Positions 1 through 64,000 of a DNA stretch of 64,000 nucleotides are shown piece by piece (the stretch's first letter is position 1; each line of letters opens with the position of its first letter). The stretch covers positions 124,001-188,000 of the forward strand of contig NZ_JAHOPF010000002.1 in NCBI RefSeq assembly GCF_019038595.1, in the 5' to 3' direction. This stretch comes from Kaistella soli. Lineage in GTDB: Bacteria; Bacteroidota; Bacteroidia; Flavobacteriales; Weeksellaceae. Below the pieces are notes generated by a model. It was not told the DNA's origin. It searched no databases and was given only the letters and a program-made list of their open reading frames with translations. Both the position numbers and the translations under genes were made by a program.

Positions 1-1189
<1,189 letters not shown>

Positions 1190-1255
1190 ATATTGATTTT
1201 CAAAATGCTTAGAAAAGACGCTGTATTCCTATTTTCGCAATAATTATTAAATTTC

Positions 1256-1303
1256 ATTTAGGAAAACATAATGATATTATGCAATAAATAAGTTTTCCTA
1301 AAT
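1256..1303. repeat. Inverted repeat between ligA and the M4 peptidase gene
   Basis: Two 12-base arms (ATTTAGGAAAAC at 1256-1267 and its exact complement at 1292-1303) enclose a smaller hairpin (ATAAT-GAT-ATTAT, 1268-1280). No T-run follows, so a classic terminator is unlikely. It could be an operator or a processed RNA structure. The rest of the 270-base gap is AT-rich and shows no gene. Confidence 0.6.
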
Positions 1304-1426
1304 ATTACTTCGTTGAGGTTAATGTCATAAAAAATCTATTTACTTAAGAATAAACTACTTAATACGCCTTATAAATAAATTTTCAAAAATAATTTGCTGA
1401 TTTATTTTTTGTATTGCAATTTTATT

Positions 1427-1434
1427 TACATTTG
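1427..1434 (+). promoter_or_regulatory. Probable -10 element of the M4 peptidase gene
   Basis: TACATTTG fits the Bacteroidetes -10 consensus TAnnTTTG. It lies 27 bases before the ATG at 1462 and downstream of the alternative ATG at 1414, which argues for the later start. The -33 element is not clear; a TTTG at 1408-1411 is closer than usual. Confidence 0.55.
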
Positions 1435-1461
1435 ATCAAATTATTAAATAAATATTGTCTT

Positions 1462-4197
1462 ATGAAAAAACATATATTTTCTGCAGGATTAATAATGCTG
1501 CTTATTGCGGGTCAGGTTTCAGCACAGGATTTTGTGAGTAAAAGAAACATTGACACCAATGGCAGAGTTGATTTGATCACCTTTAACGGTGGACTGAGCG
1601 CCAGATCAGCAAACATAAATGAAATTTTAAAACAAAGCCTGAACCTTGACTCGAGGGCAAGTTTACAAAGTGTCAAGACTCAGCTTGATCCGTCGAGTTC
1701 TTTCGTTGACGAAAAATTCCAGCTTTATTACGACGGTATAAAAGTTCAGTATGTAGTGTATACTACGCATTCTCAAAATGGAAAAGTGGCAAGTTTATCC
1801 GGAAATATTTTCCCGATTACTGATGTTACTACCCAACCTGCATTAAGTGCTTCTTCAGCTTTAAATTCTGCCCTTAAACATACCGGTGCCGAAAAATACA
1901 TGTGGGAAGATGCAGAATACGCTAAAGAAAACAATTATAACAAACCGCAAGGCGAACTGGTTCTCGTTCCAATTGAGCAAAATGACGGTTCATTCAAATT
2001 ATTACTGGCTTATAAATTTGATATTTATGCCGCCCAGCCTTTAAGCAGAGAATATGTTTATGTAGATGCTTTGGATGGAAAAATTCTGATGACCGACGCG
2101 ATCATTAAACATGCAAAAGGAATTTTCGGAGATTCTGCAGCTCATAATGAACATATTGAAAAAAGTTCAGACATTGAAGCTGCAAAATTAGCTTTGGTTG
2201 ATGGCACTGCGGCTACAAGATACAGCGGCTCAAAAACTATTTCTACAACTTTAGTTGGGACCAATTATACGTTGCGCGATGCAACCCGTGGGAGTGGCGT
2301 TTTTACCTATAATTTAAAAAAAGGAACGACTTTAAAAACAACCGATTTTACCGATGCTGATAATAACTGGACTGCTGCTGAATTTAACAACGCAGCGTTT
2401 GATAATGCAGCTTTAGACGCACATTGGGGAGTCTCCAGCACGTATGATTATTTTAAAAACACCTTCAACAGAAACAGTTACAATAATTCCGGAGGTGCTC
2501 TGAAAAGTTACGTTCATTACAGTTCCGCATACGAAAACGCGTATTGGTCAGGAACAGAAATGGTTTACGGTGACGGAGCCTCCACTTTTGCACCGTTAAC
2601 TTCTTTAGATGTAACTGCACACGAATTGGGACACGGAATCTGCGAATATTCTGCAAACCTGGTTTACTCCAGAGAATCCGGCGCGCTGAATGAAGGTCTT
2701 TCTGATATTTGGGGATCTGTAGTGGAAAATGCTTTTGCACCGACCAAACAGAATTTCTTAATCGGTGAAGATATCACGAAAACTGCTCCGGGATATTTAA
2801 GATCAATGAGCAATCCGAAATCCGGATTAAGTGCACAACCGGATACCTATTTAGGAACAAACTGGAAAGCTGCAACAAGCAGTTGTACACCGACCAACAA
2901 TAATGACCAGTGCGGCGTTCACTACAACAGTGGAGTTCTTAACCATTTCTTCTATATTTTGACTCAGGGAAAAACAGGAACGAATGACAAGGGAAATTCT
3001 TATTCTGTAACCGGAATCGGTTTTGATAAATCTGCGAAGATCATCTACAGAATGGAAACTTCTTACCTTTCTTCTACATCAACTTATGCAAGTGTTTTAA
3101 CCTATGCAATTCAGTCTGCAAAAGATTTATACGGCGCAGATTCCCCTGAAGCAATCGCAACCCAAAACGCATTGTACGCAGTTGGTTTAGGAACAGCATA
3201 TTCCGGCGGTGGAACTTCTACGGATACGATTGCTCCTTCTGCTCCGACCAATCTTACTGCAAGCGGAACAACTTCTGTGGCGACTAATTTAAGCTGGTCA
3301 GCTTCTACTGATAACGTTGGTGTAACAGGTTATGATGTTTACAGCGGCGCAACTTTATTAGGAAATACAGCAGTAACTTCTGCATCAATTACTGGCTTAA
3401 CAGCTTCTACAACCTATAACTTCACTGTAAAAGCAAAAGATGCAGCAGGAAATGCTTCCGCAGCAAGTAACGTTTTATCCGTAACTACAGGATCTGGTAC
3501 CACTCCACCGGTTGCTTACTGTGCTTCAAAAGGAAATTCTACATCTGATGAAAAAATCAACAAAGTAGTTTTCGGAACCATTAATAATACTTCTACCGGA
3601 ACTGCAGGTTATGAAGATTTCACAGCTCAGATTGCGGATGTAAATAAGGGAACTGCTTACACCATTACCATTACTCCGAAATGGACTTCCACAACTTACA
3701 ATGAAGGCTATGCGGTCTTTATAGATTATAACGGAGATGGAGATTTTTCTGATGCTGGAGAAACCGTCTTCACAAAAGCTGCTTCCAAAACGACGCCGGT
3801 TTCAGGATCAATCACAATTCCTGCAACTGCGCTTACCGGCAACACCAGAATGAGAGTTTCCATGAAGTATAATGGAATCCCAACTTCCTGTGAAACCTTC
3901 TCTTACGGACAGGTTGAAGATTATACCTTAAACATTAAACCTGCAGGAACTGTTTCTTCATTAGCTGGAAACACTGTTGAAAACGTAAATGTTTATCCTA
4001 ATCCGGTAAAAGATGTGTTGAACATTAATGCTAAAGGAGATTACAGCTATCAACTTATTTCCACAGACGGAAAAATTGTTAAAGATGGCAATCAGTCCGA
4101 AAGCGCGGTCAACGTTCAGAATTTGCCAACAGGAATGTACATCATGAAGATTACGCAGGACGGAAAAACTTCCACTCATAAAGTGATCAAAAAATAG
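1462..4197 (+). CDS. Secreted M4 (thermolysin-like) metallopeptidase with T9SS sorting domain
   Basis: About 911 residues from the ATG at 1462. I preferred this start over 1414 because it opens a clean signal peptide (MKKHIFSAGLIMLLIAGQVSA) and follows a promoter. Domain order: signal peptide, FTP/PepSY-type propeptide (about 25-230), M4 catalytic domain with HELGH (H387, E388, H391) and the third zinc ligand E411 in GALNEGLSD, an FN3 domain (about 590-680), a GEVED domain (about 705-830) and a C-terminal type IX secretion sorting domain (NVYPNPVKD onward) ending in Lys. The zinc ligands are all present, so it should be an active extracellular protease exported across the outer membrane by the Por system. 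It appears monocistronic and is followed by a terminator. Confidence 0.95.
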   Translation: MKKHIFSAGLIMLLIAGQVSAQDFVSKRNIDTNGRVDLITFNGGLSARSANINEILKQSLNLDSRASLQSVKTQLDPSSSFVDEKFQLYYDGIKVQYVVYTTHSQNGKVASLSGNIFPITDVTTQPALSASSALNSALKHTGAEKYMWEDAEYAKENNYNKPQGELVLVPIEQNDGSFKLLLAYKFDIYAAQPLSREYVYVDALDGKILMTDAIIKHAKGIFGDSAAHNEHIEKSSDIEAAKLALVDGTAATRYSGSKTISTTLVGTNYTLRDATRGSGVFTYNLKKGTTLKTTDFTDADNNWTAAEFNNAAFDNAALDAHWGVSSTYDYFKNTFNRNSYNNSGGALKSYVHYSSAYENAYWSGTEMVYGDGASTFAPLTSLDVTAHELGHGICEYSANLVYSRESGALNEGLSDIWGSVVENAFAPTKQNFLIGEDITKTAPGYLRSMSNPKSGLSAQPDTYLGTNWKAATSSCTPTNNNDQCGVHYNSGVLNHFFYILTQGKTGTNDKGNSYSVTGIGFDKSAKIIYRMETSYLSSTSTYASVLTYAIQSAKDLYGADSPEAIATQNALYAVGLGTAYSGGGTSTDTIAPSAPTNLTASGTTSVATNLSWSASTDNVGVTGYDVYSGATLLGNTAVTSASITGLTASTTYNFTVKAKDAAGNASAASNVLSVTTGSGTTPPVAYCASKGNSTSDEKINKVVFGTINNTSTGTAGYEDFTAQIADVNKGTAYTITITPKWTSTTYNEGYAVFIDYNGDGDFSDAGETVFTKAASKTTPVSGSITIPATALTGNTRMRVSMKYNGIPTSCETFSYGQVEDYTLNIKPAGTVSSLAGNTVENVNVYPNPVKDVLNINAKGDYSYQLISTDGKIVKDGNQSESAVNVQNLPTGMYIMKITQDGKTSTHKVIKK

Positions 4198-4230
4198 GCT
4201 TAATTATTTTAAGTAGCGACTTCGGTCAAA

Positions 4231-4263
4231 GCCGGGAGGATTTATTCTTCCGGTTTTTTTTTT
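4231..4263 (+). terminator. Rho-independent terminator after the M4 peptidase gene
   Basis: The stem pairs CCGGGAGGA with TTCTTCCGG (with G-T wobble) and is followed directly by a run of T. Confidence 0.8.
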
Positions 4264-4351
4264 GATAATGGTTCTATTGGAAAATTTCTGTGCCAGTGTC
4301 CTTTTCCGTGATTTCATAAATTTTGTTATCTTCACAAAAAAAGTTAATATA

Positions 4352-5902
4352 ATGAAGAATTACGCGAAGGTACTGATGGTATCAACGGTTTTTGCAGTCG
4401 GATTAAATGCCCAGACGAAAGACCAGATGGTAAAATCTATTATGGAGGAAACCTACCAAAACTCTCAGCTTGAACATCTTGCCTATGAATTAACAGATGA
4501 AATCGGTCCACGGTTGGTCGGAAGCCCGAAAATGCAGCAGGCACACGACTGGGCGGTAAAGCGCTTCCAAAACTGGGGAATTGATGCGAAAAATGAGCAG
4601 TGGGGAGAATGGAAATCTTGGGAAAGAGGAACTTCAAGCATAGAAATGGTGCATCCTTACACCAAATCTTTAGAAGGAATGCAGCTTGCTTTCAGTCCCG
4701 CAACATCATCAAAAGGTCTTACTGCTGAAGTAATAATGCTGCCGGAATTTAAATCCAAAGAAGAATTCAGCAAATGGCTTTCAAAAGTGAAAGGAAAACT
4801 GGTAATGGTTTCACAATACCAATCATCCGGCAGACCGGAATACAACTGGAAAGAATTTGCGACGCCCGAGTCTTTTGAAAAAATGAAAAAGAATGCGGAA
4901 GCAGAATCAGAGCAATGGAGAAAAAGCATTCAGAATACCGGGGAGACATCAAGAACCCTGAATAAAAAATTAGAAGAAGCCGGCGCTGCCGGAATTATCT
5001 CTTCTACCTGGTCAAGAGGTTTTGGAGTGAACAAAATATTTGCTGCCGGAACAAAAAAGATTCCGGCTGTTGATATCTCTCTTGAAGATTACGGCCAGCT
5101 TTACCGAATGCTGCAGCACGGAACCACACCGAAACTGAAAATTCAGGCCAACTCCAAAGACAAAGGAATGGCGCCGACTTTTAATACCGTTGCGGAAATT
5201 AAAGGTTCTGAAAAACCTGATGAATACATCATCCTTTCTGCCCACCTTGATTCATGGGACGGCGGAACCGGTGCTACTGACAACGGAACAGGAACCATCA
5301 CCATGATGGAAGTTGCCAGAATTATCAAAAAATTATACCCAAACCCTAAGAGAACCATTATTGTCGGTCTTTGGGGAAGTGAAGAACAGGGACTTAACGG
5401 CTCCCGCGGTTATGTGTCCGCACACAGAGACCAGATGCCAAAAGTACAGGCTGTTTTCAATCAGGATAACGGTACCGGAAGAATTGCAAATATCAGCGGA
5501 CAGGGCTTTCTGAATTCTTATGATTATTTAAGCCGTTGGCTTAGTGCCGTTCCAAGTGAGCTTACCAAAGATATTAAAACTACCTTCCCGGGAACTCCCG
5601 GTGGTGGCGGTTCTGATCATGCTTCTTTCGTAGCGGCGGGTGCGCCTGCATTTATGCTCGGATCGCTCAACTGGAGTTATGGTAATTACACCTGGCATAC
5701 CAATCGCGATACTTACGATAAAATTGTTTTTGATGACGTAAAAAGCAACGTAGCACTTATTGCGATCCTGACGTATATGGCCAGCGAAGATCCTGAAAAA
5801 TCTTCTGCTGAAAGAAGCAAACTTCCCATTGATTCCAGAACCGGCGAACCAATGAAATGGCCGGAAGTGAAAGAACCGACCAGAAAAGGCGGTTTGGATT
5901 AA
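4352..5902 (+). CDS. Secreted M28 family zinc peptidase
   Basis: About 516 residues from the ATG at 4352; the upstream in-frame ATG at 4262 gives an implausible N-terminus, whereas 4352 opens a signal peptide (MKNYAKVLMVSTVFAVGLNA). The M28 zinc-site motifs are in order: SAHLDSWDGG (His, Asp), TDNGTG, WGSEEQGLNGS (Glu-Glu), FNQDNGTG (Asp) and a C-terminal WHTNRDTYD (His). A PA-type insert probably lies between the N-terminal part and the catalytic core. The family includes aminopeptidases and carboxypeptidases; the exact specificity cannot be read. It lies downstream of the M4 peptidase but behind a terminator, so it is probably transcribed separately. Confidence 0.92.
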   Translation: MKNYAKVLMVSTVFAVGLNAQTKDQMVKSIMEETYQNSQLEHLAYELTDEIGPRLVGSPKMQQAHDWAVKRFQNWGIDAKNEQWGEWKSWERGTSSIEMVHPYTKSLEGMQLAFSPATSSKGLTAEVIMLPEFKSKEEFSKWLSKVKGKLVMVSQYQSSGRPEYNWKEFATPESFEKMKKNAEAESEQWRKSIQNTGETSRTLNKKLEEAGAAGIISSTWSRGFGVNKIFAAGTKKIPAVDISLEDYGQLYRMLQHGTTPKLKIQANSKDKGMAPTFNTVAEIKGSEKPDEYIILSAHLDSWDGGTGATDNGTGTITMMEVARIIKKLYPNPKRTIIVGLWGSEEQGLNGSRGYVSAHRDQMPKVQAVFNQDNGTGRIANISGQGFLNSYDYLSRWLSAVPSELTKDIKTTFPGTPGGGGSDHASFVAAGAPAFMLGSLNWSYGNYTWHTNRDTYDKIVFDDVKSNVALIAILTYMASEDPEKSSAERSKLPIDSRTGEPMKWPEVKEPTRKGGLD

Positions 5903-5920
5903 TAATTTTGCAATCATAAA

Positions 5921-5953
5921 AAAAACGTTCATCATTTTGGTGAACGTTTTTAT
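5921..5953. terminator. Bidirectional terminator between convergent genes
   Basis: Stem AACGTTCA / TGAACGTT with an A-run before and a T-run after. It can stop both the rightward M28 gene and the leftward ATPase gene. Confidence 0.85.
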
Positions 5954-5983
5954 TTCCATTAAATCAAAACTTAATTCGTGATT

Positions 5984-8488
5984 TCATTTATTAAATGACC
6001 TTCTGATCAGTTTATAAATCTCAAACCAAAGCACAGAAATAACAGCCACAGATAAAGCAGTTAATAATTGTTCTGCATTTAATGCACTTAGCTTAAAAAA
6101 CTGAGTTACCGGTTCGTAATAAAGCATGATGGCAAGCAGAATAACAGTTGCTCCCGTAACATAAACCATCAGATTATTTTTATTCCTGAAACTCTCAAAC
6201 ATCGAATAATAAAAAGAACGGTTTGCAAGGCTGAGCAGGATGTTCGCAAAAATTAAGGTGGTAAAAACCATCGCCCGAACAGTTTCCTCATTTCCGCCGT
6301 TTCGGTAAGTGAACTGATAAATAAACATTACTCCGGCAGCGATAATCAATCCCTGAATGACACTTAAAATCAATTCCTTCCAGGTAAGAAAAGTTTCTGA
6401 CATCGGTCTCGGCTTTTGAAGCATCGTATTTTTTTCCATCGGTTCATTTTCATACACAATGGAACAGGTAGGTCCCATCACCAGCTCCAAAAAGATAACG
6501 TGAACCGGCGTAAAAATCTGCGGAAACGCCCAACCCAAAAACAGCGGAAGCGATACCGTAAGAATGATAGGAATGTGAATGGAAATGATATACTGCACCG
6601 CTTTTTTGATATTGGTGTAAATCCTGCGGCCTGCCGCAATTCCTGTGACGAGTTTTCCCAAATCATCATAAGTCAGCACTAAAGAGGCTGCAGCTTTTGC
6701 AATTTCGGTACCTTTAACGCCCATTGCAACTCCAATGTGCGCTGATTTTAATGCAGGCCCGTCGTTTACCCCATCGCCAAGCATGGCAACCACTTCCCCA
6801 TTTTTCTTTAAAGCATTGATGACTTCAAGTTTAGCCTCAGGAAACATTCTTGTAAACAAAACCTTTTCTGCTGCGGTTTTCATTAAATCACCTTCTGACA
6901 AACGGGTTATTTCAGCACCGTTTACAGGAATTCCGCTGTGATGAATTCCTGCCTGTTCGGCAATACTTTTGGTTGTTTCAGCATTGTCTCCGGTAATTAC
7001 TTTCACCTGAATTCCTGCTTCATAAATTTGACGGAAAACATCCTGAATTCCTTTTTTTGGCGGATCATAAAAAACGACAAAGCCCAGAAATTCAAAAGAA
7101 AGCTCCTGCTGTTTTTGGGGAAAGTCTGCTCCTTTAAAATCTGATTTTCCTACGCCTAAAACACGGTAACCTTTTTTCCCGAAATCCTCAATACGTTTTT
7201 CTAAATGTTTTTTTTCAGTTTCCGTTAACCTTGAGACATTCAGGATCGCTTCGGGAGCACCTTTTGCAGCAATAATTCGTTCGCCGTGGGGATTCTCAAA
7301 AAGATGGGTCATCATCGGAGGTTTTCCGTCGAGCGGATATTCGTGAAACATACAGAAATCTTTCCGTAAATCCTTTTCCTGTGTTTCTGCATAAACATGA
7401 TGCAGCGTTTTTTCCATAGGATCAAAAGGAACCGGCTCGCTGCTCCACATCGCGTAACTGATGAGCTCAGAGATATTTTGATTATTAAATTCTTTATCGG
7501 AATAATTCCGGTTCGTTTTAAAATCATACACTGTTTTCAGGTGCATTGAATTTTCGGTTATTGTTCCGGTTTTATCAGTGCAGATCACTGTCGTACTTCC
7601 CAGAGTTTCTACAATGCTGCTCTTTTTAATGATAATTCCTTCTCTCATTAGCTTCCAGGCACCCAACGCCATAAAAGTGGTAAATGCAACAGGAATTTCT
7701 TCCGGAAGTATCGACATTGCCAGCGTAAGACCATTTAATAAAGAATCTACAATATTCTGGGTATGATAAAAATTAACGCCGCATACGAGCAGAAAAACAA
7801 TAATCCCAATAACGGCCATTGATTTTACAAACTTTTCGATCTGCAGCTGTAACGGTGATTTCTCTTCCCTGATATTGATGAGGGATTCGCCTATTTTGCC
7901 CAGTTTTGTTTTCTTTCCGATTTCCTCCACCTTAAAAACGGCAAGTCCCGAAGCGGTTAAAGTTCCGCTATAAACCTTGGAATCTTCTGATGAACTGTCT
8001 TTAAATACAGAAAAACTTTCTCCGGTGAGGGAAGATTCATTGACAGAAAAGTCGTTGCTGTGAAGGATTGTGCCGTCCGCGTTGATCATTTTTCCTTCTT
8101 CAGTGATGCACAAATCCCCTACCGCAATCTCATGCGTGGGAATTTCTGTAATCTTCGAATTTCTAATGACTTTGCTTAAAGGTTCATTCAGTTTTTCAAG
8201 CTCTTCCAGAGCTTTTTTACTTCTATTATCCTGATAAAAGGAAATGCCCGAAACCAGAATAATGGCCGCGAGCATAAACAGCGATTCACCGTAATTTCCT
8301 ACTGCCAGATAAATCAGTGCGATAACAATGAGTAAAATAAGCATCGGCTCTTTCACGATATCAATCAGAAGATTGAGCCAGTTGCTTTTCTTCGGCGTAT
8401 GCATCTGATTAAAACCATTTGCTCCCTGTGAGCGTTTTACTTCCGCATCGTTTAGGCCGGTTAAATGTTCGGGAATATTAAAAGGCAT
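5984..8488 (-). CDS. Cation-translocating P-type ATPase
   Basis: The protein has 834 residues and the full P-type layout: a first membrane hairpin (about 48-85), actuator motif TGES (155-158), a membrane segment with the LPEEIP ion-site motif (261-266), phosphorylation motif DKTGT with D305, a nucleotide-binding domain, the hinge MLGDGVNDGPAL, and six further C-terminal membrane segments. The N-terminal cation-ATPase domain and the Glu-rich PEE motif place it with the P2 (Ca2+-type) ATPases rather than heavy-metal P1B pumps, since no CPC motif is present. The ion transported is therefore probably Ca2+ or another hard cation, which is an inference. It is a single gene facing the xth gene. Confidence 0.92.
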   Translation of the reverse strand: MPFNIPEHLTGLNDAEVKRSQGANGFNQMHTPKKSNWLNLLIDIVKEPMLILLIVIALIYLAVGNYGESLFMLAAIILVSGISFYQDNRSKKALEELEKLNEPLSKVIRNSKITEIPTHEIAVGDLCITEEGKMINADGTILHSNDFSVNESSLTGESFSVFKDSSSEDSKVYSGTLTASGLAVFKVEEIGKKTKLGKIGESLINIREEKSPLQLQIEKFVKSMAVIGIIVFLLVCGVNFYHTQNIVDSLLNGLTLAMSILPEEIPVAFTTFMALGAWKLMREGIIIKKSSIVETLGSTTVICTDKTGTITENSMHLKTVYDFKTNRNYSDKEFNNQNISELISYAMWSSEPVPFDPMEKTLHHVYAETQEKDLRKDFCMFHEYPLDGKPPMMTHLFENPHGERIIAAKGAPEAILNVSRLTETEKKHLEKRIEDFGKKGYRVLGVGKSDFKGADFPQKQQELSFEFLGFVVFYDPPKKGIQDVFRQIYEAGIQVKVITGDNAETTKSIAEQAGIHHSGIPVNGAEITRLSEGDLMKTAAEKVLFTRMFPEAKLEVINALKKNGEVVAMLGDGVNDGPALKSAHIGVAMGVKGTEIAKAAASLVLTYDDLGKLVTGIAAGRRIYTNIKKAVQYIISIHIPIILTVSLPLFLGWAFPQIFTPVHVIFLELVMGPTCSIVYENEPMEKNTMLQKPRPMSETFLTWKELILSVIQGLIIAAGVMFIYQFTYRNGGNEETVRAMVFTTLIFANILLSLANRSFYYSMFESFRNKNNLMVYVTGATVILLAIMLYYEPVTQFFKLSALNAEQLLTALSVAVISVLWFEIYKLIRRSFNK

Positions 8489-8549
8489 TGTATTGAATTC
8501 TAATACCTAAAGTTACTGAAAATCAAAAGAAATGTGAGAATGAATTATA

Positions 8550-9323
8550 TCAGATTTTCAGCTCTATCCATACCGGAGCGTCATCGCTTGATTTTTCCCA
8601 GCCACGGACAAATTTATCTACTTCAGCTTTTTTCAGATGCGGTACCACTTCAGTGGAAAGGAGAAAATGGTCAATTCTTAAACCTGCGTTTCGTTGGTAG
8701 GCATTCCGGAAATAATCCCAAAAAGTATATATTTCCTCATCCGGATGCAAATGTCTCAATGCGTCAGTCCACCCCTGACTGATTAAATTATGGAACGCAT
8801 CCCGGACTTCCGGTAAAAACAGCGCATCATTCTTAAATTTCTCCGGTTTATAAACATCCTTTTCCGTCGGCATTACATTAAAATCGCCGATGAGCAGAAC
8901 TTTTTTATTTGAAGTAATAAGCATTTCCGCATGTGCATCCAATCTTTCAAACCAGCGCATTTTATAATCGAATTTCGGTCCCGGAACCGGATTTCCGTTC
9001 GGCAGATAAATGCATGCAATAATTAAATCTTTAATTTTCACTTCAAGATAACGGCTCGCTTCCACTTCCTCTTCGCCCGGAAGGTCAGTTCGGGAAACTA
9101 TTGGCTTTCCCAGTTTTGATAAGACTGCAACTCCATTCCAGCTCTTTTGTCCGAGCCAGACTGAATGATATCCTGCTTCAAGAATTTCAGCTTCCGGAAA
9201 TTTTTCCTGAGGCGCTTTCAGTTCCTGAAGACACACAATATCCGGCTGAGATTCCTGCAGCCACTTAAGCAAAACAGGAAGCCTTCCGTTGACACCGTTT
9301 ACGTTGTAAGTTGCGATTTTCAT
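8550..9323 (-). CDS. xth: Exodeoxyribonuclease III
   Basis: This 257-residue protein has the ExoIII/APE layout: NVNG near the start, the metal-binding Glu in CLQELKAP (E34), a central GDFNVMP and the C-terminal RIDHFLLS motif with the catalytic Asp-His. It cleaves at abasic sites and removes nucleotides 3' to 5' in base excision repair. It is transcribed away from the adjacent ku-ligD pair, so three repair genes lie together. Confidence 0.95.
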   Translation of the reverse strand: MKIATYNVNGVNGRLPVLLKWLQESQPDIVCLQELKAPQEKFPEAEILEAGYHSVWLGQKSWNGVAVLSKLGKPIVSRTDLPGEEEVEASRYLEVKIKDLIIACIYLPNGNPVPGPKFDYKMRWFERLDAHAEMLITSNKKVLLIGDFNVMPTEKDVYKPEKFKNDALFLPEVRDAFHNLISQGWTDALRHLHPDEEIYTFWDYFRNAYQRNAGLRIDHFLLSTEVVPHLKKAEVDKFVRGWEKSSDDAPVWIELKI

Positions 9324-9417
9324 GATCTAATATTTTGATTAAAGTTAGGGAGTTTAATAAAACCAACATTCCTTTTGGACGAATTTTTGATGGCTTTTAA
9401 AAAATAAACCACACATT

Positions 9418-10197
9418 ATGAGAGCAATTTGGAATGGATCCATAGGATTCGGGCTGGTAAATATTCCTATCAAACTTTATTCCGCAACAGGCGAAAGTAA
9501 TCTCGATTTGGATATGCTGGATAAAGATGACCTTTCGAATATACAGTTTAAAAGAGTGAATGCCACAACCGGAAAAGAAGTGAAATGGGAAAACATTGTG
9601 AAAGGCTACAAACTCGAAGACCGTTACGTCGTGCTTACTCCGGAAGATTTTGATGAAGTAAATCCGGAAAAATCCAAAATGCTCAACATTAAGCAGTTTG
9701 TCGACATTAATGAAATTGACAGTGCTTATTTTGAGTCTTCCTATTTTCTGGAACCTCAGAAAAACGGCGAAGAAGCTTATAAATTATTGCTTAAAGCCCT
9801 TTTAAAAACAAAAATGGCGGGCATTGGAACTTTTATTCTTCGGGAAAAAGAAATTCTCTGTCTCGTGCGTCCATATCAGGAAAAAATTTTAATGGTCAAC
9901 CGTATGCGGTACCCAGAAGAACTCCGCAGTTTTGAAGATTTAAAAATACCGGGCGCAAAAAACCCGAGTGCAGACGAACTCGAAATGGCTGAATCCCTGA
10001 TCAAGCAACGCGCGACGAAATTTGATACTGCAAAATATAAAAACACCTACAACGATGATTTAATGAAAATCATTGAAGCCAAAGCCAAAGGAAAAACCAA
10101 AAAAGTGGAAACCAAGAAGGAAGTTTCTGCAAAAGCAACAGATTTAATGGCACAGCTGAAAGCCAGTCTCGAAGCAGGAAAAGTAAAAGCGGGATAA
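9418..10197 (+). CDS. ku: Ku protein (non-homologous end joining)
   Basis: The 259 residues begin MRAIWNGSIGFGLVNIPIKL, the signature opening of bacterial Ku. The Ku core spans about residues 10-200 and is followed by a short Lys-rich tail (KAKGKTKKVETKKE), which in other Ku proteins helps DNA binding and LigD recruitment. Ku forms a homodimer that encircles DNA ends. It lies 26 bases upstream of ligD and is very likely cotranscribed with it. Confidence 0.97.
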   Translation: MRAIWNGSIGFGLVNIPIKLYSATGESNLDLDMLDKDDLSNIQFKRVNATTGKEVKWENIVKGYKLEDRYVVLTPEDFDEVNPEKSKMLNIKQFVDINEIDSAYFESSYFLEPQKNGEEAYKLLLKALLKTKMAGIGTFILREKEILCLVRPYQEKILMVNRMRYPEELRSFEDLKIPGAKNPSADELEMAESLIKQRATKFDTAKYKNTYNDDLMKIIEAKAKGKTKKVETKKEVSAKATDLMAQLKASLEAGKVKAG

Positions 10198-10223
10198 TTG
10201 TCTAATTCTTGATCAAAAAAAAA

Positions 10224-12767
10224 ATGGCATTAGAAAAGTACAACAGCAAACGAGATTTTAAGCAGACCGCCGAACCTAAAGGAAAAGCGGAACGCGGAAA
10301 AGGCAAACTGAAATTTGTGATTCAGCGTCATGCAGCAAGTCGGTTGCACTACGACTTCCGGCTGGAAATGGATGGCGTTCTGAAAAGCTGGGCTGTTCCG
10401 AAAGGTCCTTCGCTAAATCCAGCCGACAAACGCCTCGCCATGATGGTTGAAGATCACCCTTTTGCTTACCGCACTTTTGAAGGAAGCATTCCAGAAGGCA
10501 ATTACGGAGCCGGAGAAGTGGAAATATGGGATGAAGGAACTTATGAGCCGCTTGACAAAGTGAAGGGAAAAACCGATGATCTTGTGATGCAGCAGGAACT
10601 CCACAAAGAATCTTTAAAATTTGTAATGCACGGCAAAAAATTAAAGGGTGAATTTGCGCTTGTCAAAATTAAAAATTCAACAGAAGGAAATTCATGGCTT
10701 CTCATCAAACATAAAGACGAATTTGCTACCGATACTTATGATGCCGAAGAAAATACAGCTCCCGATTCCAAAGTTTCTGAATACCTTATTTCAAAGGGAA
10801 AATTAAAGAAAAAGAAGACTTCCGCTGATGAAAGTGTGAAATCATTTAAAAATTATACTCCTGCCCTTACCGGCGAAAGAAAACTGAAAAAATTTATCAC
10901 TCCAATGCTTGCGGGCATTGCTAAAGAGCCGTTCAGCGGGAAAGAATGGGCATTCGAGATCAAATGGGACGGTTATCGGGCAATCGCGGATTTAAGGAAA
11001 AATGTGCAGCTCTATTCAAGAAACGGATTGTCTTATCTTGAAAAATTTAAAAAAGTTGCCAATTCGCTCAAATTTCAAAGTCACGAAATGGTTTTGGATG
11101 GCGAGCTTGTGGCTTACGATGATAAAGGAAAACCGAATTTCCAGTGGTTGCAGCGGATTGGAGAAAACCCGGATATGAACGTCATTTTTCAGGTGTTCGA
11201 TTTGCTTTGGCTGAACGGACATTCTACCGAAGATCTAAGTTATCTACAGAGAAAAGAACTGCTTAAAGACGCGCTCACTGAAACAGAATTTGTAAAATAT
11301 TCCGACCATGTTCTGGAAAAAGGTGAAGATTTCTTCCGCATGACCGAAAAAATGGGACTCGAAGGAATGATTGCCAAAAGAACCGATTCTCTTTACCGGG
11401 AAGGCACGAGAAACGGTGACTGGCTCAAAATAAAAAGTCAGCAGACTGAAGAGGTGCTCATTTGTGGATTTACCGCACCGAAAGGAGCCAGAAAGAAATT
11501 CGGGTCGCTGATTCTGGGAAGATATAACGGTAAAGATCTTATTTTCTGCGGACACACAGGCACGGGTTTCAGCGATAAATCTTTAGTGGAATTGTACGGA
11601 AAAATGGAACCATTGATTACCTCGGAAAGTCCGTTTGCCGAAACTCCGAAAACCAATGACAAAGCAACGTGGATTAAACCCGAGCTTATTGCAGAAATAA
11701 AATTCACCGAACTTACCAAAGACCATATTTTCCGTCATCCGGTTTTTCTGAGACTGCGGGAAGACCTCAATCCTGAAGATTTGAATTTTAAAAAAGAAGA
11801 ATTAAAAAAAAGTCCAAAAGCTGCTCCACTAAAACAATCTGTTATGAAAAGGGAAAATGAAACACTCACGAAAATTGACAAACAGGAAGTAAAGCTCACC
11901 AATCAGAATAAACTGTATTTTCCGAAAGACCAGGTAACCAAAGGCGATGTAATTGCGTATTACCAAAGCGTTGCCAAATATATCTTACCTCACCTTAAAG
12001 ACAGGCCCCAATCGATGAACCGTTTCCCGAACGGTATCGACGGGATGAGTTTTTACCAGAAGGACGCCTCCGAGGAAACTCCGGGCTGGATTGATACCGA
12101 AAAAGTACATTCCGAATCCGGTGACAAATTCATCAATTATATTCTCTGCAACAACAAAGCAACGATGGCTTACCTTAACAATCTCGGCTGCATTGAGCTG
12201 AATGTCTGGACGAGCTGCGTAGATACCATTGACAAGCCGGATTATCTGGTTTTGGATCTGGATCCGTCAGAAAACAACAGTTTTGAAGACGTCATCGAAA
12301 CGGCAAAAATGGTAAAAACGGTAATGGATAAAGCAAAAATAAAAGGATACTGCAAAACTTCGGGAAGTTCCGGAATTCATATTTATATCCCGACCGGCGC
12401 GCAGTATTCTTTTGAACAGGTAAAGAACTTCGCTCACATTATGATGCAGATGGTTCAGAAAGAACTGCCCGATATTACAACGCTGGAAAGGACTTTGCAG
12501 AAACGTGACAAAAACAAAATCTATCTTGATTATCTTCAGAACCGGCGCGGACAGACTTTAGCGAGTGTTTACAGCTTAAGGCCTAAAAACGGCGCCCCGG
12601 TTTCCATGCCGATTGAATGGGAAGAACTGAAAACCGGTTTAAAACCTACAGATTTCAACATTGAAAATGCGCTGGAACGGATAGAAAAAAAAGGTGATCT
12701 CTTTAAACCGGTCCTTGGGAAAGGTTTTGATATGCTGAAAGCGATCGCGTTGCTGGAAAAAGAATAA
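10224..12767 (+). CDS. ligD: Multifunctional end-joining ligase LigD (PE-LIG-POL)
   Basis: About 847 residues from the ATG at 10224; a TTG at 10209 would add five residues and is less likely. Domain order is phosphoesterase (about 30-165, with QRHAASRLHYDFRLE carrying H36, H42 and D44), ATP-dependent ligase (about 220-520, nucleotidyl lysine K247 in EIKWDG) and polymerase/primase (about 550-840, metal-binding LDLDPSE). This is the Pseudomonas-type order, not the mycobacterial POL-first order. With Ku it joins double-strand breaks. All key residues are present. Confidence 0.97.
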   Translation: MALEKYNSKRDFKQTAEPKGKAERGKGKLKFVIQRHAASRLHYDFRLEMDGVLKSWAVPKGPSLNPADKRLAMMVEDHPFAYRTFEGSIPEGNYGAGEVEIWDEGTYEPLDKVKGKTDDLVMQQELHKESLKFVMHGKKLKGEFALVKIKNSTEGNSWLLIKHKDEFATDTYDAEENTAPDSKVSEYLISKGKLKKKKTSADESVKSFKNYTPALTGERKLKKFITPMLAGIAKEPFSGKEWAFEIKWDGYRAIADLRKNVQLYSRNGLSYLEKFKKVANSLKFQSHEMVLDGELVAYDDKGKPNFQWLQRIGENPDMNVIFQVFDLLWLNGHSTEDLSYLQRKELLKDALTETEFVKYSDHVLEKGEDFFRMTEKMGLEGMIAKRTDSLYREGTRNGDWLKIKSQQTEEVLICGFTAPKGARKKFGSLILGRYNGKDLIFCGHTGTGFSDKSLVELYGKMEPLITSESPFAETPKTNDKATWIKPELIAEIKFTELTKDHIFRHPVFLRLREDLNPEDLNFKKEELKKSPKAAPLKQSVMKRENETLTKIDKQEVKLTNQNKLYFPKDQVTKGDVIAYYQSVAKYILPHLKDRPQSMNRFPNGIDGMSFYQKDASEETPGWIDTEKVHSESGDKFINYILCNNKATMAYLNNLGCIELNVWTSCVDTIDKPDYLVLDLDPSENNSFEDVIETAKMVKTVMDKAKIKGYCKTSGSSGIHIYIPTGAQYSFEQVKNFAHIMMQMVQKELPDITTLERTLQKRDKNKIYLDYLQNRRGQTLASVYSLRPKNGAPVSMPIEWEELKTGLKPTDFNIENALERIEKKGDLFKPVLGKGFDMLKAIALLEKE

Positions 12768-12840
12768 ACTGAAGCATCTGATTATTAATTTCTTACAGAA
12801 TATTAATTGAAAGTGGTTGCATTTTTGATAGAGAAATTTT

Positions 12841-13278
12841 ATGAAAACCCAAAATTACACCAACCATAAAAAATATTATCCGCCACATCATTTTATATTA
12901 TTGCCGATTCTGATCTTTCTTTTTGTTTTTGGTATCAGGAAAGCATTCAAAGATGAAGAAAACCAGCTGATATGGATTTTGTTTTCAACGGTTATTTTTC
13001 TGCTGTTTTATTTGGCTTTCATGCTCCGTCAACACTACGCTTTGGGAAATCAGAACAGAATTATAAGACTTGAGTTCAAACAGCGTTACTTCGAAATTTT
13101 CGGAAAAAGATCGGATGATGTGGAAGAGCAGCTGAATTTCGGGCAGATTGCCGCACTCCGTTTTGCTTATGATGACGAATATAAAATATTGCTTGAAAAA
13201 GCCCTAACCCAGAAAATTTCAGGCGACGATATAAAAAAATCAATTAACAGATGGCGCCCTGATTTTCACCGCGTCTGA
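12841..13278 (+). CDS. DUF6526-like membrane protein
   Basis: The 145-residue protein has two membrane segments (about 18-36 and 44-62), followed by a soluble part with charged helices (FKQRYFEIFGKR to the end). Its opening MKTQNYTNHKKYYPPHH resembles the DUF6526 family as I remember it. The function is unknown. It follows ligD by about 70 bases and may be in the same transcript. Confidence 0.7.
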   Translation: MKTQNYTNHKKYYPPHHFILLPILIFLFVFGIRKAFKDEENQLIWILFSTVIFLLFYLAFMLRQHYALGNQNRIIRLEFKQRYFEIFGKRSDDVEEQLNFGQIAALRFAYDDEYKILLEKALTQKISGDDIKKSINRWRPDFHRV

Positions 13279-13324
13279 AAAGTTCTCCAAATTCAGAATA
13301 AATTAAACTATTAAAATAAACGTT

Positions 13325-13489
13325 ATGAAAAAGTTCACATTACTCAGCTTAGCAGTTTTCGCACTGATTTCTTTAACTTCCTGTGAAGCCATAGGCACTA
13401 TTTTTAAAGCAGGAATGTGGTGGGGAATTATCCTCGTCGTTGGTGTTGTCGGATTGATCTTATGGTTACTGACCAGAGGAAAGAAATAA
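13325..13489 (+). CDS. Small membrane lipoprotein (54 residues)
   Basis: ATG at 13325, stop at 13487-13489. The N-terminus is a lipoprotein signal (MKKFTLLSLAVFALISLTSC, with Cys20 as the lipidation site). A single membrane helix (WWGIILVVGVVGLILWLL) and a basic tail follow. Such one-helix lipoproteins are frequent in Flavobacteria and have no known role. It sits between two genes on the same strand with short gaps. Confidence 0.75.
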   Translation: MKKFTLLSLAVFALISLTSCEAIGTIFKAGMWWGIILVVGVVGLILWLLTRGKK

Positions 13490-13501
13490 TTTCAAAATGT
13501 A

Positions 13502-14359
13502 ATGCAAAAGAAAACGAAAACCAAAATCCGTCCTTTGCAGAAACAGCGGAAGCCCGGTCTTGAGGCCCAGCTTTCTCCTGCTCCCAAAAGCGCCCCTTTA
13601 AGCAGAGAAGGAAAACTTAAAGGCAAAACAGCTTTGGTCACCGGAGGCGACAGCGGTATCGGAAAAGCGACTGCACTGCTTTTTGCAAAGGAGGGAGCGG
13701 ATTTGGTTATTGCGTATCTCAGCGAAGTTTCTGATGCAAAACAGACCAAAAAAGAAGTAGAGAAACTCGGCGGCAAATGCGTTCTGATAAAGGGTGATCT
13801 AGGAAAAGAAAATCACTGTAAAAAAGTCATTGCCAAAACGATCGCTGAGTTCGGTCAGCTTGACATTCTCGTCAACAATGCCGGAAACCACTGGGAAGCA
13901 GACCGCATTGAAGATATTTCGACAGAACAGGTGATGAACACTTTTCACTCTAATTTTTATTCCGTTTTCTGGCTTACGAAATATGCCATGAAACATTTAA
14001 AAAGCGGAAGCAGCATCATTAACACGACTTCGGTTACGGCATATCGTGGTAGCGATCATCTCATGGATTATGCCGCGACTAAGGGTGCGATTTTATCCTT
14101 TACCCGAAGTCTTTCCGCTAATTTGGCAGCAAAGAAAATCCGGGTGAATGCTGTAGCTCCCGGCCCGATATGGACTCCGTTGATAGCTTCAACATTTTCA
14201 AAAAAAGAAGTTGCTGAATTCGGGAGTGATACCCCGATGAAACGCGCCGGAGAACCTAATGAAGTAGCTACCTGTTTTCTTTTTCTGGCTTCTGAAGAAT
14301 CATCTTACATCACCGGACAGGTTCTGCACCCTAACGGCGGTGAAATTGTTAATGGTTAA
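13502..14359 (+). CDS. SDR family oxidoreductase
   Basis: The 285-residue protein is a classical short-chain dehydrogenase with an N-terminal basic extension. It has the cofactor motif TGGDSGIG, NNAG, a catalytic Ser-Tyr-Lys set (INTTSVTAY, then YAATK) and the PGPIWTPL and GGEIVNG end motifs. It resembles the YghA/GsiB-linked stress SDRs often found beside catalase or LigD genes. The substrate is unknown. It begins 12 bases after the small lipoprotein gene. Confidence 0.92.
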   Translation: MQKKTKTKIRPLQKQRKPGLEAQLSPAPKSAPLSREGKLKGKTALVTGGDSGIGKATALLFAKEGADLVIAYLSEVSDAKQTKKEVEKLGGKCVLIKGDLGKENHCKKVIAKTIAEFGQLDILVNNAGNHWEADRIEDISTEQVMNTFHSNFYSVFWLTKYAMKHLKSGSSIINTTSVTAYRGSDHLMDYAATKGAILSFTRSLSANLAAKKIRVNAVAPGPIWTPLIASTFSKKEVAEFGSDTPMKRAGEPNEVATCFLFLASEESSYITGQVLHPNGGEIVNG

Positions 14360-14384
14360 TTTAATGTATCAATTATCTTATTAA

Positions 14385-15488
14385 ATGAATAATCCCAATA
14401 ATGATATAGTCATCTCCTTAAGTCCTTCAAAAATCATTAAAATCATGAAGGATCCGGTGAAATCTGCGAAAGCGGTAAGCCTGGTTTACACCACCGACCG
14501 CGAAGCGGATGGAATCGTTCGCAAAAAATGGGGGAAGAAATTTGTATATTATAATGGGGATGAAAAAATAAAAGATTCGGAAGAAATTCAGCGCATTAAT
14601 AAACTCGCGATTCCTCCCGCCTGGGAAAATGTATGGATTTGCGCGGTACAGAATGGTCATCTTCAGGCTACGGGAATTGATGCTAAAAACCGAAAACAGT
14701 ACCGTTATCATCCGGTGTGGAATGCATTGAGAAATCATACCAAGTTTTACCGCATGCTTCAGTTTGGGTATGCCCTTCCTCAGATCAGGCTTCATCTCGA
14801 AAAGGATTTGGCGTTAAAAAATCTGGAAAAAAGAAAAGTTCTTGCTGTGGTGGTAAGTTTAATGGAAAGAACCAATATCCGGATCGGCAACAATGTTTAT
14901 GAGAAACTGTACGGCTCTTTTGGGCTGACAACCCTTAAGGACAAACATGTTAACATCAAAGGCCACCGAATAAATTTCTCATTTAAAGGAAAAAAAGGAA
15001 TTTATCACGACATTGATCTGAAAAACGCCAAACTTGCAAAAGCCGTCCAGAACTGCAAAGACATTCCCGGAAAAGAACTTTTTCAGTACTACGACGAGAA
15101 TGGACAGCGGCATGCGATTGATTCCGGAATGGTAAATGAATACATTAAGGAAATCAGCGGTGAAGATTTTACCGCAAAGGATTTCAGAACCTGGTCCGGA
15201 ACGGTAAACGCACTGATCGCTTTCAAAGAAATCGGGGAAGCGGAAAGCGACAGAGAGTACAAAACCAAAGTAAAGGAAGCGCTTGAAATGGTGGCGTCAC
15301 ACCTCGGAAATACCGGTAATGTCTGCAGAAAATATTACGTTCATCCGTTAGTCATCAATCTGTACGAGAATAATTCCATTAAAAAATATCTGGATGAGCT
15401 GGATGAGATTGAAGTAAATGACGGCAAAACCGGCCTCACAAAAGAGGAAACGATTGTGATGAAAATGCTGGAAAATGAAAAACTTTAA
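14385..15488 (+). CDS. DNA topoisomerase IB
   Basis: The 367-residue protein is a poxvirus-type topoisomerase IB. Visible motifs are YTTDREADGIVRKKWG at the start, AIPPAWENVWIC, the Arg-containing core motifs ERTNIRIGN and FRTWSGT, and the catalytic tyrosine context CRKYYVHP. It nicks one strand, forms a 3'-phosphotyrosine and relaxes supercoils without ATP. It lies 25 bases after the SDR gene. All expected active-site motifs are present. Confidence 0.95.
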   Translation: MNNPNNDIVISLSPSKIIKIMKDPVKSAKAVSLVYTTDREADGIVRKKWGKKFVYYNGDEKIKDSEEIQRINKLAIPPAWENVWICAVQNGHLQATGIDAKNRKQYRYHPVWNALRNHTKFYRMLQFGYALPQIRLHLEKDLALKNLEKRKVLAVVVSLMERTNIRIGNNVYEKLYGSFGLTTLKDKHVNIKGHRINFSFKGKKGIYHDIDLKNAKLAKAVQNCKDIPGKELFQYYDENGQRHAIDSGMVNEYIKEISGEDFTAKDFRTWSGTVNALIAFKEIGEAESDREYKTKVKEALEMVASHLGNTGNVCRKYYVHPLVINLYENNSIKKYLDELDEIEVNDGKTGLTKEETIVMKMLENEKL

Positions 15489-15513
15489 ATTTTAAATATT
15501 AAAAATCAAAGCT

Positions 15514-15783
15514 ATGAAAATTGAGATTCAGGGAAACGAAATCAGTATCCTCAGCTTAGGAGCAACGCAGGAAGATCACGGTGTAGTAAAACGCGAAGTT
15601 AATTTTGAGATCAAAGGCACACCCTTTCAGAGATACATTATTTTGGGAATGAACGGAACCGGCGCAGATTATCACGATCCTCAGCATTTTTACAGGATGA
15701 ATAAAGATCAGGTGGATGCAAGCCTTATTGAATATTTGTCTGAAAATCATCTCTACGAAACCGGGGAAGATAAAATCATCTAA
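15514..15783 (+). CDS. Hypothetical protein, 89 residues
   Basis: I do not recognise the family. It has no signal peptide or membrane segment, and the pattern suggests a small beta-rich N-terminal half (MKIEIQGNEISILSLG) and a helical C-terminal half. It begins 25 bases after the topoisomerase gene and ends 19 bases before the convergent HD gene. Confidence 0.7.
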   Translation: MKIEIQGNEISILSLGATQEDHGVVKREVNFEIKGTPFQRYIILGMNGTGADYHDPQHFYRMNKDQVDASLIEYLSENHLYETGEDKII

Positions 15784-15802
15784 AGATAATATTCTGCTCA
15801 GA

Positions 15803-16381
15803 TTATGAATTCTTCATGATCTTGTTGAGATATTGCTGCTTCAGTGGTTCTTTGTTTTTCTTGCAGTACGCAGTATGATAGTGATGTTTGGAAATAAAGG
15901 AAACCTGGTTTTTATTCCACTCTTCCAGACTTAAATCCGGATTTAATGAATGTAATTCCTTAAAAAGTTTCTGAGAAAAAGCTTCTGCATTTTCGGTGCC
16001 CAGATATTCAAGATCCGCATCGCAAATCACCCTTTGAAGCATGTTTTTGGGATGCTGCGGTGTTTTTGTCGCCATAATTAAATCCAGTATTTCATCAGTT
16101 TCCTCTTCGGAATATCCAAAAGTCCGGAGATTATTTTTTGCAACCTCACAGCTTTCTTTTTCGTGGCCTTTATACTTGCATATATAACCGACATCGTGAA
16201 GCAGTGAAGCAGCGAAAAGCAGTCTTTTGTCCTTCTCTGTGAGTTTTTGCGCCTGCCCTATTTCAAGAGATTTTTCCGCGACGTACAGCGTATGTTCCCA
16301 ATTATGATAAACGTAATTTTCGGGCAAAAGGGTGGTCAGAAGATTTTCTGTCCATATTTTTAAGGGAGTATCGGGTAGCAT
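15803..16381 (-). CDS. HD domain phosphohydrolase-like protein
   Basis: The 192-residue protein shows the HD metal-site pattern in order: YHNWEHT, LLHDVGY (the His-Asp pair) and a later CDADLEYL aspartate. The spacing suits a single HD domain without extra sensor domains. Such proteins are metal-dependent phosphohydrolases acting on nucleotides or signalling nucleotides; the substrate cannot be read. It is the last gene I assign to the chromosome before the integrative element. Confidence 0.85.
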   Translation of the reverse strand: MLPDTPLKIWTENLLTTLLPENYVYHNWEHTLYVAEKSLEIGQAQKLTEKDKRLLFAASLLHDVGYICKYKGHEKESCEVAKNNLRTFGYSEEETDEILDLIMATKTPQHPKNMLQRVICDADLEYLGTENAEAFSQKLFKELHSLNPDLSLEEWNKNQVSFISKHHYHTAYCKKNKEPLKQQYLNKIMKNS

Positions 16382-16692
16382 GGTTTTAGTTTTTTAGGTC
16401 ATATTTCATTTATCAAACCGTCAATAACCTGAATGTCGAGGTCAGGAATGTGATCCTAAAATCTTTCAGCAATAAATACTGAAGTGATTGAAGGATAGGC
16501 TTTAAAATCTAAAGAAAAATGATTGGAGAATTACCTCTTACGGTAATTAAGGAAGAAGGTTGATATTTTTTTCATAATGGTGTGTTTTATTGTTCATTAT
16601 CTGATCTCAAATAATAATTATAAAATTACAAAGTTTTTATATCATATCCTTTTTTTATTTAAAAAAGATTAGTAAAAAGCAAAAATAAGCAA

Positions 16693-16708
16693 AACGGTTA
16701 AAACCGTT
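16693..16708. repeat. Short inverted repeat near the left end of the ICE
   Basis: AACGGTT-AA-AACCGTT is a perfect 7-base inverted repeat. It lies in the 539-base gap between the HD gene and the integrase, where the attachment site should be. No tRNA gene is visible in this gap, and the exact junction cannot be placed without a second end or an empty site. Confidence 0.45.
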
Positions 16709-16756
16709 GCTATGCAGGGTTTTATAAAACAGTAGTCTTAGTTCGGAACTCGGTGT

Positions 16757-16829
16757 CTGATAGGTTTTGGTCATTAAAACACAAAGTTAGGTTACTAATT
16801 CATTACCGATTTATAAAATAACCTATCAG
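16757..16829. repeat. Inverted repeat upstream of the integrase, candidate integrase arm sites
   Basis: CTGATAGGTT at 16757-16766 is matched by its exact complement at 16820-16829. A third related copy, TTAGGTTAC, lies at 16787-16795. Three GATAGGTT-like boxes immediately before the integrase gene would suit arm-type integrase or excisionase sites, or an operator. This is an inference from pattern and place. Confidence 0.45.
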
Positions 16830-16920
16830 TGTAAGTGATTATATTTCAGTGTTTTGCGCTATTTTTCATATTCCCTTGTAACTCAATGTAATTTAATTTT
16901 AAACATTAAACATTTGAGTT

Positions 16921-18171
16921 ATGGAACAGACAAAAAAATCCACGTTCAAGCTACTTTTCTACTTAAAAAAGAACGAGCCGAAAAAGAATGGTAATGCTCC
17001 AATTATGGCACGCATTACCATTGATGGGACACCTAAGACTTTGGGAACTAAGTTAGAAATCAACCTCAATAATTGGGATTTAAAGTACGGAAGAGTTGAA
17101 GGCAAGAGTGCGAAAGCACTAGGTATTAATCAAAAATTGGATAATATACGGGCACGTATCGATACCCTTTATGAAGATATGCTGAAACACGAGGGTTTTG
17201 TAACGGCACAAAAGCTGAAGCTTGCATTTCTCGGTGTTGGTGTTATGGAAGATTCTTTGCTGAAAGTATTTAAAAAGAACAATGACGATTTTGGAAAAAT
17301 GGTAGTACAAGGAGAACGCTCCGAAAGTACCTACTACAAGTACAAAATTGTCTATAACCACGTTGCTGAATTTATCAAAAGCAGGTATCATCGTGATGAC
17401 ATGGCGTTCAGGGAATTGACGTGTGATTTTATCAGAGAGTTTGATTTCTTCCTTAGAATAGACAAAAAGTGCACACACAATACTGTTTGGGTATATACTA
17501 TGCCACTCTATCGTGTTGCGGAAATAGCTGTCAAAAACGGTCTTATCAGGAAAAATCCTTTTGAAGATTATGAAATATCGATGAAGGAAAATGACCGTAG
17601 TTATTTACTTAAGGAAAACGTTGAATCCCTGTTATTACACAATCCTTCAAAACAAAATTATGAAATTGTAAAGGATCTTTTTGTATTCAGCTGTTTTACA
17701 GGACTATCTTATATAGATATTAAACAACTTAAAAGTACTAACATACAATCCTTTTTTGATGGTCACGATTGGATTATAAGCCGAAGACAAAAATCTGATG
17801 TTGCTTCTAATGTAAGGCTTATGGAAATACCCAAACGAATTATTGAAAAATATAAAGGTACCACCCGAAATGATTCTATTTTTCCTGTTCCTACAAACAA
17901 AATTTGTAACAGTCATATAGACAAACTAATTCAAGAATTAGATATTGTTACAGAACAAAAAGTAACCTTTCACACAGCAAGACACACTTTTGGGACAATG
18001 TTTTTAACAGAGGGTGTACCACTTGAAAGCCTCAGCAAAATGATGGGACATAAAAATATTTCTACCACTCAAATTTATGCCAAGATTACCAGTCAGAAAA
18101 TCAGCAAGGATATGGATTTGGTTTCTGATAAATTTAGGTCTATGGAAAATGCTTTTATGGAATCAATATAA
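16921..18171 (+). CDS. Tyrosine site-specific integrase of the ICE
   Basis: The 416-residue protein has an arm-DNA-binding domain (about 10-100), a SAM-like core-binding domain (about 105-210) and a catalytic domain. Catalytic residues seen are H351-x2-R354 (HTARH), H377 (MMGHKN) and nucleophile Y386 (QIYAKI). At the place of the first catalytic Arg (usually TGLR) it has TGLSYIDI with S263. IntDOT of CTnDOT is also known to lack this Arg, so the change probably marks the subfamily rather than inactivation. It is the first gene of the element and is preceded by candidate arm sites. Confidence 0.95.
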   Translation: MEQTKKSTFKLLFYLKKNEPKKNGNAPIMARITIDGTPKTLGTKLEINLNNWDLKYGRVEGKSAKALGINQKLDNIRARIDTLYEDMLKHEGFVTAQKLKLAFLGVGVMEDSLLKVFKKNNDDFGKMVVQGERSESTYYKYKIVYNHVAEFIKSRYHRDDMAFRELTCDFIREFDFFLRIDKKCTHNTVWVYTMPLYRVAEIAVKNGLIRKNPFEDYEISMKENDRSYLLKENVESLLLHNPSKQNYEIVKDLFVFSCFTGLSYIDIKQLKSTNIQSFFDGHDWIISRRQKSDVASNVRLMEIPKRIIEKYKGTTRNDSIFPVPTNKICNSHIDKLIQELDIVTEQKVTFHTARHTFGTMFLTEGVPLESLSKMMGHKNISTTQIYAKITSQKISKDMDLVSDKFRSMENAFMESI

Positions 18172-18327
18172 CATATTAGATCAAGAAGTAGGATCATAGA
18201 ATCCTGCTTCTTATTTACATTCATTCCTCCAATTTTGAACGCACTATTTTTTATATTTACAGTTGGGAATGATAAAAAGAATCTCCCAAGAATTCAGCAG
18301 AATTTCTATTAATATAAAATTTATCCT

Positions 18328-19731
18328 GTGGAAGAAATAGACCTTACCAAAATAAAATATTATCCCGACAGATTTTATATATGTCTTGATGGATTTGATA
18401 TCCAAAATTTAACAACTTTCATTACAGATCTCAATATTGGTCAACAACAGTCCATATTTATACACGAGTACTACCATTATCTAACTAACATAGCAACTCT
18501 TCCCGGAATCCGCCAGTTTGCCCTCAATTTTTGCGACAGATTTAAGGCAACGACAATCTTGACTGTGGCAGAAGGGTTGGATGCATTCCCGATAAATTCT
18601 AACACACACGAGAAGTGTAAGGAACTGGTGCAATATTGGAAAGGGGTTATTGATCTGCTCGAAGAGGATGATATTGACTATAAAGTTGTGGAAGAAACCG
18701 AAAAGTCTGCTAACAAGAAGTTTACTATAGCATCTGTGGAAAAAATAGTAAAACCAATGGAAGTTGTCATCGAAGGAAATGTGACAAATGGGGGCAGAAA
18801 TTTGATAAACATTTCAATTACTGGCTTAATTGGCATTCAATCTTTCAATCTGACCTTTGGAGTAATTGACGAGTTTCTTAGTTCATCTATTGACGAATAT
18901 CTATTTGAAAATGATCTATCAGATATAAATCCAAGTATGCTTAGTAACAGACCTTTTTATCCATACTGTTTTTTTGATGAGCTACTTTCATTTTATGGCA
19001 TACGAAGACCATCTGCATTTGAAAAGATTGTTATAGCCTACTTTTCCCTAAACTCTCCAAACCCTCCAATTACCCTTATCAATATTCTCGAAAAACTTCA
19101 GGATGGCGGTTATGATGAATTTCAGAAGAGTCCTGAAAATTTTCTTATGTCAAATTTTCTTGAAGCGTCCCAATATAATGAGGTTCTTGATTATATAAAA
19201 TCATTCGCTGATCAGTGTTCTGATCAAGGAAGAGTCCACATAGCACAGGCGCTTTATTATTATTACGACAAATTTTATCTTGCTCAGAAATTAAAAGAAA
19301 AAGATTTCTTTTTCTTCATTAGGCCATTTTTTGTAAACGCAGAAGATACCTTGAGGATGAAACAGAGATTTCTACTTGCTCTTTCAAGAATTATCAACCT
19401 CTTTACCCCGCCATTAATACTGAAGGATAAGCAATTCTTTTATATTGATAAACTTACTTCATTTGGGGAGTCTACAGCTTTAATATTGGCTACATACGAA
19501 ATTTTAGAAAGTATCAAGACCAATCAGATTGCTAAAAGACCAGCACATCTTAAAGCTAAATACAGTTTTCCTGACCGAGATCCCGATTGTGACACGTTCG
19601 AGCTGTTTACACCTCCACCCATATATGGAACTGTATTCAGATTAGCACTTAATGAAATAGGCTTGTATGGTACATATCTACAGGAACTTGAAAAACGTAA
19701 CCAGAATAAAGAAAATGACAGCACTGATTAA
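18328..19731 (+). CDS. Hypothetical protein with an HExxH motif
   Basis: The 467-residue protein starts at GTG 18328. I do not recognise the family. The only clear motif is HEYYH (H46, E47, H50) in a helix (IFIHEYYHYLTN), which fits a zinc-metallopeptidase site near the N-terminus; a third ligand cannot be assigned. There is no signal peptide or membrane segment, so it is probably cytosolic. The next gene starts 12 bases after its stop, so the two form a pair. It lies between the integrase and the maintenance genes, a common cargo position. A defence or toxin role is possible but unproven. Confidence 0.75.
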   Translation: MEEIDLTKIKYYPDRFYICLDGFDIQNLTTFITDLNIGQQQSIFIHEYYHYLTNIATLPGIRQFALNFCDRFKATTILTVAEGLDAFPINSNTHEKCKELVQYWKGVIDLLEEDDIDYKVVEETEKSANKKFTIASVEKIVKPMEVVIEGNVTNGGRNLINISITGLIGIQSFNLTFGVIDEFLSSSIDEYLFENDLSDINPSMLSNRPFYPYCFFDELLSFYGIRRPSAFEKIVIAYFSLNSPNPPITLINILEKLQDGGYDEFQKSPENFLMSNFLEASQYNEVLDYIKSFADQCSDQGRVHIAQALYYYYDKFYLAQKLKEKDFFFFIRPFFVNAEDTLRMKQRFLLALSRIINLFTPPLILKDKQFFYIDKLTSFGESTALILATYEILESIKTNQIAKRPAHLKAKYSFPDRDPDCDTFELFTPPPIYGTVFRLALNEIGLYGTYLQELEKRNQNKENDSTD

Positions 19732-19743
19732 TATTTAACATGC

Positions 19744-20619
19744 ATGACACTATCAAAAAGACACCATTATATCCCGCAGTTTCTTATTAAGAGATTTGCT
19801 GATGAAGATAATATGCTTTATCTGTATGATAAAGAAAAAGGGGCTTTCGCAAAAGAGAGAAGAAGTCCCAAGTCTGTCTTCTTTGAGATGAACCGGAATA
19901 CCTGGTACTTTGACGGAATGCCAAACGATAATATGGAAAAACTTTATGCCGAACTTGATGAAAAGTTTTCAAAAGATCTTGTCGAAATTACACGTACAGG
20001 TATTATTACCGAAGAAGCCTTAACATCTATATTGGTAATGGCGTCATCGATGAAATGGCGCTTGCCGGCAAATGATAATCTTTTTGACACCAAAGACATG
20101 GAGTACCCATATGATAAACTTCCTGTAAACATAGTAATTAAAAAAGAAGATGGTTCCGATCATAAGGAGGCATTGGATTATCTATTGAATTCTGAATTGT
20201 TTAGGCATACCAAAAAATTAATATTCCCATTTCTACCTTTCTATGACAATCTTAATATAAGCGAGGAAAAATTACTCCGGGTTCATAACAACAGTTATGT
20301 TAACTCGAATCCAAATATCAAATCAATTTTAGGAGATGCTCCTTTAATAGAAAGTGACAGTAATAATCTTGATGATTTTGGAAATTTCATATTACCACTT
20401 GGCAGTAATGATACTTTTATCTGCAATAATTCCCAAGCAAAACGTGTACAACATATTGGATTCTATGTAAATAAGGACCTGGCAATGTTTCATCAGGCAC
20501 AGAAATATGTTGTGTGTAAGGATAAAGAACATCTTCAATCAATCATAGATGCTTACGCCCATCTTCAAACAATAGGACAAACAGAAATGATAAATCGTTA
20601 CGTATTCCGGTTAGTATAG
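19744..20619 (+). CDS. DUF4238 domain protein
   Basis: The 291-residue protein opens with the hallmark of DUF4238, RHHYIPQFLIKRFAD, and continues with NRNTWYFDG as in that family. The function is not known; DUF4238 proteins are often found in mobile elements and defence-rich regions. It is 12 bases downstream of the HExxH gene and is followed by a strong terminator, so the two genes form one transcription unit. Confidence 0.8.
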   Translation: MTLSKRHHYIPQFLIKRFADEDNMLYLYDKEKGAFAKERRSPKSVFFEMNRNTWYFDGMPNDNMEKLYAELDEKFSKDLVEITRTGIITEEALTSILVMASSMKWRLPANDNLFDTKDMEYPYDKLPVNIVIKKEDGSDHKEALDYLLNSELFRHTKKLIFPFLPFYDNLNISEEKLLRVHNNSYVNSNPNIKSILGDAPLIESDSNNLDDFGNFILPLGSNDTFICNNSQAKRVQHIGFYVNKDLAMFHQAQKYVVCKDKEHLQSIIDAYAHLQTIGQTEMINRYVFRLV

Positions 20620-20637
20620 GGAAGATTACGGTATTTA

Positions 20638-20668
20638 AAGGCGGAGCAAAAAAGCTCCGCCTTTTTTT
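20638..20668 (+). terminator. Terminator of the HExxH-DUF4238 unit
   Basis: GGCGGAGC is paired with GCTCCGCC around an A-loop and is followed by a run of seven T. Confidence 0.9.
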
Positions 20669-20997
20669 ATGCCCATACTTATCCTTAAAAGCACATTTAT
20701 TCCTCCAGCGCACATCCAACGCAATAATAGAGCTTGGCAGGATAACTCAATAAACCATCCTGAAAAACTACCCAATCTTATCCCTCAACAAATATTTTCA
20801 GCATCGTTTACGTGGCTTCCAAAGCCACAATAGTTTAAGATACTAAAATAAATTCTGCTAAATATAATTGCAGATTTTGTAATCATAAGGCCATTTCCTC
20901 AATGCCTTTTTCACGTGCTTCCACATGTTTTTTTATTCAAGAACCGGTATGCTGTTTTGTTCCATTTCAAGAGCAAAGGTATTTCCGTGTTCTTAAC

Positions 20998-21082
20998 GCA
21001 GGAACAAGGTCGTGCCCTCCTGGTTTGCAAAAAAATCTCCACCCATTCGGGTCGTATTTTTTTGACAAAACCTTGTTCCTGC
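20998..21082. repeat. Large nested inverted repeat upstream of ssb
   Basis: Thirteen-base perfect arms (GCAGGAACAAGGT at 20998-21010 and its complement at 21070-21082) enclose a second A-run/T-run pair and a central ACCC-ATTC-GGGT hairpin. The result could fold as one 85-base structure. The surrounding gap (20669-21286) holds no convincing gene; a smaller hairpin, GTGGCTT-CCA-AAGCCAC, lies at 20812-20828. The large structure may be a leader attenuator of the ssb operon or a single-strand structure used in element replication. Confidence 0.6.
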
Positions 21083-21286
21083 TAAACACTAACCTTTTTA
21101 TGCTCGTGAAACGAAACAAAGCATACTCCGGCTCTTTAGACGAATAAAAAAAATGTCAGAAATGAAAAAATACAGCATTGGAAATGGCAAAAGAGTGAAA
21201 CGAAACTTCAGCACCTCCTCTCATTGCCGAATAAATCAAGGGAAATTAAATCAGAACAAAATTAATAACGTAAAAAAGTAGAAATC

Positions 21287-21664
21287 ATGAACATCACAGG
21301 AAGACTGACAAGAGATGCGGAAGTACGCACAACGTCACAGGACAAACAAGTAGTAAACTTTTCAGTAGCGACCAACGACAGCTACCGTACCAAACAAGGC
21401 GAGCGTGTAGAGCAAACAACCTATTTCGACTGCTCCTATTGGATAACACCGAATGTAGCCAAGCTACTTACAAAAGGCACATTGGTAGAACTATCGGGGC
21501 GAGTAAGTACAAGAGCGTGGACAGGTAATGACGGAGAGCCAAGAGCAGGACTGAATTTCCATACCTCTCAAATCAAATTGCACGGAGGTAGCAAAAAAAC
21601 GGAAACGGTACAAGCTACTACAGGTGCAAACAATAGCAAAACAGAAGACGACCTCCCATTTTAA
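21287..21664 (+). CDS. ssb: Single-stranded DNA-binding protein
   Basis: The 125-residue protein has the OB-fold opening MNITGRLTRDAEVR, the core NFSVATNDSYRTKQGERVEQT and the acidic C-terminal tip DDLPF, the site that recruits other replication proteins in SSB. It is shorter than chromosomal SSB. As part of the ICE maintenance block it probably coats the transferred strand. Confidence 0.93.
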   Translation: MNITGRLTRDAEVRTTSQDKQVVNFSVATNDSYRTKQGERVEQTTYFDCSYWITPNVAKLLTKGTLVELSGRVSTRAWTGNDGEPRAGLNFHTSQIKLHGGSKKTETVQATTGANNSKTEDDLPF

Positions 21665-21708
21665 CAACAAGTATTCAATTATTTTTTAACATCAAATTTT
21701 TAAGCATT

Positions 21709-22782
21709 ATGGCACATAATATCAATTTCAACGAGAGAACAGGACGTTATTCATTTTTTAGCGTTCAGCAAAAAGCGTGGCACAACTTGGGGCAAATCGT
21801 GGAGCAATACCCGACAAGCGAGGAAGCTATCAAACACGCAGGTTTAGATTACGAAGTCGTAAAATCCCCACTATTTACAAAAGGTTCGGGCATTATCGAA
21901 ACGGCTAACGGCATAGAAATAGGAAGTAGCGAATTAGAAGTGCCTAATTATTTCGCCAACATACGCACCGATAACAATGCAGTATTGGGAGTAGTCGGTA
22001 AGGATTACCACATAGTACAAAACCGTGAAGCATTTAATTTCTTTGATGCTATTGTAGGCGGTGGCGAGGGTATTCTCTATGAAACCGCAGGAGCGTTAGG
22101 CAACGGAGAACGCATTTTTATCACAGCCAAATTGCCCGACTATATCCGAGTAGGCAGTGGCGATGATGTTACGGAAAAATACATTTTCCTAACCACTTCG
22201 CACGATGGTAGTGGAAGTATCACAGCCGCATTCACACCAATCCGTATCGTTTGTCAAAATACCTTAAATGCTTCGTTACGCAGTATGACAAATGTTGTCC
22301 GTATCAAACACACTTCGGGGGCAAAACAACGTATCGAGAACGCTCACAAGATTATGGGACTAGCCAACACATTGAGCAACCAATTAGAGGGCATTTTTAA
22401 CGAGTGGGCAAAAGTAAAGGTAACAGACCGAGAGGTAAGAAAGCTAATACAGTTGGCACTTTGTCCAAATAAAGAAACGCTTGACCTAATTAAAAAAGGT
22501 GCGGAAGATGAAATTTCCACCGTGTTTAAAAACACCGTTGAAGATGCTTTTGCGTATGCGATGATAAGCGATACACAGCAAATGGACACTACAAAAGGCA
22601 CGTTATTCGGGGCATACAACGCTGTTACAGGCTACTATCAGAACGTGAGAAATTACAAGGATGACGAAGCCAAGTTGCAGAGCATTGTATTAGGTGGTAC
22701 TGCCCAACTGAAATCGCAGAAAGCATTTGAATTGTGTAATGATTTTGCCTTAGACGGTGCGGAAATCCTAAACCTTAATTAG
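21709..22782 (+). CDS. DUF932 plasmid/phage-type protein
   Basis: The 357-residue protein matches the DUF932 (phage/plasmid-like TIGR03299) pattern: an early PTSEEAIKHAGLDYEV, a central TTSHDGSGSITAAFTPIRIVCQNT and RIKHTSGAKQRIENA. The role is unknown, but the family is typical of plasmids, phages and ICEs. It starts 44 bases after ssb and is followed by a perfect hairpin. Confidence 0.9.
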   Translation: MAHNINFNERTGRYSFFSVQQKAWHNLGQIVEQYPTSEEAIKHAGLDYEVVKSPLFTKGSGIIETANGIEIGSSELEVPNYFANIRTDNNAVLGVVGKDYHIVQNREAFNFFDAIVGGGEGILYETAGALGNGERIFITAKLPDYIRVGSGDDVTEKYIFLTTSHDGSGSITAAFTPIRIVCQNTLNASLRSMTNVVRIKHTSGAKQRIENAHKIMGLANTLSNQLEGIFNEWAKVKVTDREVRKLIQLALCPNKETLDLIKKGAEDEISTVFKNTVEDAFAYAMISDTQQMDTTKGTLFGAYNAVTGYYQNVRNYKDDEAKLQSIVLGGTAQLKSQKAFELCNDFALDGAEILNLN

Positions 22783-22789
22783 ATAATCA

Positions 22790-22819
22790 TAGGCTACCAC
22801 CTTAAACGGTGGTAGCCTA
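22790..22819. repeat. Perfect 12-base hairpin without T-run
   Basis: TAGGCTACCACC is paired with its exact complement around the loop TTAAAC. No T-run follows, so it is more likely an RNA-processing or stability hairpin, or a protein site, than a terminator. It separates the DUF932 gene from the PRTRC genes. Confidence 0.65.
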
Positions 22820-22834
22820 CTATAAACAAAAGAT

Positions 22835-23041
22835 ATGAAAGTAAAATCAATAGACGAAGCGAAAAGTTTAGCTAAATCACAAAGCCTCGAAACGAAATAC
22901 AAAGACGAAGCTATATATATCATTTACTGCAATAGAACGGAATTTTTCTATATAGATACAAATAGCTTGATACGGCTTTGGGAACAGCTATTTGGTTACT
23001 ATGAAAATGGAGTTTATACCGCTGAAAAATCACATTCATAA
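22835..23041 (+). CDS. Small hypothetical protein (68 residues)
   Basis: I do not recognise it. The sequence is mixed alpha/beta, soluble and charged at the N-terminus (MKVKSIDEAKSLAKSQ). The next gene begins four bases after its stop. Its place inside the maintenance operon supports it as real. Confidence 0.6.
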   Translation: MKVKSIDEAKSLAKSQSLETKYKDEAIYIIYCNRTEFFYIDTNSLIRLWEQLFGYYENGVYTAEKSHS

Positions 23042-23045
23042 AGCC

Positions 23046-23255
23046 ATGCAAGTAACAGATTTAAACGGTTGTCCTATTGAGATAACAAACCTTAAAGAAG
23101 CCATTAAAATGGCTAGGCAATACAAAGAATACCGCCACGAAGACAAAAGTTTTTCGGAGTTCGACAAAAGACAAAAAGCCTATTGGCTAGATATGTACGA
23201 GAAACTGACAGTAATCAGAAAGCAATCTTCAACAATTAAAATTTTAGAACGATGA
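23046..23255 (+). CDS. Small hypothetical protein (69 residues)
   Basis: I chose the ATG at 23046, just after the previous stop, over an upstream ATG at 22992 that overlaps the previous gene. The protein is helical and charged (MQVTDLNGCPIEITNLKEAI, then YKEYRHEDKSF). Its stop overlaps the start of the next gene by four bases. The family is unknown to me. Confidence 0.6.
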   Translation: MQVTDLNGCPIEITNLKEAIKMARQYKEYRHEDKSFSEFDKRQKAYWLDMYEKLTVIRKQSSTIKILER

Positions 23256-23857
23256 ACACAAATTTTTTCAATCAGATACAGCAGTTGGACTTTACAGGAG
23301 TATTACAACTGAACATTTCAAAAGGAATAGAAAGCAACCTAATTGTAACGGTATTGCTTAACAACGAACAATGCGGAGATAGTGCCAAAAACGGTATTCC
23401 CCCATTAACATTTAACGCCACGCCCCAAGAGTTTGACGAGGGATTTTTTGAACAGATAACAACACCTATACAAAAAGTATCGGGCTTAATGGTGGATATG
23501 GAAAAATTCTTAAAGCAATTGGAAGAGGTTAAAAAACAGTCCGCAATCGAGAAAGAAAAAACCGAAAGAGAGAAAAAAGAAAAAGAAGCCAAAGACAAGA
23601 AGTTTAAAGATGCTATGGCAAAGGCTGACGAGTTGGAGAAAGAGGGCAAATTCCGTGAAGCGTGGATGAAAGTACCCGATATGACGGAGTTTCCCGAAAA
23701 AGCGGACGAGATACGCAAACGCAAAACATCATTATCCGACAAGTTTGCCACACCGAGCCTTTTCGGAGCAATGGAAGAAGCGACACCCGAACCGCCAGAG
23801 GAAGCAGTTACTGGCGATTATCCTATTGATGAAGCAGACGAAGAAGAACAGTATTAA
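23252..23857 (+). CDS. PRTRC system protein E
   Basis: The 201-residue protein has a globular N-terminal part (NFFNQIQQLDFTGVLQLN, then PPLTFNATPQEFDEGFF), a long charged coiled coil (about 90-140) and an acidic tail ending EEEQY. This matches PRTRC system protein E, whose molecular role is unknown. PRTRC (ParB-related, ThiF-related cassette) genes occur together on plasmids and ICEs. It is translationally coupled to the preceding small gene. Confidence 0.85.
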   Translation: MNTNFFNQIQQLDFTGVLQLNISKGIESNLIVTVLLNNEQCGDSAKNGIPPLTFNATPQEFDEGFFEQITTPIQKVSGLMVDMEKFLKQLEEVKKQSAIEKEKTEREKKEKEAKDKKFKDAMAKADELEKEGKFREAWMKVPDMTEFPEKADEIRKRKTSLSDKFATPSLFGAMEEATPEPPEEAVTGDYPIDEADEEEQY

Positions 23858-23874
23858 TAATTAAAACGAGCAAT

Positions 23875-24093
23875 ATGTTATTAGCAACCCGATTAGAGCG
23901 AGTGTTTATACTCAAAGATAAAGGACAGGAGATCAGACTGACCGACCCCGAACCACGTTGGAGCGTGGACGCAGTAATGAATTTTTACGCCAATATGTAC
24001 CCGATTTTGACAACAGCAAAAGCATCTGCACCGCAAATTAAAGATGATGCAGTAGAATACAAATTTGAGAGCGTGATGGGTACGAAAGGTTAA
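23875..24093 (+). CDS. PRTRC system protein C (prokaryotic ubiquitin-like)
   Basis: The 72-residue protein fits PRTRC protein C, a small ubiquitin-like fold: FILKDKGQEIRLTDP, then SVDAVMNFYANMYPILTTA. It ends in Gly at the very C-terminus (SVMGTKG), as expected of a protein activated at its C-terminal glycine by an E1-like enzyme. A ThiF/E1-like gene and an E2-like gene follow in the same operon. Conjugation to targets has not been shown here and is an inference. Confidence 0.85.
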   Translation: MLLATRLERVFILKDKGQEIRLTDPEPRWSVDAVMNFYANMYPILTTAKASAPQIKDDAVEYKFESVMGTKG

Positions 24094-24110
24094 ACCAAAA
24101 TTATAAAACG

Positions 24111-25277
24111 ATGAATTATGCAACGCAACATCATATCTGGAACTATCAGCATACCCGAACAGAAACGACAACGGCAATTGCACCGACAGTTGGGCGAGTT
24201 CGCCAATTGGCTACAAAGACCAAAAGATGCAAACCAAGTGCAGAAAGACAAGCAGAAATCCGTACCAATAGCAATGCTACCAATGGTATTCTAAAGTGTA
24301 CGTTTCTGCCAAAACTGAAAACAGCACAATCCGTACAGGCTTGTCAGAAAACGGAGAGGGATTTTTACAAGTCCCTTTCCAAACTTGCCGAGCATTACAG
24401 CATTGAACCAATGCAGACCAAGGATTTTGAGTTTCCATACAATATAACATTGGCTATGTGGGATATGGAAACCAAAGTAAAACGTACCAATATCAATTGG
24501 GATAGTTTCAAATTGGTACAGGACAGTAAGAAAACCTACTTCACAAGTGAGGAACGATACAATACAGGTACAACCTTGTATTACATTCCTATTGTACCGC
24601 TTTTTAAAATGCTCAAAGACCCGAAGCGTAAAAAGACTGCACAGCTTTTAATATCAGTATGTAGTTATCTGTACCATATTGCCGATGTGCCGTATTACAG
24701 ACAAGAAGACAGCTATCTGTATTGGCAATATGAAATGCACAAAGATTGGGTAGAACAGGACGAGGAAACGGACGAAACCGAAGCTTATAAAAGGGAGTTG
24801 AGAAATGCCGAATACATTGGCGATAAAATAGAACAAAAGCTATTTAACCGTATCAATCTAAAGGTATTTGAACAGCGTTTGAACCGATTTAAAAGCGTTG
24901 ATATGTTCGACAGGGAATGCCATAAGGTGTCTTGCAATGCGTTTGCCCTTTTTACTGAATATCCGAACGCAAGCATTTTCCGAAACGCACCAATATCCGA
25001 AGAAGACCCTTACAATGATGATTACGAAAACGAAGCAATCGGAATGGAAAAGTACATTTCATTTATTGCAGATACCAAGGGTTGGTTATACAGAAGCCTT
25101 TCCGATACCATCAACAATGAATTTAACGAGTACGGAGCAATGGAAGAACCAACCATTTGCAAGCGATTTGACGTAAGTGAAATACCAACAACAAATCTCG
25201 ATTTTGAGAACTGCTTGTTTGCCTTATTGGATGACCTCTGCACAATATTAGACGACTTTAAAACAACAGAAAAATGA
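24111..25277 (+). CDS. Hypothetical protein of the PRTRC operon (N-terminus uncertain)
   Basis: The open frame gives 388 residues. From about residue 85 (FYKSLSKLAEHYSIEPMQ) onward it looks like a normal soluble protein, rich in Trp and Tyr, with an acidic C-terminus (LFALLDDLCTILDDF). The first 80 residues are rich in Thr, Arg and Asn and look like out-of-frame translation, so the true start may be the ATG at 24412, or an ancestral frameshift may exist. The stop overlaps the next start by four bases. The family is unknown to me; it sits where PRTRC sets carry an unnamed gene. Confidence 0.65.
   Translation: MNYATQHHIWNYQHTRTETTTAIAPTVGRVRQLATKTKRCKPSAERQAEIRTNSNATNGILKCTFLPKLKTAQSVQACQKTERDFYKSLSKLAEHYSIEPMQTKDFEFPYNITLAMWDMETKVKRTNINWDSFKLVQDSKKTYFTSEERYNTGTTLYYIPIVPLFKMLKDPKRKKTAQLLISVCSYLYHIADVPYYRQEDSYLYWQYEMHKDWVEQDEETDETEAYKRELRNAEYIGDKIEQKLFNRINLKVFEQRLNRFKSVDMFDRECHKVSCNAFALFTEYPNASIFRNAPISEEDPYNDDYENEAIGMEKYISFIADTKGWLYRSLSDTINNEFNEYGAMEEPTICKRFDVSEIPTTNLDFENCLFALLDDLCTILDDFKTTEK
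24118..24294 (+). CDS. Possible small protein overlapping the preceding frame
   Basis: A 58-residue frame starts at ATG 24118, seven bases into the larger frame, and reads MQRNIISGTISIPEQKRQRQ onward. Its composition looks more protein-like than the overlapping part of the 388-residue frame. Either this is the real gene here and the larger protein starts later, or the two are remnants of one frame-shifted gene. Confidence 0.35.
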   Translation: MQRNIISGTISIPEQKRQRQLHRQLGEFANWLQRPKDANQVQKDKQKSVPIAMLPMVF

Positions 25278-25993
25278 ACATCGTAAACGACATCACCGAA
25301 AATTTTGGCACATTGTACCATCCGAAATCTGCTTTGGTTTTTTACGAAACCATAGGCACAAATACCGATGTGTATGTGGAGCATTTTGATATGGATAACA
25401 ACGGAACGCCGATCAATGCCCACCCATTGACAGTAAAAGAAGCCAATGTATTGGCAAAGGCTCTAAAGACCGATGAAGAAAATAGCAAAGCCTTTTTAAA
25501 GCCAAAGGGAATTTTGCCGACCAACATTCTGCATATTAATCCGAGCGAAAAAGGTACGGTGCTATGGTACACCAAAACACAGCAAAGGCAGATATATTTT
25601 GTGGATAGTTTAGGTATTTCCAACGGCAAGGCAGAAGTACCGCCAATGCTATGGTTTGCCAATAAAAGCAGTCTTACGGTATTTGCTTTAGCAAATGACA
25701 GAAGACCCACCGAGAAAACGCCATTGCATTATGCACCTTTCTTCAATATCTACGAAAAGGGCAATGTATGTATGGGTACTGTGAGTATTGACATTAAAAA
25801 TTCGGCTTCGGTTGAGGAATTTATACAGGCGTGGGAACATTATTTTTTCAATTCTTATTTCAGTCATTCATTATACGAAAACTTAACTAAAAAAAATATT
25901 GTAACCCTTTGGAAAGACCTTATCAATACGGATAAACCCTTTCCTAAAGAGGTATTGAAAAAGAATAATAAAACCCTTAAAAATCTATTGTGA
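25274..25993 (+). CDS. PRTRC system protein B (E2-like)
   Basis: The 239-residue protein matches PRTRC protein B, which has been classed with prokaryotic E2-like (Prok-E2_D) proteins. A conserved-looking Cys, C166 in KGNVCMGTV, is the candidate thioester cysteine, preceded by TPLHYAPFFNIY. It overlaps the previous gene by four bases and the ThiF gene by one base, so the three are coupled. Together with the Ub-like protein and the E1-like protein it would complete a minimal conjugation relay; this is inference from the families. Confidence 0.85.
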   Translation: MNIVNDITENFGTLYHPKSALVFYETIGTNTDVYVEHFDMDNNGTPINAHPLTVKEANVLAKALKTDEENSKAFLKPKGILPTNILHINPSEKGTVLWYTKTQQRQIYFVDSLGISNGKAEVPPMLWFANKSSLTVFALANDRRPTEKTPLHYAPFFNIYEKGNVCMGTVSIDIKNSASVEEFIQAWEHYFFNSYFSHSLYENLTKKNIVTLWKDLINTDKPFPKEVLKKNNKTLKNLL

Positions 25994-26799
25994 TGAATAC
26001 GACAAAAACAGCAGTTCATTTTACGGACAACTATTTACTCAATCCTACCAATCCGATTTCGGTAAACCTTATCGGAGCAGGTGGTACAGGCTCAAAAGTA
26101 TTGACCGCCTTAATGGAAATAAACGAAAGTTTGATAGCATTAGGACACGCAGGGTTGCAAGTCCGCCTTTGGGATGATGATGTTATCACGAGTGCCAATT
26201 TGGGCAGACAGCGTTTTGCAGAAAGTGAAACAGGATTATACAAATCCGTTGCTTTAATCAATCGTTGCAACCGTTGGGCAGGTACAAATTGGAAAGCCAA
26301 GACTGTAAAATTTGAAAAGGATAAGTTCGGCAGATTGCCCGAAGAAGCAAGGGCAATCATTACTATTACGTGCGTGGATAACGTACAGGCGAGGTTTGGC
26401 GTTGCTGAAATTCTTAAAGAAATAAGCTACCGCAGACACTATCAAGATGTGCCAAAATATTGGTTGGATTTTGGCAACAGCCAAGATACAGGACAAGTAA
26501 TACTATCTACTATCGGAGAGATAAAGCAACCCAATTCTGAAAAGTATGAAACGGTGACAAGCCTACCATTTGTTACCGATGAATTTGGCGAATTACTGAA
26601 GCAATCCGAACAAGAGGACAACACGCCAAGTTGCTCACTTGCAGAAGCATTGGAACACCAAGATTTGTTTATAAATTCATCATTAACCCAAATGGGTTGT
26701 TCTTTGCTATGGAACTTGTTTCGCAGAGGAATGACCGAATACAAGGGATTTTTTCATAATCTGAAAGATTTCCGTACCCACCCGATAAAAGTCGCCTGA
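25993..26799 (+). CDS. PRTRC system ThiF family (E1-like) protein
   Basis: The 268-residue protein has the ThiF/E1 nucleotide-binding loop VNLIGAGGTGSKV (Gly-rich loop at about 28-33), the acidic metal-binding stretch RLWDDDVIT, the Arg-containing SANLGRQRFAE and the CVDNVQARF strand. Candidate thiol positions are in PSCSLAEALEHQD. Such enzymes adenylate the C-terminus of a Ub-like protein. A GTG at 25990 is an alternative start. It is the last gene of the maintenance operon. Confidence 0.9.
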   Translation: MNTTKTAVHFTDNYLLNPTNPISVNLIGAGGTGSKVLTALMEINESLIALGHAGLQVRLWDDDVITSANLGRQRFAESETGLYKSVALINRCNRWAGTNWKAKTVKFEKDKFGRLPEEARAIITITCVDNVQARFGVAEILKEISYRRHYQDVPKYWLDFGNSQDTGQVILSTIGEIKQPNSEKYETVTSLPFVTDEFGELLKQSEQEDNTPSCSLAEALEHQDLFINSSLTQMGCSLLWNLFRRGMTEYKGFFHNLKDFRTHPIKVA

Positions 26800-26816
26800 C
26801 CCAAAAAATCGGGCGG

Positions 26817-26859
26817 GCAAAAATGCAATTCCTCACTTTGGTCGGAAACGCATTTTTGC
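26817..26859. repeat. Inverted repeat after the ThiF gene
   Basis: Ten-base perfect arms, GCAAAAATGC and GCATTTTTGC, lie 18 bases after the stop. With the loop they could end the maintenance transcript, although the T-run is inside the stem. Confidence 0.5.
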
Positions 26860-26986
26860 ATTTAAAATAGTTGCAACCCCTTTGTCAAAATGCACTACTA
26901 CACAATTCCCTTTCCTTACATTTTACCAAACAGGTTGCGACATTATTGTGTGGGATATTCATTATCCCATTTTTTGTTTAAACCAA

Positions 26987-27023
26987 CTTCTTTTCTTTCC
27001 ACACTGCGACCAAAGAAAAGAAG
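26987..27023. repeat. Purine/pyrimidine inverted repeat
   Basis: CTTCTTTTCTTT at 26987-26998 pairs exactly with AAAGAAAAGAAG at 27012-27023. The whole gap 26860-27206 contains no convincing gene. The repeat may be a boundary structure of the next two-gene cassette. Confidence 0.5.
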
Positions 27024-27206
27024 CAAAAGAACGTCGCTTGATTAAAGATAGATTTTGTCTTACTTGTCCGTTGAAGGACTCTTTAATTTACTAAATTTGT
27101 TGTTAATTTTTTGAATTCAATGGACGATGGTGTCTAGGTGTCCTTTTACATACTGATTACTTTGAACACATATAAAAATAGATGTAATAGATATACTGGA
27201 ACTCTC

Positions 27207-28163
27207 ATGAAATTTTACAACACCAACGGAATACCGACAGAAACACCATTAGAAGATTGTTTTTATATTACCGAGCATATAAACTATGAGCTTGTTTTCA
27301 GTGCTGGTGATCAGACTTATGAAATTGAAAAAATATGCATCCAACTTAGGGATCACCTCGCCAAAAAAATCTTTGGCGATATAGAAACCTACCACGGCTA
27401 CTTCACTACTCCTATATTTCCTTTTGCATCCCTTGCAGGTATCGATGCAGAAATTAGGTTATCTAAAGAGGACTTCGAGACGCTGGTTCATGGTATTGAG
27501 GACAAGTCAAAACTTTTTAGGTTGTTGTACTATTTTGATGTAGAGAACCTGATTAGCACATTACAGAACTCTATACTTGAGACTAAATATATTATCGGAG
27601 AATTCTACAGAACGCTAAACAATAATAGTTTTCTTGTGCATAATGACTTGACTGTAGTCGATGATGGTATTCAATATGCTTCCGGCTACATTGTCACAAA
27701 TATTACGTCACTCGTAAATCACTTGTTCATCAACTTGTACAGCCAGATGGATTTTACTACTAAGATCATTTACGAACTCGAAAACCTCCATATTGATTTC
27801 TTGACTTATCCCAAACTAAAATCAAAGGATACGGTGTACGGGGATTCAAAGAAAACAGCTTTCAGAGAAATGCCAGGCTCTATCTATGAGATGAGCGACG
27901 AAATACGCATCATTATGTATTTACGGAATGAAATTGTCCATAATGCTTCCATTGATAGTGTTCCAAAGGTATATCAGAACATTAAAAATAAGAGGCTTAT
28001 AGAGAAGTTTATATTGCTTCCTGATTTTAACAATGGAATAATTAAGACATTCAAGAACAGGAAACGTTTTTTTAATGATGATACAAAACTAAATGAGATT
28101 TTACCTGCACTTATCACCGAGTTTTGGAATAGCTTGAAATTTACATTATCCGAAATTAAATAA
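27207..28163 (+). CDS. Hypothetical protein with HEPN-type R-x4-H motif
   Basis: About 318 residues from the ATG at 27207; an earlier in-frame start at 27138 gives an unlikely N-terminus. The protein is mostly helical and carries RNEIVH (R240 to H245) in MYLRNEIVHNAS, which matches the R-x4-6-H signature of HEPN ribonucleases and HEPN-like scaffolds. No signal peptide or membrane segment is present. The next gene starts seven bases after its stop. The pair is AT-rich and probably acquired. An RNase or abortive-infection role is plausible, not shown. Confidence 0.7.
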   Translation: MKFYNTNGIPTETPLEDCFYITEHINYELVFSAGDQTYEIEKICIQLRDHLAKKIFGDIETYHGYFTTPIFPFASLAGIDAEIRLSKEDFETLVHGIEDKSKLFRLLYYFDVENLISTLQNSILETKYIIGEFYRTLNNNSFLVHNDLTVVDDGIQYASGYIVTNITSLVNHLFINLYSQMDFTTKIIYELENLHIDFLTYPKLKSKDTVYGDSKKTAFREMPGSIYEMSDEIRIIMYLRNEIVHNASIDSVPKVYQNIKNKRLIEKFILLPDFNNGIIKTFKNRKRFFNDDTKLNEILPALITEFWNSLKFTLSEIK

Positions 28164-28169
28164 ATCAAA

Positions 28170-29021
28170 ATGGAAAAAACGGAAAAAATAACGCAGTTAC
28201 TGACCAACCAGTTTGAACTTGATCTTTTTGAGGCATCACTTTCCAGTCTAAATGATAAAAGTAATAAATTACGATACAACAACTTCGCTTACTCCATAAG
28301 GGAGCTTTCACGGCATTTTCTTTATAACCTTGCGCCAGAAGATCGGATCAAAAACTGCAATTGGTTTAAACCTGAGACACCAGATGGAAAACCAACAAGA
28401 AATCAACGAATCAAATATGCAGTTCAGGGTGGAATAGAAGACGCTTTTTTAGATAGTTGGGGATTTGATGTTGACGAACTTAAAGACATGATAATGAATG
28501 TAAAAGAAACAATCAATACTTTAAGCAAGTACACTCATATTAATCCTGAGGTGTTCAATATTAGCGATTCTGAAGTTGAGCGTATGAGCCAAGATGTACT
28601 TAACTCTTTCATTAGTTTAGTAGAAACAATTGAAAACTATCGTGAAGATCTTAAACAATTCCTCGATGGGCATATCGAAGAGCATATGATATCATCTGCT
28701 GTAACTAATTTTTTCGAGAATGTTGATCGGCTTGCACCTCATCATTCATTGGAATATAGTGAGGTGTCCGAATATCATATTTCAGAAATTAACGAATATG
28801 AAATTGTAGTGGACGTCTTTGGAGATTTACATGTGATTCTTGAATATGGATCTAATAAAGAAAGACGTGAAGGTGACGGATTAGACTTGCCAGAAACATT
28901 TCCTTTTGAAACGAAGATACGCTATCAAATCGATGAGGATTTTCCCTCCACTAAGTTTGAGGTTGATGATTACGATGTGGATACTTCAAGTTGGTATGGA
29001 GAGGATGAAGATGAAGTATAG
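28170..29021 (+). CDS. Hypothetical protein, possible pPIWI-associating nuclease-like
   Basis: The 283-residue protein has a helical N-terminal half with SIRELSRHFLYNLAPEDRI, NWFKPETPDGKPTRNQRIKY and SKYTHINPEVF, followed by an acidic C-terminal half ending EDEDEV. The first half recalls, from memory only, the predicted pPIWI-associating nuclease families; I could not check this. It is paired with the HEPN-motif gene upstream and is followed by the convergent receiver gene three bases later. If the resemblance is right, the two genes form a defence module. Confidence 0.6.
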   Translation: MEKTEKITQLLTNQFELDLFEASLSSLNDKSNKLRYNNFAYSIRELSRHFLYNLAPEDRIKNCNWFKPETPDGKPTRNQRIKYAVQGGIEDAFLDSWGFDVDELKDMIMNVKETINTLSKYTHINPEVFNISDSEVERMSQDVLNSFISLVETIENYREDLKQFLDGHIEEHMISSAVTNFFENVDRLAPHHSLEYSEVSEYHISEINEYEIVVDVFGDLHVILEYGSNKERREGDGLDLPETFPFETKIRYQIDEDFPSTKFEVDDYDVDTSSWYGEDEDEV

Positions 29022-29024
29022 TCT

Positions 29025-29408
29025 TTAAACACTGAAGATAGCTTTCTTAAAGTCAATAATATCACTACCAACAAGCAGATAACTCAAAAACCCTATATCT
29101 AAAAGAGCCCTTCCTATTTTCTCATCATCAATTTCACTATGGCCAATCAATTTTATTGTTGGATATTGTGTTCTTAATTCTTGAAGTTGAGCCAGTACAT
29201 TTCTGTCGTAAAAATCAAGATCAATTATACAAATTTTCGGGATTTCTTTTAATGCTGATAATTTAGATAGTGCGACTTCAATGTTTTCCGAACGAAACAA
29301 TACCTCAATTCCAGAAGTAAGGAGTTCATTGTAAATCAAATCCAAAATTGGGCTTTTATCATTGATAAAGGCGAGGGTAATTTTTTGTTGAGATGTACCA
29401 GTTTCCAT
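29025..29408 (-). CDS. Stand-alone response-regulator receiver domain
   Basis: About 127 residues from METGTSQQ (start at 29408); a longer in-frame reading to 29504 would run into a repeat and is unlikely. The pattern fits a receiver: ITLAFINDKS, the phosphoacceptor region KICIIDLDFYD, the strand KLIGHSEIDD and a final helix. There is no output domain, and the usual acidic pair near the N-terminus and the conserved Lys are not clear, so it may be a degenerate receiver. Its partner kinase is not in the window. Confidence 0.7.
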   Translation of the reverse strand: METGTSQQKITLAFINDKSPILDLIYNELLTSGIEVLFRSENIEVALSKLSALKEIPKICIIDLDFYDRNVLAQLQELRTQYPTIKLIGHSEIDDEKIGRALLDIGFLSYLLVGSDIIDFKKAIFSV

Positions 29409-29476
29409 AGCATCATACCTTTTTAAAGTTGATGTAGCCCTGCACAAAAAGAAAGCGCAGGCAACTACACTTACCG

Positions 29477-29586
29477 CACATTGAGGTACTGGTATACCCG
29501 ACAACGAATAAGCGAGCGCCCACGCCTATGGCATGAGCGTTCTTCCTTATCGTCCCGTTGTCTAAAAATTACCAGTTTTCAATGTG
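29477..29586. repeat. Long imperfect inverted repeat (about 110 bases)
   Basis: Three blocks pair in order with their complements: CACATTGA (29477/29579), ACTGGTA (29488/29570) and GACAACG (29500/29556), with a GC-rich centre. It lies between the receiver gene and the HTH genes in a gap (29409-29683) with no gene. It may be a mobile miniature element, an integrase- or excisionase-related structure, or an RNA hairpin. The blocks are exact and the spacing near-symmetric, so chance is unlikely. Confidence 0.6.
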
Positions 29587-29683
29587 GGACTTAAAGCAAA
29601 AACACTTTAAGATTTTCTATATTTTCAAAAGCAAAGATACTAAACTCATTCTTATAAGAAGACATAATCTGGACTGACTTTGG

Positions 29684-29983
29684 TTATAATTTATCAGTCT
29701 TATTAGCAACGTAATTCTTTTCCAAAGCTTTCATAATATCGCTTTCCATATAAATTATTTTGCCCCCAATCTGTATATATGGCAGAATATTATCGTCACG
29801 GTATTGCTGTAAAGTCCTTTTGCTGATACGTAACAGTTTGCACACATCTTCGCCCGACAAGTAAATTTCTCCGTTCATTACAGGACGGTAGTTTTTCAAT
29901 ATACTTTCGATACAGCTTCTCAACTGATTTATCATTTCCTGATGGGCGATGATTTCTTCGGCTTCATTCGTCAGTAAATCCAT
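29684..29983 (-). CDS. Excisionase-like HTH protein (second of pair)
   Basis: 99 residues from MDLLTNEAEEI (start at 29983; a longer frame to 30031 overlaps the upstream gene more). A helical N-terminal part is followed by a MerR/excisionase-type winged HTH: YLSGEDVCKLLRISKRTLQ, then QIGGKIIYMESDI. Paired genes of this kind in CTnDOT-type elements are Xis2c and Xis2d, which help excision and activate the tra operon; I infer the same role. It overlaps the upstream HTH gene by 20 bases. Confidence 0.8.
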   Translation of the reverse strand: MDLLTNEAEEIIAHQEMINQLRSCIESILKNYRPVMNGEIYLSGEDVCKLLRISKRTLQQYRDDNILPYIQIGGKIIYMESDIMKALEKNYVANKTDKL

Positions 29984-30275
29984 TGCTATTGCTGTTGTAC
30001 GGCTGCCCGGCTTCGAGCAAAGCCTGTACATCCGAGCGTTTATAATAATTCTTACGGTTCAGTCTGGAATAAGGTAACAACCCTTTGTCCTTGTAGGTCT
30101 GCAAAGTCCGCTTGGTAATGTTCATCATCAGACAGACCTCCTGATTATCGAGCCATTGCTCTTCTTCGAAAATTGGTGTGTATTTTTTCGTGGCATTTTC
30201 GGTCAGTTCCAAAAGTTCTTTCAGCTCATTTTTCATTCCCTCCAGTACGGATTTTTGTATTGCGATTACTTCCAT
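29964..30275 (-). CDS. Excisionase-like HTH protein (first of pair)
   Basis: The 103-residue protein has a helical N-terminal region (MEVIAIQKSVLEGMKNELKE) and the same winged HTH as its neighbour: WLDNQEVCLMMNITKRTLQ, then RLNRKNYYKRSDV. The two proteins are paralogues, as Xis2c and Xis2d of CTnDOT are. A pair of 16-bp boxes that also precedes traE, parA and the coupling-protein gene lies about 60 bases upstream, so this pair may bind that site and regulate itself. Confidence 0.8.
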   Translation of the reverse strand: MEVIAIQKSVLEGMKNELKELLELTENATKKYTPIFEEEQWLDNQEVCLMMNITKRTLQTYKDKGLLPYSRLNRKNYYKRSDVQALLEAGQPYNSNSNGFTDE

Positions 30276-30335
30276 TGTTTGCTCAATTTTCTGTGGAAAT
30301 CGAATTTATAAAGGCTTTTAGTAGTGATGGAGAAT

Positions 30336-30371
30336 GTTGCAGGGTTTGGCTTTGAGAGGTCGTGTTTGGCT
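30336..30371 (-). promoter_or_regulatory. Paired 16-bp operator upstream of the HTH genes (copy D)
   Basis: In gene sense (minus strand) the boxes are AGCCAAACACGACCTC (30356-30371) and AGCCAAACCCTGCAAC (30336-30351), exactly 20 bases apart. Each matches the 16-mer CGCCAAACACTGCCAC found at two other loci in 12-13 positions. AGCCTTTA follows about 20 bases downstream (30309-30316), the same element that follows the copy before the coupling-protein gene. Confidence 0.65.
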
Positions 30372-30512
30372 TTAGAACCGCAATTTGAAGGCAATTTTTA
30401 TGTAAATTTGGAGAAGGATAATCTTTACAGGATTGTACAAGATATGCATTGCGCATAATTTGTGTTAATAGTAATTTTTATAAATTTCCAATATATAACA
30501 ATTATAAAAAAT

Positions 30513-31748
30513 ATGTCATTAGCAATAATTTTAGACAAATCTACTTTTCAAAGTTTAGGTCACCACGAATTAATACAGTTACATCGATATTACATAATAA
30601 ACGTTACACCTCTACTTGTGTCTGAGATTTTAGGCGATTTGTCAAAAGAAGAAGTAGAAGGTAAACGATTACCTAAAGATGTTGTAATTGGGTTAGCGAA
30701 CAAGATTTTTCCTGCTAACACATATGTTAATACCACCTATAAAAGACTTTTAGAAACATCTCTCATTGGTAAGCAAAATGATTTCGACAATAGACCTTTT
30801 TTAGAAGCAGCTAAATCAATCAACACGGGAGCAAAACAAGGACTTGTTTTTGAAGAAACGGAGGAAGAAAAGTCAATTAGACGTTGGAAAGATGGTCAGT
30901 TTAATTCTATTGATGAAATTATATCTTGGTTCTGGAGAAGCCAAAGTAAGGACGAAAATGTTGTTGAAGTTTTCAAAAGTAAAATGTCTCAATTTTCAAA
31001 TATCAAATTAGAAAAAAAACTAGGTGATAATCAAGAAAATTTAAAAACACTAAAAGAAATTTTATTCAACGAATTGCACAAACCCGAAAATCAAAAGCAA
31101 TATTTGGCTTTAATTATTGACTACTTCGATTTAGACTATGGTTTGGCAGCACAGATATTTTATAGATGGGAAAGTGAAAATCATACCTCTCTTGCAGAAT
31201 TTTCGCCTTATGCTTTCTTTTGCTTGAGCATAGTCGCTATGTACTACGTTGGAATTAATAACAATCTGTTTAGTGAAAGGAAGACAAATTTGTTAGATTT
31301 GGAATACCTTTATTATACACCCTGTTGCAGGGTATTCAGTACCAATGATAAATTTTTAATTTCATTGTTTGAATTAATTAATCCAAAAGAAGTCCATTTC
31401 ATAACGTCTAACGCTTTAAAAAGTGACCTAAACAAATTCCATCAATATCAAATAGAAAGTGGTGAAATTGTTGATACACCGCCAGACAAAGAGACAGACA
31501 CATTCAAAATTTGGGATAAGGTTTTTGACCTAAAATTAAGTGATTTTTTAAAAGCACATCCTAAAAGTCAAGAGCAATTACGAACAGAATTTGAAGAGAT
31601 TTTAAAAGCAGCAGAAAGTGGTGAACAAGGCAATTTTGAAGGAGAACCAGATTTTGTTACAAAGACTACATATATGCGACCAACTGACCCTTGTGTTTGT
31701 GGAAGTGGTAAGCAACTCAAAGACTGCTGTCTACTTAAAGGCCAATAG
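30513..31748 (+). CDS. Hypothetical protein with C-terminal SEC-C zinc motif
   Basis: About 411 residues from MSLAIILDKS (ATG at 30513; the frame is open from 30462). Most of the protein is of unknown fold. The C-terminus carries a SEC-C motif, DPCVCGSGKQLKDCC, a zinc-binding module seen in SecA and in many small unrelated proteins. It stands alone between the HTH genes and the leftward tra genes, is AT-rich and is probably cargo. I cannot assign a function. Confidence 0.75.
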   Translation: MSLAIILDKSTFQSLGHHELIQLHRYYIINVTPLLVSEILGDLSKEEVEGKRLPKDVVIGLANKIFPANTYVNTTYKRLLETSLIGKQNDFDNRPFLEAAKSINTGAKQGLVFEETEEEKSIRRWKDGQFNSIDEIISWFWRSQSKDENVVEVFKSKMSQFSNIKLEKKLGDNQENLKTLKEILFNELHKPENQKQYLALIIDYFDLDYGLAAQIFYRWESENHTSLAEFSPYAFFCLSIVAMYYVGINNNLFSERKTNLLDLEYLYYTPCCRVFSTNDKFLISLFELINPKEVHFITSNALKSDLNKFHQYQIESGEIVDTPPDKETDTFKIWDKVFDLKLSDFLKAHPKSQEQLRTEFEEILKAAESGEQGNFEGEPDFVTKTTYMRPTDPCVCGSGKQLKDCCLLKGQ

Positions 31749-31795
31749 AACTCTACCATCAAATTGTTAAATATTCTATTTTTTAGTTATGAATT

Positions 31796-32074
31796 TTAAG
31801 GTTGTTCGAGGCTGTCCTGTTTTACTTCCTGGTGTTGTTTTTCTTTTTTCTCACGAGAATAGACCCACAGCGATAACAACCCGAAAATAATCAGGGCGTA
31901 AGCTATCCATCTTCCAACCTTTTCAGTCAATTTAATAAAAACTGAACTTTCATAAGATGAAAAACCCTCTGCTCCCATAGGACTGCGCCTGTAAAACTTT
32001 CTCCGGTTGATCCAATAACGAAGTCCCAAGCCTGCAACCAAAAATATTATCCCAATAACCAATGATGCAACCAT
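31796..32074 (-). CDS. Small membrane protein (92 residues)
   Basis: The protein has two membrane segments (MVASLVIGIIFLVAGLGLRY at the N-terminus and IAYALIIFGLLSLWVY near residue 65) and a charged C-terminal tail. Similar small proteins follow traQ in other Bacteroidetes conjugative elements and are often misnamed transporter permeases. The role is unknown. A terminator separates it from traQ. Confidence 0.65.
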   Translation of the reverse strand: MVASLVIGIIFLVAGLGLRYWINRRKFYRRSPMGAEGFSSYESSVFIKLTEKVGRWIAYALIIFGLLSLWVYSREKKEKQHQEVKQDSLEQP

Positions 32075-32160
32075 ATCCTCACATTTTTTAATTTCACAAG
32101 TATAAATTTAAGAAATATTGATGAGCCAGTAAAATACTCCTAATCATATGCTTTAAATAG

Positions 32161-32192
32161 AAAACGGCTTACCAATCAGGTAAGCCGTTTTT
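32161..32192. terminator. Bidirectional terminator at the end of the tra operon
   Basis: AAAACGGCTTACC pairs perfectly with GGTAAGCCGTTTT around AATCA. A T-run flanks the stem in both directions. It lies 20 bases after the traQ stop. Confidence 0.9.
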
Positions 32193-32211
32193 ATGAACTG
32201 ACATACTACTT

Positions 32212-32661
32212 TTAATCGCTACTGTTAAAGTGAAAACTTATCTGCTTTTCATTTCCGAAGCTGTCTGAAATCCAAACATCAAAGGACTGCGATACGGCAG
32301 ATGTTGACGTGTAATACAACCTGAATTGTTCAGTTGGTAACGAATACAAATCGTTTGGCAGATATGGCGATTCATCATAATATCGAAGCGCTCCCTGTCC
32401 GTCAAATTGGAAGTAGCGAAGAAAATACTGCGTGTTGTTGTAATTCCCGGTACGCTTTATGGTAATGCGTATTTCTACCGTCTGGCCATTGGCAACATCT
32501 TTGGGTACTGGCATCATGTTTACCTCGAAAGGAAAATCGTTTTGTATCTCAAGTTCATCATCTTTGCTACAAGATACCAAACAAACCGAGGCTGTAAGGA
32601 TTGCCAACAATACATATATTGGCAGTATTCCTATTCTGAATTTATTGAATATTGCTATCAT
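32212..32661 (-). CDS. traQ: Conjugal transfer protein TraQ (DUF3872)
   Basis: The 149-residue lipoprotein has its signal ending LVSC (Cys about 31) and a beta-rich body (EIRITIKRTGNYNNTQYFLR, then QKSF-type end FHFNSSD) as in DUF3872/TraQ. It is the last gene of the tra operon. The role in CTnDOT transfer is not defined, but the gene is conserved at this place. Confidence 0.88.
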   Translation of the reverse strand: MIAIFNKFRIGILPIYVLLAILTASVCLVSCSKDDELEIQNDFPFEVNMMPVPKDVANGQTVEIRITIKRTGNYNNTQYFLRYFQFDGQGALRYYDESPYLPNDLYSLPTEQFRLYYTSTSAVSQSFDVWISDSFGNEKQISFHFNSSD

Positions 32662-32672
32662 TGTTTTACATT

Positions 32673-33233
32673 TTAAAAATTAAACCTTAATCCTATACCT
32701 GCGGATGGACGGAATTGCTTCAAGTCCGTACCCCAAAGGACTTTTGTACGTCCTTGCAGGACTAATACAAAACGGTCTGATAGGTATGTTTCAAATGTGA
32801 GCCGTCCACCAGCTCCGTAGATGAAATTATCGTCGCTCACTATCTTTGCTCCGTCATACAACATTGCTTCACCACGGTTAATGCTTTCATAACCGACTAC
32901 GCCTGTTATTGCGGCATTCAACGTAATGTTCTTAAGGGCATCGCCCAACAGGAAGAAGCTGTAACCACCCTCGGTAGTGTAGGTTTCCTGAGGAATGCGG
33001 AGATCTTTGTAGTCGTGATATTGATGTGTATATTCCAAAGCCCAAAGCTGATAATTCCCATTTTTTCCGTTTACAGTCATTCCAATATTGATGTAATAAT
33101 CGTTACCGATTTTATCATCGGATAATACACCAACATTTACTTCCAATCCTTTTTGCTTAGGCAGCATACGTTGTGCCTGGCTGGTCGTGATTCCTATCAA
33201 TATGAGTATCACGGTATAGATATACTTTTTCAT
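32673..33233 (-). CDS. traO: Conjugative transposon protein TraO
   Basis: The 186-residue protein has a signal peptide (MKKYIYTVILILIGITTSQA) and an outer-membrane beta-barrel-like pattern with alternating residues, ending ASIGLRFNF-like (SAGIGLRFNF), as TraO proteins do. It is probably an outer-membrane part of the mating channel. It lies 11 bases before traQ and 26 bases after traN. Confidence 0.88.
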   Translation of the reverse strand: MKKYIYTVILILIGITTSQAQRMLPKQKGLEVNVGVLSDDKIGNDYYINIGMTVNGKNGNYQLWALEYTHQYHDYKDLRIPQETYTTEGGYSFFLLGDALKNITLNAAITGVVGYESINRGEAMLYDGAKIVSDDNFIYGAGGRLTFETYLSDRFVLVLQGRTKVLWGTDLKQFRPSAGIGLRFNF

Positions 33234-33259
33234 TTTATTACTATTATTTTAAAAGGTTA

Positions 33260-34153
33260 TTAAAATTTCAGGTGCATATCGTTAATCAATCGGGCTTTTA
33301 TCAAATCCGAATTTTCCACCTGAAGCGTTTGATGCCTGCCGCCGTTTTTCTCGAAAATTTCAATCAGAAGTACCTTGTCATCAGCAATGGTAAACTGGTC
33401 TAACAGGAACACGTTCTGTTCGGTGGTTTGTCCTGAAATTTCAGTAAGCGGTTTATAAGTACGAAGTGGTATCATCGGGCGTTCCTGAACCACAGTGCGT
33501 TTGGCTACTTTTTTATCTACCACTTTGAAATTGATAAAATCAATCTGGAAGGGCACATTGGTACGGTTTCTCAATTCCGTATGGAAATAGTATTTGCCAT
33601 TGTGTATGTAAATTCCTTTTAGAATAAACTGAATACCGAAGCTCTTAGCCCCGATATGTTTTACAATACGCTTGTCCTTTTTGTAAATGGTTTCTAAAAG
33701 CAAACCAGCCAATGACGGCGAATTGTTGCCCAATTCTTCAAAAAGCACATCGTTACCGTTGGCTTTATCAACAGCTTTTTGCATTGTCAACAGGTCATAG
33801 CTTAATGCATCGGGATAGGAACTGTAATATACATTGAAGCTATAAAAACGCCCGTCATTGGTAATGACTGAAAAATTGGTTTCGGGTTCAAAATCCCTTA
33901 CCAATGCTTTTACACGCAACACGTTTTCCGCATCTTCCGCTTTTCCGGCAATCAGGTATTCGCTACCCAAATCCACATAACGAATGGCGGTCGGGAAAAT
34001 CAGGTGCGAAGTTTTATCGTAGGTAACTTCCATTTTATAAGGTTCTATCTTGCCCAATGCAAGTTTCGTTCTTACACTGTCCTGTGCGTAAGATTGTACG
34101 GCAAAGCCGAGTATCAGGGCAATTGCCCAAAAGGTTTTTAAATGATTTTTCAT
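33260..34153 (-). CDS. traN: Conjugative transposon protein TraN (VirB9-like)
   Basis: 297 residues from MKNHLKTFWAI (start at 34153), which opens a signal peptide ending SYAQD; a frame to 34195 overlaps traM and is rejected. The body carries the TraN/VirB9-like beta domains (TSHLIFPTAIRYVDLG near the N-terminus and YFHTELRNRTNVPFQID). It would form the periplasmic or outer-membrane core of the type IV secretion channel with TraM and TraO. Confidence 0.9.
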   Translation of the reverse strand: MKNHLKTFWAIALILGFAVQSYAQDSVRTKLALGKIEPYKMEVTYDKTSHLIFPTAIRYVDLGSEYLIAGKAEDAENVLRVKALVRDFEPETNFSVITNDGRFYSFNVYYSSYPDALSYDLLTMQKAVDKANGNDVLFEELGNNSPSLAGLLLETIYKKDKRIVKHIGAKSFGIQFILKGIYIHNGKYYFHTELRNRTNVPFQIDFINFKVVDKKVAKRTVVQERPMIPLRTYKPLTEISGQTTEQNVFLLDQFTIADDKVLLIEIFEKNGGRHQTLQVENSDLIKARLINDMHLKF

Positions 34154-34178
34154 TGTTCTATTTATTTTGAGTTCAACA

Positions 34179-35513
34179 TTATTGTTTGGAAACAAGGAAG
34201 ACCTGATGTCCCGTTTTGAGTGTGACCTTCGGCGTTTTTATTTTTTTGGCGAAATAGCCCGAAATAGCCTGTACTGCACCACGGCTAAGGTCTCCGGCTA
34301 CCTGCTGTCCGGCAGACTGCGTAAGCATTATGCTTGTTCCCGAAGTCTGGCTCATATTACCAGCCATTTCGGTAAGGGCATTCATCTCCGGAGAGTATGG
34401 AACATACAGACCTTGCTGTCCGTCCAAATCATAAATGGTTATATCCACCGGAATAATACTGCCCTCCAGCTCTATGGAAGTAATTTTTAGCTGCAAACGT
34501 CCCCCCTGAAACTTTGCATTAGCGGTTACAATCGTCCCCTGCGGAATGGTGCGGTTAGGTGTTTTGGCTGGCTCTAATAAACGCAAGCGTACACCTGTTT
34601 CGCCAATAATCGTCTGTGTTTCGTGTACACTGGCTTTGATACTGTTTTTCGGTTGTACCGCTTGCTCGGTAGAACCTACCGTATAAAATCCTCGGTTTCT
34701 TGTTTCGCTCCAATTGGCTGAAAAAGCACTATCCGTAGGCTCACGGTACAACGCAGATACCATGTTCTTTCTTGTCGGCGTGAAAGCCACAAAATGTTCT
34801 TTTTGAGTTGAACTAGTAGTAGACGTACTTGCCTCCTTAGCAGGTGGAACTTCTCCTGAATTTGTATTCGTTGGCAGATACTTTGCCGCCATCTGGTAGG
34901 ATTTCTCCATCAGGGCAAGCTGGTCATCAACGGTTACAGATTTAGGTACATCTTTGTCAGCCAGCTTTTCTTTCATCTCTTCCAGTTGCCTACGGAGTTC
35001 TGTTGTTTCCGAATTGTTGTCCTGATAAAATGAACCTAACGTGTTTTGTGCATTGCGATAACTGTTCAATGTAGGATTACCGTTTCTTCCCGAGCTTCTG
35101 CCACCTCCATAGCTGTTGTTTTGGTCTTCTTCAGGAAGTTGTTCATCAATCGGTTCTTCTTTGTCTTCGGTATTCCAATAGTCAGAAAGCGTAGTTAAAG
35201 CACTGCGTTTTTCCTGCTCTTTGCGTTCGAGCATTTCCTGCTCATACGCCTTGCCTTTGTCGGCAGGCATTCCGGCTCCGGTAGCCTCTGGTACTGCATC
35301 GTTCAATCCGATATTTTCAATTTCCTTTTTATCGGAGGACGGTTTAAATATCAGATACATACAACCGAGAAATACAACGCCCATCAAAACAAATATGAGT
35401 GGCTTTTTGATTTTTTCGTTTTTATTATGACCATCTTGCAGTACATCAGTGGTTTCATTCGGGCCACCTTCTGTCACCCGAACAACCGATTTTTTGTTCT
35501 CATTTTCTTTCAT
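34179..35513 (-). CDS. traM: Conjugative transposon protein TraM (VirB10-like)
   Basis: The 444-residue protein has a cytosolic N-terminus, one membrane helix (LIFVLMGVVFLGCMYLIF, about 39-56), a long low-complexity Glu/Asn-rich linker and a C-terminal VirB10/TrbI-like domain (IPQGTIVTANAKFQGGRLQL, then IYDLDGQQGLYVPYS). It spans the cell envelope and links the inner and outer parts of the channel. It overlaps the next downstream small gene's partner at 35500-35513, so the two are coupled. Confidence 0.92.
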   Translation of the reverse strand: MKENENKKSVVRVTEGGPNETTDVLQDGHNKNEKIKKPLIFVLMGVVFLGCMYLIFKPSSDKKEIENIGLNDAVPEATGAGMPADKGKAYEQEMLERKEQEKRSALTTLSDYWNTEDKEEPIDEQLPEEDQNNSYGGGRSSGRNGNPTLNSYRNAQNTLGSFYQDNNSETTELRRQLEEMKEKLADKDVPKSVTVDDQLALMEKSYQMAAKYLPTNTNSGEVPPAKEASTSTTSSTQKEHFVAFTPTRKNMVSALYREPTDSAFSANWSETRNRGFYTVGSTEQAVQPKNSIKASVHETQTIIGETGVRLRLLEPAKTPNRTIPQGTIVTANAKFQGGRLQLKITSIELEGSIIPVDITIYDLDGQQGLYVPYSPEMNALTEMAGNMSQTSGTSIMLTQSAGQQVAGDLSRGAVQAISGYFAKKIKTPKVTLKTGHQVFLVSKQ

Positions 35514-35787
35514 AAATCTGATTTTTTAGAATTGTTGATAATGTGTCCTGCAATCTTGCAGGGCTTTCACTTTTTTTGAGGACAGGATTTTCGATATGCT
35601 CAATGACCATATGGTTATCGGACTTTGAGGTATCGTACCATACTTTGGCAATGACACCTGCGGTAAGCATCAGGTAACCCACAAAGAAGTACAGTGTATA
35701 TTGGTGTTGTTTCCGCAAGGGCAATGCCCGCCAACGTTCGTCCAGCTTGTCAAAGTATCTGTCCATATTTGCTCTTAATTTTTTCAT
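35500..35787 (-). CDS. Small membrane tra protein (TraL position)
   Basis: 95 residues from MKKLRANMDRYFDK (start at 35787); a longer frame to 35859 overlaps the upstream gene. It has a basic N-terminus, WRALPLRKQHQ, one membrane helix (YTLYFFVGYLMLTAGVIA) and a C-terminal tail, NQIYERK. Homologues in Bacteroidetes elements are often named nitrogen regulatory IIA protein without evidence. It fills the traL position and overlaps traM by 14 bases. Confidence 0.75.
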   Translation of the reverse strand: MKKLRANMDRYFDKLDERWRALPLRKQHQYTLYFFVGYLMLTAGVIAKVWYDTSKSDNHMVIEHIENPVLKKSESPARLQDTLSTILKNQIYERK

Positions 35788-35806
35788 AGCCTCACTATTT
35801 CTGTTG

Positions 35807-36235
35807 TTATAGCTTGAAACGTTTAGGGCTTTTAACCGCCTTTTGCTTCGCTTCATCATTGACCAAAGCGACTGCCTCTAACGCTTTGGGTGCGGATATT
35901 ACAGACAGGTTTGTCAGTTCCGATTTTTTGAGTAATTGCCCAAAGCCGTCTTTCTTCGCTACTTCCATACGGCTAAGTGAGAATTTGCCATTCAGGTACT
36001 TTACCCACATACTGCATTCTACACGGGGCTTTTCATCGCCCGACCATTGTAGGTAGCCTGTCAGTAGTAAGTCCTGCTTAGGCAAACTGTCTGCACCTTT
36101 TTGACAGTTTTCGAGGTATTCCCCGATGCTTTCTTTCAACTTTCCGGCATACGCACCCTGCGTATGGAAATAGCCGTTATATCCTTTTTCAGTAAGGATT
36201 TTTGCGAACGTGTTTAAATCTGATAATGCTTCCAT
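35807..36235 (-). CDS. Conserved hypothetical protein of the tra operon
   Basis: The 142-residue soluble protein begins MEALSDLNTFAKILTEKGYN and ends in a basic tail (KAVKSPKRFKL). It has no signal peptide. A gene of this kind is found between traK and the small traL-like gene in flavobacterial ICEs and not in CTnDOT as I recall. The function is unknown. Confidence 0.7.
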   Translation of the reverse strand: MEALSDLNTFAKILTEKGYNGYFHTQGAYAGKLKESIGEYLENCQKGADSLPKQDLLLTGYLQWSGDEKPRVECSMWVKYLNGKFSLSRMEVAKKDGFGQLLKKSELTNLSVISAPKALEAVALVNDEAKQKAVKSPKRFKL

Positions 36236-36246
36236 AAAATTGTTTT

Positions 36247-36870
36247 TTAGCGTTCGATGACTTCTATATCCCTGTTTTCAATCACTGCAAATTTTTCAAT
36301 ATTGAAGCCCTGCGGATTGTTATCGGAACGAACGGAATTTACGAGATAGCAGGAGGTAATCAGGTTACGCCTGGTCACATTGCTCGAACGGATGATGAAC
36401 TGTTTAGCGTAGGTACGCACCGCATAAGGATAGGTGTCGAAATTGCACACCACACTATCAACCTCAATGCGTTGTTGTACGTTTCCCGAAATGATCCTGC
36501 TGTAATAACCCTTTTCGGACAAGTCTTTGTAATAATCAAAAGCACTTTTGTCGGCAAGGTTGAATGCCCTGCCCATATTGCTTTCAATAGCGTTTTTATC
36601 AGGGGCAAGGGTAAAGAACAGTTCGTGAAATCTCCTGACGTGTTCCCTTGCTTCAACCGGGCGGTTGATGCTCGCATCCTGCGACAAGGCAAGCATCAGG
36701 GATTTGCCGTTATCCAGTACATAGATTTTTTGGCGTTGTTCTTCTGCAAAGCGGTAGGAGTGCCATACGGCGTATCCTACCACGCCAATGCAGAGAACCG
36801 CAAACACAATGGCATATAATCTTATCTGCCTAAAGCTGTTTTCGATATTTCTTAGCGTTTTAAATTCCAT
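36247..36870 (-). CDS. traK: Conjugative transposon protein TraK (VirB8-like)
   Basis: The 207-residue protein has a short cytosolic N-terminus (MEFKTLRNIENSFRQIRLYA), one membrane helix (about 18-38) and a periplasmic NTF2-like domain (HVRRFHELFFTLAPDKNAI, then SRIISGNVQQRIEVDSV). TraK proteins are thought to fill the VirB8 place. It is 11 bases upstream of the hypothetical tra gene. Confidence 0.92.
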   Translation of the reverse strand: MEFKTLRNIENSFRQIRLYAIVFAVLCIGVVGYAVWHSYRFAEEQRQKIYVLDNGKSLMLALSQDASINRPVEAREHVRRFHELFFTLAPDKNAIESNMGRAFNLADKSAFDYYKDLSEKGYYSRIISGNVQQRIEVDSVVCNFDTYPYAVRTYAKQFIIRSSNVTRRNLITSCYLVNSVRSDNNPQGFNIEKFAVIENRDIEVIER

Positions 36871-36889
36871 TTTTTAGAATGATTAATGA

Positions 36890-37885
36890 TTATTTATTCA
36901 TCAGTTTACCGCCGATGTTTCCAACTGTTGAGCCTGCGCCTGCTCCGGCGATGTTTCCGGCTTTCATTGCTGTGGAGTTTACATTGCGGGTAAAGTTTCC
37001 TGCGCCTCCGGCTTGGATTACCCAACCTGTTACTGTCGGGATAGTGAAGTACCCGATGATGCCGATAATCATAAAAATGATGTACACGGTATTGCTCGTA
37101 TCAGGTATATAGGTGGGGTCGGCAAGCATTGCTATATCCCTTTCTAAAATGAGGGATTGTATTCTTGCCAACATTGAGCTGAACAAGTCCGAAACAGGAA
37201 GCCACAGGTAAACGCTGACGTACCTCGTGAGCCATTGCGAGAGCGTGGACTGAAAGCCGTCCCATACGGAAATAGCAAAGGCTATTGGTCCGAGTATGGA
37301 GAGGACTATCAGGAAAAACGTTCGTATGGTATCAATGACCAAAGCCGCCGCCTGAAAGAGTATTTCCAATAGATTGCGAAACCAATCCTTTATGGCTTTC
37401 TCTATCTTGTAGGCTTGCCTGTCCATATACATACCCGCCATTGTTCCAATGTCGGAGGGCGACCATCCCAGTTCGTCCAGTTTTTTATCAAACTCTTCGT
37501 CTGATACCATATAGGCGGTTTCGGGGTTCCTTACCATTGCCTCGTATTCCAACTGGTCTTTCTGCTGTTGCAGCTTGTTCAGGTCAAGCACCTGGTCTTC
37601 CAGTATTTGGTGGGTTCCTACTACCACCGGGCTTAATACTGCATTGATGGTTCCCAATACGATGGTCGGGAAGAACATAATACAAAGCCCTAAAGCGAAC
37701 GGGCGCAGCAAAGGGAACATATCAATAGGTTCGGCACGGCTTAAAGCCTGCCAAACCTTTAATGCCACATAGAACAATGCTCCCAATCCCGCCAAACCCT
37801 TAGCTACTGCCGCCATATCGCCTGCAAGCGGCATCATATCGTCATAAAGCGAACGCAGGAGTTCGTGAAGATTATCCCATTCCAT
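36890..37885 (-). CDS. traJ: Conjugative transposon protein TraJ (VirB6-like)
   Basis: The 331-residue polytopic membrane protein has segments near residues 20-45, 65-90, 180-215 and 265-300 and the family motif PIDMFPLLRPFALGL. It ends in a Gly-rich tail (GNIAGAGAGSTVGNIGG). It is expected to form the inner-membrane channel. It lies two bases after traI. Confidence 0.92.
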   Translation of the reverse strand: MEWDNLHELLRSLYDDMMPLAGDMAAVAKGLAGLGALFYVALKVWQALSRAEPIDMFPLLRPFALGLCIMFFPTIVLGTINAVLSPVVVGTHQILEDQVLDLNKLQQQKDQLEYEAMVRNPETAYMVSDEEFDKKLDELGWSPSDIGTMAGMYMDRQAYKIEKAIKDWFRNLLEILFQAAALVIDTIRTFFLIVLSILGPIAFAISVWDGFQSTLSQWLTRYVSVYLWLPVSDLFSSMLARIQSLILERDIAMLADPTYIPDTSNTVYIIFMIIGIIGYFTIPTVTGWVIQAGGAGNFTRNVNSTAMKAGNIAGAGAGSTVGNIGGKLMNK

Positions 37886-37887
37886 TT

Positions 37888-38520
37888 TTACCAGTATTTT
37901 TGGTTAGCAGTTCCGTAGAGTTGAAGCACTCTTTGGGCATCGTTTTTCTTTTTCGCTCTTAGGTAGCTTACAGAAATGTTCTTATTGGTGTAGTAGCGTA
38001 CAAGGCTGTGGTAATCCTTAACTTCTTTGTACACTCGGTCAATAATATCCATACGCTCTTTGTCATTTAGCGAAAGGCTTGAAGAGGTTATAATCTGCTT
38101 CAATTCTTTCAGCAGTTCCGTACTTTCATTGAGCAGTGCCGAATAACCATTGCCGATGGCGACTAATTCCTGCGGTGTGAAATTTGGGTCGTTCATCATC
38201 TTGCCAAAATTCTGCACATACATTTCAGACACATCGCCCACCAACAATACCGTTTGTTGCACCTTACGGGCATCTTTCACAAGGTTGTTGATGGCTTTCA
38301 GCTTGTCATAATATTCCTTACCCTGGTCGTACACTTTCTTCACTTCGTTGAAGTTCTTTATCACATTGCTCACGGTCGAAGAAGTCTGTATGATTTCGTT
38401 CGCAGAGTTGATAATTCCTGAAGCCAGGTTTGCAGGGTCAGTAACTACAAACTGGGCTTTTGCTGACGGTGCTACGGCAAGCATCAGTGCCGTACACACC
38501 AGATACAATACTTTTTTCAT
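37888..38520 (-). CDS. traI: Conjugal transfer protein TraI (DUF4141)
   Basis: The 210-residue protein has a signal peptide (MKKVLYLVCTALMLAVAPSA, cleaved after AKA) and a long alpha-helical body (IIQTSSTVSNVIKNFNEVKK, then YDKLKAINNLVKDARKV) as in the DUF4141 family. It resembles VirB5-type periplasmic helical proteins in general layout. It is cotranscribed with traJ and traG. Confidence 0.88.
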   Translation of the reverse strand: MKKVLYLVCTALMLAVAPSAKAQFVVTDPANLASGIINSANEIIQTSSTVSNVIKNFNEVKKVYDQGKEYYDKLKAINNLVKDARKVQQTVLLVGDVSEMYVQNFGKMMNDPNFTPQELVAIGNGYSALLNESTELLKELKQIITSSSLSLNDKERMDIIDRVYKEVKDYHSLVRYYTNKNISVSYLRAKKKNDAQRVLQLYGTANQKYW

Positions 38521-38548
38521 TGTTTCTGAATTTTTAAATTGTTAATGA

Positions 38549-41053
38549 CTATTGATTTGAATTGTCCCGCCTTTGCATTGCGATATGCTTAATGGCGAGT
38601 TCTACATTGCCGTCCAGTTCAGCAGCAAGCTGCATTACTTCCATTTTTTCGGTTTCTTCGGTCGTATAGGCGAGGTATTCCTCCAAACTAACTTCGGTGG
38701 CATAGACTGCCGAGTGCGTACCACCTAAGCCAATCCAAACCTCTTTGTAAAGTCGGCTTGCATCGTTGTTCATATTGATGGAAAGTACCTGCCCTTTCTC
38801 TTTGTCAGTAAGCCCCAACATCGCCTGTATATCATCAAACTTGTTCATATACTTGCGTTGGTCAAGCAGGATTTTACAGTCGGAGTTGTTGATGATACTT
38901 TCTTTGACAATAGGCGACTGGATGATGTCGTCCACTTCCTGCGTTACGACAATCGCTTCTCCAAAGAATTTGCGGACAGTCTTAAAAAGATACTTGATGT
39001 ATTCTGCCATTCCCTCTTTGGCAATCGCTTTCCAAGCCTCCTCAATTAAGATGAGCTTGCGAATACCTTTCAGTCGGCGCATCTTGTTGATGAACACCTC
39101 CATAATGATAATCGTAACTATGGGAAAGAGGATTTTGTGGTCTTTAATCGCATCAATTTCAAACACGATAAAGCGTTTGGAAAGCAGGTCTAACTGCTTG
39201 TTGGAGTTCAGCAAATAATCATACTCGCCACCCTTGTAATAGGGTTCGAGTACGTTCAGGAAATTGGCAATGTCAAAGTCCTTTTCCCTGACCTGCTTTT
39301 CTTCCAGTACCTTGCGGTAGCCGCCTTTTACATACTCATAGAAACCGTTGAATGACGGGTAAACATCTTCCGTTTTGATACGTTCGATATAACCGCTTAC
39401 CGCATTGGAAAGGGCAACTTCTTCAGAACGGGTCGGCGGTTCATCATCACGTTTCCATAAGGTCAGTATCAGGGTTTTGATACTTTCCCGCTTCTCAATG
39501 TCGAACACGCCATCATCTGTATAGAAAGGGTTAAAGGCAATCGGGTTATCTTCGGTATAAGTGAAGTAAACACCGTCTTCGCCTTTGGTCTTTCCTTTGA
39601 TGAGTTCGCATAAGCCCTGATAAGAGTTACCCGTATCTACCAACAGTACGTGTGCGCCCTGTTCGTAATACTGCCGTACCATATGGTTTGTGAAGAACGA
39701 TTTACCCGAACCCGATGGACCAAGTATAAACTTGTTCCGGTTCGTGATGATACCCCGTTTCATAGGCAGGTCGGAAATATCCAAATGGATAGGTTTTCCT
39801 GTAAGCCTGTCAGCCATCTTGATACCAAACGGCGAGGGCGAATTGTGGTAGTTGGTTTCTTCCGTGAAGAAGCACAGCGCAGGTTCGATAAAAGTGTAAA
39901 AACTTTCCTCACTAGGAAAGTCGCCCGCATTGCCCGGCATTCCTGCCCAATACAAAGTGGCTACGTCCGTTGTGTTGTGGCGTGGCTTACACTCCATCAG
40001 TGCCAATGCACTACCGCAATCGTTCTTTAGCTGCTTCAGTTCCGCAGGGTCTTCCGACCACGCCATAATGTTGAAGTGCGCACGGATAGAAGACAGCCCG
40101 AAGCTGTGGGCTTCGTTCAGGTACTTTTCTATCCACTCTTTGTTGATTTGGTTGGCACGGCTGTACCTCGCCAGCGAGTGCATATTCCGTGCGGACTTCT
40201 CAAACTTTTGCAGGTTGTCTTCGCTGTTATCCAAAAACAAATACTGGTTGTAGATGTGGTTGCAGCTTAACAACAAGCCCACAGGCGCAGCGAATGATAA
40301 ACGGCAGTCGCTACGGTCGGTAGATAGCTTTTCAAAACGGGTATCTGCCGATACCGTTCCGGGCAGGTCGTCCGTATCGGACAAGGTGTGCAAGCTCAAC
40401 CTTTTGTTCCCAACACGGACTTCTTCCGTTCCGAGAGCGATGTCCTGCATCGGTGCTCCGGCATCCCTCGATAGTGTTAGGTACTGTTCCAGTAATCCCT
40501 GCTTTTCCTCTGTTCCGATGATGTCATCTTCGGTAAGGCGTTGCAGGGTTATAAAACCGCTATCGTTCACGATACGCTCAAACTGTGTTACCGCTTCCAT
40601 AAAGCGGTGTATCGTTTCCTTGTTCCTGATTTCCTTTGGTATTAATGAACCTTTGCAAAGCGAGCTGAAATTGCTTTGCATGCGCATTCTTTCCTTAGTA
40701 GTCTTGGTTAGGAACAGGTAACAATAATGGTTTAGGAACGGTCGCTCATTAAAATGGCGTTGGTAGGATTTAGCCAAAAAACTTTGGTCTTCCTTCGCCA
40801 AATCGGGAGCGTAGCTTTCTTTAATGTACCAATCCTGTTTGTGAACGACTGTAAAATCCGGTAAAGTTTTGATAGCTTTATGCCAGGCAGAATGAATGGC
40901 TTCATATTCCGCAGAAGCTACCGTAAACAGTTCTGGTAAACGAACCTCAAAGCAGGCGGTAATGTCTGCATCTTTTGAAAGAATGCAGTTGTTTTCTACT
41001 GCCAGCAAAGGAAACTTGCTTTCCAATGTGGTGGTCTTTGCTACATTTCTCAT
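38549..41053 (-). CDS. traG: Conjugation ATPase TraG (VirB4-like)
   Basis: The 834-residue protein has an N-terminal VirB4 domain and a C-terminal ATPase domain with Walker A GPSGSGKS (about residue 445) and Walker B region KLILIEEAWKA. The family tail LGLTDKEKGQVLSIN is present. It powers assembly of the channel and substrate export at the inner membrane. Its start overlaps the end of traF by four bases. Confidence 0.95.
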   Translation of the reverse strand: MRNVAKTTTLESKFPLLAVENNCILSKDADITACFEVRLPELFTVASAEYEAIHSAWHKAIKTLPDFTVVHKQDWYIKESYAPDLAKEDQSFLAKSYQRHFNERPFLNHYCYLFLTKTTKERMRMQSNFSSLCKGSLIPKEIRNKETIHRFMEAVTQFERIVNDSGFITLQRLTEDDIIGTEEKQGLLEQYLTLSRDAGAPMQDIALGTEEVRVGNKRLSLHTLSDTDDLPGTVSADTRFEKLSTDRSDCRLSFAAPVGLLLSCNHIYNQYLFLDNSEDNLQKFEKSARNMHSLARYSRANQINKEWIEKYLNEAHSFGLSSIRAHFNIMAWSEDPAELKQLKNDCGSALALMECKPRHNTTDVATLYWAGMPGNAGDFPSEESFYTFIEPALCFFTEETNYHNSPSPFGIKMADRLTGKPIHLDISDLPMKRGIITNRNKFILGPSGSGKSFFTNHMVRQYYEQGAHVLLVDTGNSYQGLCELIKGKTKGEDGVYFTYTEDNPIAFNPFYTDDGVFDIEKRESIKTLILTLWKRDDEPPTRSEEVALSNAVSGYIERIKTEDVYPSFNGFYEYVKGGYRKVLEEKQVREKDFDIANFLNVLEPYYKGGEYDYLLNSNKQLDLLSKRFIVFEIDAIKDHKILFPIVTIIIMEVFINKMRRLKGIRKLILIEEAWKAIAKEGMAEYIKYLFKTVRKFFGEAIVVTQEVDDIIQSPIVKESIINNSDCKILLDQRKYMNKFDDIQAMLGLTDKEKGQVLSINMNNDASRLYKEVWIGLGGTHSAVYATEVSLEEYLAYTTEETEKMEVMQLAAELDGNVELAIKHIAMQRRDNSNQ

Positions 41054-41382
41054 ACGGCATTCTGTTTAGAAGTGAATTTTAAATAGCGGCGTACAGACTT
41101 GCGGCAGATGATGTAGCGCGGATGCCTTTTATTGGCCGCTATCTTCATCAATCCGTGTTCTCCATATTTCCTATTCAGTGAAAATGTTTGCCATACAATG
41201 AGCGAAGCTCCGCCTGCTCCGAGGAACAGGCAGATGTAAGAGTTTACGCCTGCCATATACAGTATCATCACGAGGATAAGCGTACCGAGCAGCCCACCTG
41301 CGAAAATGAATAGGTATTGTGCTTTCAACCCTTTAAATTCTACTGTCCTGCCAATGCCTTTGTTTATGTTATAACTGTTCAT
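41050..41382 (-). CDS. traF: Conjugative transposon protein TraF (DUF4133)
   Basis: 110 residues from MNSYNINKGIGRTVEFKGLK (start at 41382; a longer frame to 41445 overlaps traE). It has two membrane helices (LFIFAGGLLGTLILVMILYM and YICLFLGAGGASLIVWQTF) and a basic tail, a VirB3-like layout. It overlaps traG by four bases. Confidence 0.9.
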   Translation of the reverse strand: MNSYNINKGIGRTVEFKGLKAQYLFIFAGGLLGTLILVMILYMAGVNSYICLFLGAGGASLIVWQTFSLNRKYGEHGLMKIAANKRHPRYIICRKSVRRYLKFTSKQNAV

Positions 41383-41393
41383 AAAGCAAAGGA

Positions 41394-41699
41394 TTAAAGG
41401 AAGAATGAACGCAGGATTGTAGCCGCCACGATTAAGAAGATACACGCACCGAACCAGCTCGCCGCAGTTTTCGATGTGTCGGGGTCGCCTGAACTGAATT
41501 TATTATACACCTTAACGCCTCCGATGAGCCCAACCACCGCACCGATGGCGTAGATTAGTTGGGTTGCGGGGTCGAAATAGCTTGTTACCATTTGGGTAGC
41601 TTCGTTGATACCGGCCGAGCCGTTTCCTTGTGCGAACGCACCAATTCCTGACAGCATTGCCATTGCTGCCAGCAAAACTTTTTTTCTCTGTTTTTCCAT
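41394..41699 (-). CDS. traE: Conjugative transposon protein TraE (DUF4134)
   Basis: The 101-residue protein has a signal sequence (MEKQRKKVLLAAMAMLSGIG), a second helix (LIYAIGAVVGLIGGVKVY) and a third (SWFGACIFLIVAATILRSFF). This is the DUF4134, VirB2 pilin-like layout. It is the first gene after the inserted hsd-like operon and is preceded by its own paired operator. Confidence 0.92.
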   Translation of the reverse strand: MEKQRKKVLLAAMAMLSGIGAFAQGNGSAGINEATQMVTSYFDPATQLIYAIGAVVGLIGGVKVYNKFSSGDPDTSKTAASWFGACIFLIVAATILRSFFL

Positions 41700-41788
41700 A
41701 ATTGAAACACATTAATTTGTTATTCTTTTCCCGCACCTTGCGGGCTTTCGGGACAAAGGTGTTTCAGAAATCAGGGCGTGATAACAAA

Positions 41789-41824
41789 GTGGCAGTCAGA
41801 GGTATTGTTTGGCGGTGAGTGGCG
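41789..41824 (-). promoter_or_regulatory. Paired 16-bp operator upstream of traE (copy A)
   Basis: In gene sense the boxes are CGCCACTCACCGCCAA (41809-41824) and TACCTCTGACTGCCAC (41789-41804), exactly 20 bases apart. A TTTG directly after the second box and CACCTTTG (41754-41761) 23 bases further on resemble a Bacteroidetes -33/-10 pair, 55 bases before traE. So traE-traQ probably has its own promoter. Confidence 0.6.
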
Positions 41825-41834
41825 GTGAAAAACG

Positions 41835-41872
41835 AAAAGAGGCCGTTTCTAAAATAGAAACAGCCTCTTTTT
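41835..41872. terminator. Terminator of the hsd-like operon
   Basis: Seventeen-base arms (AAAAGAGGCcGTTTCTA and complement, one mismatch) around AAA, followed on the minus strand by TTTTCGTTTTT. It lies 23 bases after the hsdM stop and before the traE operator. Confidence 0.88.
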
Positions 41873-41895
41873 ACTGTAATTTATTAAACTTAAAT

Positions 41896-43356
41896 TTAGT
41901 TCAAAGATTCCCTAATTGTTCTGAAATTGACCAAAGCACTTTCGATATTCTCAATAATATCATCGATTAGCACTTCAGGATCAGGAAGGTTGTCTAAGTC
42001 GATTAAATTATCATCTTTAAGCCATAATATATCCAAATTTGTTTTATCTCTTTCAATAATCTCTTTGTAAGGATATTTACGCCAACGGCCGTTCAAATTA
42101 TTAACAGACCAAGATTCTTCTCGTTCATTTTCAGAACCTACTTTATAATTCTCGATAAAATCCGATAGATGTTTGAAGGTTATCTGATTATTCTTAGGTG
42201 TATGATGGATATTTGTCCTGTAATCATAGAACCATACTTCTTTTGTTCCTATGTCTTCTGACTGCTTCTTTTTTTCAAAAAACAAAACATTGGATTTAAC
42301 TCCCTGTGCATAAAATATCCCTGTTGGTAATCTTAAGATAGTATGTAAGTTTGTTTCTTCAAGCAATTTTTTACGAATAATTTCTCCTGCCCCTCCTTCA
42401 AACAAAACATTATCGGGAAGCACAACTGCGGCTCTTCCATTTTCTTCTAACATAGATACTATGTGTTGTAAAAAAGCTAGTTGTTTATTGCTTGTAGTAA
42501 CCCAAAAATCTTTACGTAAAAAAAATCCATCTTTTTTAGCTTGATTTTCATCTGTTGTGGGTATATCGCTACTACTTTTTCCAAAAGGTGGATTGGCTAA
42601 TACAATTTTTACTTTAGGAACTTCCATATTTACCTTTTGAGGATTCAAACTATCAGACACCTGTATATCTGGTGTTTTTTGCAAGTCTCCAATTCCATGT
42701 AGATACAAATTCATTAAACATAATCTTGCAGTTGCTTTTTCAATTTCCCAACCATGAAATGTTTGAAACTTCACGAAATTTTCCTGATCTTTCGAAAGAC
42801 TATTATTTTCTCGAATATAATTCAATGCTCCTAAAAAAAATCCCCCTGTACCGCATGAAGGGTCCGCAATGGTTTCTTCTGGCATTGGATTAATACATTC
42901 TACCATTGCCTGTATTACAGGTCTTGGAGTAAAATACTGACCAGCCCCACTATTTTCGGCATTTTTCTGCAGTAAAGTTTCATAAATTTCTCCTTTAACA
43001 TCTGAATCAGTTGAAGACCAATTATCTTCATCAATAAGTTGAAGTAATCTTTTAAGTTTAACCGAATCATGTATTTTATTTTGAGCACTGGCGAATATTT
43101 TCTCTAACATTCCGCCTGTTTCTGCCAGCGTTTTTAGTATTTGTTCATATTGCTCCAAAAGTGGTCCTCCTGAATTAACCACTAACTCTTTCCAATTACA
43201 GATATCGGGTAAATTATATTTGCTCTTATTTTCATCTGCCATTTTTAGAAATAGCAAATATGTTAATTGTTCCAAATAGTCATTATACCCTAAACCATCA
43301 TCTCGTAAGGTATCACAATATGACCAAATTTTCTGTGCTATATTATTTGTCGACAT
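41896..43356 (-). CDS. hsdM: Type I DNA methyltransferase subunit HsdM
   Basis: The 486-residue protein has the HsdM helical N-terminal domain (about 1-130, YNDYLEQLTYLLFLKMADE), AdoMet motif I DPSCGTGGFF (165-174) and the N6-adenine motif IV NPPF (255-258). The C-terminal part ends near residue 486, the usual length. It would methylate adenine when bound to HsdS. It is the last gene of a four-gene operon and lies 15 bases after the HNH gene. No HsdR gene is found in the operon or elsewhere in the window. Confidence 0.95.
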   Translation of the reverse strand: MSTNNIAQKIWSYCDTLRDDGLGYNDYLEQLTYLLFLKMADENKSKYNLPDICNWKELVVNSGGPLLEQYEQILKTLAETGGMLEKIFASAQNKIHDSVKLKRLLQLIDEDNWSSTDSDVKGEIYETLLQKNAENSGAGQYFTPRPVIQAMVECINPMPEETIADPSCGTGGFFLGALNYIRENNSLSKDQENFVKFQTFHGWEIEKATARLCLMNLYLHGIGDLQKTPDIQVSDSLNPQKVNMEVPKVKIVLANPPFGKSSSDIPTTDENQAKKDGFFLRKDFWVTTSNKQLAFLQHIVSMLEENGRAAVVLPDNVLFEGGAGEIIRKKLLEETNLHTILRLPTGIFYAQGVKSNVLFFEKKKQSEDIGTKEVWFYDYRTNIHHTPKNNQITFKHLSDFIENYKVGSENEREESWSVNNLNGRWRKYPYKEIIERDKTNLDILWLKDDNLIDLDNLPDPEVLIDDIIENIESALVNFRTIRESLN

Positions 43357-43371
43357 ATTTCGCTCTTTATA

Positions 43372-44163
43372 TTATGCTGCAATTTTAGATGCCCATGGTA
43401 AACCAGTACTCACTAAACATGCTTTAACAGTTGCAGAAAATTCTGCACTAGGTTTTACTAAATCTTTTATTTGTTTTAATTTCTCCTTTATTTGCCCTCT
43501 TCTAAAAACGCTTGGATTTGCATCATTTAAGTCCATTAAATTTTGAGTTTCAGAAACTAGTGTCGAAATCTCAACCCAAACATCCTGTCTAGCTTCTTTT
43601 AATTTTTTGAAATTTAAGTTTAGCCCTTTTATCGTATAATCTGCCCTTTCAAAATCCCAACCGGTCGTTTTAATAGGAGTAACTTCGCCTTTAGGATTAA
43701 ACGTTATCTTTAAAACATCCTCTTCTTCGCAAGGATCTAAGAAATATACTAACTCGTCTTCAATTGGTGTATTAGGATCGTTAGATTTATTATTCCTTAC
43801 GGCAAACTTGTCTCGCTTCCTAACATTCCCAGCACCACCACAAACCCTATAATTTGTCCATGTAAATGCTAACCACCAATAACCTCCCTTATCTTTTTTG
43901 TCAATACCCAATGCGATTTTTTTTGGTCTGAAATGATCAACGTGTAAATGATTATATTTATCTTTTGCTTCAGAATACCAGCACTTTTCATTTGATATGG
44001 ATAATAAAAAATCTTTTAACTCCCCCCATATAACCTGATTATCATCTATAATCTGATTTCTAGTAGGTGCATCCGGAGCATTAATAAGTTGCTGCGTTAG
44101 TGCATCCGTTTTATTTATCCATTCAATATCTGGTTCAAATCCGGATCTATCTATATGAATCAT
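43372..44163 (-). CDS. HNH endonuclease (PtuB-like)
   Basis: About 263 residues from MIHIDRSGFE (start at 44163); an ATG at 44190 would add nine residues. It holds an HNH motif: EKCWYSEAKDKYNHLHVDHF with H74, D76 and H77, followed by RPKK and by WTNYRVCGG with N104. HVDHFRPK is the form seen in PtuB of Septu and in retron-linked HNH nucleases. The start overlaps the end of the ATPase gene by 17 bases, so the two are coupled, as in PtuAB. The metal-site residues appear complete, so nuclease activity is likely. Confidence 0.85.
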   Translation of the reverse strand: MIHIDRSGFEPDIEWINKTDALTQQLINAPDAPTRNQIIDDNQVIWGELKDFLLSISNEKCWYSEAKDKYNHLHVDHFRPKKIALGIDKKDKGGYWWLAFTWTNYRVCGGAGNVRKRDKFAVRNNKSNDPNTPIEDELVYFLDPCEEEDVLKITFNPKGEVTPIKTTGWDFERADYTIKGLNLNFKKLKEARQDVWVEISTLVSETQNLMDLNDANPSVFRRGQIKEKLKQIKDLVKPSAEFSATVKACLVSTGLPWASKIAA

Positions 44164-45742
44164 TTTCTTCCTCTTTTGATAGTTCTTCAAGTATTTCCAT
44201 AGCTAAGGCATTTTGCTTGTCTAATTCTGCTTTTGTATAACTATTTTTTCCTTGATCTTTTATGCGATTTTTATAGGCTACAATAAACTTTTGGTATAAA
44301 GGATCTCTAAATGTATTTCCAAAACCTAGGTCTTCTAATTCTATAAAAAGCACTCTAAGTTCTTCTAATTCTTGTTCAGAAAGTAGATTGTCTTGCTGCT
44401 TTACTAATAAGTCATTCCTCCTGTCTAGCTTGTCTTGAGTAAAATCATCTATGGTAGTTGGTAATCCAAAAAATTCACTTGTTAATATCCCTTCAACACC
44501 TAATCCTCTTGGATCTACCTCTGGTTCTTCTACGATGATTTTTCCATCAGCTGTTGTCCTGAACAATCGAACTTCTTCTTTAGTAAGATTCCCAATTACT
44601 AAAGGATCGTGGGTATTGAGTATTATTTGAGTACTTGCGGGACGATCAACTACTTTATCTATAAACTCTAAATATCTCCATTTCCAAATAGGATTGAGAT
44701 GAGTGTCAGGTTCGTCGAGTAGAATCAATGAATCCTCATCTTTCGTGAATCGTAACAACCCTAATACGGTTAGTAATTGTTGCTCTCCCTCACTCAATTC
44801 CTTAAATGTAATACTACCATCAACATTTTTCTTCTTTACTTTAATCCTAACTTCTGCAATAAGTTTTGAAATATATGTACTTTCTAGAGCTTTGAATAAA
44901 GCTGTGTTATTTGTATAAGTTTTAGCTAACTCTTGAAGTTTGTCTTTCCCTTTTAAATATAAATAAAGCCTTTTTTGATCTTCTGTTTCTGCAAAATCAG
45001 TTCTTATTTTCTCATCATTATATATTGGAGCGAGAGATAATTCCCAAAGCTTTTCTAGGAAAGGTCTAACTAATCCTTTTGCTGTCCAAAAGATATCATC
45101 AGGATTGTTTTTAATCCTGCTTTCAGCCCATTTCGGCATCTTAAAAACAAAAAGGATAGACTCAATATCTTCAATGCTTAGTACCTCATTTAAGAACTTC
45201 AAACTTTCTTCTTCCTCATGAGTAAAATAAGCTAGTAAAACAAAATATGAATGAACCAATTGTACATAGAAGAGTTTTCTTAAAGAATCAAGTTCGGCAT
45301 CTTTAAAATCCTCTCCGATTATCTTGTTATAGAAATTGTTTTGGTGATCCCAAAAAAGTTCTTTCAATTTGTTACTTAATCCAGAATAGTAAGTAAATAC
45401 ATACTTAGGTTGATATTTTGCTTTCGCTTCATCTGAGAAGAAAGATTTTAATGTTTGCTTTTCTCCGTTCACGAAAATAGTGTAAGTCTTATTTTTATGA
45501 GTTACATCTACCGTGTGATTCTGAATTTTGTAAACAATATTATAATCAAAACTCGGTGTATCTCTCTTTGTATCAGTCCTCAAATCAAGATATTTAAAAA
45601 TTAGAATTAAAGCCTCAATAAAATTCGATTTACCTGAAGCATTCTGTCCGAGCAAAACAGTTTTCATCTTATTTTCATCAAGATTAATGGTGAACTGTTT
45701 TAAGTTCTTATAATCTTCTATATAAACCTGGTCTATTCTCAT
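44147..45742 (-). CDS. AAA/ABC-type ATPase (PtuA-like)
   Basis: The 531-residue protein has Walker A GQNASGKS (32-39), an ABC signature LSEGEQQ (316-322), Walker B LILLDEPD (339-346) and a switch His in NTHDP (H378). This is the SMC/RecF-like ATPase type shared by PtuA, OLD and related defence ATPases. No TOPRIM nuclease follows, so it is not an OLD protein. Four bases overlap hsdS and 17 overlap the HNH gene, so it is embedded in the operon. It probably pairs with the HNH nuclease. Confidence 0.9.
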   Translation of the reverse strand: MRIDQVYIEDYKNLKQFTINLDENKMKTVLLGQNASGKSNFIEALILIFKYLDLRTDTKRDTPSFDYNIVYKIQNHTVDVTHKNKTYTIFVNGEKQTLKSFFSDEAKAKYQPKYVFTYYSGLSNKLKELFWDHQNNFYNKIIGEDFKDAELDSLRKLFYVQLVHSYFVLLAYFTHEEEESLKFLNEVLSIEDIESILFVFKMPKWAESRIKNNPDDIFWTAKGLVRPFLEKLWELSLAPIYNDEKIRTDFAETEDQKRLYLYLKGKDKLQELAKTYTNNTALFKALESTYISKLIAEVRIKVKKKNVDGSITFKELSEGEQQLLTVLGLLRFTKDEDSLILLDEPDTHLNPIWKWRYLEFIDKVVDRPASTQIILNTHDPLVIGNLTKEEVRLFRTTADGKIIVEEPEVDPRGLGVEGILTSEFFGLPTTIDDFTQDKLDRRNDLLVKQQDNLLSEQELEELRVLFIELEDLGFGNTFRDPLYQKFIVAYKNRIKDQGKNSYTKAELDKQNALAMEILEELSKEEENDSYR

Positions 45743-47244
45743 GATTTATCAACTAATTTTAAAAATGATTCTTTGCCATTTCTAGATAATTCAATAATAT
45801 CTCCCGATTCGATATGTTTTTTCAACTCAGCATAAAATTCTTCAATATCTTCTTTTTTATCAGATGATAACCAAAGCTTTTTCGAAGAAATTGGTTCGAT
45901 GCTTTCTTTTAATATTTCAAGAATTGATTTTGATTCTTCAGGCATAATTTTGACTTTTATTGAATTATTTTTCTTCTCTTTCTCTCTTATTAAATATTCT
46001 TCTTTCTCAGATTTAATCAGCTCAAGTAAAATACTTGCTGACTCATTATTAAAATCTTGCTCTAATAATTTACCTGTAAATGCTCTATTCAAAACTGTCT
46101 GTTTAAATAAATCTATTTGAGTAAGACCTTTTGTAATTACTTTCTCTGTTTCTTCTAATATTGATAAAACACGTTGCATTTCTTGTACAATAGATAACTG
46201 TTTATCAATCGAGGGTATCAAAATTGGTATGCGATTAAGGTTTGACTGATTTAATTTAGGTTGAGCCGTACCTGTAACGTATTCAGTAATATCTAGAGAA
46301 TTAAAATAAAAATTAAGATATTCAATAAGAATGTTCTCTTTTACTTGAAATATATGAGCATGATTATTTACCCAAAATTGCCCTTCTACAATAAATGACA
46401 GATCCTTGACTTTACTTAATAAATTAGCTCCGTCTTCTCCTAATAAAAGATATTTACCATCAAAAATATAATCGTCAATATAATCAATGACTCCTGTAGC
46501 ACCATAGTATCGATATTGTCCACTTCTTCCTTTTCGAACTGAACTACTTAAAGGAATTCGTTTATTGTCATAACTCACTACGCAATTTTCAAAATTTCTT
46601 TCTACAAAACTTTCCGACGGGATTTTGCTTTCTAATAATGATTTAAAAACAGTTCTTTTGTAAATATTTAATTTGCTTAAACTTAAATCTAATTGTTCTT
46701 TACTTTTTTCAAGGCTGCTTAGCACTTCTTCCAGCTTTAGAACAATCTTATTTTGCTCATCAATACTACAAAGGGGAAGGGTAATATTAGAAAGTGAATT
46801 CGCATTGACGTTAGGTTGTCCGCTTCCAATAGCTTTTGAACTAATTTGTCTCCAGTAATTCGCACTTTGAAAGAAATAATATATATATTTTGAATCTACT
46901 TGTTTTGACAGATAAATACGTATTAAATAAGAAGCAAATACAGCTTTAGGTATATTTTTAGGAATTAAAAAACTCTTGCCAACAGTAGCTCCTGTTCTTG
47001 CAAAAACAATATCGTTTTCTTTTAGCTCAAATTTTTCAATATTATTTAACTGAATATCACAGAAAGGAACATTTTCCCAGTTAACATTGTTATCTTGTAT
47101 ATCTGTAATCCTTAAAAGTTTTATTCCAGTATTATTTTGAGTAGCACTAGCAGTATATCCGTAGTGTATCCTTAAAGAAATGTCTTCTATTTTTGTCCAG
47201 ACCCAACCTTTAGGTAAAATATGTTGTTCTTGTTGTTTTTTCAT
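45739..47244 (-). CDS. hsdS: Type I specificity subunit HsdS
   Basis: The 501-residue protein has two target-recognition domains, each followed by a conserved helix: TRD1 (about 10-155), helix with DEQNKIVLKLEEVLSSLEKS, TRD2 (about 215-355), helix with DKQLSIVQEMQRVLSILEET. The extra C-terminal part (from about 420, with SKSILEILKESIEPISSKKL) looks like a small winged-helix tail seen in Bacteroidetes HsdS. It defines the bipartite target of the methylase. It is the first gene of the operon after the XRE regulator. Confidence 0.93.
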   Translation of the reverse strand: MKKQQEQHILPKGWVWTKIEDISLRIHYGYTASATQNNTGIKLLRITDIQDNNVNWENVPFCDIQLNNIEKFELKENDIVFARTGATVGKSFLIPKNIPKAVFASYLIRIYLSKQVDSKYIYYFFQSANYWRQISSKAIGSGQPNVNANSLSNITLPLCSIDEQNKIVLKLEEVLSSLEKSKEQLDLSLSKLNIYKRTVFKSLLESKIPSESFVERNFENCVVSYDNKRIPLSSSVRKGRSGQYRYYGATGVIDYIDDYIFDGKYLLLGEDGANLLSKVKDLSFIVEGQFWVNNHAHIFQVKENILIEYLNFYFNSLDITEYVTGTAQPKLNQSNLNRIPILIPSIDKQLSIVQEMQRVLSILEETEKVITKGLTQIDLFKQTVLNRAFTGKLLEQDFNNESASILLELIKSEKEEYLIREKEKKNNSIKVKIMPEESKSILEILKESIEPISSKKLWLSSDKKEDIEEFYAELKKHIESGDIIELSRNGKESFLKLVDKS

Positions 47245-47324
47245 TGTAAATCTTATCCAAAAGATTTGTATCTATTAAATTCGTTTCTATGCATATTACC
47301 TCAGAGATTTGTTTGAGATAATAG

Positions 47325-47528
47325 TTAATTTAGCTTGGTGGAGTTTAATAACTCTTTAATATCCACCTGTAAAAGCAATGCTATTTGGGCTAATGTTTCG
47401 ACAGATGGCTGGATTTCATTAGTACACCATCGAGAAACTGTACTTTCACTTTTGCCCAATTCTTTTGCCAACCATTTACTGGTTTTTGATTGCTCAACTA
47501 ATATACTTTTCAGTCGATTGATTTTCAT
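47325..47528 (-). CDS. XRE-family regulator (restriction controller-like)
   Basis: The 67-residue protein is a single HTH: SKTSKWLAKELGKSESTVSR, then TLAQIALLLQVDIKELLN. The size and the place, 80 bases before hsdS on the same strand, suit a controller protein that times methylase and nuclease expression. A perfect 22-base palindrome lies 33 bases upstream of its start, and a related half-site lies before hsdS. Confidence 0.88.
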   Translation of the reverse strand: MKINRLKSILVEQSKTSKWLAKELGKSESTVSRWCTNEIQPSVETLAQIALLLQVDIKELLNSTKLN

Positions 47529-47544
47529 TTCACGCTATTTAATA

Positions 47545-47582
47545 CGCATTCTATGCGAATTTAATGTTATTAATAACATTAA
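47545..47582 (-). promoter_or_regulatory. Palindromic operators upstream of the XRE gene
   Basis: A perfect palindrome with arms TTAATGTTATT spans 47561-47582, and CGCAT-TCT-ATGCG spans 47545-47557. The hsdS leader has the related TTTCTATGCATATT near 47283-47296. These are the likely binding sites of the XRE protein, an inference from place and symmetry. Confidence 0.65.
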
Positions 47583-47657
47583 CAAAGGATATAGGAGAGA
47601 TTTATAAAATTAGGTGCTTAGTGTCGTAAGATTGAGAAGATTAAAAAGGGAGTTTGC

Positions 47658-48293
47658 TCACACAAACTCCCCAATGTCAAAATCACCAAAATCACTTTTC
47701 CGCAATGTGGAAGAGCCAGCTTCCGTTTCAGATGAGAGGGTACTATCCAAAAGCTCGGCAATTTTTCTGGAAGCACCCTCAACGGAATTTTCCAGCAGGC
47801 TGAATAATTCAGTTCCCTGCAATTTTTGCACTATCGCAACCGCTGTTTCCTTTTGAGATTGTTCCAAATTTTCTTTTTGGAGCAATGCCCCTACGGAGCT
47901 TAGTTCGTCATAGGTAACCCCTTGGGCAAGACTGTCATCGCCACCGGATATTCCGTACCTGTTCCATTCTTCTTCCTCTTCCTCCAAATCAGGTATATTA
48001 CTGAAAATTTCGTCCAGCTCTTCCTGCGGAATTTGAATACCTACGTTTTCATTTTCGTCGTATTCAATGTCTAAATTATCAGGTATTATTTCTTGTTCCT
48101 CTATTTGGCTTTCATTGGCAGCGTTTGGCACTAAAAGGCTTCTTGCAGGCTTGGGCTGACCCATAATATCGGGCAGTTTCGGATTAACTTTTTCCTGCAC
48201 TGGCTTATGCTCCGAACTTTTTTTAATAACAATCTTGTCCTGCATCAGCAGGGCAATGACTATGAGCAGGCATATCACAATTACTGTTTCCAT
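47658..48293 (-). CDS. traD: Conjugal transfer protein TraD-like
   Basis: The 211-residue protein has an N-terminal membrane anchor (METVIVICLLIVIALLM), a Glu-rich middle (EELDEIFSNIPDLEEEEEEW) and a C-terminal helical part ending FDIGEFV. It matches the TraD (DUF4122-like) proteins that follow DUF3408 proteins in these elements. It lies three bases after the DUF3408 gene. The hsd-like operon begins 130 bases downstream. Confidence 0.75.
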   Translation of the reverse strand: METVIVICLLIVIALLMQDKIVIKKSSEHKPVQEKVNPKLPDIMGQPKPARSLLVPNAANESQIEEQEIIPDNLDIEYDENENVGIQIPQEELDEIFSNIPDLEEEEEEWNRYGISGGDDSLAQGVTYDELSSVGALLQKENLEQSQKETAVAIVQKLQGTELFSLLENSVEGASRKIAELLDSTLSSETEAGSSTLRKSDFGDFDIGEFV

Positions 48294-48296
48294 AGC

Positions 48297-48737
48297 TTAT
48301 AAAATGGGTTTGTACTTATCATTGAAACTCTTGGTAATCTGCTCGCCAAATTCCTGGAAATGGTAATCCAGCAAATTGTCCAAATAGCCGTATATGGTTA
48401 TCTTGTCTTCGCCTATAACCTGTACAATACGTGACATCTTTTCGTGAAAATCCGGTCGGATGTAAACAGTTTTCCCGTCACGGGCATTGGTATCAGGTTT
48501 TTTGAAAAAGATACTTTCGTAGTCTGCTTCGTTTATCCTTTTGGTTTTGCTCTTTTCTTTAATCGCAGGTTTTTCCTGTGCCAGTTCTTTAGGCTTAATC
48601 TCTTCTTTTTCGGGTTCTTGAGCAGGCGGTTCAGGTGGAAGCTGCAAGCCCTCTTTTTTTACGCCATCTACCATCAGGTTCATCATAAGTTCCTCATTAA
48701 TATCAGGCGTGACTTTCTTTTTATTATCTTTCTCCAT
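48297..48737 (-). CDS. DUF3408 protein (TraB/TraC-like)
   Basis: The 146-residue protein has a charged, Pro/Glu/Lys-rich N-terminal half and a conserved C-terminal domain with KTVYIRPDFHEKMSRIVQVI and TIYGYLDNLLDYHFQEF. The second half looks like a ribbon-helix-helix type domain, typical of DUF3408. It follows parA by four bases. Such a protein beside a ParA could be its DNA-binding partner, which is an inference. Confidence 0.85.
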   Translation of the reverse strand: MEKDNKKKVTPDINEELMMNLMVDGVKKEGLQLPPEPPAQEPEKEEIKPKELAQEKPAIKEKSKTKRINEADYESIFFKKPDTNARDGKTVYIRPDFHEKMSRIVQVIGEDKITIYGYLDNLLDYHFQEFGEQITKSFNDKYKPIL

Positions 48738-48741
48738 ACGG

Positions 48742-49509
48742 CTATAATTGAATTATTTTTAAAAATTCGTCTATGAACAGGTCTAACTGACTGGCTTTCA
48801 TCAAACGTTCATCGGGAGGCATTACGGTAGAACGGAAAACGGTTTTGCTGTCCGTTTCGCTTTCTTTGCGGAAGCGGGTGCTATTCTTGATTTGGCTTTG
48901 CATCAGGCTTAACCCTAATTGCGCAATAAGCTGGTTATACACGCCATATAAGGGTGTGCTTTCCCTGCCATCAACCTGGTTCCAAAACAGGTTAATGTTT
49001 TCTATTGATGTTTCCCCTTTCTTCATAATCACGTCTTGTAAAAGCTGTGTGAAAATGAGCGTACTTTCCATTACCACACGGTCTGCCGTAATGGGCGTAA
49101 AAATGTGGTGCATTCCTGCCAATGCTTTCAAAATGCCGGGCGTATTCACAGTTCCAGGTAGATCAAAGAAAACCACATCAACCGGAACGGTAGAAGTGTT
49201 TACAAATTCGTGAGCCGCTTCCAATACGCTATCCGCTTTGTACTGCATAATGGGATAGGCTTTTTTGTTGATGGTCGTAAATTGTTTATATGCCAGCTTT
49301 TTCAAAGCCTCGTTTTCCATTACCATTGCTAAGTCCCTCGTCTTCATTTTTATAAGACTGTGCTGTGGAAAATCCGCATCAAATACGGCGACGTTGTAAC
49401 CCAATCGATAGTGCATCGTACTTGCAACAAGCGTTGTAAAAGTGCTTTTGCCTACACCGCCTTTTTGAGATGAAAAGGCGATAAATACTGTTTTGTGTTT
49501 TGAATTCAT
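48742..49509 (-). CDS. traA: ParA family ATPase (TraA)
   Basis: The 255-residue protein has the deviant Walker A KGGVGKST (16-23), DADFPQHSL and FFDLPGTVNTPG as in ParA/MinD ATPases. In CTnDOT-type elements this is TraA, the first gene of the tra operon. It may position or partition the element or the transfer complex. The start codon is at 49507-49509, and the sequence upstream is entirely occupied by a tetranucleotide-phased array. Confidence 0.93.
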   Translation of the reverse strand: MNSKHKTVFIAFSSQKGGVGKSTFTTLVASTMHYRLGYNVAVFDADFPQHSLIKMKTRDLAMVMENEALKKLAYKQFTTINKKAYPIMQYKADSVLEAAHEFVNTSTVPVDVVFFDLPGTVNTPGILKALAGMHHIFTPITADRVVMESTLIFTQLLQDVIMKKGETSIENINLFWNQVDGRESTPLYGVYNQLIAQLGLSLMQSQIKNSTRFRKESETDSKTVFRSTVMPPDERLMKASQLDLFIDEFLKIIQL

Positions 49510-49511
49510 AT

Positions 49512-49879
49512 TACTGCTGTTTTTAATTATTTATATATCCATTTACCTATGTCTGTATATCCGCAGTTACCTATCTGTGTACTGCTCTATATAGGTTTGT
49601 CGCTCTGTAGGTACTTTGATAGTTAGGCAGGTAATGATGCACCAAGCTATGTACTTGAATACATGCTTATAGCTGTATGCAGACAAGTATGTTAGTACCA
49701 ACAGACCTGTTTATTTATGTACCTGAATATGTCAGTACCTAACTACACAATCACGTATCTCAATAGGTACTTTTTTACATAGCTGATTGAGTACTTATGT
49801 TGTTACCTGCATACTTATCTATGCCCCTATATCTATCTGTTTGTAGGCACAAAGAAATGTAGATATATAGGTGCATCTA
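49512..49879. repeat. Tetranucleotide-phased TANN array upstream of parA
   Basis: Read in steps of four from 49512, most tetramers on the + strand begin with T, usually TA. From 49568 to 49879 I counted T first in about 62 of 78 tetramers and A second in about 53. Eight GTAC sites lie between 49579 and 49794, all in the same phase (spacings 32, 40, 44, 24, 16, 32 and 24). The pattern starts two bases from the parA start codon and stops sharply near 49880, next to the paired operator. It has no open frame and fits no feature type I know. Confidence 0.8.
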
Positions 49880-49884
49880 TTAAC

Positions 49885-49920
49885 GTGGCAGTGTTTGGCG
49901 TTCAAAGGCAGCGTTTGTCC
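49885..49920 (-). promoter_or_regulatory. Paired 16-bp operator upstream of parA and the TANN array (copy B)
   Basis: In gene sense for parA the boxes are GGACAAACGCTGCCTT (49905-49920) and CGCCAAACACTGCCAC (49885-49900), exactly 20 bases apart. The second is identical to a box before the coupling-protein gene. A leftward promoter here would transcribe the whole TANN array as the 5' leader of parA. Confidence 0.65.
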
Positions 49921-49922
49921 GG

Positions 49923-49939
49923 GTATTGCATTGCAATAC
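49923..49939. repeat. Perfect short palindrome next to operator B
   Basis: GTATTGCA-t-TGCAATAC is an 8-base inverted repeat with one central base. Its place between the tra and mob operons suits a regulator or relaxosome site. Confidence 0.5.
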
Positions 49940-50058
49940 TCTTACGGGCAGGGCTTTACTTTGTAAAATGATTTTTATTAACGGATTTATGCAAAAGACT
50001 ATTGACAGATCAGAGGGTAACAGGAACGGCATCAAGCCATTTTTCCCTGTTACATTTA

Positions 50059-50083
50059 ATCCGTCCCGCAGGGCGGATTTTTG
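50059..50083 (+). terminator. Hairpin with T-run in the mob upstream region
   Basis: ATCCGTCC pairs with GGGCGGAT (one wobble) around CGCA and is followed by TTTTT. It could end a short rightward transcript from the parA-mobA gap. I see no convincing gene before it, so a small RNA or read-through control is possible. Confidence 0.55.
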
Positions 50084-50098
50084 TGTTCATCAGAACAC

Positions 50099-50154
50099 GG
50101 CAAGTTGTGTTTTGAGCATCTCGGAATGATTTCCGATGCTCAAAACAACTTGCC
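50099..50154. other. Long near-perfect hairpin before mobA, candidate oriT
   Basis: GGCAAGTTGT at 50099-50108 pairs exactly with ACAACTTGCC at 50145-50154. Further in, TTTGAGCATC pairs with GATGCTCAAA and CGGAA with TTTCCG, with two 2-base bulges. It lies 66 bases before mobA and the relaxase gene. Relaxases of this family nick beside an inverted repeat upstream of their genes, so this is the best oriT candidate; the nic site cannot be read. Confidence 0.5.
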
Positions 50155-50220
50155 CTTTGCAGGGGGCAGAAAACACCTTCCGAAGTCAGGGTTTTGTATG
50201 GATTTTAAAATGGATTAGTG

Positions 50221-50652
50221 ATGAACGATAACAACAAAAAGCAATTGAAAAAGACCGGACGCCGCCCCAAAGAAGACCCGGCGACAATACGGTACACCAT
50301 TTCCTTTAACGAGCAGGAACACGCCCGTTTTCTTGCCCTGTTTGATAAATCAGGTATGCAGGTAAAGGCGCACTTTATAACGTCCTGCATCTTTAACAAG
50401 ACCATAAAGACCATTCAGATTGACAAGGGAACGGTTGATTTTTATATGCGGCTGACCTCTTTTCATAGCCAGTTCCGTTCCATAGGTGTAAACTATAACC
50501 AAATTGTAAAGCTGCTGTACAAGAATTTTTCCGAGAAAAAAGCCGCAGCGTTTCTGTACAAACTGGAAAAGCAGACGGCTGAAATGGCAATGCTATGTCA
50601 GAAAATCATCCAAATAAGCGAGGAATTTGAAGCCAAACACCTGAAAAAATAG
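50221..50652 (+). CDS. mobA: Mobilization protein MobA (relaxosome accessory)
   Basis: About 143 residues; the ATG at 50221 follows a GTG at 50218 that could also start it. It has a basic N-terminus (KKQLKKTGRRPKEDPATIRY), a ribbon-helix-helix type segment (ISFNEQEHARFLALFDKSGM) and the conserved VNYNQIVKLLYKNF helix of the MobC/BfmC-type relaxosome proteins. It probably binds oriT and recruits the relaxase, whose gene begins nine bases later. Confidence 0.88.
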   Translation: MNDNNKKQLKKTGRRPKEDPATIRYTISFNEQEHARFLALFDKSGMQVKAHFITSCIFNKTIKTIQIDKGTVDFYMRLTSFHSQFRSIGVNYNQIVKLLYKNFSEKKAAAFLYKLEKQTAEMAMLCQKIIQISEEFEAKHLKK

Positions 50653-50660
50653 CGGTAGAA

Positions 50661-51941
50661 ATGATAGCAAAAATCGGAAGAAGCGCAAATTTATACGGAG
50701 CATTGGCGTACAATCAGCTTAAAGTAGAGAATGAAAACGGGCAGATTTTATTTGCCAATAAGATGATTGAAACCGCAAGCGGTCATTATTCCGTGGCACA
50801 ATTAGCCCAGTCTTTTGCCCCTTACCTGATAGCGAACCGCAATACCGAGAAACATACGTTGCATATTTCGCTTAATCCTGACCCGAACGACAAGGTAAGC
50901 GATGATAAGTTTAGGGAAATGGCAGAACAGTATATGCGGGAAATGGGTTACGGCGAACAGCCTTTTGTGGTATTCAAACACACGGATATTGACCGCAGCC
51001 ATATACACATTGTATCGGTTTGCGTGGACGAGCAGGGCAAAAAGATTTCGGACAAATTCGAGAAAATGCGGTCTATGAATGTGTGCCGTGAACTGGAAAG
51101 ACAACACGGCTTGATACCCGCAACCGATAAAGAACACAAGCAGAACGACAAGATTTTCCGTCCGGTAGATTATCGGGCAGGCGATGTGAAAAGCCAAATC
51201 GCTTCGGTTGTCCGCCACCTACCGAATTATTATAAGTTTCAGACTTTGGGCGAATACAATGCCTTGCTTTCCCTGTTTAATGTTACCACCGAAAAAGTGG
51301 AGGGCGAATTGCAGGGAAAAATGCGGCAAGGCTTATTATATATTCCTTTAAACGAGAAAGGCGAAAGAGCCGGGCATCCGTTCAAGGCTTCGTTGTTTGG
51401 TAAAAATGCAGGGCTTCCGGCTTTGGAACTGCATTTTGCAAAATGCAAAGAGGATTTAAAAGACCACCCAAGTAAGCAGACCCTAAAAGCTGCAATTTCT
51501 ATTGCTCTGAAATCCACAAATGATGAGCAGGCTTTTAAAAAGCAGTTGAGTGAACAGGGCATTAATGTAGTGGTCCGCCGGAACGATACAGGTCGTATTT
51601 ATGGTATCACTTTCATAGACCACAATTCAAAGGCGGTTTGGAACGGTTCACGCTTAGCAAAGGAACTTTCTGCCAATACCTTTAATGATTATTGGAACAA
51701 TAATATCAAACCGGAGATTAAAGAACCTGTCGTACAACTTCCAAAAACATCCACATCAAATGATGCAGATCTTCCTGCGGAAGAACCTCATCATTTGTTC
51801 GACTTCCTGAATACTACTGAAAAACACGAAGACGGTTTGATTGAGGCATTTGGCGGTTTGTTACCCGAAGCACAGGGCGATGATTACGAGGAACAGGATT
51901 TTGCTAACAAAATGAAGAAGAAAAAAAAAAGAAGACTGTAA
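50661..51941 (+). CDS. mobB: Relaxase MobB
   Basis: The 426-residue protein has the N-terminal relaxase domain with HTLHISLNP and the metal-binding HTDIDRSHIHIVSV (H107, D109, H114, H116). The likely nicking tyrosine is Y12 or Y17 near the start (SANLYGALAYNQL). The C-terminal part ends in a Lys/Arg-rich tail. It belongs to the MOBP-type relaxase/mobilization nuclease family of Bacteroides elements. It nicks oriT and leads the strand through the channel. Confidence 0.93.
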   Translation: MIAKIGRSANLYGALAYNQLKVENENGQILFANKMIETASGHYSVAQLAQSFAPYLIANRNTEKHTLHISLNPDPNDKVSDDKFREMAEQYMREMGYGEQPFVVFKHTDIDRSHIHIVSVCVDEQGKKISDKFEKMRSMNVCRELERQHGLIPATDKEHKQNDKIFRPVDYRAGDVKSQIASVVRHLPNYYKFQTLGEYNALLSLFNVTTEKVEGELQGKMRQGLLYIPLNEKGERAGHPFKASLFGKNAGLPALELHFAKCKEDLKDHPSKQTLKAAISIALKSTNDEQAFKKQLSEQGINVVVRRNDTGRIYGITFIDHNSKAVWNGSRLAKELSANTFNDYWNNNIKPEIKEPVVQLPKTSTSNDADLPAEEPHHLFDFLNTTEKHEDGLIEAFGGLLPEAQGDDYEEQDFANKMKKKKKRRL

Positions 51942-52026
51942 GAGGTCAGATTTTGGAATTAAAAATCTGTTTTTAAAAAGATTTATTGAGCTGTCACTTT
52001 ATAATTCTGAAAGAATTTGAGTTGTA

Positions 52027-52065
52027 TTTAAGTAATTGCTTAAATAAACAAATTGACTATCTTTG
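52027..52065 (+). promoter_or_regulatory. Promoter and operator of the ArsR-merTP operon
   Basis: TATCTTTG (52058-52065) matches TAnnTTTG, and a TTG at 52036-52038 lies 19 bases upstream. The imperfect palindrome TTTAAG-TAATTG-CTTAAA (52027-52044) covers the upstream promoter element. An ArsR-type repressor bound here would block the polymerase until metal is bound. Confidence 0.7.
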
Positions 52066-52069
52066 TGCT

Positions 52070-52444
52070 ATGGACAATAATTCTTGCATACGACAACAAG
52101 CAGACATTAAACAAATAAACCGCTGTAAAGACCGAGTTTCAGAACTCAACGGTTCTTTTGACTATTTATCGAACGGACTTGAATTAGCGGGAAACAATGT
52201 AAGACTGAAAATACTCTTTCTACTTTATGAAGAAAAACGACTTTGTGTTTGTGATATAAGTGATATTCTTGGTATGACAATTTCAGCGGTTTCACAACAC
52301 TTGCGGAAACTCAAAGACAGAAAACTTATTGAAACCGAACGAGAAGCTCAAACTATTTTTCACTCACTGACTAAAGAGTATGAAAAAATGCTGAAACCAT
52401 TTTTCAAAATACTTGACGAAAACAAAATATTAGAAACAATATGA
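52070..52444 (+). CDS. ArsR-family metal-responsive repressor
   Basis: 124 residues from MDNNSCIRQQ (ATG at 52070, five bases after the promoter -10; an upstream frame to 51986 would start before the promoter and is rejected). It has a winged HTH: GNNVRLKILFLLYEEKRLCV, then CDISDILGMTISAVSQHLRK. Cysteines at CVCD in the recognition-helix region and a Cys near residue 6 are candidate metal ligands. The stop overlaps merTP by four bases. The metal is probably Hg(II), judged by the neighbour. Confidence 0.9.
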   Translation: MDNNSCIRQQADIKQINRCKDRVSELNGSFDYLSNGLELAGNNVRLKILFLLYEEKRLCVCDISDILGMTISAVSQHLRKLKDRKLIETEREAQTIFHSLTKEYEKMLKPFFKILDENKILETI

Positions 52445-53034
52445 AAACTGACAAAAAATTAATTGGTGCAGGACTTTTGACTACAATTGCAGCTTCTCTT
52501 TGTTGCATCACACCAGTATTGGCTCTTATTGCAGGAACAAGCGGTCTTGCTTCCACTTTTTCTTGGCTTGAACCTTTTCGACCCTATTTTATCGGGTTGA
52601 CAATTTTGGTTCTTGGTTTTGCTTGGTATCAAAAGTTGAAACCCAAAAAGCAGATAGATTGCAATTGTGAGACAGAAGAAAAACCAAAATTCATTCAGTC
52701 AAAAATGTTTTTAGGAATTGTAACAGCATTTGCAATCGTAATGCTTGCCTTTCCATACTACTCAAGCATTTTCTACCCAAAGACAGAAAAGCAAATTATA
52801 GCGGTGGACAAATCCAATATTCAAAAAGTAGAATTTACGATTAGCGGAATGACTTGTGCAAGTTGTGGCGAACACGTAAATCACGAAGTAAATAAATTGA
52901 CAGGAATAATAAGTTCAAACGCCTCATACGAAAAAGGAAACGCAATCGTGGAATTTGACAACTCAAAAACGAATATTTCTGAGGTCGAAAAAGCAATTAA
53001 CTCAACAGGATATTCTGTAACCGACAAAAAATAA
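52441..53034 (+). CDS. Mercuric transport fusion protein MerTP
   Basis: The 197-residue protein joins a MerT-type membrane part to a MerP-type domain. Membrane segments lie near 8-30 (with the paired cysteines ASLCCITPV), 45-62 and 85-110. The C-terminal heavy-metal domain has GMTCASCGEHV with the CxxC site. A cytosolic loop with DCNCETEE adds a second Cys pair. It carries Hg(II) into the cell. No mercuric reductase gene (merA) is present in the window. Confidence 0.92.
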   Translation: MKTDKKLIGAGLLTTIAASLCCITPVLALIAGTSGLASTFSWLEPFRPYFIGLTILVLGFAWYQKLKPKKQIDCNCETEEKPKFIQSKMFLGIVTAFAIVMLAFPYYSSIFYPKTEKQIIAVDKSNIQKVEFTISGMTCASCGEHVNHEVNKLTGIISSNASYEKGNAIVEFDNSKTNISEVEKAINSTGYSVTDKK

Positions 53035-53040
53035 AACCAA

Positions 53041-53247
53041 ATGGAAATCATATTGCAATCAACAATTACTTGCCCCAACTGCGGACACAAGAAAGAAGAA
53101 ACAATGCCGACAGACGCTTGCCAATATTTCTACGAATGTGAAAAATGCAAACAAGTTCTTAAACCAAAACAAGGAGACTGTTGTGTTTATTGTAGTTACG
53201 GAAGTGTTCCTTGTCCACCAATTCAGCAGGACAAAAAATGTTGCTGA
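53041..53247 (+). CDS. GDCCVxC domain protein (small, Cys-rich)
   Basis: The 68-residue protein has CPNCGHKKEE, YECEKCKQVLKPK, the family motif GDCCVYCSYGSVPCPP and a CC end. Some members of this family carry selenocysteine; here the position is Cys. The function is unknown, but it regularly follows merTP in Bacteroidetes and probably handles mercury. It lies six bases after merTP. Confidence 0.88.
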   Translation: MEIILQSTITCPNCGHKKEETMPTDACQYFYECEKCKQVLKPKQGDCCVYCSYGSVPCPPIQQDKKCC

Positions 53248-53347
53248 CGGACAGAAAACAGAAGAGCAACTAAAAGTATTTTTTATTTGGATGCTTCATA
53301 AATGTTACGATACAAAAGGATCATAGAAGCTACAACTCTTATCACTT

Positions 53348-53383
53348 CGCCAAACACTGCCACGCACCGCCATTGACTGCCAC
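53348..53383 (+). promoter_or_regulatory. Paired 16-bp operator upstream of the coupling-protein gene (copy C)
   Basis: CGCCAAACACTGCCAC (53348-53363) and CGCCATTGACTGCCAC (53368-53383) are exactly 20 bases apart and differ at three positions. AGCCTTTA follows at 53405-53412, and the coupling-protein ATG is at 53445. The first box is identical to one upstream of parA. Confidence 0.7.
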
Positions 53384-53444
53384 ATTCTTATAGCCGCTGT
53401 GTAGAGCCTTTAAATTCACGCCCGAACATTAAAACTAAAAAAGA

Positions 53445-55445
53445 ATGCAGGGAGAAGACGATTTAAGAGGTTTAGCCAAAATAATGGCTTTTATGCGGGC
53501 AGTCAGTATTCTTTTGGTGCTGATGCACCTTTATTGGTTCTGCTACGGGTTCTTTTTAGAACGTGGTTGGACGTTGGAAATAATCAACAAGATATTAGGC
53601 AATTTCGACCGGACGGCGGGCTTGTTTTCACATACCCTTTATACCAAGGCGTTCGCTTTGGTTTTGCTTGCTTTGAGTTGTTTGGGAACGAAAGGCGTAA
53701 AGAATGAGAAGATAACCTGGGCTAAAATCTACGTGGCTTTGGGCGTTGGTTTTGTGCTGTTCTTTCTGAACACGCCGTTGTTAAAGCTATCTCCGGTAAT
53801 AGGCACATTTCTGTATATCCTTACTATCTCGTTAGGTTATATTGCTTTGCTGATGGCGGGCGTATGGATGAGCCGCTTGCTTCGTACCAACTTAATGGAC
53901 GATGTTTTCAACAACGAGAACGAGAGCTTTCAACAGGAAACAAAGCTGATGGAAAATGAATATTCCGTTAACCTGCCCACCAAATTTTACTACAAAGGCA
54001 AATGGAACAACGGTTGGATAAACATTGTAAATCCTTTCAGGGCATCAATCGTGTTGGGTACTCCGGGTTCCGGTAAATCTTATGCCATCGTAAACAACTA
54101 CATCAAGCAGCAGATTGAGAAAGGCTTTAGTATGTATATATATGATTTTAAATTTGACGACCTTTCCACCATTGCCTACAATCATTTATTGAAGCATCGG
54201 GATAAGTACAAAGTTCAACCAAAATTCTATGTGATAAATTTCGATGACCCACGCAAGAGCCATAGGTGCAATCCACTCAATCCCGATTTTATGACAGACA
54301 TTTCCGACGCTTACGAAGCGGCTTACACCATAATGCTGAACCTCAACCGTAGCTGGATACAGAAGCAAGGGGATTTTTTCGTGGAAAGCCCAATTATCCT
54401 ATTGGCTGCCATTATTTGGTATCTGAAAATCTATGAGGATGGTAAGTATTGTACATTCCCGCACGCCATTGAATTGCTGAATAAAAAGTATTCGGACGTA
54501 TTTACCATTCTGACCTCATATTCCGATTTGGAAAACTATCTTTCTCCGTTTATGGATGCCTGGCAAGGTGGCGCACAAGACCAATTGCAGGGACAGATTG
54601 CATCGGCAAAAATCCCTTTGTCAAGAATGATTAGCCCGCAGTTGTATTGGGTTATGACTGGCGATGACTTTACGCTCGACATCAATAACCCAAAAGAGCC
54701 TAAAATTTTGTGCGTGGGTAATAATCCCGACCGCCAAAATATCTACTCCGCAGCATTGGGTTTGTACAATTCCCGTATTGTTAAGCTCATCAACAAAAAA
54801 GGGCAATTAAAGAGTTCAGTAATCATAGATGAGCTGCCCACAATTTATTTTAGGGGACTGGATAATCTTATCGCAACAGCGAGAAGTAATAAGGTGGCTG
54901 TATGTTTGGGCTTTCAAGACTTTTCGCAATTAACGAGGGATTACGGCGACAAAGAAAGTAAGGTAATACAGAATACCGTCGGCAATATATTCAGTGGTCA
55001 GGTGGTTGGAGAAACGGCAAAAAGCCTTTCGGAACGCTTCGGAAAAGTATTGCAGAAACGCCAGAGTATGACCATTAACCGCAACGATAAATCTACCTCA
55101 ATTTCCACACAATTAGACAGCCTTATTCCGGCTTCCAAAATTTCAACTTTGACACAGGGTATGTTCGTAGGTTCTGTATCGGATAACTTTGATGAGCGCA
55201 TCGAGCAAAAGATTTTCCACGCTGAAATCGTGGTGGATAATGACAAGGTAGCAGCAGAAACCAAAGCCTATAAGCAAATACCGCAAATCCTTTCTTTCGT
55301 AAACGAGCAGGGCGAGGATAAAATGAAACAGCAGATTGAAAGCAACTACCGTCAGATAAAACAAGACATTGTACAGATTATCGAAATGGAATTGGAGCGT
55401 ATCAAAAATGACCCGGATTTGCAACATTTGGTGCAGCAAGAATAA
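53445..55445 (+). CDS. mobC: Type IV coupling protein (MobC, TraG/VirD4-like)
   Basis: The 666-residue protein has N-terminal membrane segments (about 15-35, 60-75, 85-108 and 112-140), Walker A GTPGSGKS (from G205), Walker B region SSVIIDELPTIYFRG and a TraM-recognition type C-terminus. It brings the relaxase-DNA complex to the channel. It is separated from mobA/mobB by the mercury cassette and has its own operator. A strong terminator follows. Confidence 0.93.
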   Translation: MQGEDDLRGLAKIMAFMRAVSILLVLMHLYWFCYGFFLERGWTLEIINKILGNFDRTAGLFSHTLYTKAFALVLLALSCLGTKGVKNEKITWAKIYVALGVGFVLFFLNTPLLKLSPVIGTFLYILTISLGYIALLMAGVWMSRLLRTNLMDDVFNNENESFQQETKLMENEYSVNLPTKFYYKGKWNNGWINIVNPFRASIVLGTPGSGKSYAIVNNYIKQQIEKGFSMYIYDFKFDDLSTIAYNHLLKHRDKYKVQPKFYVINFDDPRKSHRCNPLNPDFMTDISDAYEAAYTIMLNLNRSWIQKQGDFFVESPIILLAAIIWYLKIYEDGKYCTFPHAIELLNKKYSDVFTILTSYSDLENYLSPFMDAWQGGAQDQLQGQIASAKIPLSRMISPQLYWVMTGDDFTLDINNPKEPKILCVGNNPDRQNIYSAALGLYNSRIVKLINKKGQLKSSVIIDELPTIYFRGLDNLIATARSNKVAVCLGFQDFSQLTRDYGDKESKVIQNTVGNIFSGQVVGETAKSLSERFGKVLQKRQSMTINRNDKSTSISTQLDSLIPASKISTLTQGMFVGSVSDNFDERIEQKIFHAEIVVDNDKVAAETKAYKQIPQILSFVNEQGEDKMKQQIESNYRQIKQDIVQIIEMELERIKNDPDLQHLVQQE

Positions 55446-55471
55446 GAGCGTTTTAGGATATATCCATCAAA

Positions 55472-55506
55472 AACAGGGCTGTACTTTTTACAGCCCTGTT
55501 TTTTTG
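55472..55506 (+). terminator. Terminator of the coupling-protein gene
   Basis: AACAGGGCTGTA pairs perfectly with its complement around CTTTT and is followed by a T-run. Confidence 0.93.
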
Positions 55507-55565
55507 TACAGCACTATTACTAACCTTCTCGTTATCAAGTTTCAAGAATAATTTCGAAAACTAAA

Positions 55566-55619
55566 TTTAATCAAATGATTAAAATATTTGGATAAATCAA
55601 GAATAAGTTTTTACATTTG
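55566..55619 (+). promoter_or_regulatory. Promoter and operator of the tetR gene
   Basis: TTTAATCA-AA-TGATTAAA (55566-55583) is a perfect 8-base palindrome. TTTG at 55587-55590 and TACATTTG at 55612-55619, 21 bases apart, fit a Bacteroidetes promoter. The same palindrome recurs before the tolC gene, so the TetR protein probably controls both. Confidence 0.75.
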
Positions 55620-55644
55620 TCACTGAAAAGAATTTTAATGTAAA

Positions 55645-56277
55645 ATGGCTAAAAGTAAAGAAGTAAAGAAGTTAGACACTTCTACTGAAGAAAAGATAAA
55701 GAACGCTGCTCGTATCGTATTCCATAAAAAAGGGTTTGCGGCAACACGTACAAGGGACATTGCAGAGGAAGCAGACATTAACCTTGCTTTGCTCAATTAT
55801 TATTTCCGCAGTAAAGAAAAGTTGTTTGATATTATAATGCTTGAAACCGTAACGGGTTTTATGCACACTATGGCAACGATATTGAATGACGAGAAAACCT
55901 CTTTAGAAAAGAAAGTAGAATTGGTTGCTTCCCATTATATAGACTTTATTACCCAAGAGCCGAATATCCCCATTTTTATGTTGAACGAAATCCGTAACAA
56001 TTCGGGCGGTCTGTTAGAAAAATTACCAATCAAACAAATAGTAATGAGTTCTGCATTTGTCAAACAACATCAGGAAGCTGTTGCAAAAGGAAAAATTACC
56101 GAACCAAACCCATTGCATTTTTTGATGAATTTATTGAGCTTGGTTGTTTTTCCTTTTATCGGACAACCATTGTTACAGGGAATAAGCGGGTTGGATGAAA
56201 CACAGTTTAACAAGCTGATGCAGGAGCGTAAAAGATTGATACCTGTTTGGATAAAAGCGATGATGAAAGCGAAATAA
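55645..56277 (+). CDS. TetR-family repressor
   Basis: The 210-residue protein has an N-terminal TetR HTH: ARIVFHKKGFAATRTRDIAE, then EADINLALLNYYFRSKEKL. The C-terminal ligand domain has no assigned ligand. It is the first gene of an efflux operon and is separated from tolC by a copy of its probable operator. It is probably an autoregulated repressor of the pump. Confidence 0.93.
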   Translation: MAKSKEVKKLDTSTEEKIKNAARIVFHKKGFAATRTRDIAEEADINLALLNYYFRSKEKLFDIIMLETVTGFMHTMATILNDEKTSLEKKVELVASHYIDFITQEPNIPIFMLNEIRNNSGGLLEKLPIKQIVMSSAFVKQHQEAVAKGKITEPNPLHFLMNLLSLVVFPFIGQPLLQGISGLDETQFNKLMQERKRLIPVWIKAMMKAK

Positions 56278-56293
56278 ATTTTTTTGTCCATAA

Positions 56294-56311
56294 GTTAATC
56301 AAATGATTGAA
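56294..56311 (+). promoter_or_regulatory. Second TetR operator, before tolC
   Basis: The 18-base site matches the operator at 55566 in 16 of 18 positions (GTTAATCAAATGATTGAA). It lies 18 bases before the tolC start. Confidence 0.7.
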
Positions 56312-56328
56312 ACTAAAAATTAAATAAA

Positions 56329-57612
56329 ATGATTAAAGTAATTCATAAACAAAAATCAAAATGGCTGATAGGCTTATTGCTGATGTGCAGCCATTGGGCA
56401 ATGGCACAACAAAACAATTCATTGACCCTTGACCACTGCCTTGAAATGGCAAAACAGAATTATCCTTTGATAAAGCAGTACACGCTGATAGAAAAGACAA
56501 AGGAATATTCTATTGCCAACGCTCAAAAAGGGGTTTTACCTCAATTCAATATAGCAGGACAGGCAACCTATCAATCGGCTGTTACCCAAGTCCCGATTTC
56601 ATTGCCCAATGTGGATATTCCTACAATGAGCAAAGACCAATACAGGTTATATGGCGAGGTATCGCAGTCCATTACCGACCTGTTTACCGTTAAAGACCAA
56701 AAGGAATATATCAATGCCAATTCGGAAATAGAAACACAAAAAACAGAAGTGGAACTATACAAGCTAAGGGAACGCATCAACAACCTTTATTTCGGAATAT
56801 TATTGATTGATGCCCAAATCCAGCAGACCGAACTACTTAAAAAGGATATTAAAAGCGGCATCGAAAAAACCAATGTAGCCATTGCCAACGGCGTAGCATT
56901 GAAAAGCACAGCCGACAACCTGAAAGCCGAGTTGCTGAAAGCAGACCAGCGCACCATTGAACTGAAAGCCACACGCAAAGGCTATGCCGATATGCTGGCT
57001 TTGTTCATCGGCAAGTCGATTGATGAAAATACCGTTCTTGAAAAACCACATAGGCAAATGCTTACACCCACAATCAACCGCCCCGAACTGAAACTTTACG
57101 ACTTACAGAAAAAATCCTTTGACGTACAGGAAAAGCTGATTACCGCTAAAAACCTGCCTCGTTTGAGTGCATTTTTTCAAGGCGGTTTTGGCAGACCTGG
57201 TTTGAATATGCTGGATAATGATTTTCAAGGTTACTATATCGGTGGTTTACGGTTGAGTTGGAACATTACAGGTTTCTATACTTATAAGAACGAAAAGAAA
57301 ATGCTTGCTAACAATCAAAGTTTGATAGACATACAACGAGAAACTTTTTTGTTCAATACCAACCTCACATTGAAACAGCAAAACGCTGATATAACCAAAA
57401 TGCAGGATTTGATTGAAACCGATAAGAGCATTGTTATACTTCGTGAAAGCGTAAAGAACACCACACAAAATCAACTTACTTATGGTACGGCAACCACAAA
57501 CGATTACCTCATTGCGGTAAATGCCGAAGACCAGGCGAAGCAAAGTTTGATTTTACACGAAATACAGCTTTTAATGACAGAGTACAACGCTCAAACAACA
57601 GCAGGAAATTAG
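56329..57612 (+). CDS. TolC family outer-membrane efflux protein
   Basis: The 427-residue protein has a signal peptide (WLIGLLLMCSHWAMAQQ) and two TolC repeats of long helices (LTLDHCLEMAKQNYPLIKQY, then NRPELKLYDLQKKSFDVQEK). It forms the outer-membrane exit duct of the pump encoded downstream. The next gene begins 22 bases later. Confidence 0.92.
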   Translation: MIKVIHKQKSKWLIGLLLMCSHWAMAQQNNSLTLDHCLEMAKQNYPLIKQYTLIEKTKEYSIANAQKGVLPQFNIAGQATYQSAVTQVPISLPNVDIPTMSKDQYRLYGEVSQSITDLFTVKDQKEYINANSEIETQKTEVELYKLRERINNLYFGILLIDAQIQQTELLKKDIKSGIEKTNVAIANGVALKSTADNLKAELLKADQRTIELKATRKGYADMLALFIGKSIDENTVLEKPHRQMLTPTINRPELKLYDLQKKSFDVQEKLITAKNLPRLSAFFQGGFGRPGLNMLDNDFQGYYIGGLRLSWNITGFYTYKNEKKMLANNQSLIDIQRETFLFNTNLTLKQQNADITKMQDLIETDKSIVILRESVKNTTQNQLTYGTATTNDYLIAVNAEDQAKQSLILHEIQLLMTEYNAQTTAGN

Positions 57613-57634
57613 TAACAATAAAAAAAGTAGAACA

Positions 57635-58537
57635 ATGTATAAAATAAAAACAATCGCATTGATAGCAAGCATCGCAACAGTGCTTACTGCTTGCAACAAT
57701 AACAAAGTTTCATTTGATGCTTCGGGAAGTTTTGAGGCAGAAGAAACCATTATTTCATCGGAAGCCACAGGCACAATCAAGCAGTTCAGCATCGAAGAGG
57801 GGCAAACATTGGAAGCAGGACAAACCATTGGCTACATAGACAGCTTGCAGTTGTATCTGAAGAAAAAGCAGTTGGAAGCACAGGTTACAGCCATTTTGGG
57901 GAAAAAGCCCAATATACCTGTTCAGCTATCTGCCTTGCAGGAACAGCTTAGAACGGCTGAAAGAGAAAGGACAAGAGTTGCTAATTTGGTAAAAGGCGAT
58001 GCAGCCACACCCAAACAGTTAGATGACATCAACGCACAGATTGAAGTATTGAAAAAACAAATCGAAGCACAAAAATCAACGTTGAGCATTTCAAGCGAGG
58101 GCTTAGGCAAAGACGTTGTGCCATTGCAGGTGCAGATTGAGCAACTGAACGACCAGCTTGCAAAATGCTATATCATAAATCCCGCAAGTGGAACGGTACT
58201 TTCCAAATATGCCGAAGCCAACGAAATGACGTCAGCGGGAAAACCGCTTTACAAAATCGCCAATTTATCCAACATTATTTTGAGGGTTTACATCACAGGC
58301 GACCAACTACCACAGGCAAAATTGAACCAAACAGTAAAAGTGCTTACCGATGACGGCAAAGGCGGTTACAAAGAAACCGCAGGTACAATCATTTGGATAA
58401 ACGACAAAGCGGAGTTTACACCCAAAACCATTCAGACCAAAGACGAAAGGGCAAATATGGTATATGCCGTGAAGATAAAAGTTAAAAATGACGGTTTATA
58501 CAAAGTAGGTATGTATGGCGAAATAAAATTCCAATAG
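57635..58537 (+). CDS. HlyD-family membrane fusion lipoprotein
   Basis: The 300-residue protein has a lipoprotein signal (LIASIATVLTAC), an N-terminal biotinyl-lipoyl strand (GTIKQFSIEEGQTLEAGQTI), a helical hairpin (about 70-150) and a second lipoyl half with AKCYIINPASGTVLSKY. It joins the inner-membrane ABC pump to TolC. The next gene starts two bases after its stop. Confidence 0.92.
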   Translation: MYKIKTIALIASIATVLTACNNNKVSFDASGSFEAEETIISSEATGTIKQFSIEEGQTLEAGQTIGYIDSLQLYLKKKQLEAQVTAILGKKPNIPVQLSALQEQLRTAERERTRVANLVKGDAATPKQLDDINAQIEVLKKQIEAQKSTLSISSEGLGKDVVPLQVQIEQLNDQLAKCYIINPASGTVLSKYAEANEMTSAGKPLYKIANLSNIILRVYITGDQLPQAKLNQTVKVLTDDGKGGYKETAGTIIWINDKAEFTPKTIQTKDERANMVYAVKIKVKNDGLYKVGMYGEIKFQ

Positions 58538-58539
58538 CA

Positions 58540-59454
58540 ATGGCAGACGTTGTATTAAATAACATTGTAAAGACCTACAATAAAGGCGAAGTAAAGGCAG
58601 TAAACGATGTTTCTTTTGAGGTAAACAAGGGCGAATTGTTTGGCTTGATTGGAGCAGACGGAGCAGGAAAAACAAGCATTTTCCGCATACTTACTACGCT
58701 ATTGCTTCCCGATAGCGGTACGGCTTCCGTAAATGGTTTTGACGTAGTAAAAGACTATAAAGCCATTCGCAAAAATGTAGGTTATATGCCCGGCAAATTT
58801 TCATTGTATCAAGATTTATCAGTAGAGGAAAACCTCAACTTTTTTGCAACCGTATTCAATACCACCGTTGCGGAAAATTACGATTTGGTAAAGGATATTT
58901 ATGTACAGTTAGAGCCGTTTAAAAATCGAAGAGCAGGAAAATTGTCTGGTGGTATGAAGCAGAAACTGGCTTTGTGTTGTGCTTTAATTCATCGCCCAAC
59001 AGTATTGTTTTTAGACGAGCCGACCACAGGCGTAGATGTAGTTTCAAGAAAAGAATTTTGGGAAATGCTGAAAGGCTTAAAACAGCAGGGCATTACCATT
59101 TTGGTTTCAACCCCTTATATGGACGAAGCCACGCTTTGCGAACGCATCGCATTGATACAAAACGGCAGCATAATGTCTATTGATACGCCCGATACTATCA
59201 TCAAACAGTTTCCCGACAAGTTGTTTGCAGTAAAGGCAAACGATATGGGTAAACTCTTGAATGCTTTGCGAAACAACACACAGATAAAAAGTTGTTTTTC
59301 ATTTGGCGACTTTCATCACATCACGTTTCAAAATGATAATGAGCGTTCACAAAATGAACTGATACAAACCTTGCAGGAAGCCGATTTTCAAGACATTGAA
59401 CTCAAACACATCACACCAAGCATTGAAGATTGCTTTATAAATCTGATGAACTGA
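58540..59454 (+). CDS. ABC transporter ATP-binding protein (first)
   Basis: The 304-residue protein has Walker A GADGAGKT, a signature LSGGMKQK, Walker B VLFLDEPT and an H-loop region near LVSTPYMDEA, where the usual His is not seen. The C-terminal extension is typical of export ATPases such as YbhF. It overlaps no gene but lies one base from the next. With the second ATPase it probably forms a heterodimer. Confidence 0.92.
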   Translation: MADVVLNNIVKTYNKGEVKAVNDVSFEVNKGELFGLIGADGAGKTSIFRILTTLLLPDSGTASVNGFDVVKDYKAIRKNVGYMPGKFSLYQDLSVEENLNFFATVFNTTVAENYDLVKDIYVQLEPFKNRRAGKLSGGMKQKLALCCALIHRPTVLFLDEPTTGVDVVSRKEFWEMLKGLKQQGITILVSTPYMDEATLCERIALIQNGSIMSIDTPDTIIKQFPDKLFAVKANDMGKLLNALRNNTQIKSCFSFGDFHHITFQNDNERSQNELIQTLQEADFQDIELKHITPSIEDCFINLMN

Positions 59455-59455
59455 T

Positions 59456-60202
59456 ATGACAAACGAAGTAGTAATAAAAACAGAGAAATTAACCAAGCGT
59501 TTTGGCGATTTCATCGCTACAAACGAAGTTACGTTTGAAGTGTACGAAGGGGAAATTTTCGGTTTCTTAGGTGCAAACGGTGCAGGAAAAACAACCGCAA
59601 TGAAAATGCTTTGCGGGCTTTCCAAACCCTCATCGGGCAATGCTACCATTGCAGGTTTTGACATTTACAAGCAGACCGAAGAAATTAAAAAGAACATCGG
59701 TTATATGAGCCAAAAATTTTCATTGTACGAAGATTTAACGGTAATAGAAAATATTCAATTCTTTGGCGGTATTTATGGTTTATCCGATAAGCAACTAAAC
59801 GCAAAAAGCAATGAACTGATTGAAACATTGGGATTGCAGAGCGAAGCAAAAAAATTAGTGGCTTCTTTGCCTTTGGGTTGGAAACAGAAATTAGCGTTTT
59901 CAGTTGCCGTAATACACGAACCTAAAATTGTGTTTTTAGATGAACCCACAGGAGGCGTTGACCCTGTAACAAGACGGCAGTTTTGGGATTTGATTTATTC
60001 GGCAGCCGATAGAGGTATTACCATTTTCGTAACTACCCACTATATGGACGAAGCCGAATACTGCAACCGTATTTCTATGATGGTGGACGGAGTAATAAAA
60101 GCATTGGACACACCTGCCAATTTAAAACAACAATATTCAGCCGCTTCAATGGACGATGTATTTTATAAGTTGGCAAGAGGAGCAAAACGAAAATCAGATT
60201 AA
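59456..60202 (+). CDS. ABC transporter ATP-binding protein (second)
   Basis: The 248-residue protein has Walker A GANGAGKT, Walker B IVFLDEPT and switch His in VTTHYMDEA. The signature position reads VASLPLGWKQK, an altered LSGG-type motif. With the first protein, whose signature is standard but whose H-loop is not, one complete and one degenerate ATP site are likely. It is shorter than the first because it lacks the C-terminal extension. Confidence 0.92.
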   Translation: MTNEVVIKTEKLTKRFGDFIATNEVTFEVYEGEIFGFLGANGAGKTTAMKMLCGLSKPSSGNATIAGFDIYKQTEEIKKNIGYMSQKFSLYEDLTVIENIQFFGGIYGLSDKQLNAKSNELIETLGLQSEAKKLVASLPLGWKQKLAFSVAVIHEPKIVFLDEPTGGVDPVTRRQFWDLIYSAADRGITIFVTTHYMDEAEYCNRISMMVDGVIKALDTPANLKQQYSAASMDDVFYKLARGAKRKSD

Positions 60203-60204
60203 AG

Positions 60205-61311
60205 ATGAAACAGTTTTTATCATTTGTAAGAAAAGAATTTTATCACGTATTCCGTGATAGCAAAACGCTGTTAATGCTATTCGGCTTGCCTATAGTGCAG
60301 ATTGTGCTGTTTGGTTTTGCACTCACAAACGAAATCAAAAATTCCAAAATAGTTATTTGCGATTATGCAAAAGATGAAGCCACACAACAAATCATCAACA
60401 AGATAGAAGCAAGCAGGAATTTTGAAATTCAGAAAGCATTAATGAGCCACAAACAGATTGAAGAAGCCTTTAAGGAAGGAAACACAAAATTGGCAATTAT
60501 TTTTCCTACCAATTTCAATAAAGACTTATTGCACTTAAATCAGGCACAAGTTCAGATTATTGCCGATGCTTCCGACCCCAACACTGCCAACACATTAACT
60601 AATTACGCAACCAATATCATTATGGATTATCAGCAGGAGTTGATGAAAAACAATGCAATGCCATTCCGTATAGTTCCCGAACTGCGGATGTTGTACAATC
60701 CCGAATTGAAAGGAGCAACCAACTTTGTGCCAGGCGTAATGGCATTGGTGCTAATGCTGATTTGTGTGATGATGACTTCCGTTTCCATAGTTCGGGAAAA
60801 AGAAACAGGCACAATGGAAGTGCTGTTAGTTTCACCTTTCAATCCCTTTTTGGTTATCATTTCAAAAGCCATTCCGTATTTGTTTTTGTCGTTAATCAAT
60901 CTTACGATAATTCTTGTATTAAGCATTACGCTTTTGGATATGCCTATAAATGGCAGCGTTTTACTACTATTCGCAACAAGCACCTTGTTGATTATTTGTG
61001 CTTTGTCTTTGGGCTTATTGATTTCAAACGTAACACAGTCGCAGCAAGCAGCAATGCTTATTTCAATGATGGGTATGTTAGTACCTACAATGTTATTTAC
61101 AGGCTTTATGTTCCCTATCGAAAATATGCCTGTTCCGTTGCAGGTCATTTGTAACCTCATTCCTTCAAAATGGTATTACACCATTGTAAAATCAATAATG
61201 ATAAAAGGGCTTGGATTTAGTGCTATATGGAAAGAAATATTGGTGCTTTTCGGAATGACTTGTTTTTTATTGGTAGTGAGCTTCAAAAAATTTAAAACCC
61301 GATTGGTATGA
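60205..61311 (+). CDS. ABC-2 type permease (first)
   Basis: The 368-residue protein has one N-terminal membrane segment (TLLMLFGLPIVQIVLFGFAL), a large periplasmic domain and five C-terminal segments including the ABC2 motif REKETGTMEVLLVSP. It is the YbhS/YbhR-like layout. The stop overlaps the next start by four bases. Confidence 0.93.
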   Translation: MKQFLSFVRKEFYHVFRDSKTLLMLFGLPIVQIVLFGFALTNEIKNSKIVICDYAKDEATQQIINKIEASRNFEIQKALMSHKQIEEAFKEGNTKLAIIFPTNFNKDLLHLNQAQVQIIADASDPNTANTLTNYATNIIMDYQQELMKNNAMPFRIVPELRMLYNPELKGATNFVPGVMALVLMLICVMMTSVSIVREKETGTMEVLLVSPFNPFLVIISKAIPYLFLSLINLTIILVLSITLLDMPINGSVLLLFATSTLLIICALSLGLLISNVTQSQQAAMLISMMGMLVPTMLFTGFMFPIENMPVPLQVICNLIPSKWYYTIVKSIMIKGLGFSAIWKEILVLFGMTCFLLVVSFKKFKTRLV

Positions 61312-62429
61312 GAACGCTAAAATTTTTATTGCAAAAAGAGTTCAAACAAATCTTTCGTAATAAAGCGTTGTTACCGTTGATTTTTGTTGTGCCGATAGTT
61401 CAGTTGCTCATACTTCCGTTGGCAGCCGATTACGAAGTAAAGAACATCAACATTTCAATCGTTGACCACGACCATTCTACTTATTCGCAACAACTGATTT
61501 CAAAAATTACCGCTTCGGGATATTTCCAATTGGCAGATTACGGAAACTCATTTCAAAGTGCATTTAATCAGATTGAAAAAGATAAATCCGATTTGATTTT
61601 GGAAATACCGCAGGGATTTGAAAAGAACTTAGTTCGTGAAAATGAGCAAAAATTATTTATTGCTGTTAATGCAATCAATGGTGTAAAAGCAGGTTTGGGC
61701 GGTGCTTATCTCGCACAGATTATTTCGGCATACAATAATGATATTCGCTTGCAATGGGTACAACCCGATAAGTATAATACTGCACCTGTTATTACCGTTG
61801 CTTCATCAAATTGGTTCAATCCATTTATGAACTATCGTTTTTTTATGGTTCCGGGCATTTTGGTTGTGTTGGTAACAATGGTAGGGGCTTATATGTGTGC
61901 ATTGAACATTGTAAAAGAAAAAGAAGTCGGCACTATTGAACAAATCAACGTTACACCGATTAAGAAATATCAGTTTGTATTAGGCAAGCTCATTCCGTTT
62001 TGGGCAATCGGAATGTTAATTTTTAGTATCGGCTTGTTCATTGTAGCACGTTTTGTTTACGGCATTGTTCCTGTCGGAAGTTTGCTTTTGTTGTATGGTT
62101 ATTTGTCAATTTATCTGATTGCTTTATTGGGTTTGGGATTACTCATTTCCACATTTGCCGAAACACAACAGCAGGCAATGTCGGTAGCCTTTTTCTTCAT
62201 TATGATTTTTATGCTGATGAGTGGCTTGTTCACTCCGCTTGACGGAATGCCTCAATGGGCTTACATCATAGCAAAGAGTATTCCTGTAACTTATTTTATT
62301 GAGGTAGTACGAATGATAATTTTGAAAGGAAGCGGTTTTTCCGACATCAAATATCATTTTATTATTATGATTGGATTTGCTGTTTTATTGAACGGCTTGG
62401 CGATTTGGAATTATAAAAAGACGAGTTAG
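61308..62429 (+). CDS. ABC-2 type permease (second)
   Basis: The 373-residue protein has the same layout as the first permease: an N-terminal segment (LLPLIFVVPIVQLLILPLA), a periplasmic domain and five C-terminal segments with KEKEVGTIEQINVTP. The pair would form the pump channel. The substrate is unknown; related pumps export cationic drugs. Confidence 0.93.
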   Translation: MRTLKFLLQKEFKQIFRNKALLPLIFVVPIVQLLILPLAADYEVKNINISIVDHDHSTYSQQLISKITASGYFQLADYGNSFQSAFNQIEKDKSDLILEIPQGFEKNLVRENEQKLFIAVNAINGVKAGLGGAYLAQIISAYNNDIRLQWVQPDKYNTAPVITVASSNWFNPFMNYRFFMVPGILVVLVTMVGAYMCALNIVKEKEVGTIEQINVTPIKKYQFVLGKLIPFWAIGMLIFSIGLFIVARFVYGIVPVGSLLLLYGYLSIYLIALLGLGLLISTFAETQQQAMSVAFFFIMIFMLMSGLFTPLDGMPQWAYIIAKSIPVTYFIEVVRMIILKGSGFSDIKYHFIIMIGFAVLLNGLAIWNYKKTS

Positions 62430-62440
62430 ATGTAATGCTG

Positions 62441-62497
62441 ATTTTCCTATTCAACAAATAGGAAAATGCCTAAATATTATGATTTAGGCATTTTTTT
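62441..62497 (+). terminator. Double hairpin terminator of the efflux operon
   Basis: A first hairpin (ATTTTCCTATT with complement, 62441-62467) is followed directly by TGCCTAAAT with complement (62467-62490) and a run of seven T. The second is a standard terminator. Confidence 0.9.
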
Positions 62498-62528
62498 AAT
62501 AACCGGAACATCATCCAATGTAAATTAA

Positions 62529-63350
62529 ATGGACAAATTCTATAATGAAATATTACATAAATTAGAAACTGCAATTCAGGAACTGGAGATTGAAACCGAC
62601 TGCCCGATAAAAAGAATAGAAGCGGTTATAGAGCTTATCATTCAAAGCCTTGCCGATTTAAAGGAATTTGTATTGAAGCACGACTTTAAAAATATGGAAG
62701 AGGAAATCCATTTTTTCAAGTATCAGAAACCTGTTATTGTTTCAAAGCTCATTTACTACAATTCCATCTATAAAATAGAAACGAGAAGACCGTATGGAAA
62801 CAAGCGCACCAAGAAATATTTTACCAAAGAACTAAAAAAGCTAAAAAGGTTCTTTGAGAATAACCTTGATTTTTACAAGTATTACCGCAGTAACAATTCT
62901 TTCGTTGACGAGAAGTTTTTTGTACGTGGGAAGCACGATATAAGGTTATGGTTGGACACTTTTTATTTCGAGGCAGACCACCGCTTTTCTACTTCGCACG
63001 ATTATAAGGTTGCCAAGATAATTGCCAATGACCTGATACAAGTTTATTTGGAAGACAGGCTGAATAACATCAATGTGAAAAAGGGTTCGGACAATTCATT
63101 GAAATGGACAGCAAGCAAAACAGCACTTACAGAATTGATTTATGCACTGTACTCCCACGGTGTATTTAACAATGGGAATGCAGACATAAAATTGATAGCT
63201 AAAACTTTTGAAGATGCCTTCAATATTGAATTAGGCGATTTTTACCACACATTTATGGAACTGAAAGCCCGTAAGATAAACCGGACGAAATTCCTTGACA
63301 GCCTGTGTGAAGCACTGATAAAGAAAATGGACGAACAGGACGAAAAGTAA
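62529..63350 (+). CDS. rteC: RteC-like regulator
   Basis: The 273-residue protein matches RteC: MDKFYNEILHKLETAIQELE at the start, RRPYGNKRTKKYFTKELKKL and LKWTASKTALTELIYALYSH in the C-terminal part. In CTnDOT, RteC activates the excision gene cluster (xis2c, xis2d, exc). No tetracycline resistance gene or rteA/rteB is seen here, so its input signal differs or lies outside the window. Confidence 0.88.
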   Translation: MDKFYNEILHKLETAIQELEIETDCPIKRIEAVIELIIQSLADLKEFVLKHDFKNMEEEIHFFKYQKPVIVSKLIYYNSIYKIETRRPYGNKRTKKYFTKELKKLKRFFENNLDFYKYYRSNNSFVDEKFFVRGKHDIRLWLDTFYFEADHRFSTSHDYKVAKIIANDLIQVYLEDRLNNINVKKGSDNSLKWTASKTALTELIYALYSHGVFNNGNADIKLIAKTFEDAFNIELGDFYHTFMELKARKINRTKFLDSLCEALIKKMDEQDEK

Positions 63351-63357
63351 ACGACCA

Positions 63358-64000
63358 TTACAATACGCCACGCGACAGATGAACACCTTTCGTCCGTATA
63401 ATACTTTCCTGAACCTTTGGAGCTTCTTTCTGCTTTTCTACCTGCTCCGGGACTGCTTCCCCTTGCTTAACAGGTTCTATTGAAAGCTGTATCTTCCTTT
63501 CTACGGCTGCCAGTTCCGTTTTAAGTTCACTCAATCGACTTTCTTTAGACCACGTACCGTTAACCACTTCCTGAAGTATAGGTAGGTCTTTCTGTATTTC
63601 AGCGATTTTTTCCTGTTCCTGTTTTACAAAGCCCGGCAGCTTTTCCAAAGCCCTTAAAAAATTCATTGTGGCAGTTTCAGGGTCCTTTGCCATCAGACCG
63701 TTATTGTAGGTGTATTTGATATTTCCCTCGCCCTGTACCAAAAAGCGGTTTACCCGAATATCCGAACCCTCTTTTTCCGACATTTCTGTTTTGACCAACA
63801 GCGTAAAACCATACAAGCTGCCTATCTCTTCATACTGACCTGCGGTGCGGGCTTTGTCCGCAATCTCGTTCAGCTTCGCACCGATTTGTTTCGGATTTGC
63901 ATTGGGCGGCAAACCATCCAACAGCACAGGGTTTTCGATTGTACCGTCCGAACGCTTTTGGAGGCGTTGCTGTAAGTTTTCCCAGTCTGTACTCATCCGG
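63358..64000 (-). CDS. C-terminal part of a large helicase/methylase-type protein (5' end outside window)
   Basis: The frame is open to the right edge, so the ATG at 63996 is probably internal. The visible sequence (WENLQQRLQKRSDGTIENPV, then PPNANPKQIGAKLNEIADKA and a C-terminal coiled coil ending HLSRGVL) resembles the C-terminus of the very large DNA methylase/SNF2-helicase proteins of Bacteroidetes ICEs. That assignment is from memory. It is convergent with rteC, with seven bases between the stops. Confidence 0.6.
   Translation of the reverse strand, partial: RMSTDWENLQQRLQKRSDGTIENPVLLDGLPPNANPKQIGAKLNEIADKARTAGQYEEIGSLYGFTLLVKTEMSEKEGSDIRVNRFLVQGEGNIKYTYNNGLMAKDPETATMNFLRALEKLPGFVKQEQEKIAEIQKDLPILQEVVNGTWSKESRLSELKTELAAVERKIQLSIEPVKQGEAVPEQVEKQKEAPKVQESIIRTKGVHLSRGVL

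Follow-up and report, generated by a model that had tools for sequence, protein, structure and literature searches.

A tetranucleotide-phased array upstream of parA as a proposed DUF3408-bound partition site in CTnDOT-like elements of Bacteroidota

The met boxes of MetJ are tandem 8-bp boxes, each made of two 4-bp halves, and are read by a ribbon-helix-helix (RHH) dimer. MetJ is a metabolic repressor with few boxes and no link to ParA, in which respects it is unlike the locus described here. A further comparison is with the ParF-ParG system of plasmid TP228, in which the parH site is ~100 bp long. The parH/O_F region, like our locus, has degenerate tetramer boxes upstream of a gene for a ParA-type protein; at parH/O_F the boxes are bound by a small RHH protein that has a flexible N-terminal tail and is autorepressing (PMC7308502, PMC5016525). 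However, the parH boxes are separated by AT-rich spacers (PMC7308502), whereas the array that we describe is contiguous, with a unit every 4 bp over ~350 bp and one word per clade. Moreover, there is no Pfam family match between ParG and DUF3408, and the carriers of DUF3408 are ICEs and related plasmids of Bacteroidota. The parS site of pSM19035, in the omega-delta system, also consists of contiguous tandem short repeats that overlap promoters, with one RHH dimer per repeat (PMC9499535, PMC5016525); omega requires at least four contiguous 7-bp repeats (PMC9499535). In that case the word is non-palindromic and 7 bp long, with 7-10 copies per site, whereas our locus has one site of ~89 degenerate units on a 4-bp step (8 bp in some clades).

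In type Ib partition modules, a repeat centromere precedes the operon, and the small centromere-binding protein combines an N-terminal tail, which is flexible and bears an arginine finger, with an RHH C-terminal domain; this protein is also a repressor (PMC5016525). By analogy, the module described here matches this layout: its ParA is a small Walker ATPase without an N-terminal DNA-binding domain, and a repeat array lies upstream of the par operon. Active partition of excised ICEs has a precedent in the SXT/R391 family (PMC4489591). There, a region resembling a centromere likewise precedes the motor gene of the srpMRC module, close to mob/oriT (PMC4489591), but the motor is actin-like (type II) and the repeats are 13 bp long, unlike a ParA-linked array of 4-bp units. 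In the open-access papers searched, we found neither a 4-bp-phased array nor a function for DUF3408. We think it probable that the array serves a type Ib-like ParA module of CTnDOT-like ICEs as its cis-site (both centromere and operator), and that its contiguous 4-bp half-sites are bound cooperatively by DUF3408 dimers. For this module we infer direct binding, dimer spacing, cooperativity, autorepression, stimulation of ParA and a partition function.

The array and its neighbouring genes

The window, by which we mean the whole 64-kb stretch of DNA that was analysed, has the following features around the array:

47658-48293, minus strand: TraC-like gene, leftward, after the DUF3408 gene
48297..48737, minus strand: gene for a 146-aa DUF3408 protein (PF11888, E=7.6e-35), co-inherited with the array class and proposed to be the centromere-binding protein that reads the array
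48742..49509, minus strand: parA, for a 255-aa ParA-type Walker ATPase without an N-terminal HTH (Walker A KGGVGKS at residues 16-22; Pfam ParA/CbiA/MipZ/AAA_31)
49524..49880, no strand: tetranucleotide-phased array, class I (TANN = N-TA-N or A-NN-T), ~89 units of 4 bp, from period-4 tests, segmentation and a register conserved in relatives
49887..49919, no strand: paired direct repeat GGCAGYGTTTGKC, copies GGCAGTGTTTGGC / GGCAGCGTTTGTC at 49887 and 49907, spacing 20 bp
50218-50652, plus strand: MobC_2 gene, rightward of the array
50661-51941, plus strand: gene for a MobA/VirD2-type relaxase, rightward of the array
53445, plus strand: gene for a T4SS coupling protein, rightward of the array

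The Pfam ParA/CbiA matches of ParA start at residue 9, and a relative in the PDB, 1wcv, is described as a “segregation protein” (E=7e-4). Plasmid records with the same gene order are annotated with mobA/mobB/mobC, ParA, DUF3408, DUF4134, DUF4133 and the TraG conjugative-transposon ATPase, which identifies the locus as the mob-tra junction of a CTnDOT-like element. Such elements are known for spreading resistance genes among Bacteroidota.

Positions 49512-49879, read in steps of four from 49512, comprise 92 tetramers. T is first in 79% and A is second in 68%, with positions 3 and 4 mixed, which bears out the initial annotation (T first in about four of five, A second in about two thirds, the rest variable). 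TA steps are distributed 48/1/8/0 among the phases modulo 4, such that one phase holds 48 of the 57. Period-4 power is 11.27, as compared to a mean of 0.70 and a maximum of 5.02 for 2000 dinucleotide-preserving shuffles, and there are excess matches at lags 4, 8, 12 ... 32 (z 4 to 7); the autocorrelation at lag 4 that the annotation had proposed to compare with shuffled sequence is therefore present. The top period-4 windows of the entire 64 kb are those in this stretch. The eight GTAC sites of this stretch, which lie from 49579 to 49791, are all in the same phase modulo 4, and several were said to lie at multiples of eight; their spacings are 32, 40, 44, 24, 16, 32 and 24, of which all seven are multiples of 4 and six are multiples of 8. 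Likelihood segmentation places the in-phase array at 49524-49880, beginning ~15 bp from the parA start codon and ending 6 bp before the paired repeat. Hence, the annotated limit at the paired operator stands, but the phase begins ~12 bp after 49512 rather than at 49512. A single phase is held across ~357 bp, a strict register over the whole site such as characterizes the contiguous RHH ladders of MetJ and omega. We propose that 49524..49880 is a DUF3408 ladder that would serve as centromere plus operator.

Other readings of the periodicity were rejected. Spectral tests of 49512-49879 gave no signal at periods 3, 5, 7 or 10.5; the absence of period 3 rules out a coding reading, and the absence of period 10.5 a helical-phase reading. 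TRF reports only a 2-copy 24-mer and half of the columns are free, so the array is not a tandem repeat of the microsatellite type. Searches of the array DNA against plasmids returned no match, as expected of a degenerate site.

Array words and phase in close relatives

A scan of contigs for relatives of the window parA yielded 80 loci, with 76-98% identity, in Flavobacterium, Chryseobacterium, Pedobacter, Sphingobacterium, Chitinophagaceae, Cyclobacteriaceae, Dysgonomonas and others; one of the loci, L081, corresponds to the window read in the opposite orientation. The initial annotation had called for an alignment of the regions upstream of parA in relatives. A period-4 array, mostly ~300-370 bp long, occupies the same place in all 78 loci with enough upstream sequence, yet the tetramers differ. 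The upstream peak ranges from 3.1 to 19.6 and in each of the 78 loci exceeds every other window of the same locus; the maximum period-4 power outside arrays across these loci is 3.7. There are two words, the window included: TANN in class I (34 loci, among them the window), and CHKK in class II (45 loci), the columns of which are C, A/C/T, T/G and G/T. ParA is ~90% identical across the two classes.

In public annotation, the region upstream of parA is in places assigned to “hypothetical proteins” or to an N-terminal extension of ParA (L111:2148-2501, L113:2067-2495 and L115:2207-2503); some plasmids likewise have annotated ORFs where the array lies. The annotated ORFs that run through the array in L111 and L115 are probably not real genes.

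The register survives insertions and deletions. Distinct indels were counted between arrays with 92% identity or more: 30 of the 31 have a length divisible by 4 (range 4 to 32 bp), as compared to 3 of 42 in the intergenic DNA that adjoins the arrays in these loci. This is not an artefact of alignment, as the aligner found all of 400 simulated indels of other lengths. When gaps were counted more broadly, at 80% identity, the share of multiples of 4 was just 51%, but alignments are unreliable at that level and the 92% set was used. Substitutions also differ among the columns: within class I, divergence is 0.095 in the T column and 0.104 in the A column, about half that of the free columns (0.181 and 0.190). 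Thus, the four-base phase is preserved through both indels and substitutions.

Could the phase have arisen from slippage of a neutral tetranucleotide microsatellite? Near-tandem copies (75% or more) account for 16 of the 30 multiple-of-4 indels, as such an origin would predict. However, the other 14, including indels of 24, 28 and 32 bp, are not copies of their neighbours, which indicates that slippage alone is insufficient. Furthermore, the rate of change in two of the four columns is half that in the other two, which are nearly unconstrained, and the phase of the whole array persists at one location, next to this pair of genes, even where divergence is large and the words are unrelated. We consider a neutral origin scarcely credible.

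Which protein follows the word? DUF3408 proteins from class I loci are 65-97% identical to the window copy and those from class II loci are 46-58% identical, with no overlap. For ParA, the TraC-like protein, MobC and the relaxase, the ranges of identity to the window copies overlap between classes. On gene trees of 78-79 loci, the array class changes once for DUF3408, 3 times for ParA, 13 times for the TraC-like gene, 15 times for MobC and 14 times for the relaxase. The low count for ParA is expected from linkage, because parA lies physically between the array and the DUF3408 gene. Linkage to the array class is already lost in the TraC-like gene, immediately after DUF3408, and in MobC, on the far side of the array. 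Differences fixed between the classes cluster in DUF3408 at residues 72-97 (arm and strand) and in the second helix; the only two in ParA are at codons 5 and 8, beside the array. Hence, DUF3408 is inherited together with the type of array. Nonetheless, the DUF3408 tree separates classes I and II by one switch only, and the perfect association on it counts as one event; replication comes from the other clades of a wider survey.

Arrays across the DUF3408 family

A PF11888 survey found DUF3408 in 16 of 396 genomes from the phylum, 23 of 295 from one order and 27 of 298 from the order of the window; none was found in viral contigs. Among distinct DUF3408 loci, 54 have an adjacent ParA and 18 do not. 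An array of period 4 or period 8 lies upstream of parA in 47 of the 54 ParA-adjacent loci (the 99th percentile of the period-4 background is 2.6, and its maximum of 13.7 comes from L029, itself an array in the background set). The remaining seven have no array signal, and in one of them, L162, a few TTTTACAC units remain. The words include AYWT in L147 (A 86%, T 88%), KMWW in L099, L112 and L139, TYAA in L129, YYRR in L142, and ANNT in L117 (Hymenobacter). Words of 8 bp are also found: TTTTAYNN in L102, and TNNNCGNN in L084, L115 and L120. The 8-bp clades (L084, L102 and L120) are consistent with a dimer that would span two 4-bp half-sites.

Across 53 diverse loci, the distance between motifs correlates with the distance between DUF3408 proteins given ParA (partial Mantel r=0.39, with 0 of 2000 permutations as high, although these permutations ignore phylogeny), and the correlation with ParA given DUF3408 is negative (r=-0.29). 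Together with the gene trees, this leads us to reject ParA as the reader of the word. The initial annotation had suggested a ladder of half-sites bound by an RHH protein, with either DUF3408 or ParA as the ligand. The comparative data support the ladder, and co-inheritance, the partial Mantel test and arrays that have no ParA nearby favour DUF3408 as the ligand over ParA.

Two loci have an array and DUF3408 but no ParA within ~5 kb. The array of L144 has a period-4 power of 9.4 (shuffle maximum 2.9). Its setting (L144:4828-7389) is a relaxase-bearing element in which a DUF3408 gene of 293 aa is followed, right after its stop codon, by the 4-bp array, and then by genes for a NikA-like MobC and a relaxase. 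L144 may use the ParA of a co-resident element. A possible parallel is SGI1, a mobilizable element that lacks its own ParA and has centromere-like parS sites with which it hijacks the parABS system of IncC (PMC10954446). The SGI1 sites, however, are inverted repeats read by the ParB of the helper, whereas L144 carries its own DUF3408. In L145 (4968-5180), an ATGN-like 4-bp-phased array with a period-4 power of 5.1 (shuffle maximum 2.7) lies directly upstream of a lone DUF3408 gene.

The arrays of L144 and L145 indicate that an array can exist for something other than ParA-dependent partition. Accessory proteins of the RHH type are familiar at oriT, and a DUF3408 ladder could function in conjugative transfer, as an oriT-proximal relaxosome or DNA-coating site, with ParA involved in transfer or in positioning the transfer apparatus rather than in partition. 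In nearly every close relative, the array sits between parA-DUF3408 and the MobC-relaxase genes, that is, between the tra and mob operons, where a role in transfer is equally natural; the position of the L144 array between DUF3408 and MobC, in an element with a relaxase but no ParA, is also as expected for transfer. Nonetheless, the 15 and 14 class changes on the MobC and relaxase trees show that the array is not co-evolving with the nicking machinery, and ParA adjacency is the rule among the distinct loci surveyed. We therefore regard a transfer function in place of partition as unlikely.

In a broader form of the partition reading, centromere-like arrays on a strict 4-bp step would occur throughout the phylum. 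Each DUF3408 subfamily would read its own degenerate tetramer and coat ~350 bp with ~44 dimers, the word would serve as a code for incompatibility, determining which elements are able to coexist in one cell, and the arrays would constitute a class of partition site distinct from parH. We consider this generalization to have an even chance of being correct. If the partition model holds, DUF3408, a family with no described function, would gain one, and these ICEs would have an active retention system with a recognizable centromere. RHH-like proteins, each matched to its own 4-bp word, would form a natural series that directly reveals a recognition code, and mutually incompatible elements would be predicted.

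Two or three tandem DUF3408 genes occur in several loci: L102 and L106 (from the same genome), L084/L105, L087/L100/L107, L115, L116 and L118. This suggests duplicated or heteromeric array-binding proteins.

Predicted structure of DUF3408, proposed mechanism and adjoining sites

Two segments of the window DUF3408 protein are relevant to a partition function:

48312..48473, minus strand: predicted RHH-like domain (strand KTVYIRP, helix 95-108, helix 115-142), from AlphaFold2 and weak Foldseek and profile matches
48648..48701, minus strand: N-terminal tail motif, residues 13-30, INEE.MM.LMVDG.KK.G, conserved across 79 loci

In the AlphaFold2 monomer, the N-terminal half is mostly disordered, with a short helix at the tail motif, and is followed by a low-confidence linker, an extended segment and two helices; pLDDT for the domain alone is 86. 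The order of extended segment, helix and helix is that of the RHH fold, in which case the ribbon would form only in the dimer. Foldseek matches are weak (best E ~3) and are led by the RHH proteins Reg576, ParD and MatP, and a domain profile weakly matches the RHH protein ORF56 (2k9i, E 0.17). Neither search gave a significant match to a solved RHH structure, and the full-length sequence had no match in the PDB. Pfam scans of DUF3408 proteins returned DUF3408 and not the ParG family (PF09274), and ParG and RHH_1 searches of Bacteroidota genomes yielded nothing usable for a comparison profile. On these predictions, an RHH fold for DUF3408 is likely. The tail motif is a candidate for the segment that contacts ParA.

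We propose that major-groove recognition by a DUF3408 dimer would cover 8 bp, or one pair of 4-bp half-sites, so that the uninterrupted run of ~89 tetramers would have room for ~44 adjacent dimers, assembled cooperatively into a filament. The DUF3408 tail would contact the nucleoid-bound ParA ATPase, such that the excised circular element would be positioned and retained. The filament would also repress the parA-DUF3408 operon, because the distal end of the array contains a promoter-like box:

49850..49856, minus strand: -7-like box CAAAGAA (TTCTTTG on the parA strand), conserved in both array classes

The consensus for the -7 element in Bacteroidota is TAnnTTTG, and it is by likeness to this consensus that the box would be a promoter element.

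The location of this box is also as expected if the array were only an operator, that is, a long site for DUF3408 autorepression of the parA/tra promoter with no role as a centromere. The array of L145, immediately upstream of its lone DUF3408 gene, is similarly placed. However, ~89 contiguous units far exceed the needs of an operator, ParA and a protein with a tail and an RHH-like domain are the standard gene pair for partition, and in L144 the array is downstream of DUF3408 rather than at its promoter. An operator without a centromere role thus seems distinctly unlikely.

An RNA leader was the other explanation offered initially. The position of the promoter-like box would place most of the array in the parA transcript, where it could act as a structured or regulatory leader of the parA/tra message, and some arrays fold better than their shuffles. 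The z-scores are uneven, however (-0.84 and -1.60 for the window, -0.38 for L112 and -6.4 for L111), and such values are an expected by-product of near-palindromic 4-bp units. No Rfam family matches at threshold, multiple-of-4 indels are ill-suited to a base-paired RNA, and the L144 array is 3ʹ of DUF3408 and is not a parA leader. As a primary function, an RNA leader is therefore very improbable, but an added leader role is possible alongside the proposed function of the array as centromere and operator.

Two further sites lie between the array and MobC. The paired repeat GGCAGYGTTTGKC is conserved in both array classes and hence is not part of the DUF3408 ladder; a regulator of the tra and mob promoters, which are divergent, probably binds there. 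Just upstream of MobC, at 50099-50154, are nested inverted repeats with 13-nt arms GGCAAGTTGTGTT / AAAACAACTTGCC together with TGTTTTGAGCATC / GATGCTCAAAACA, which are a candidate oriT or terminator.
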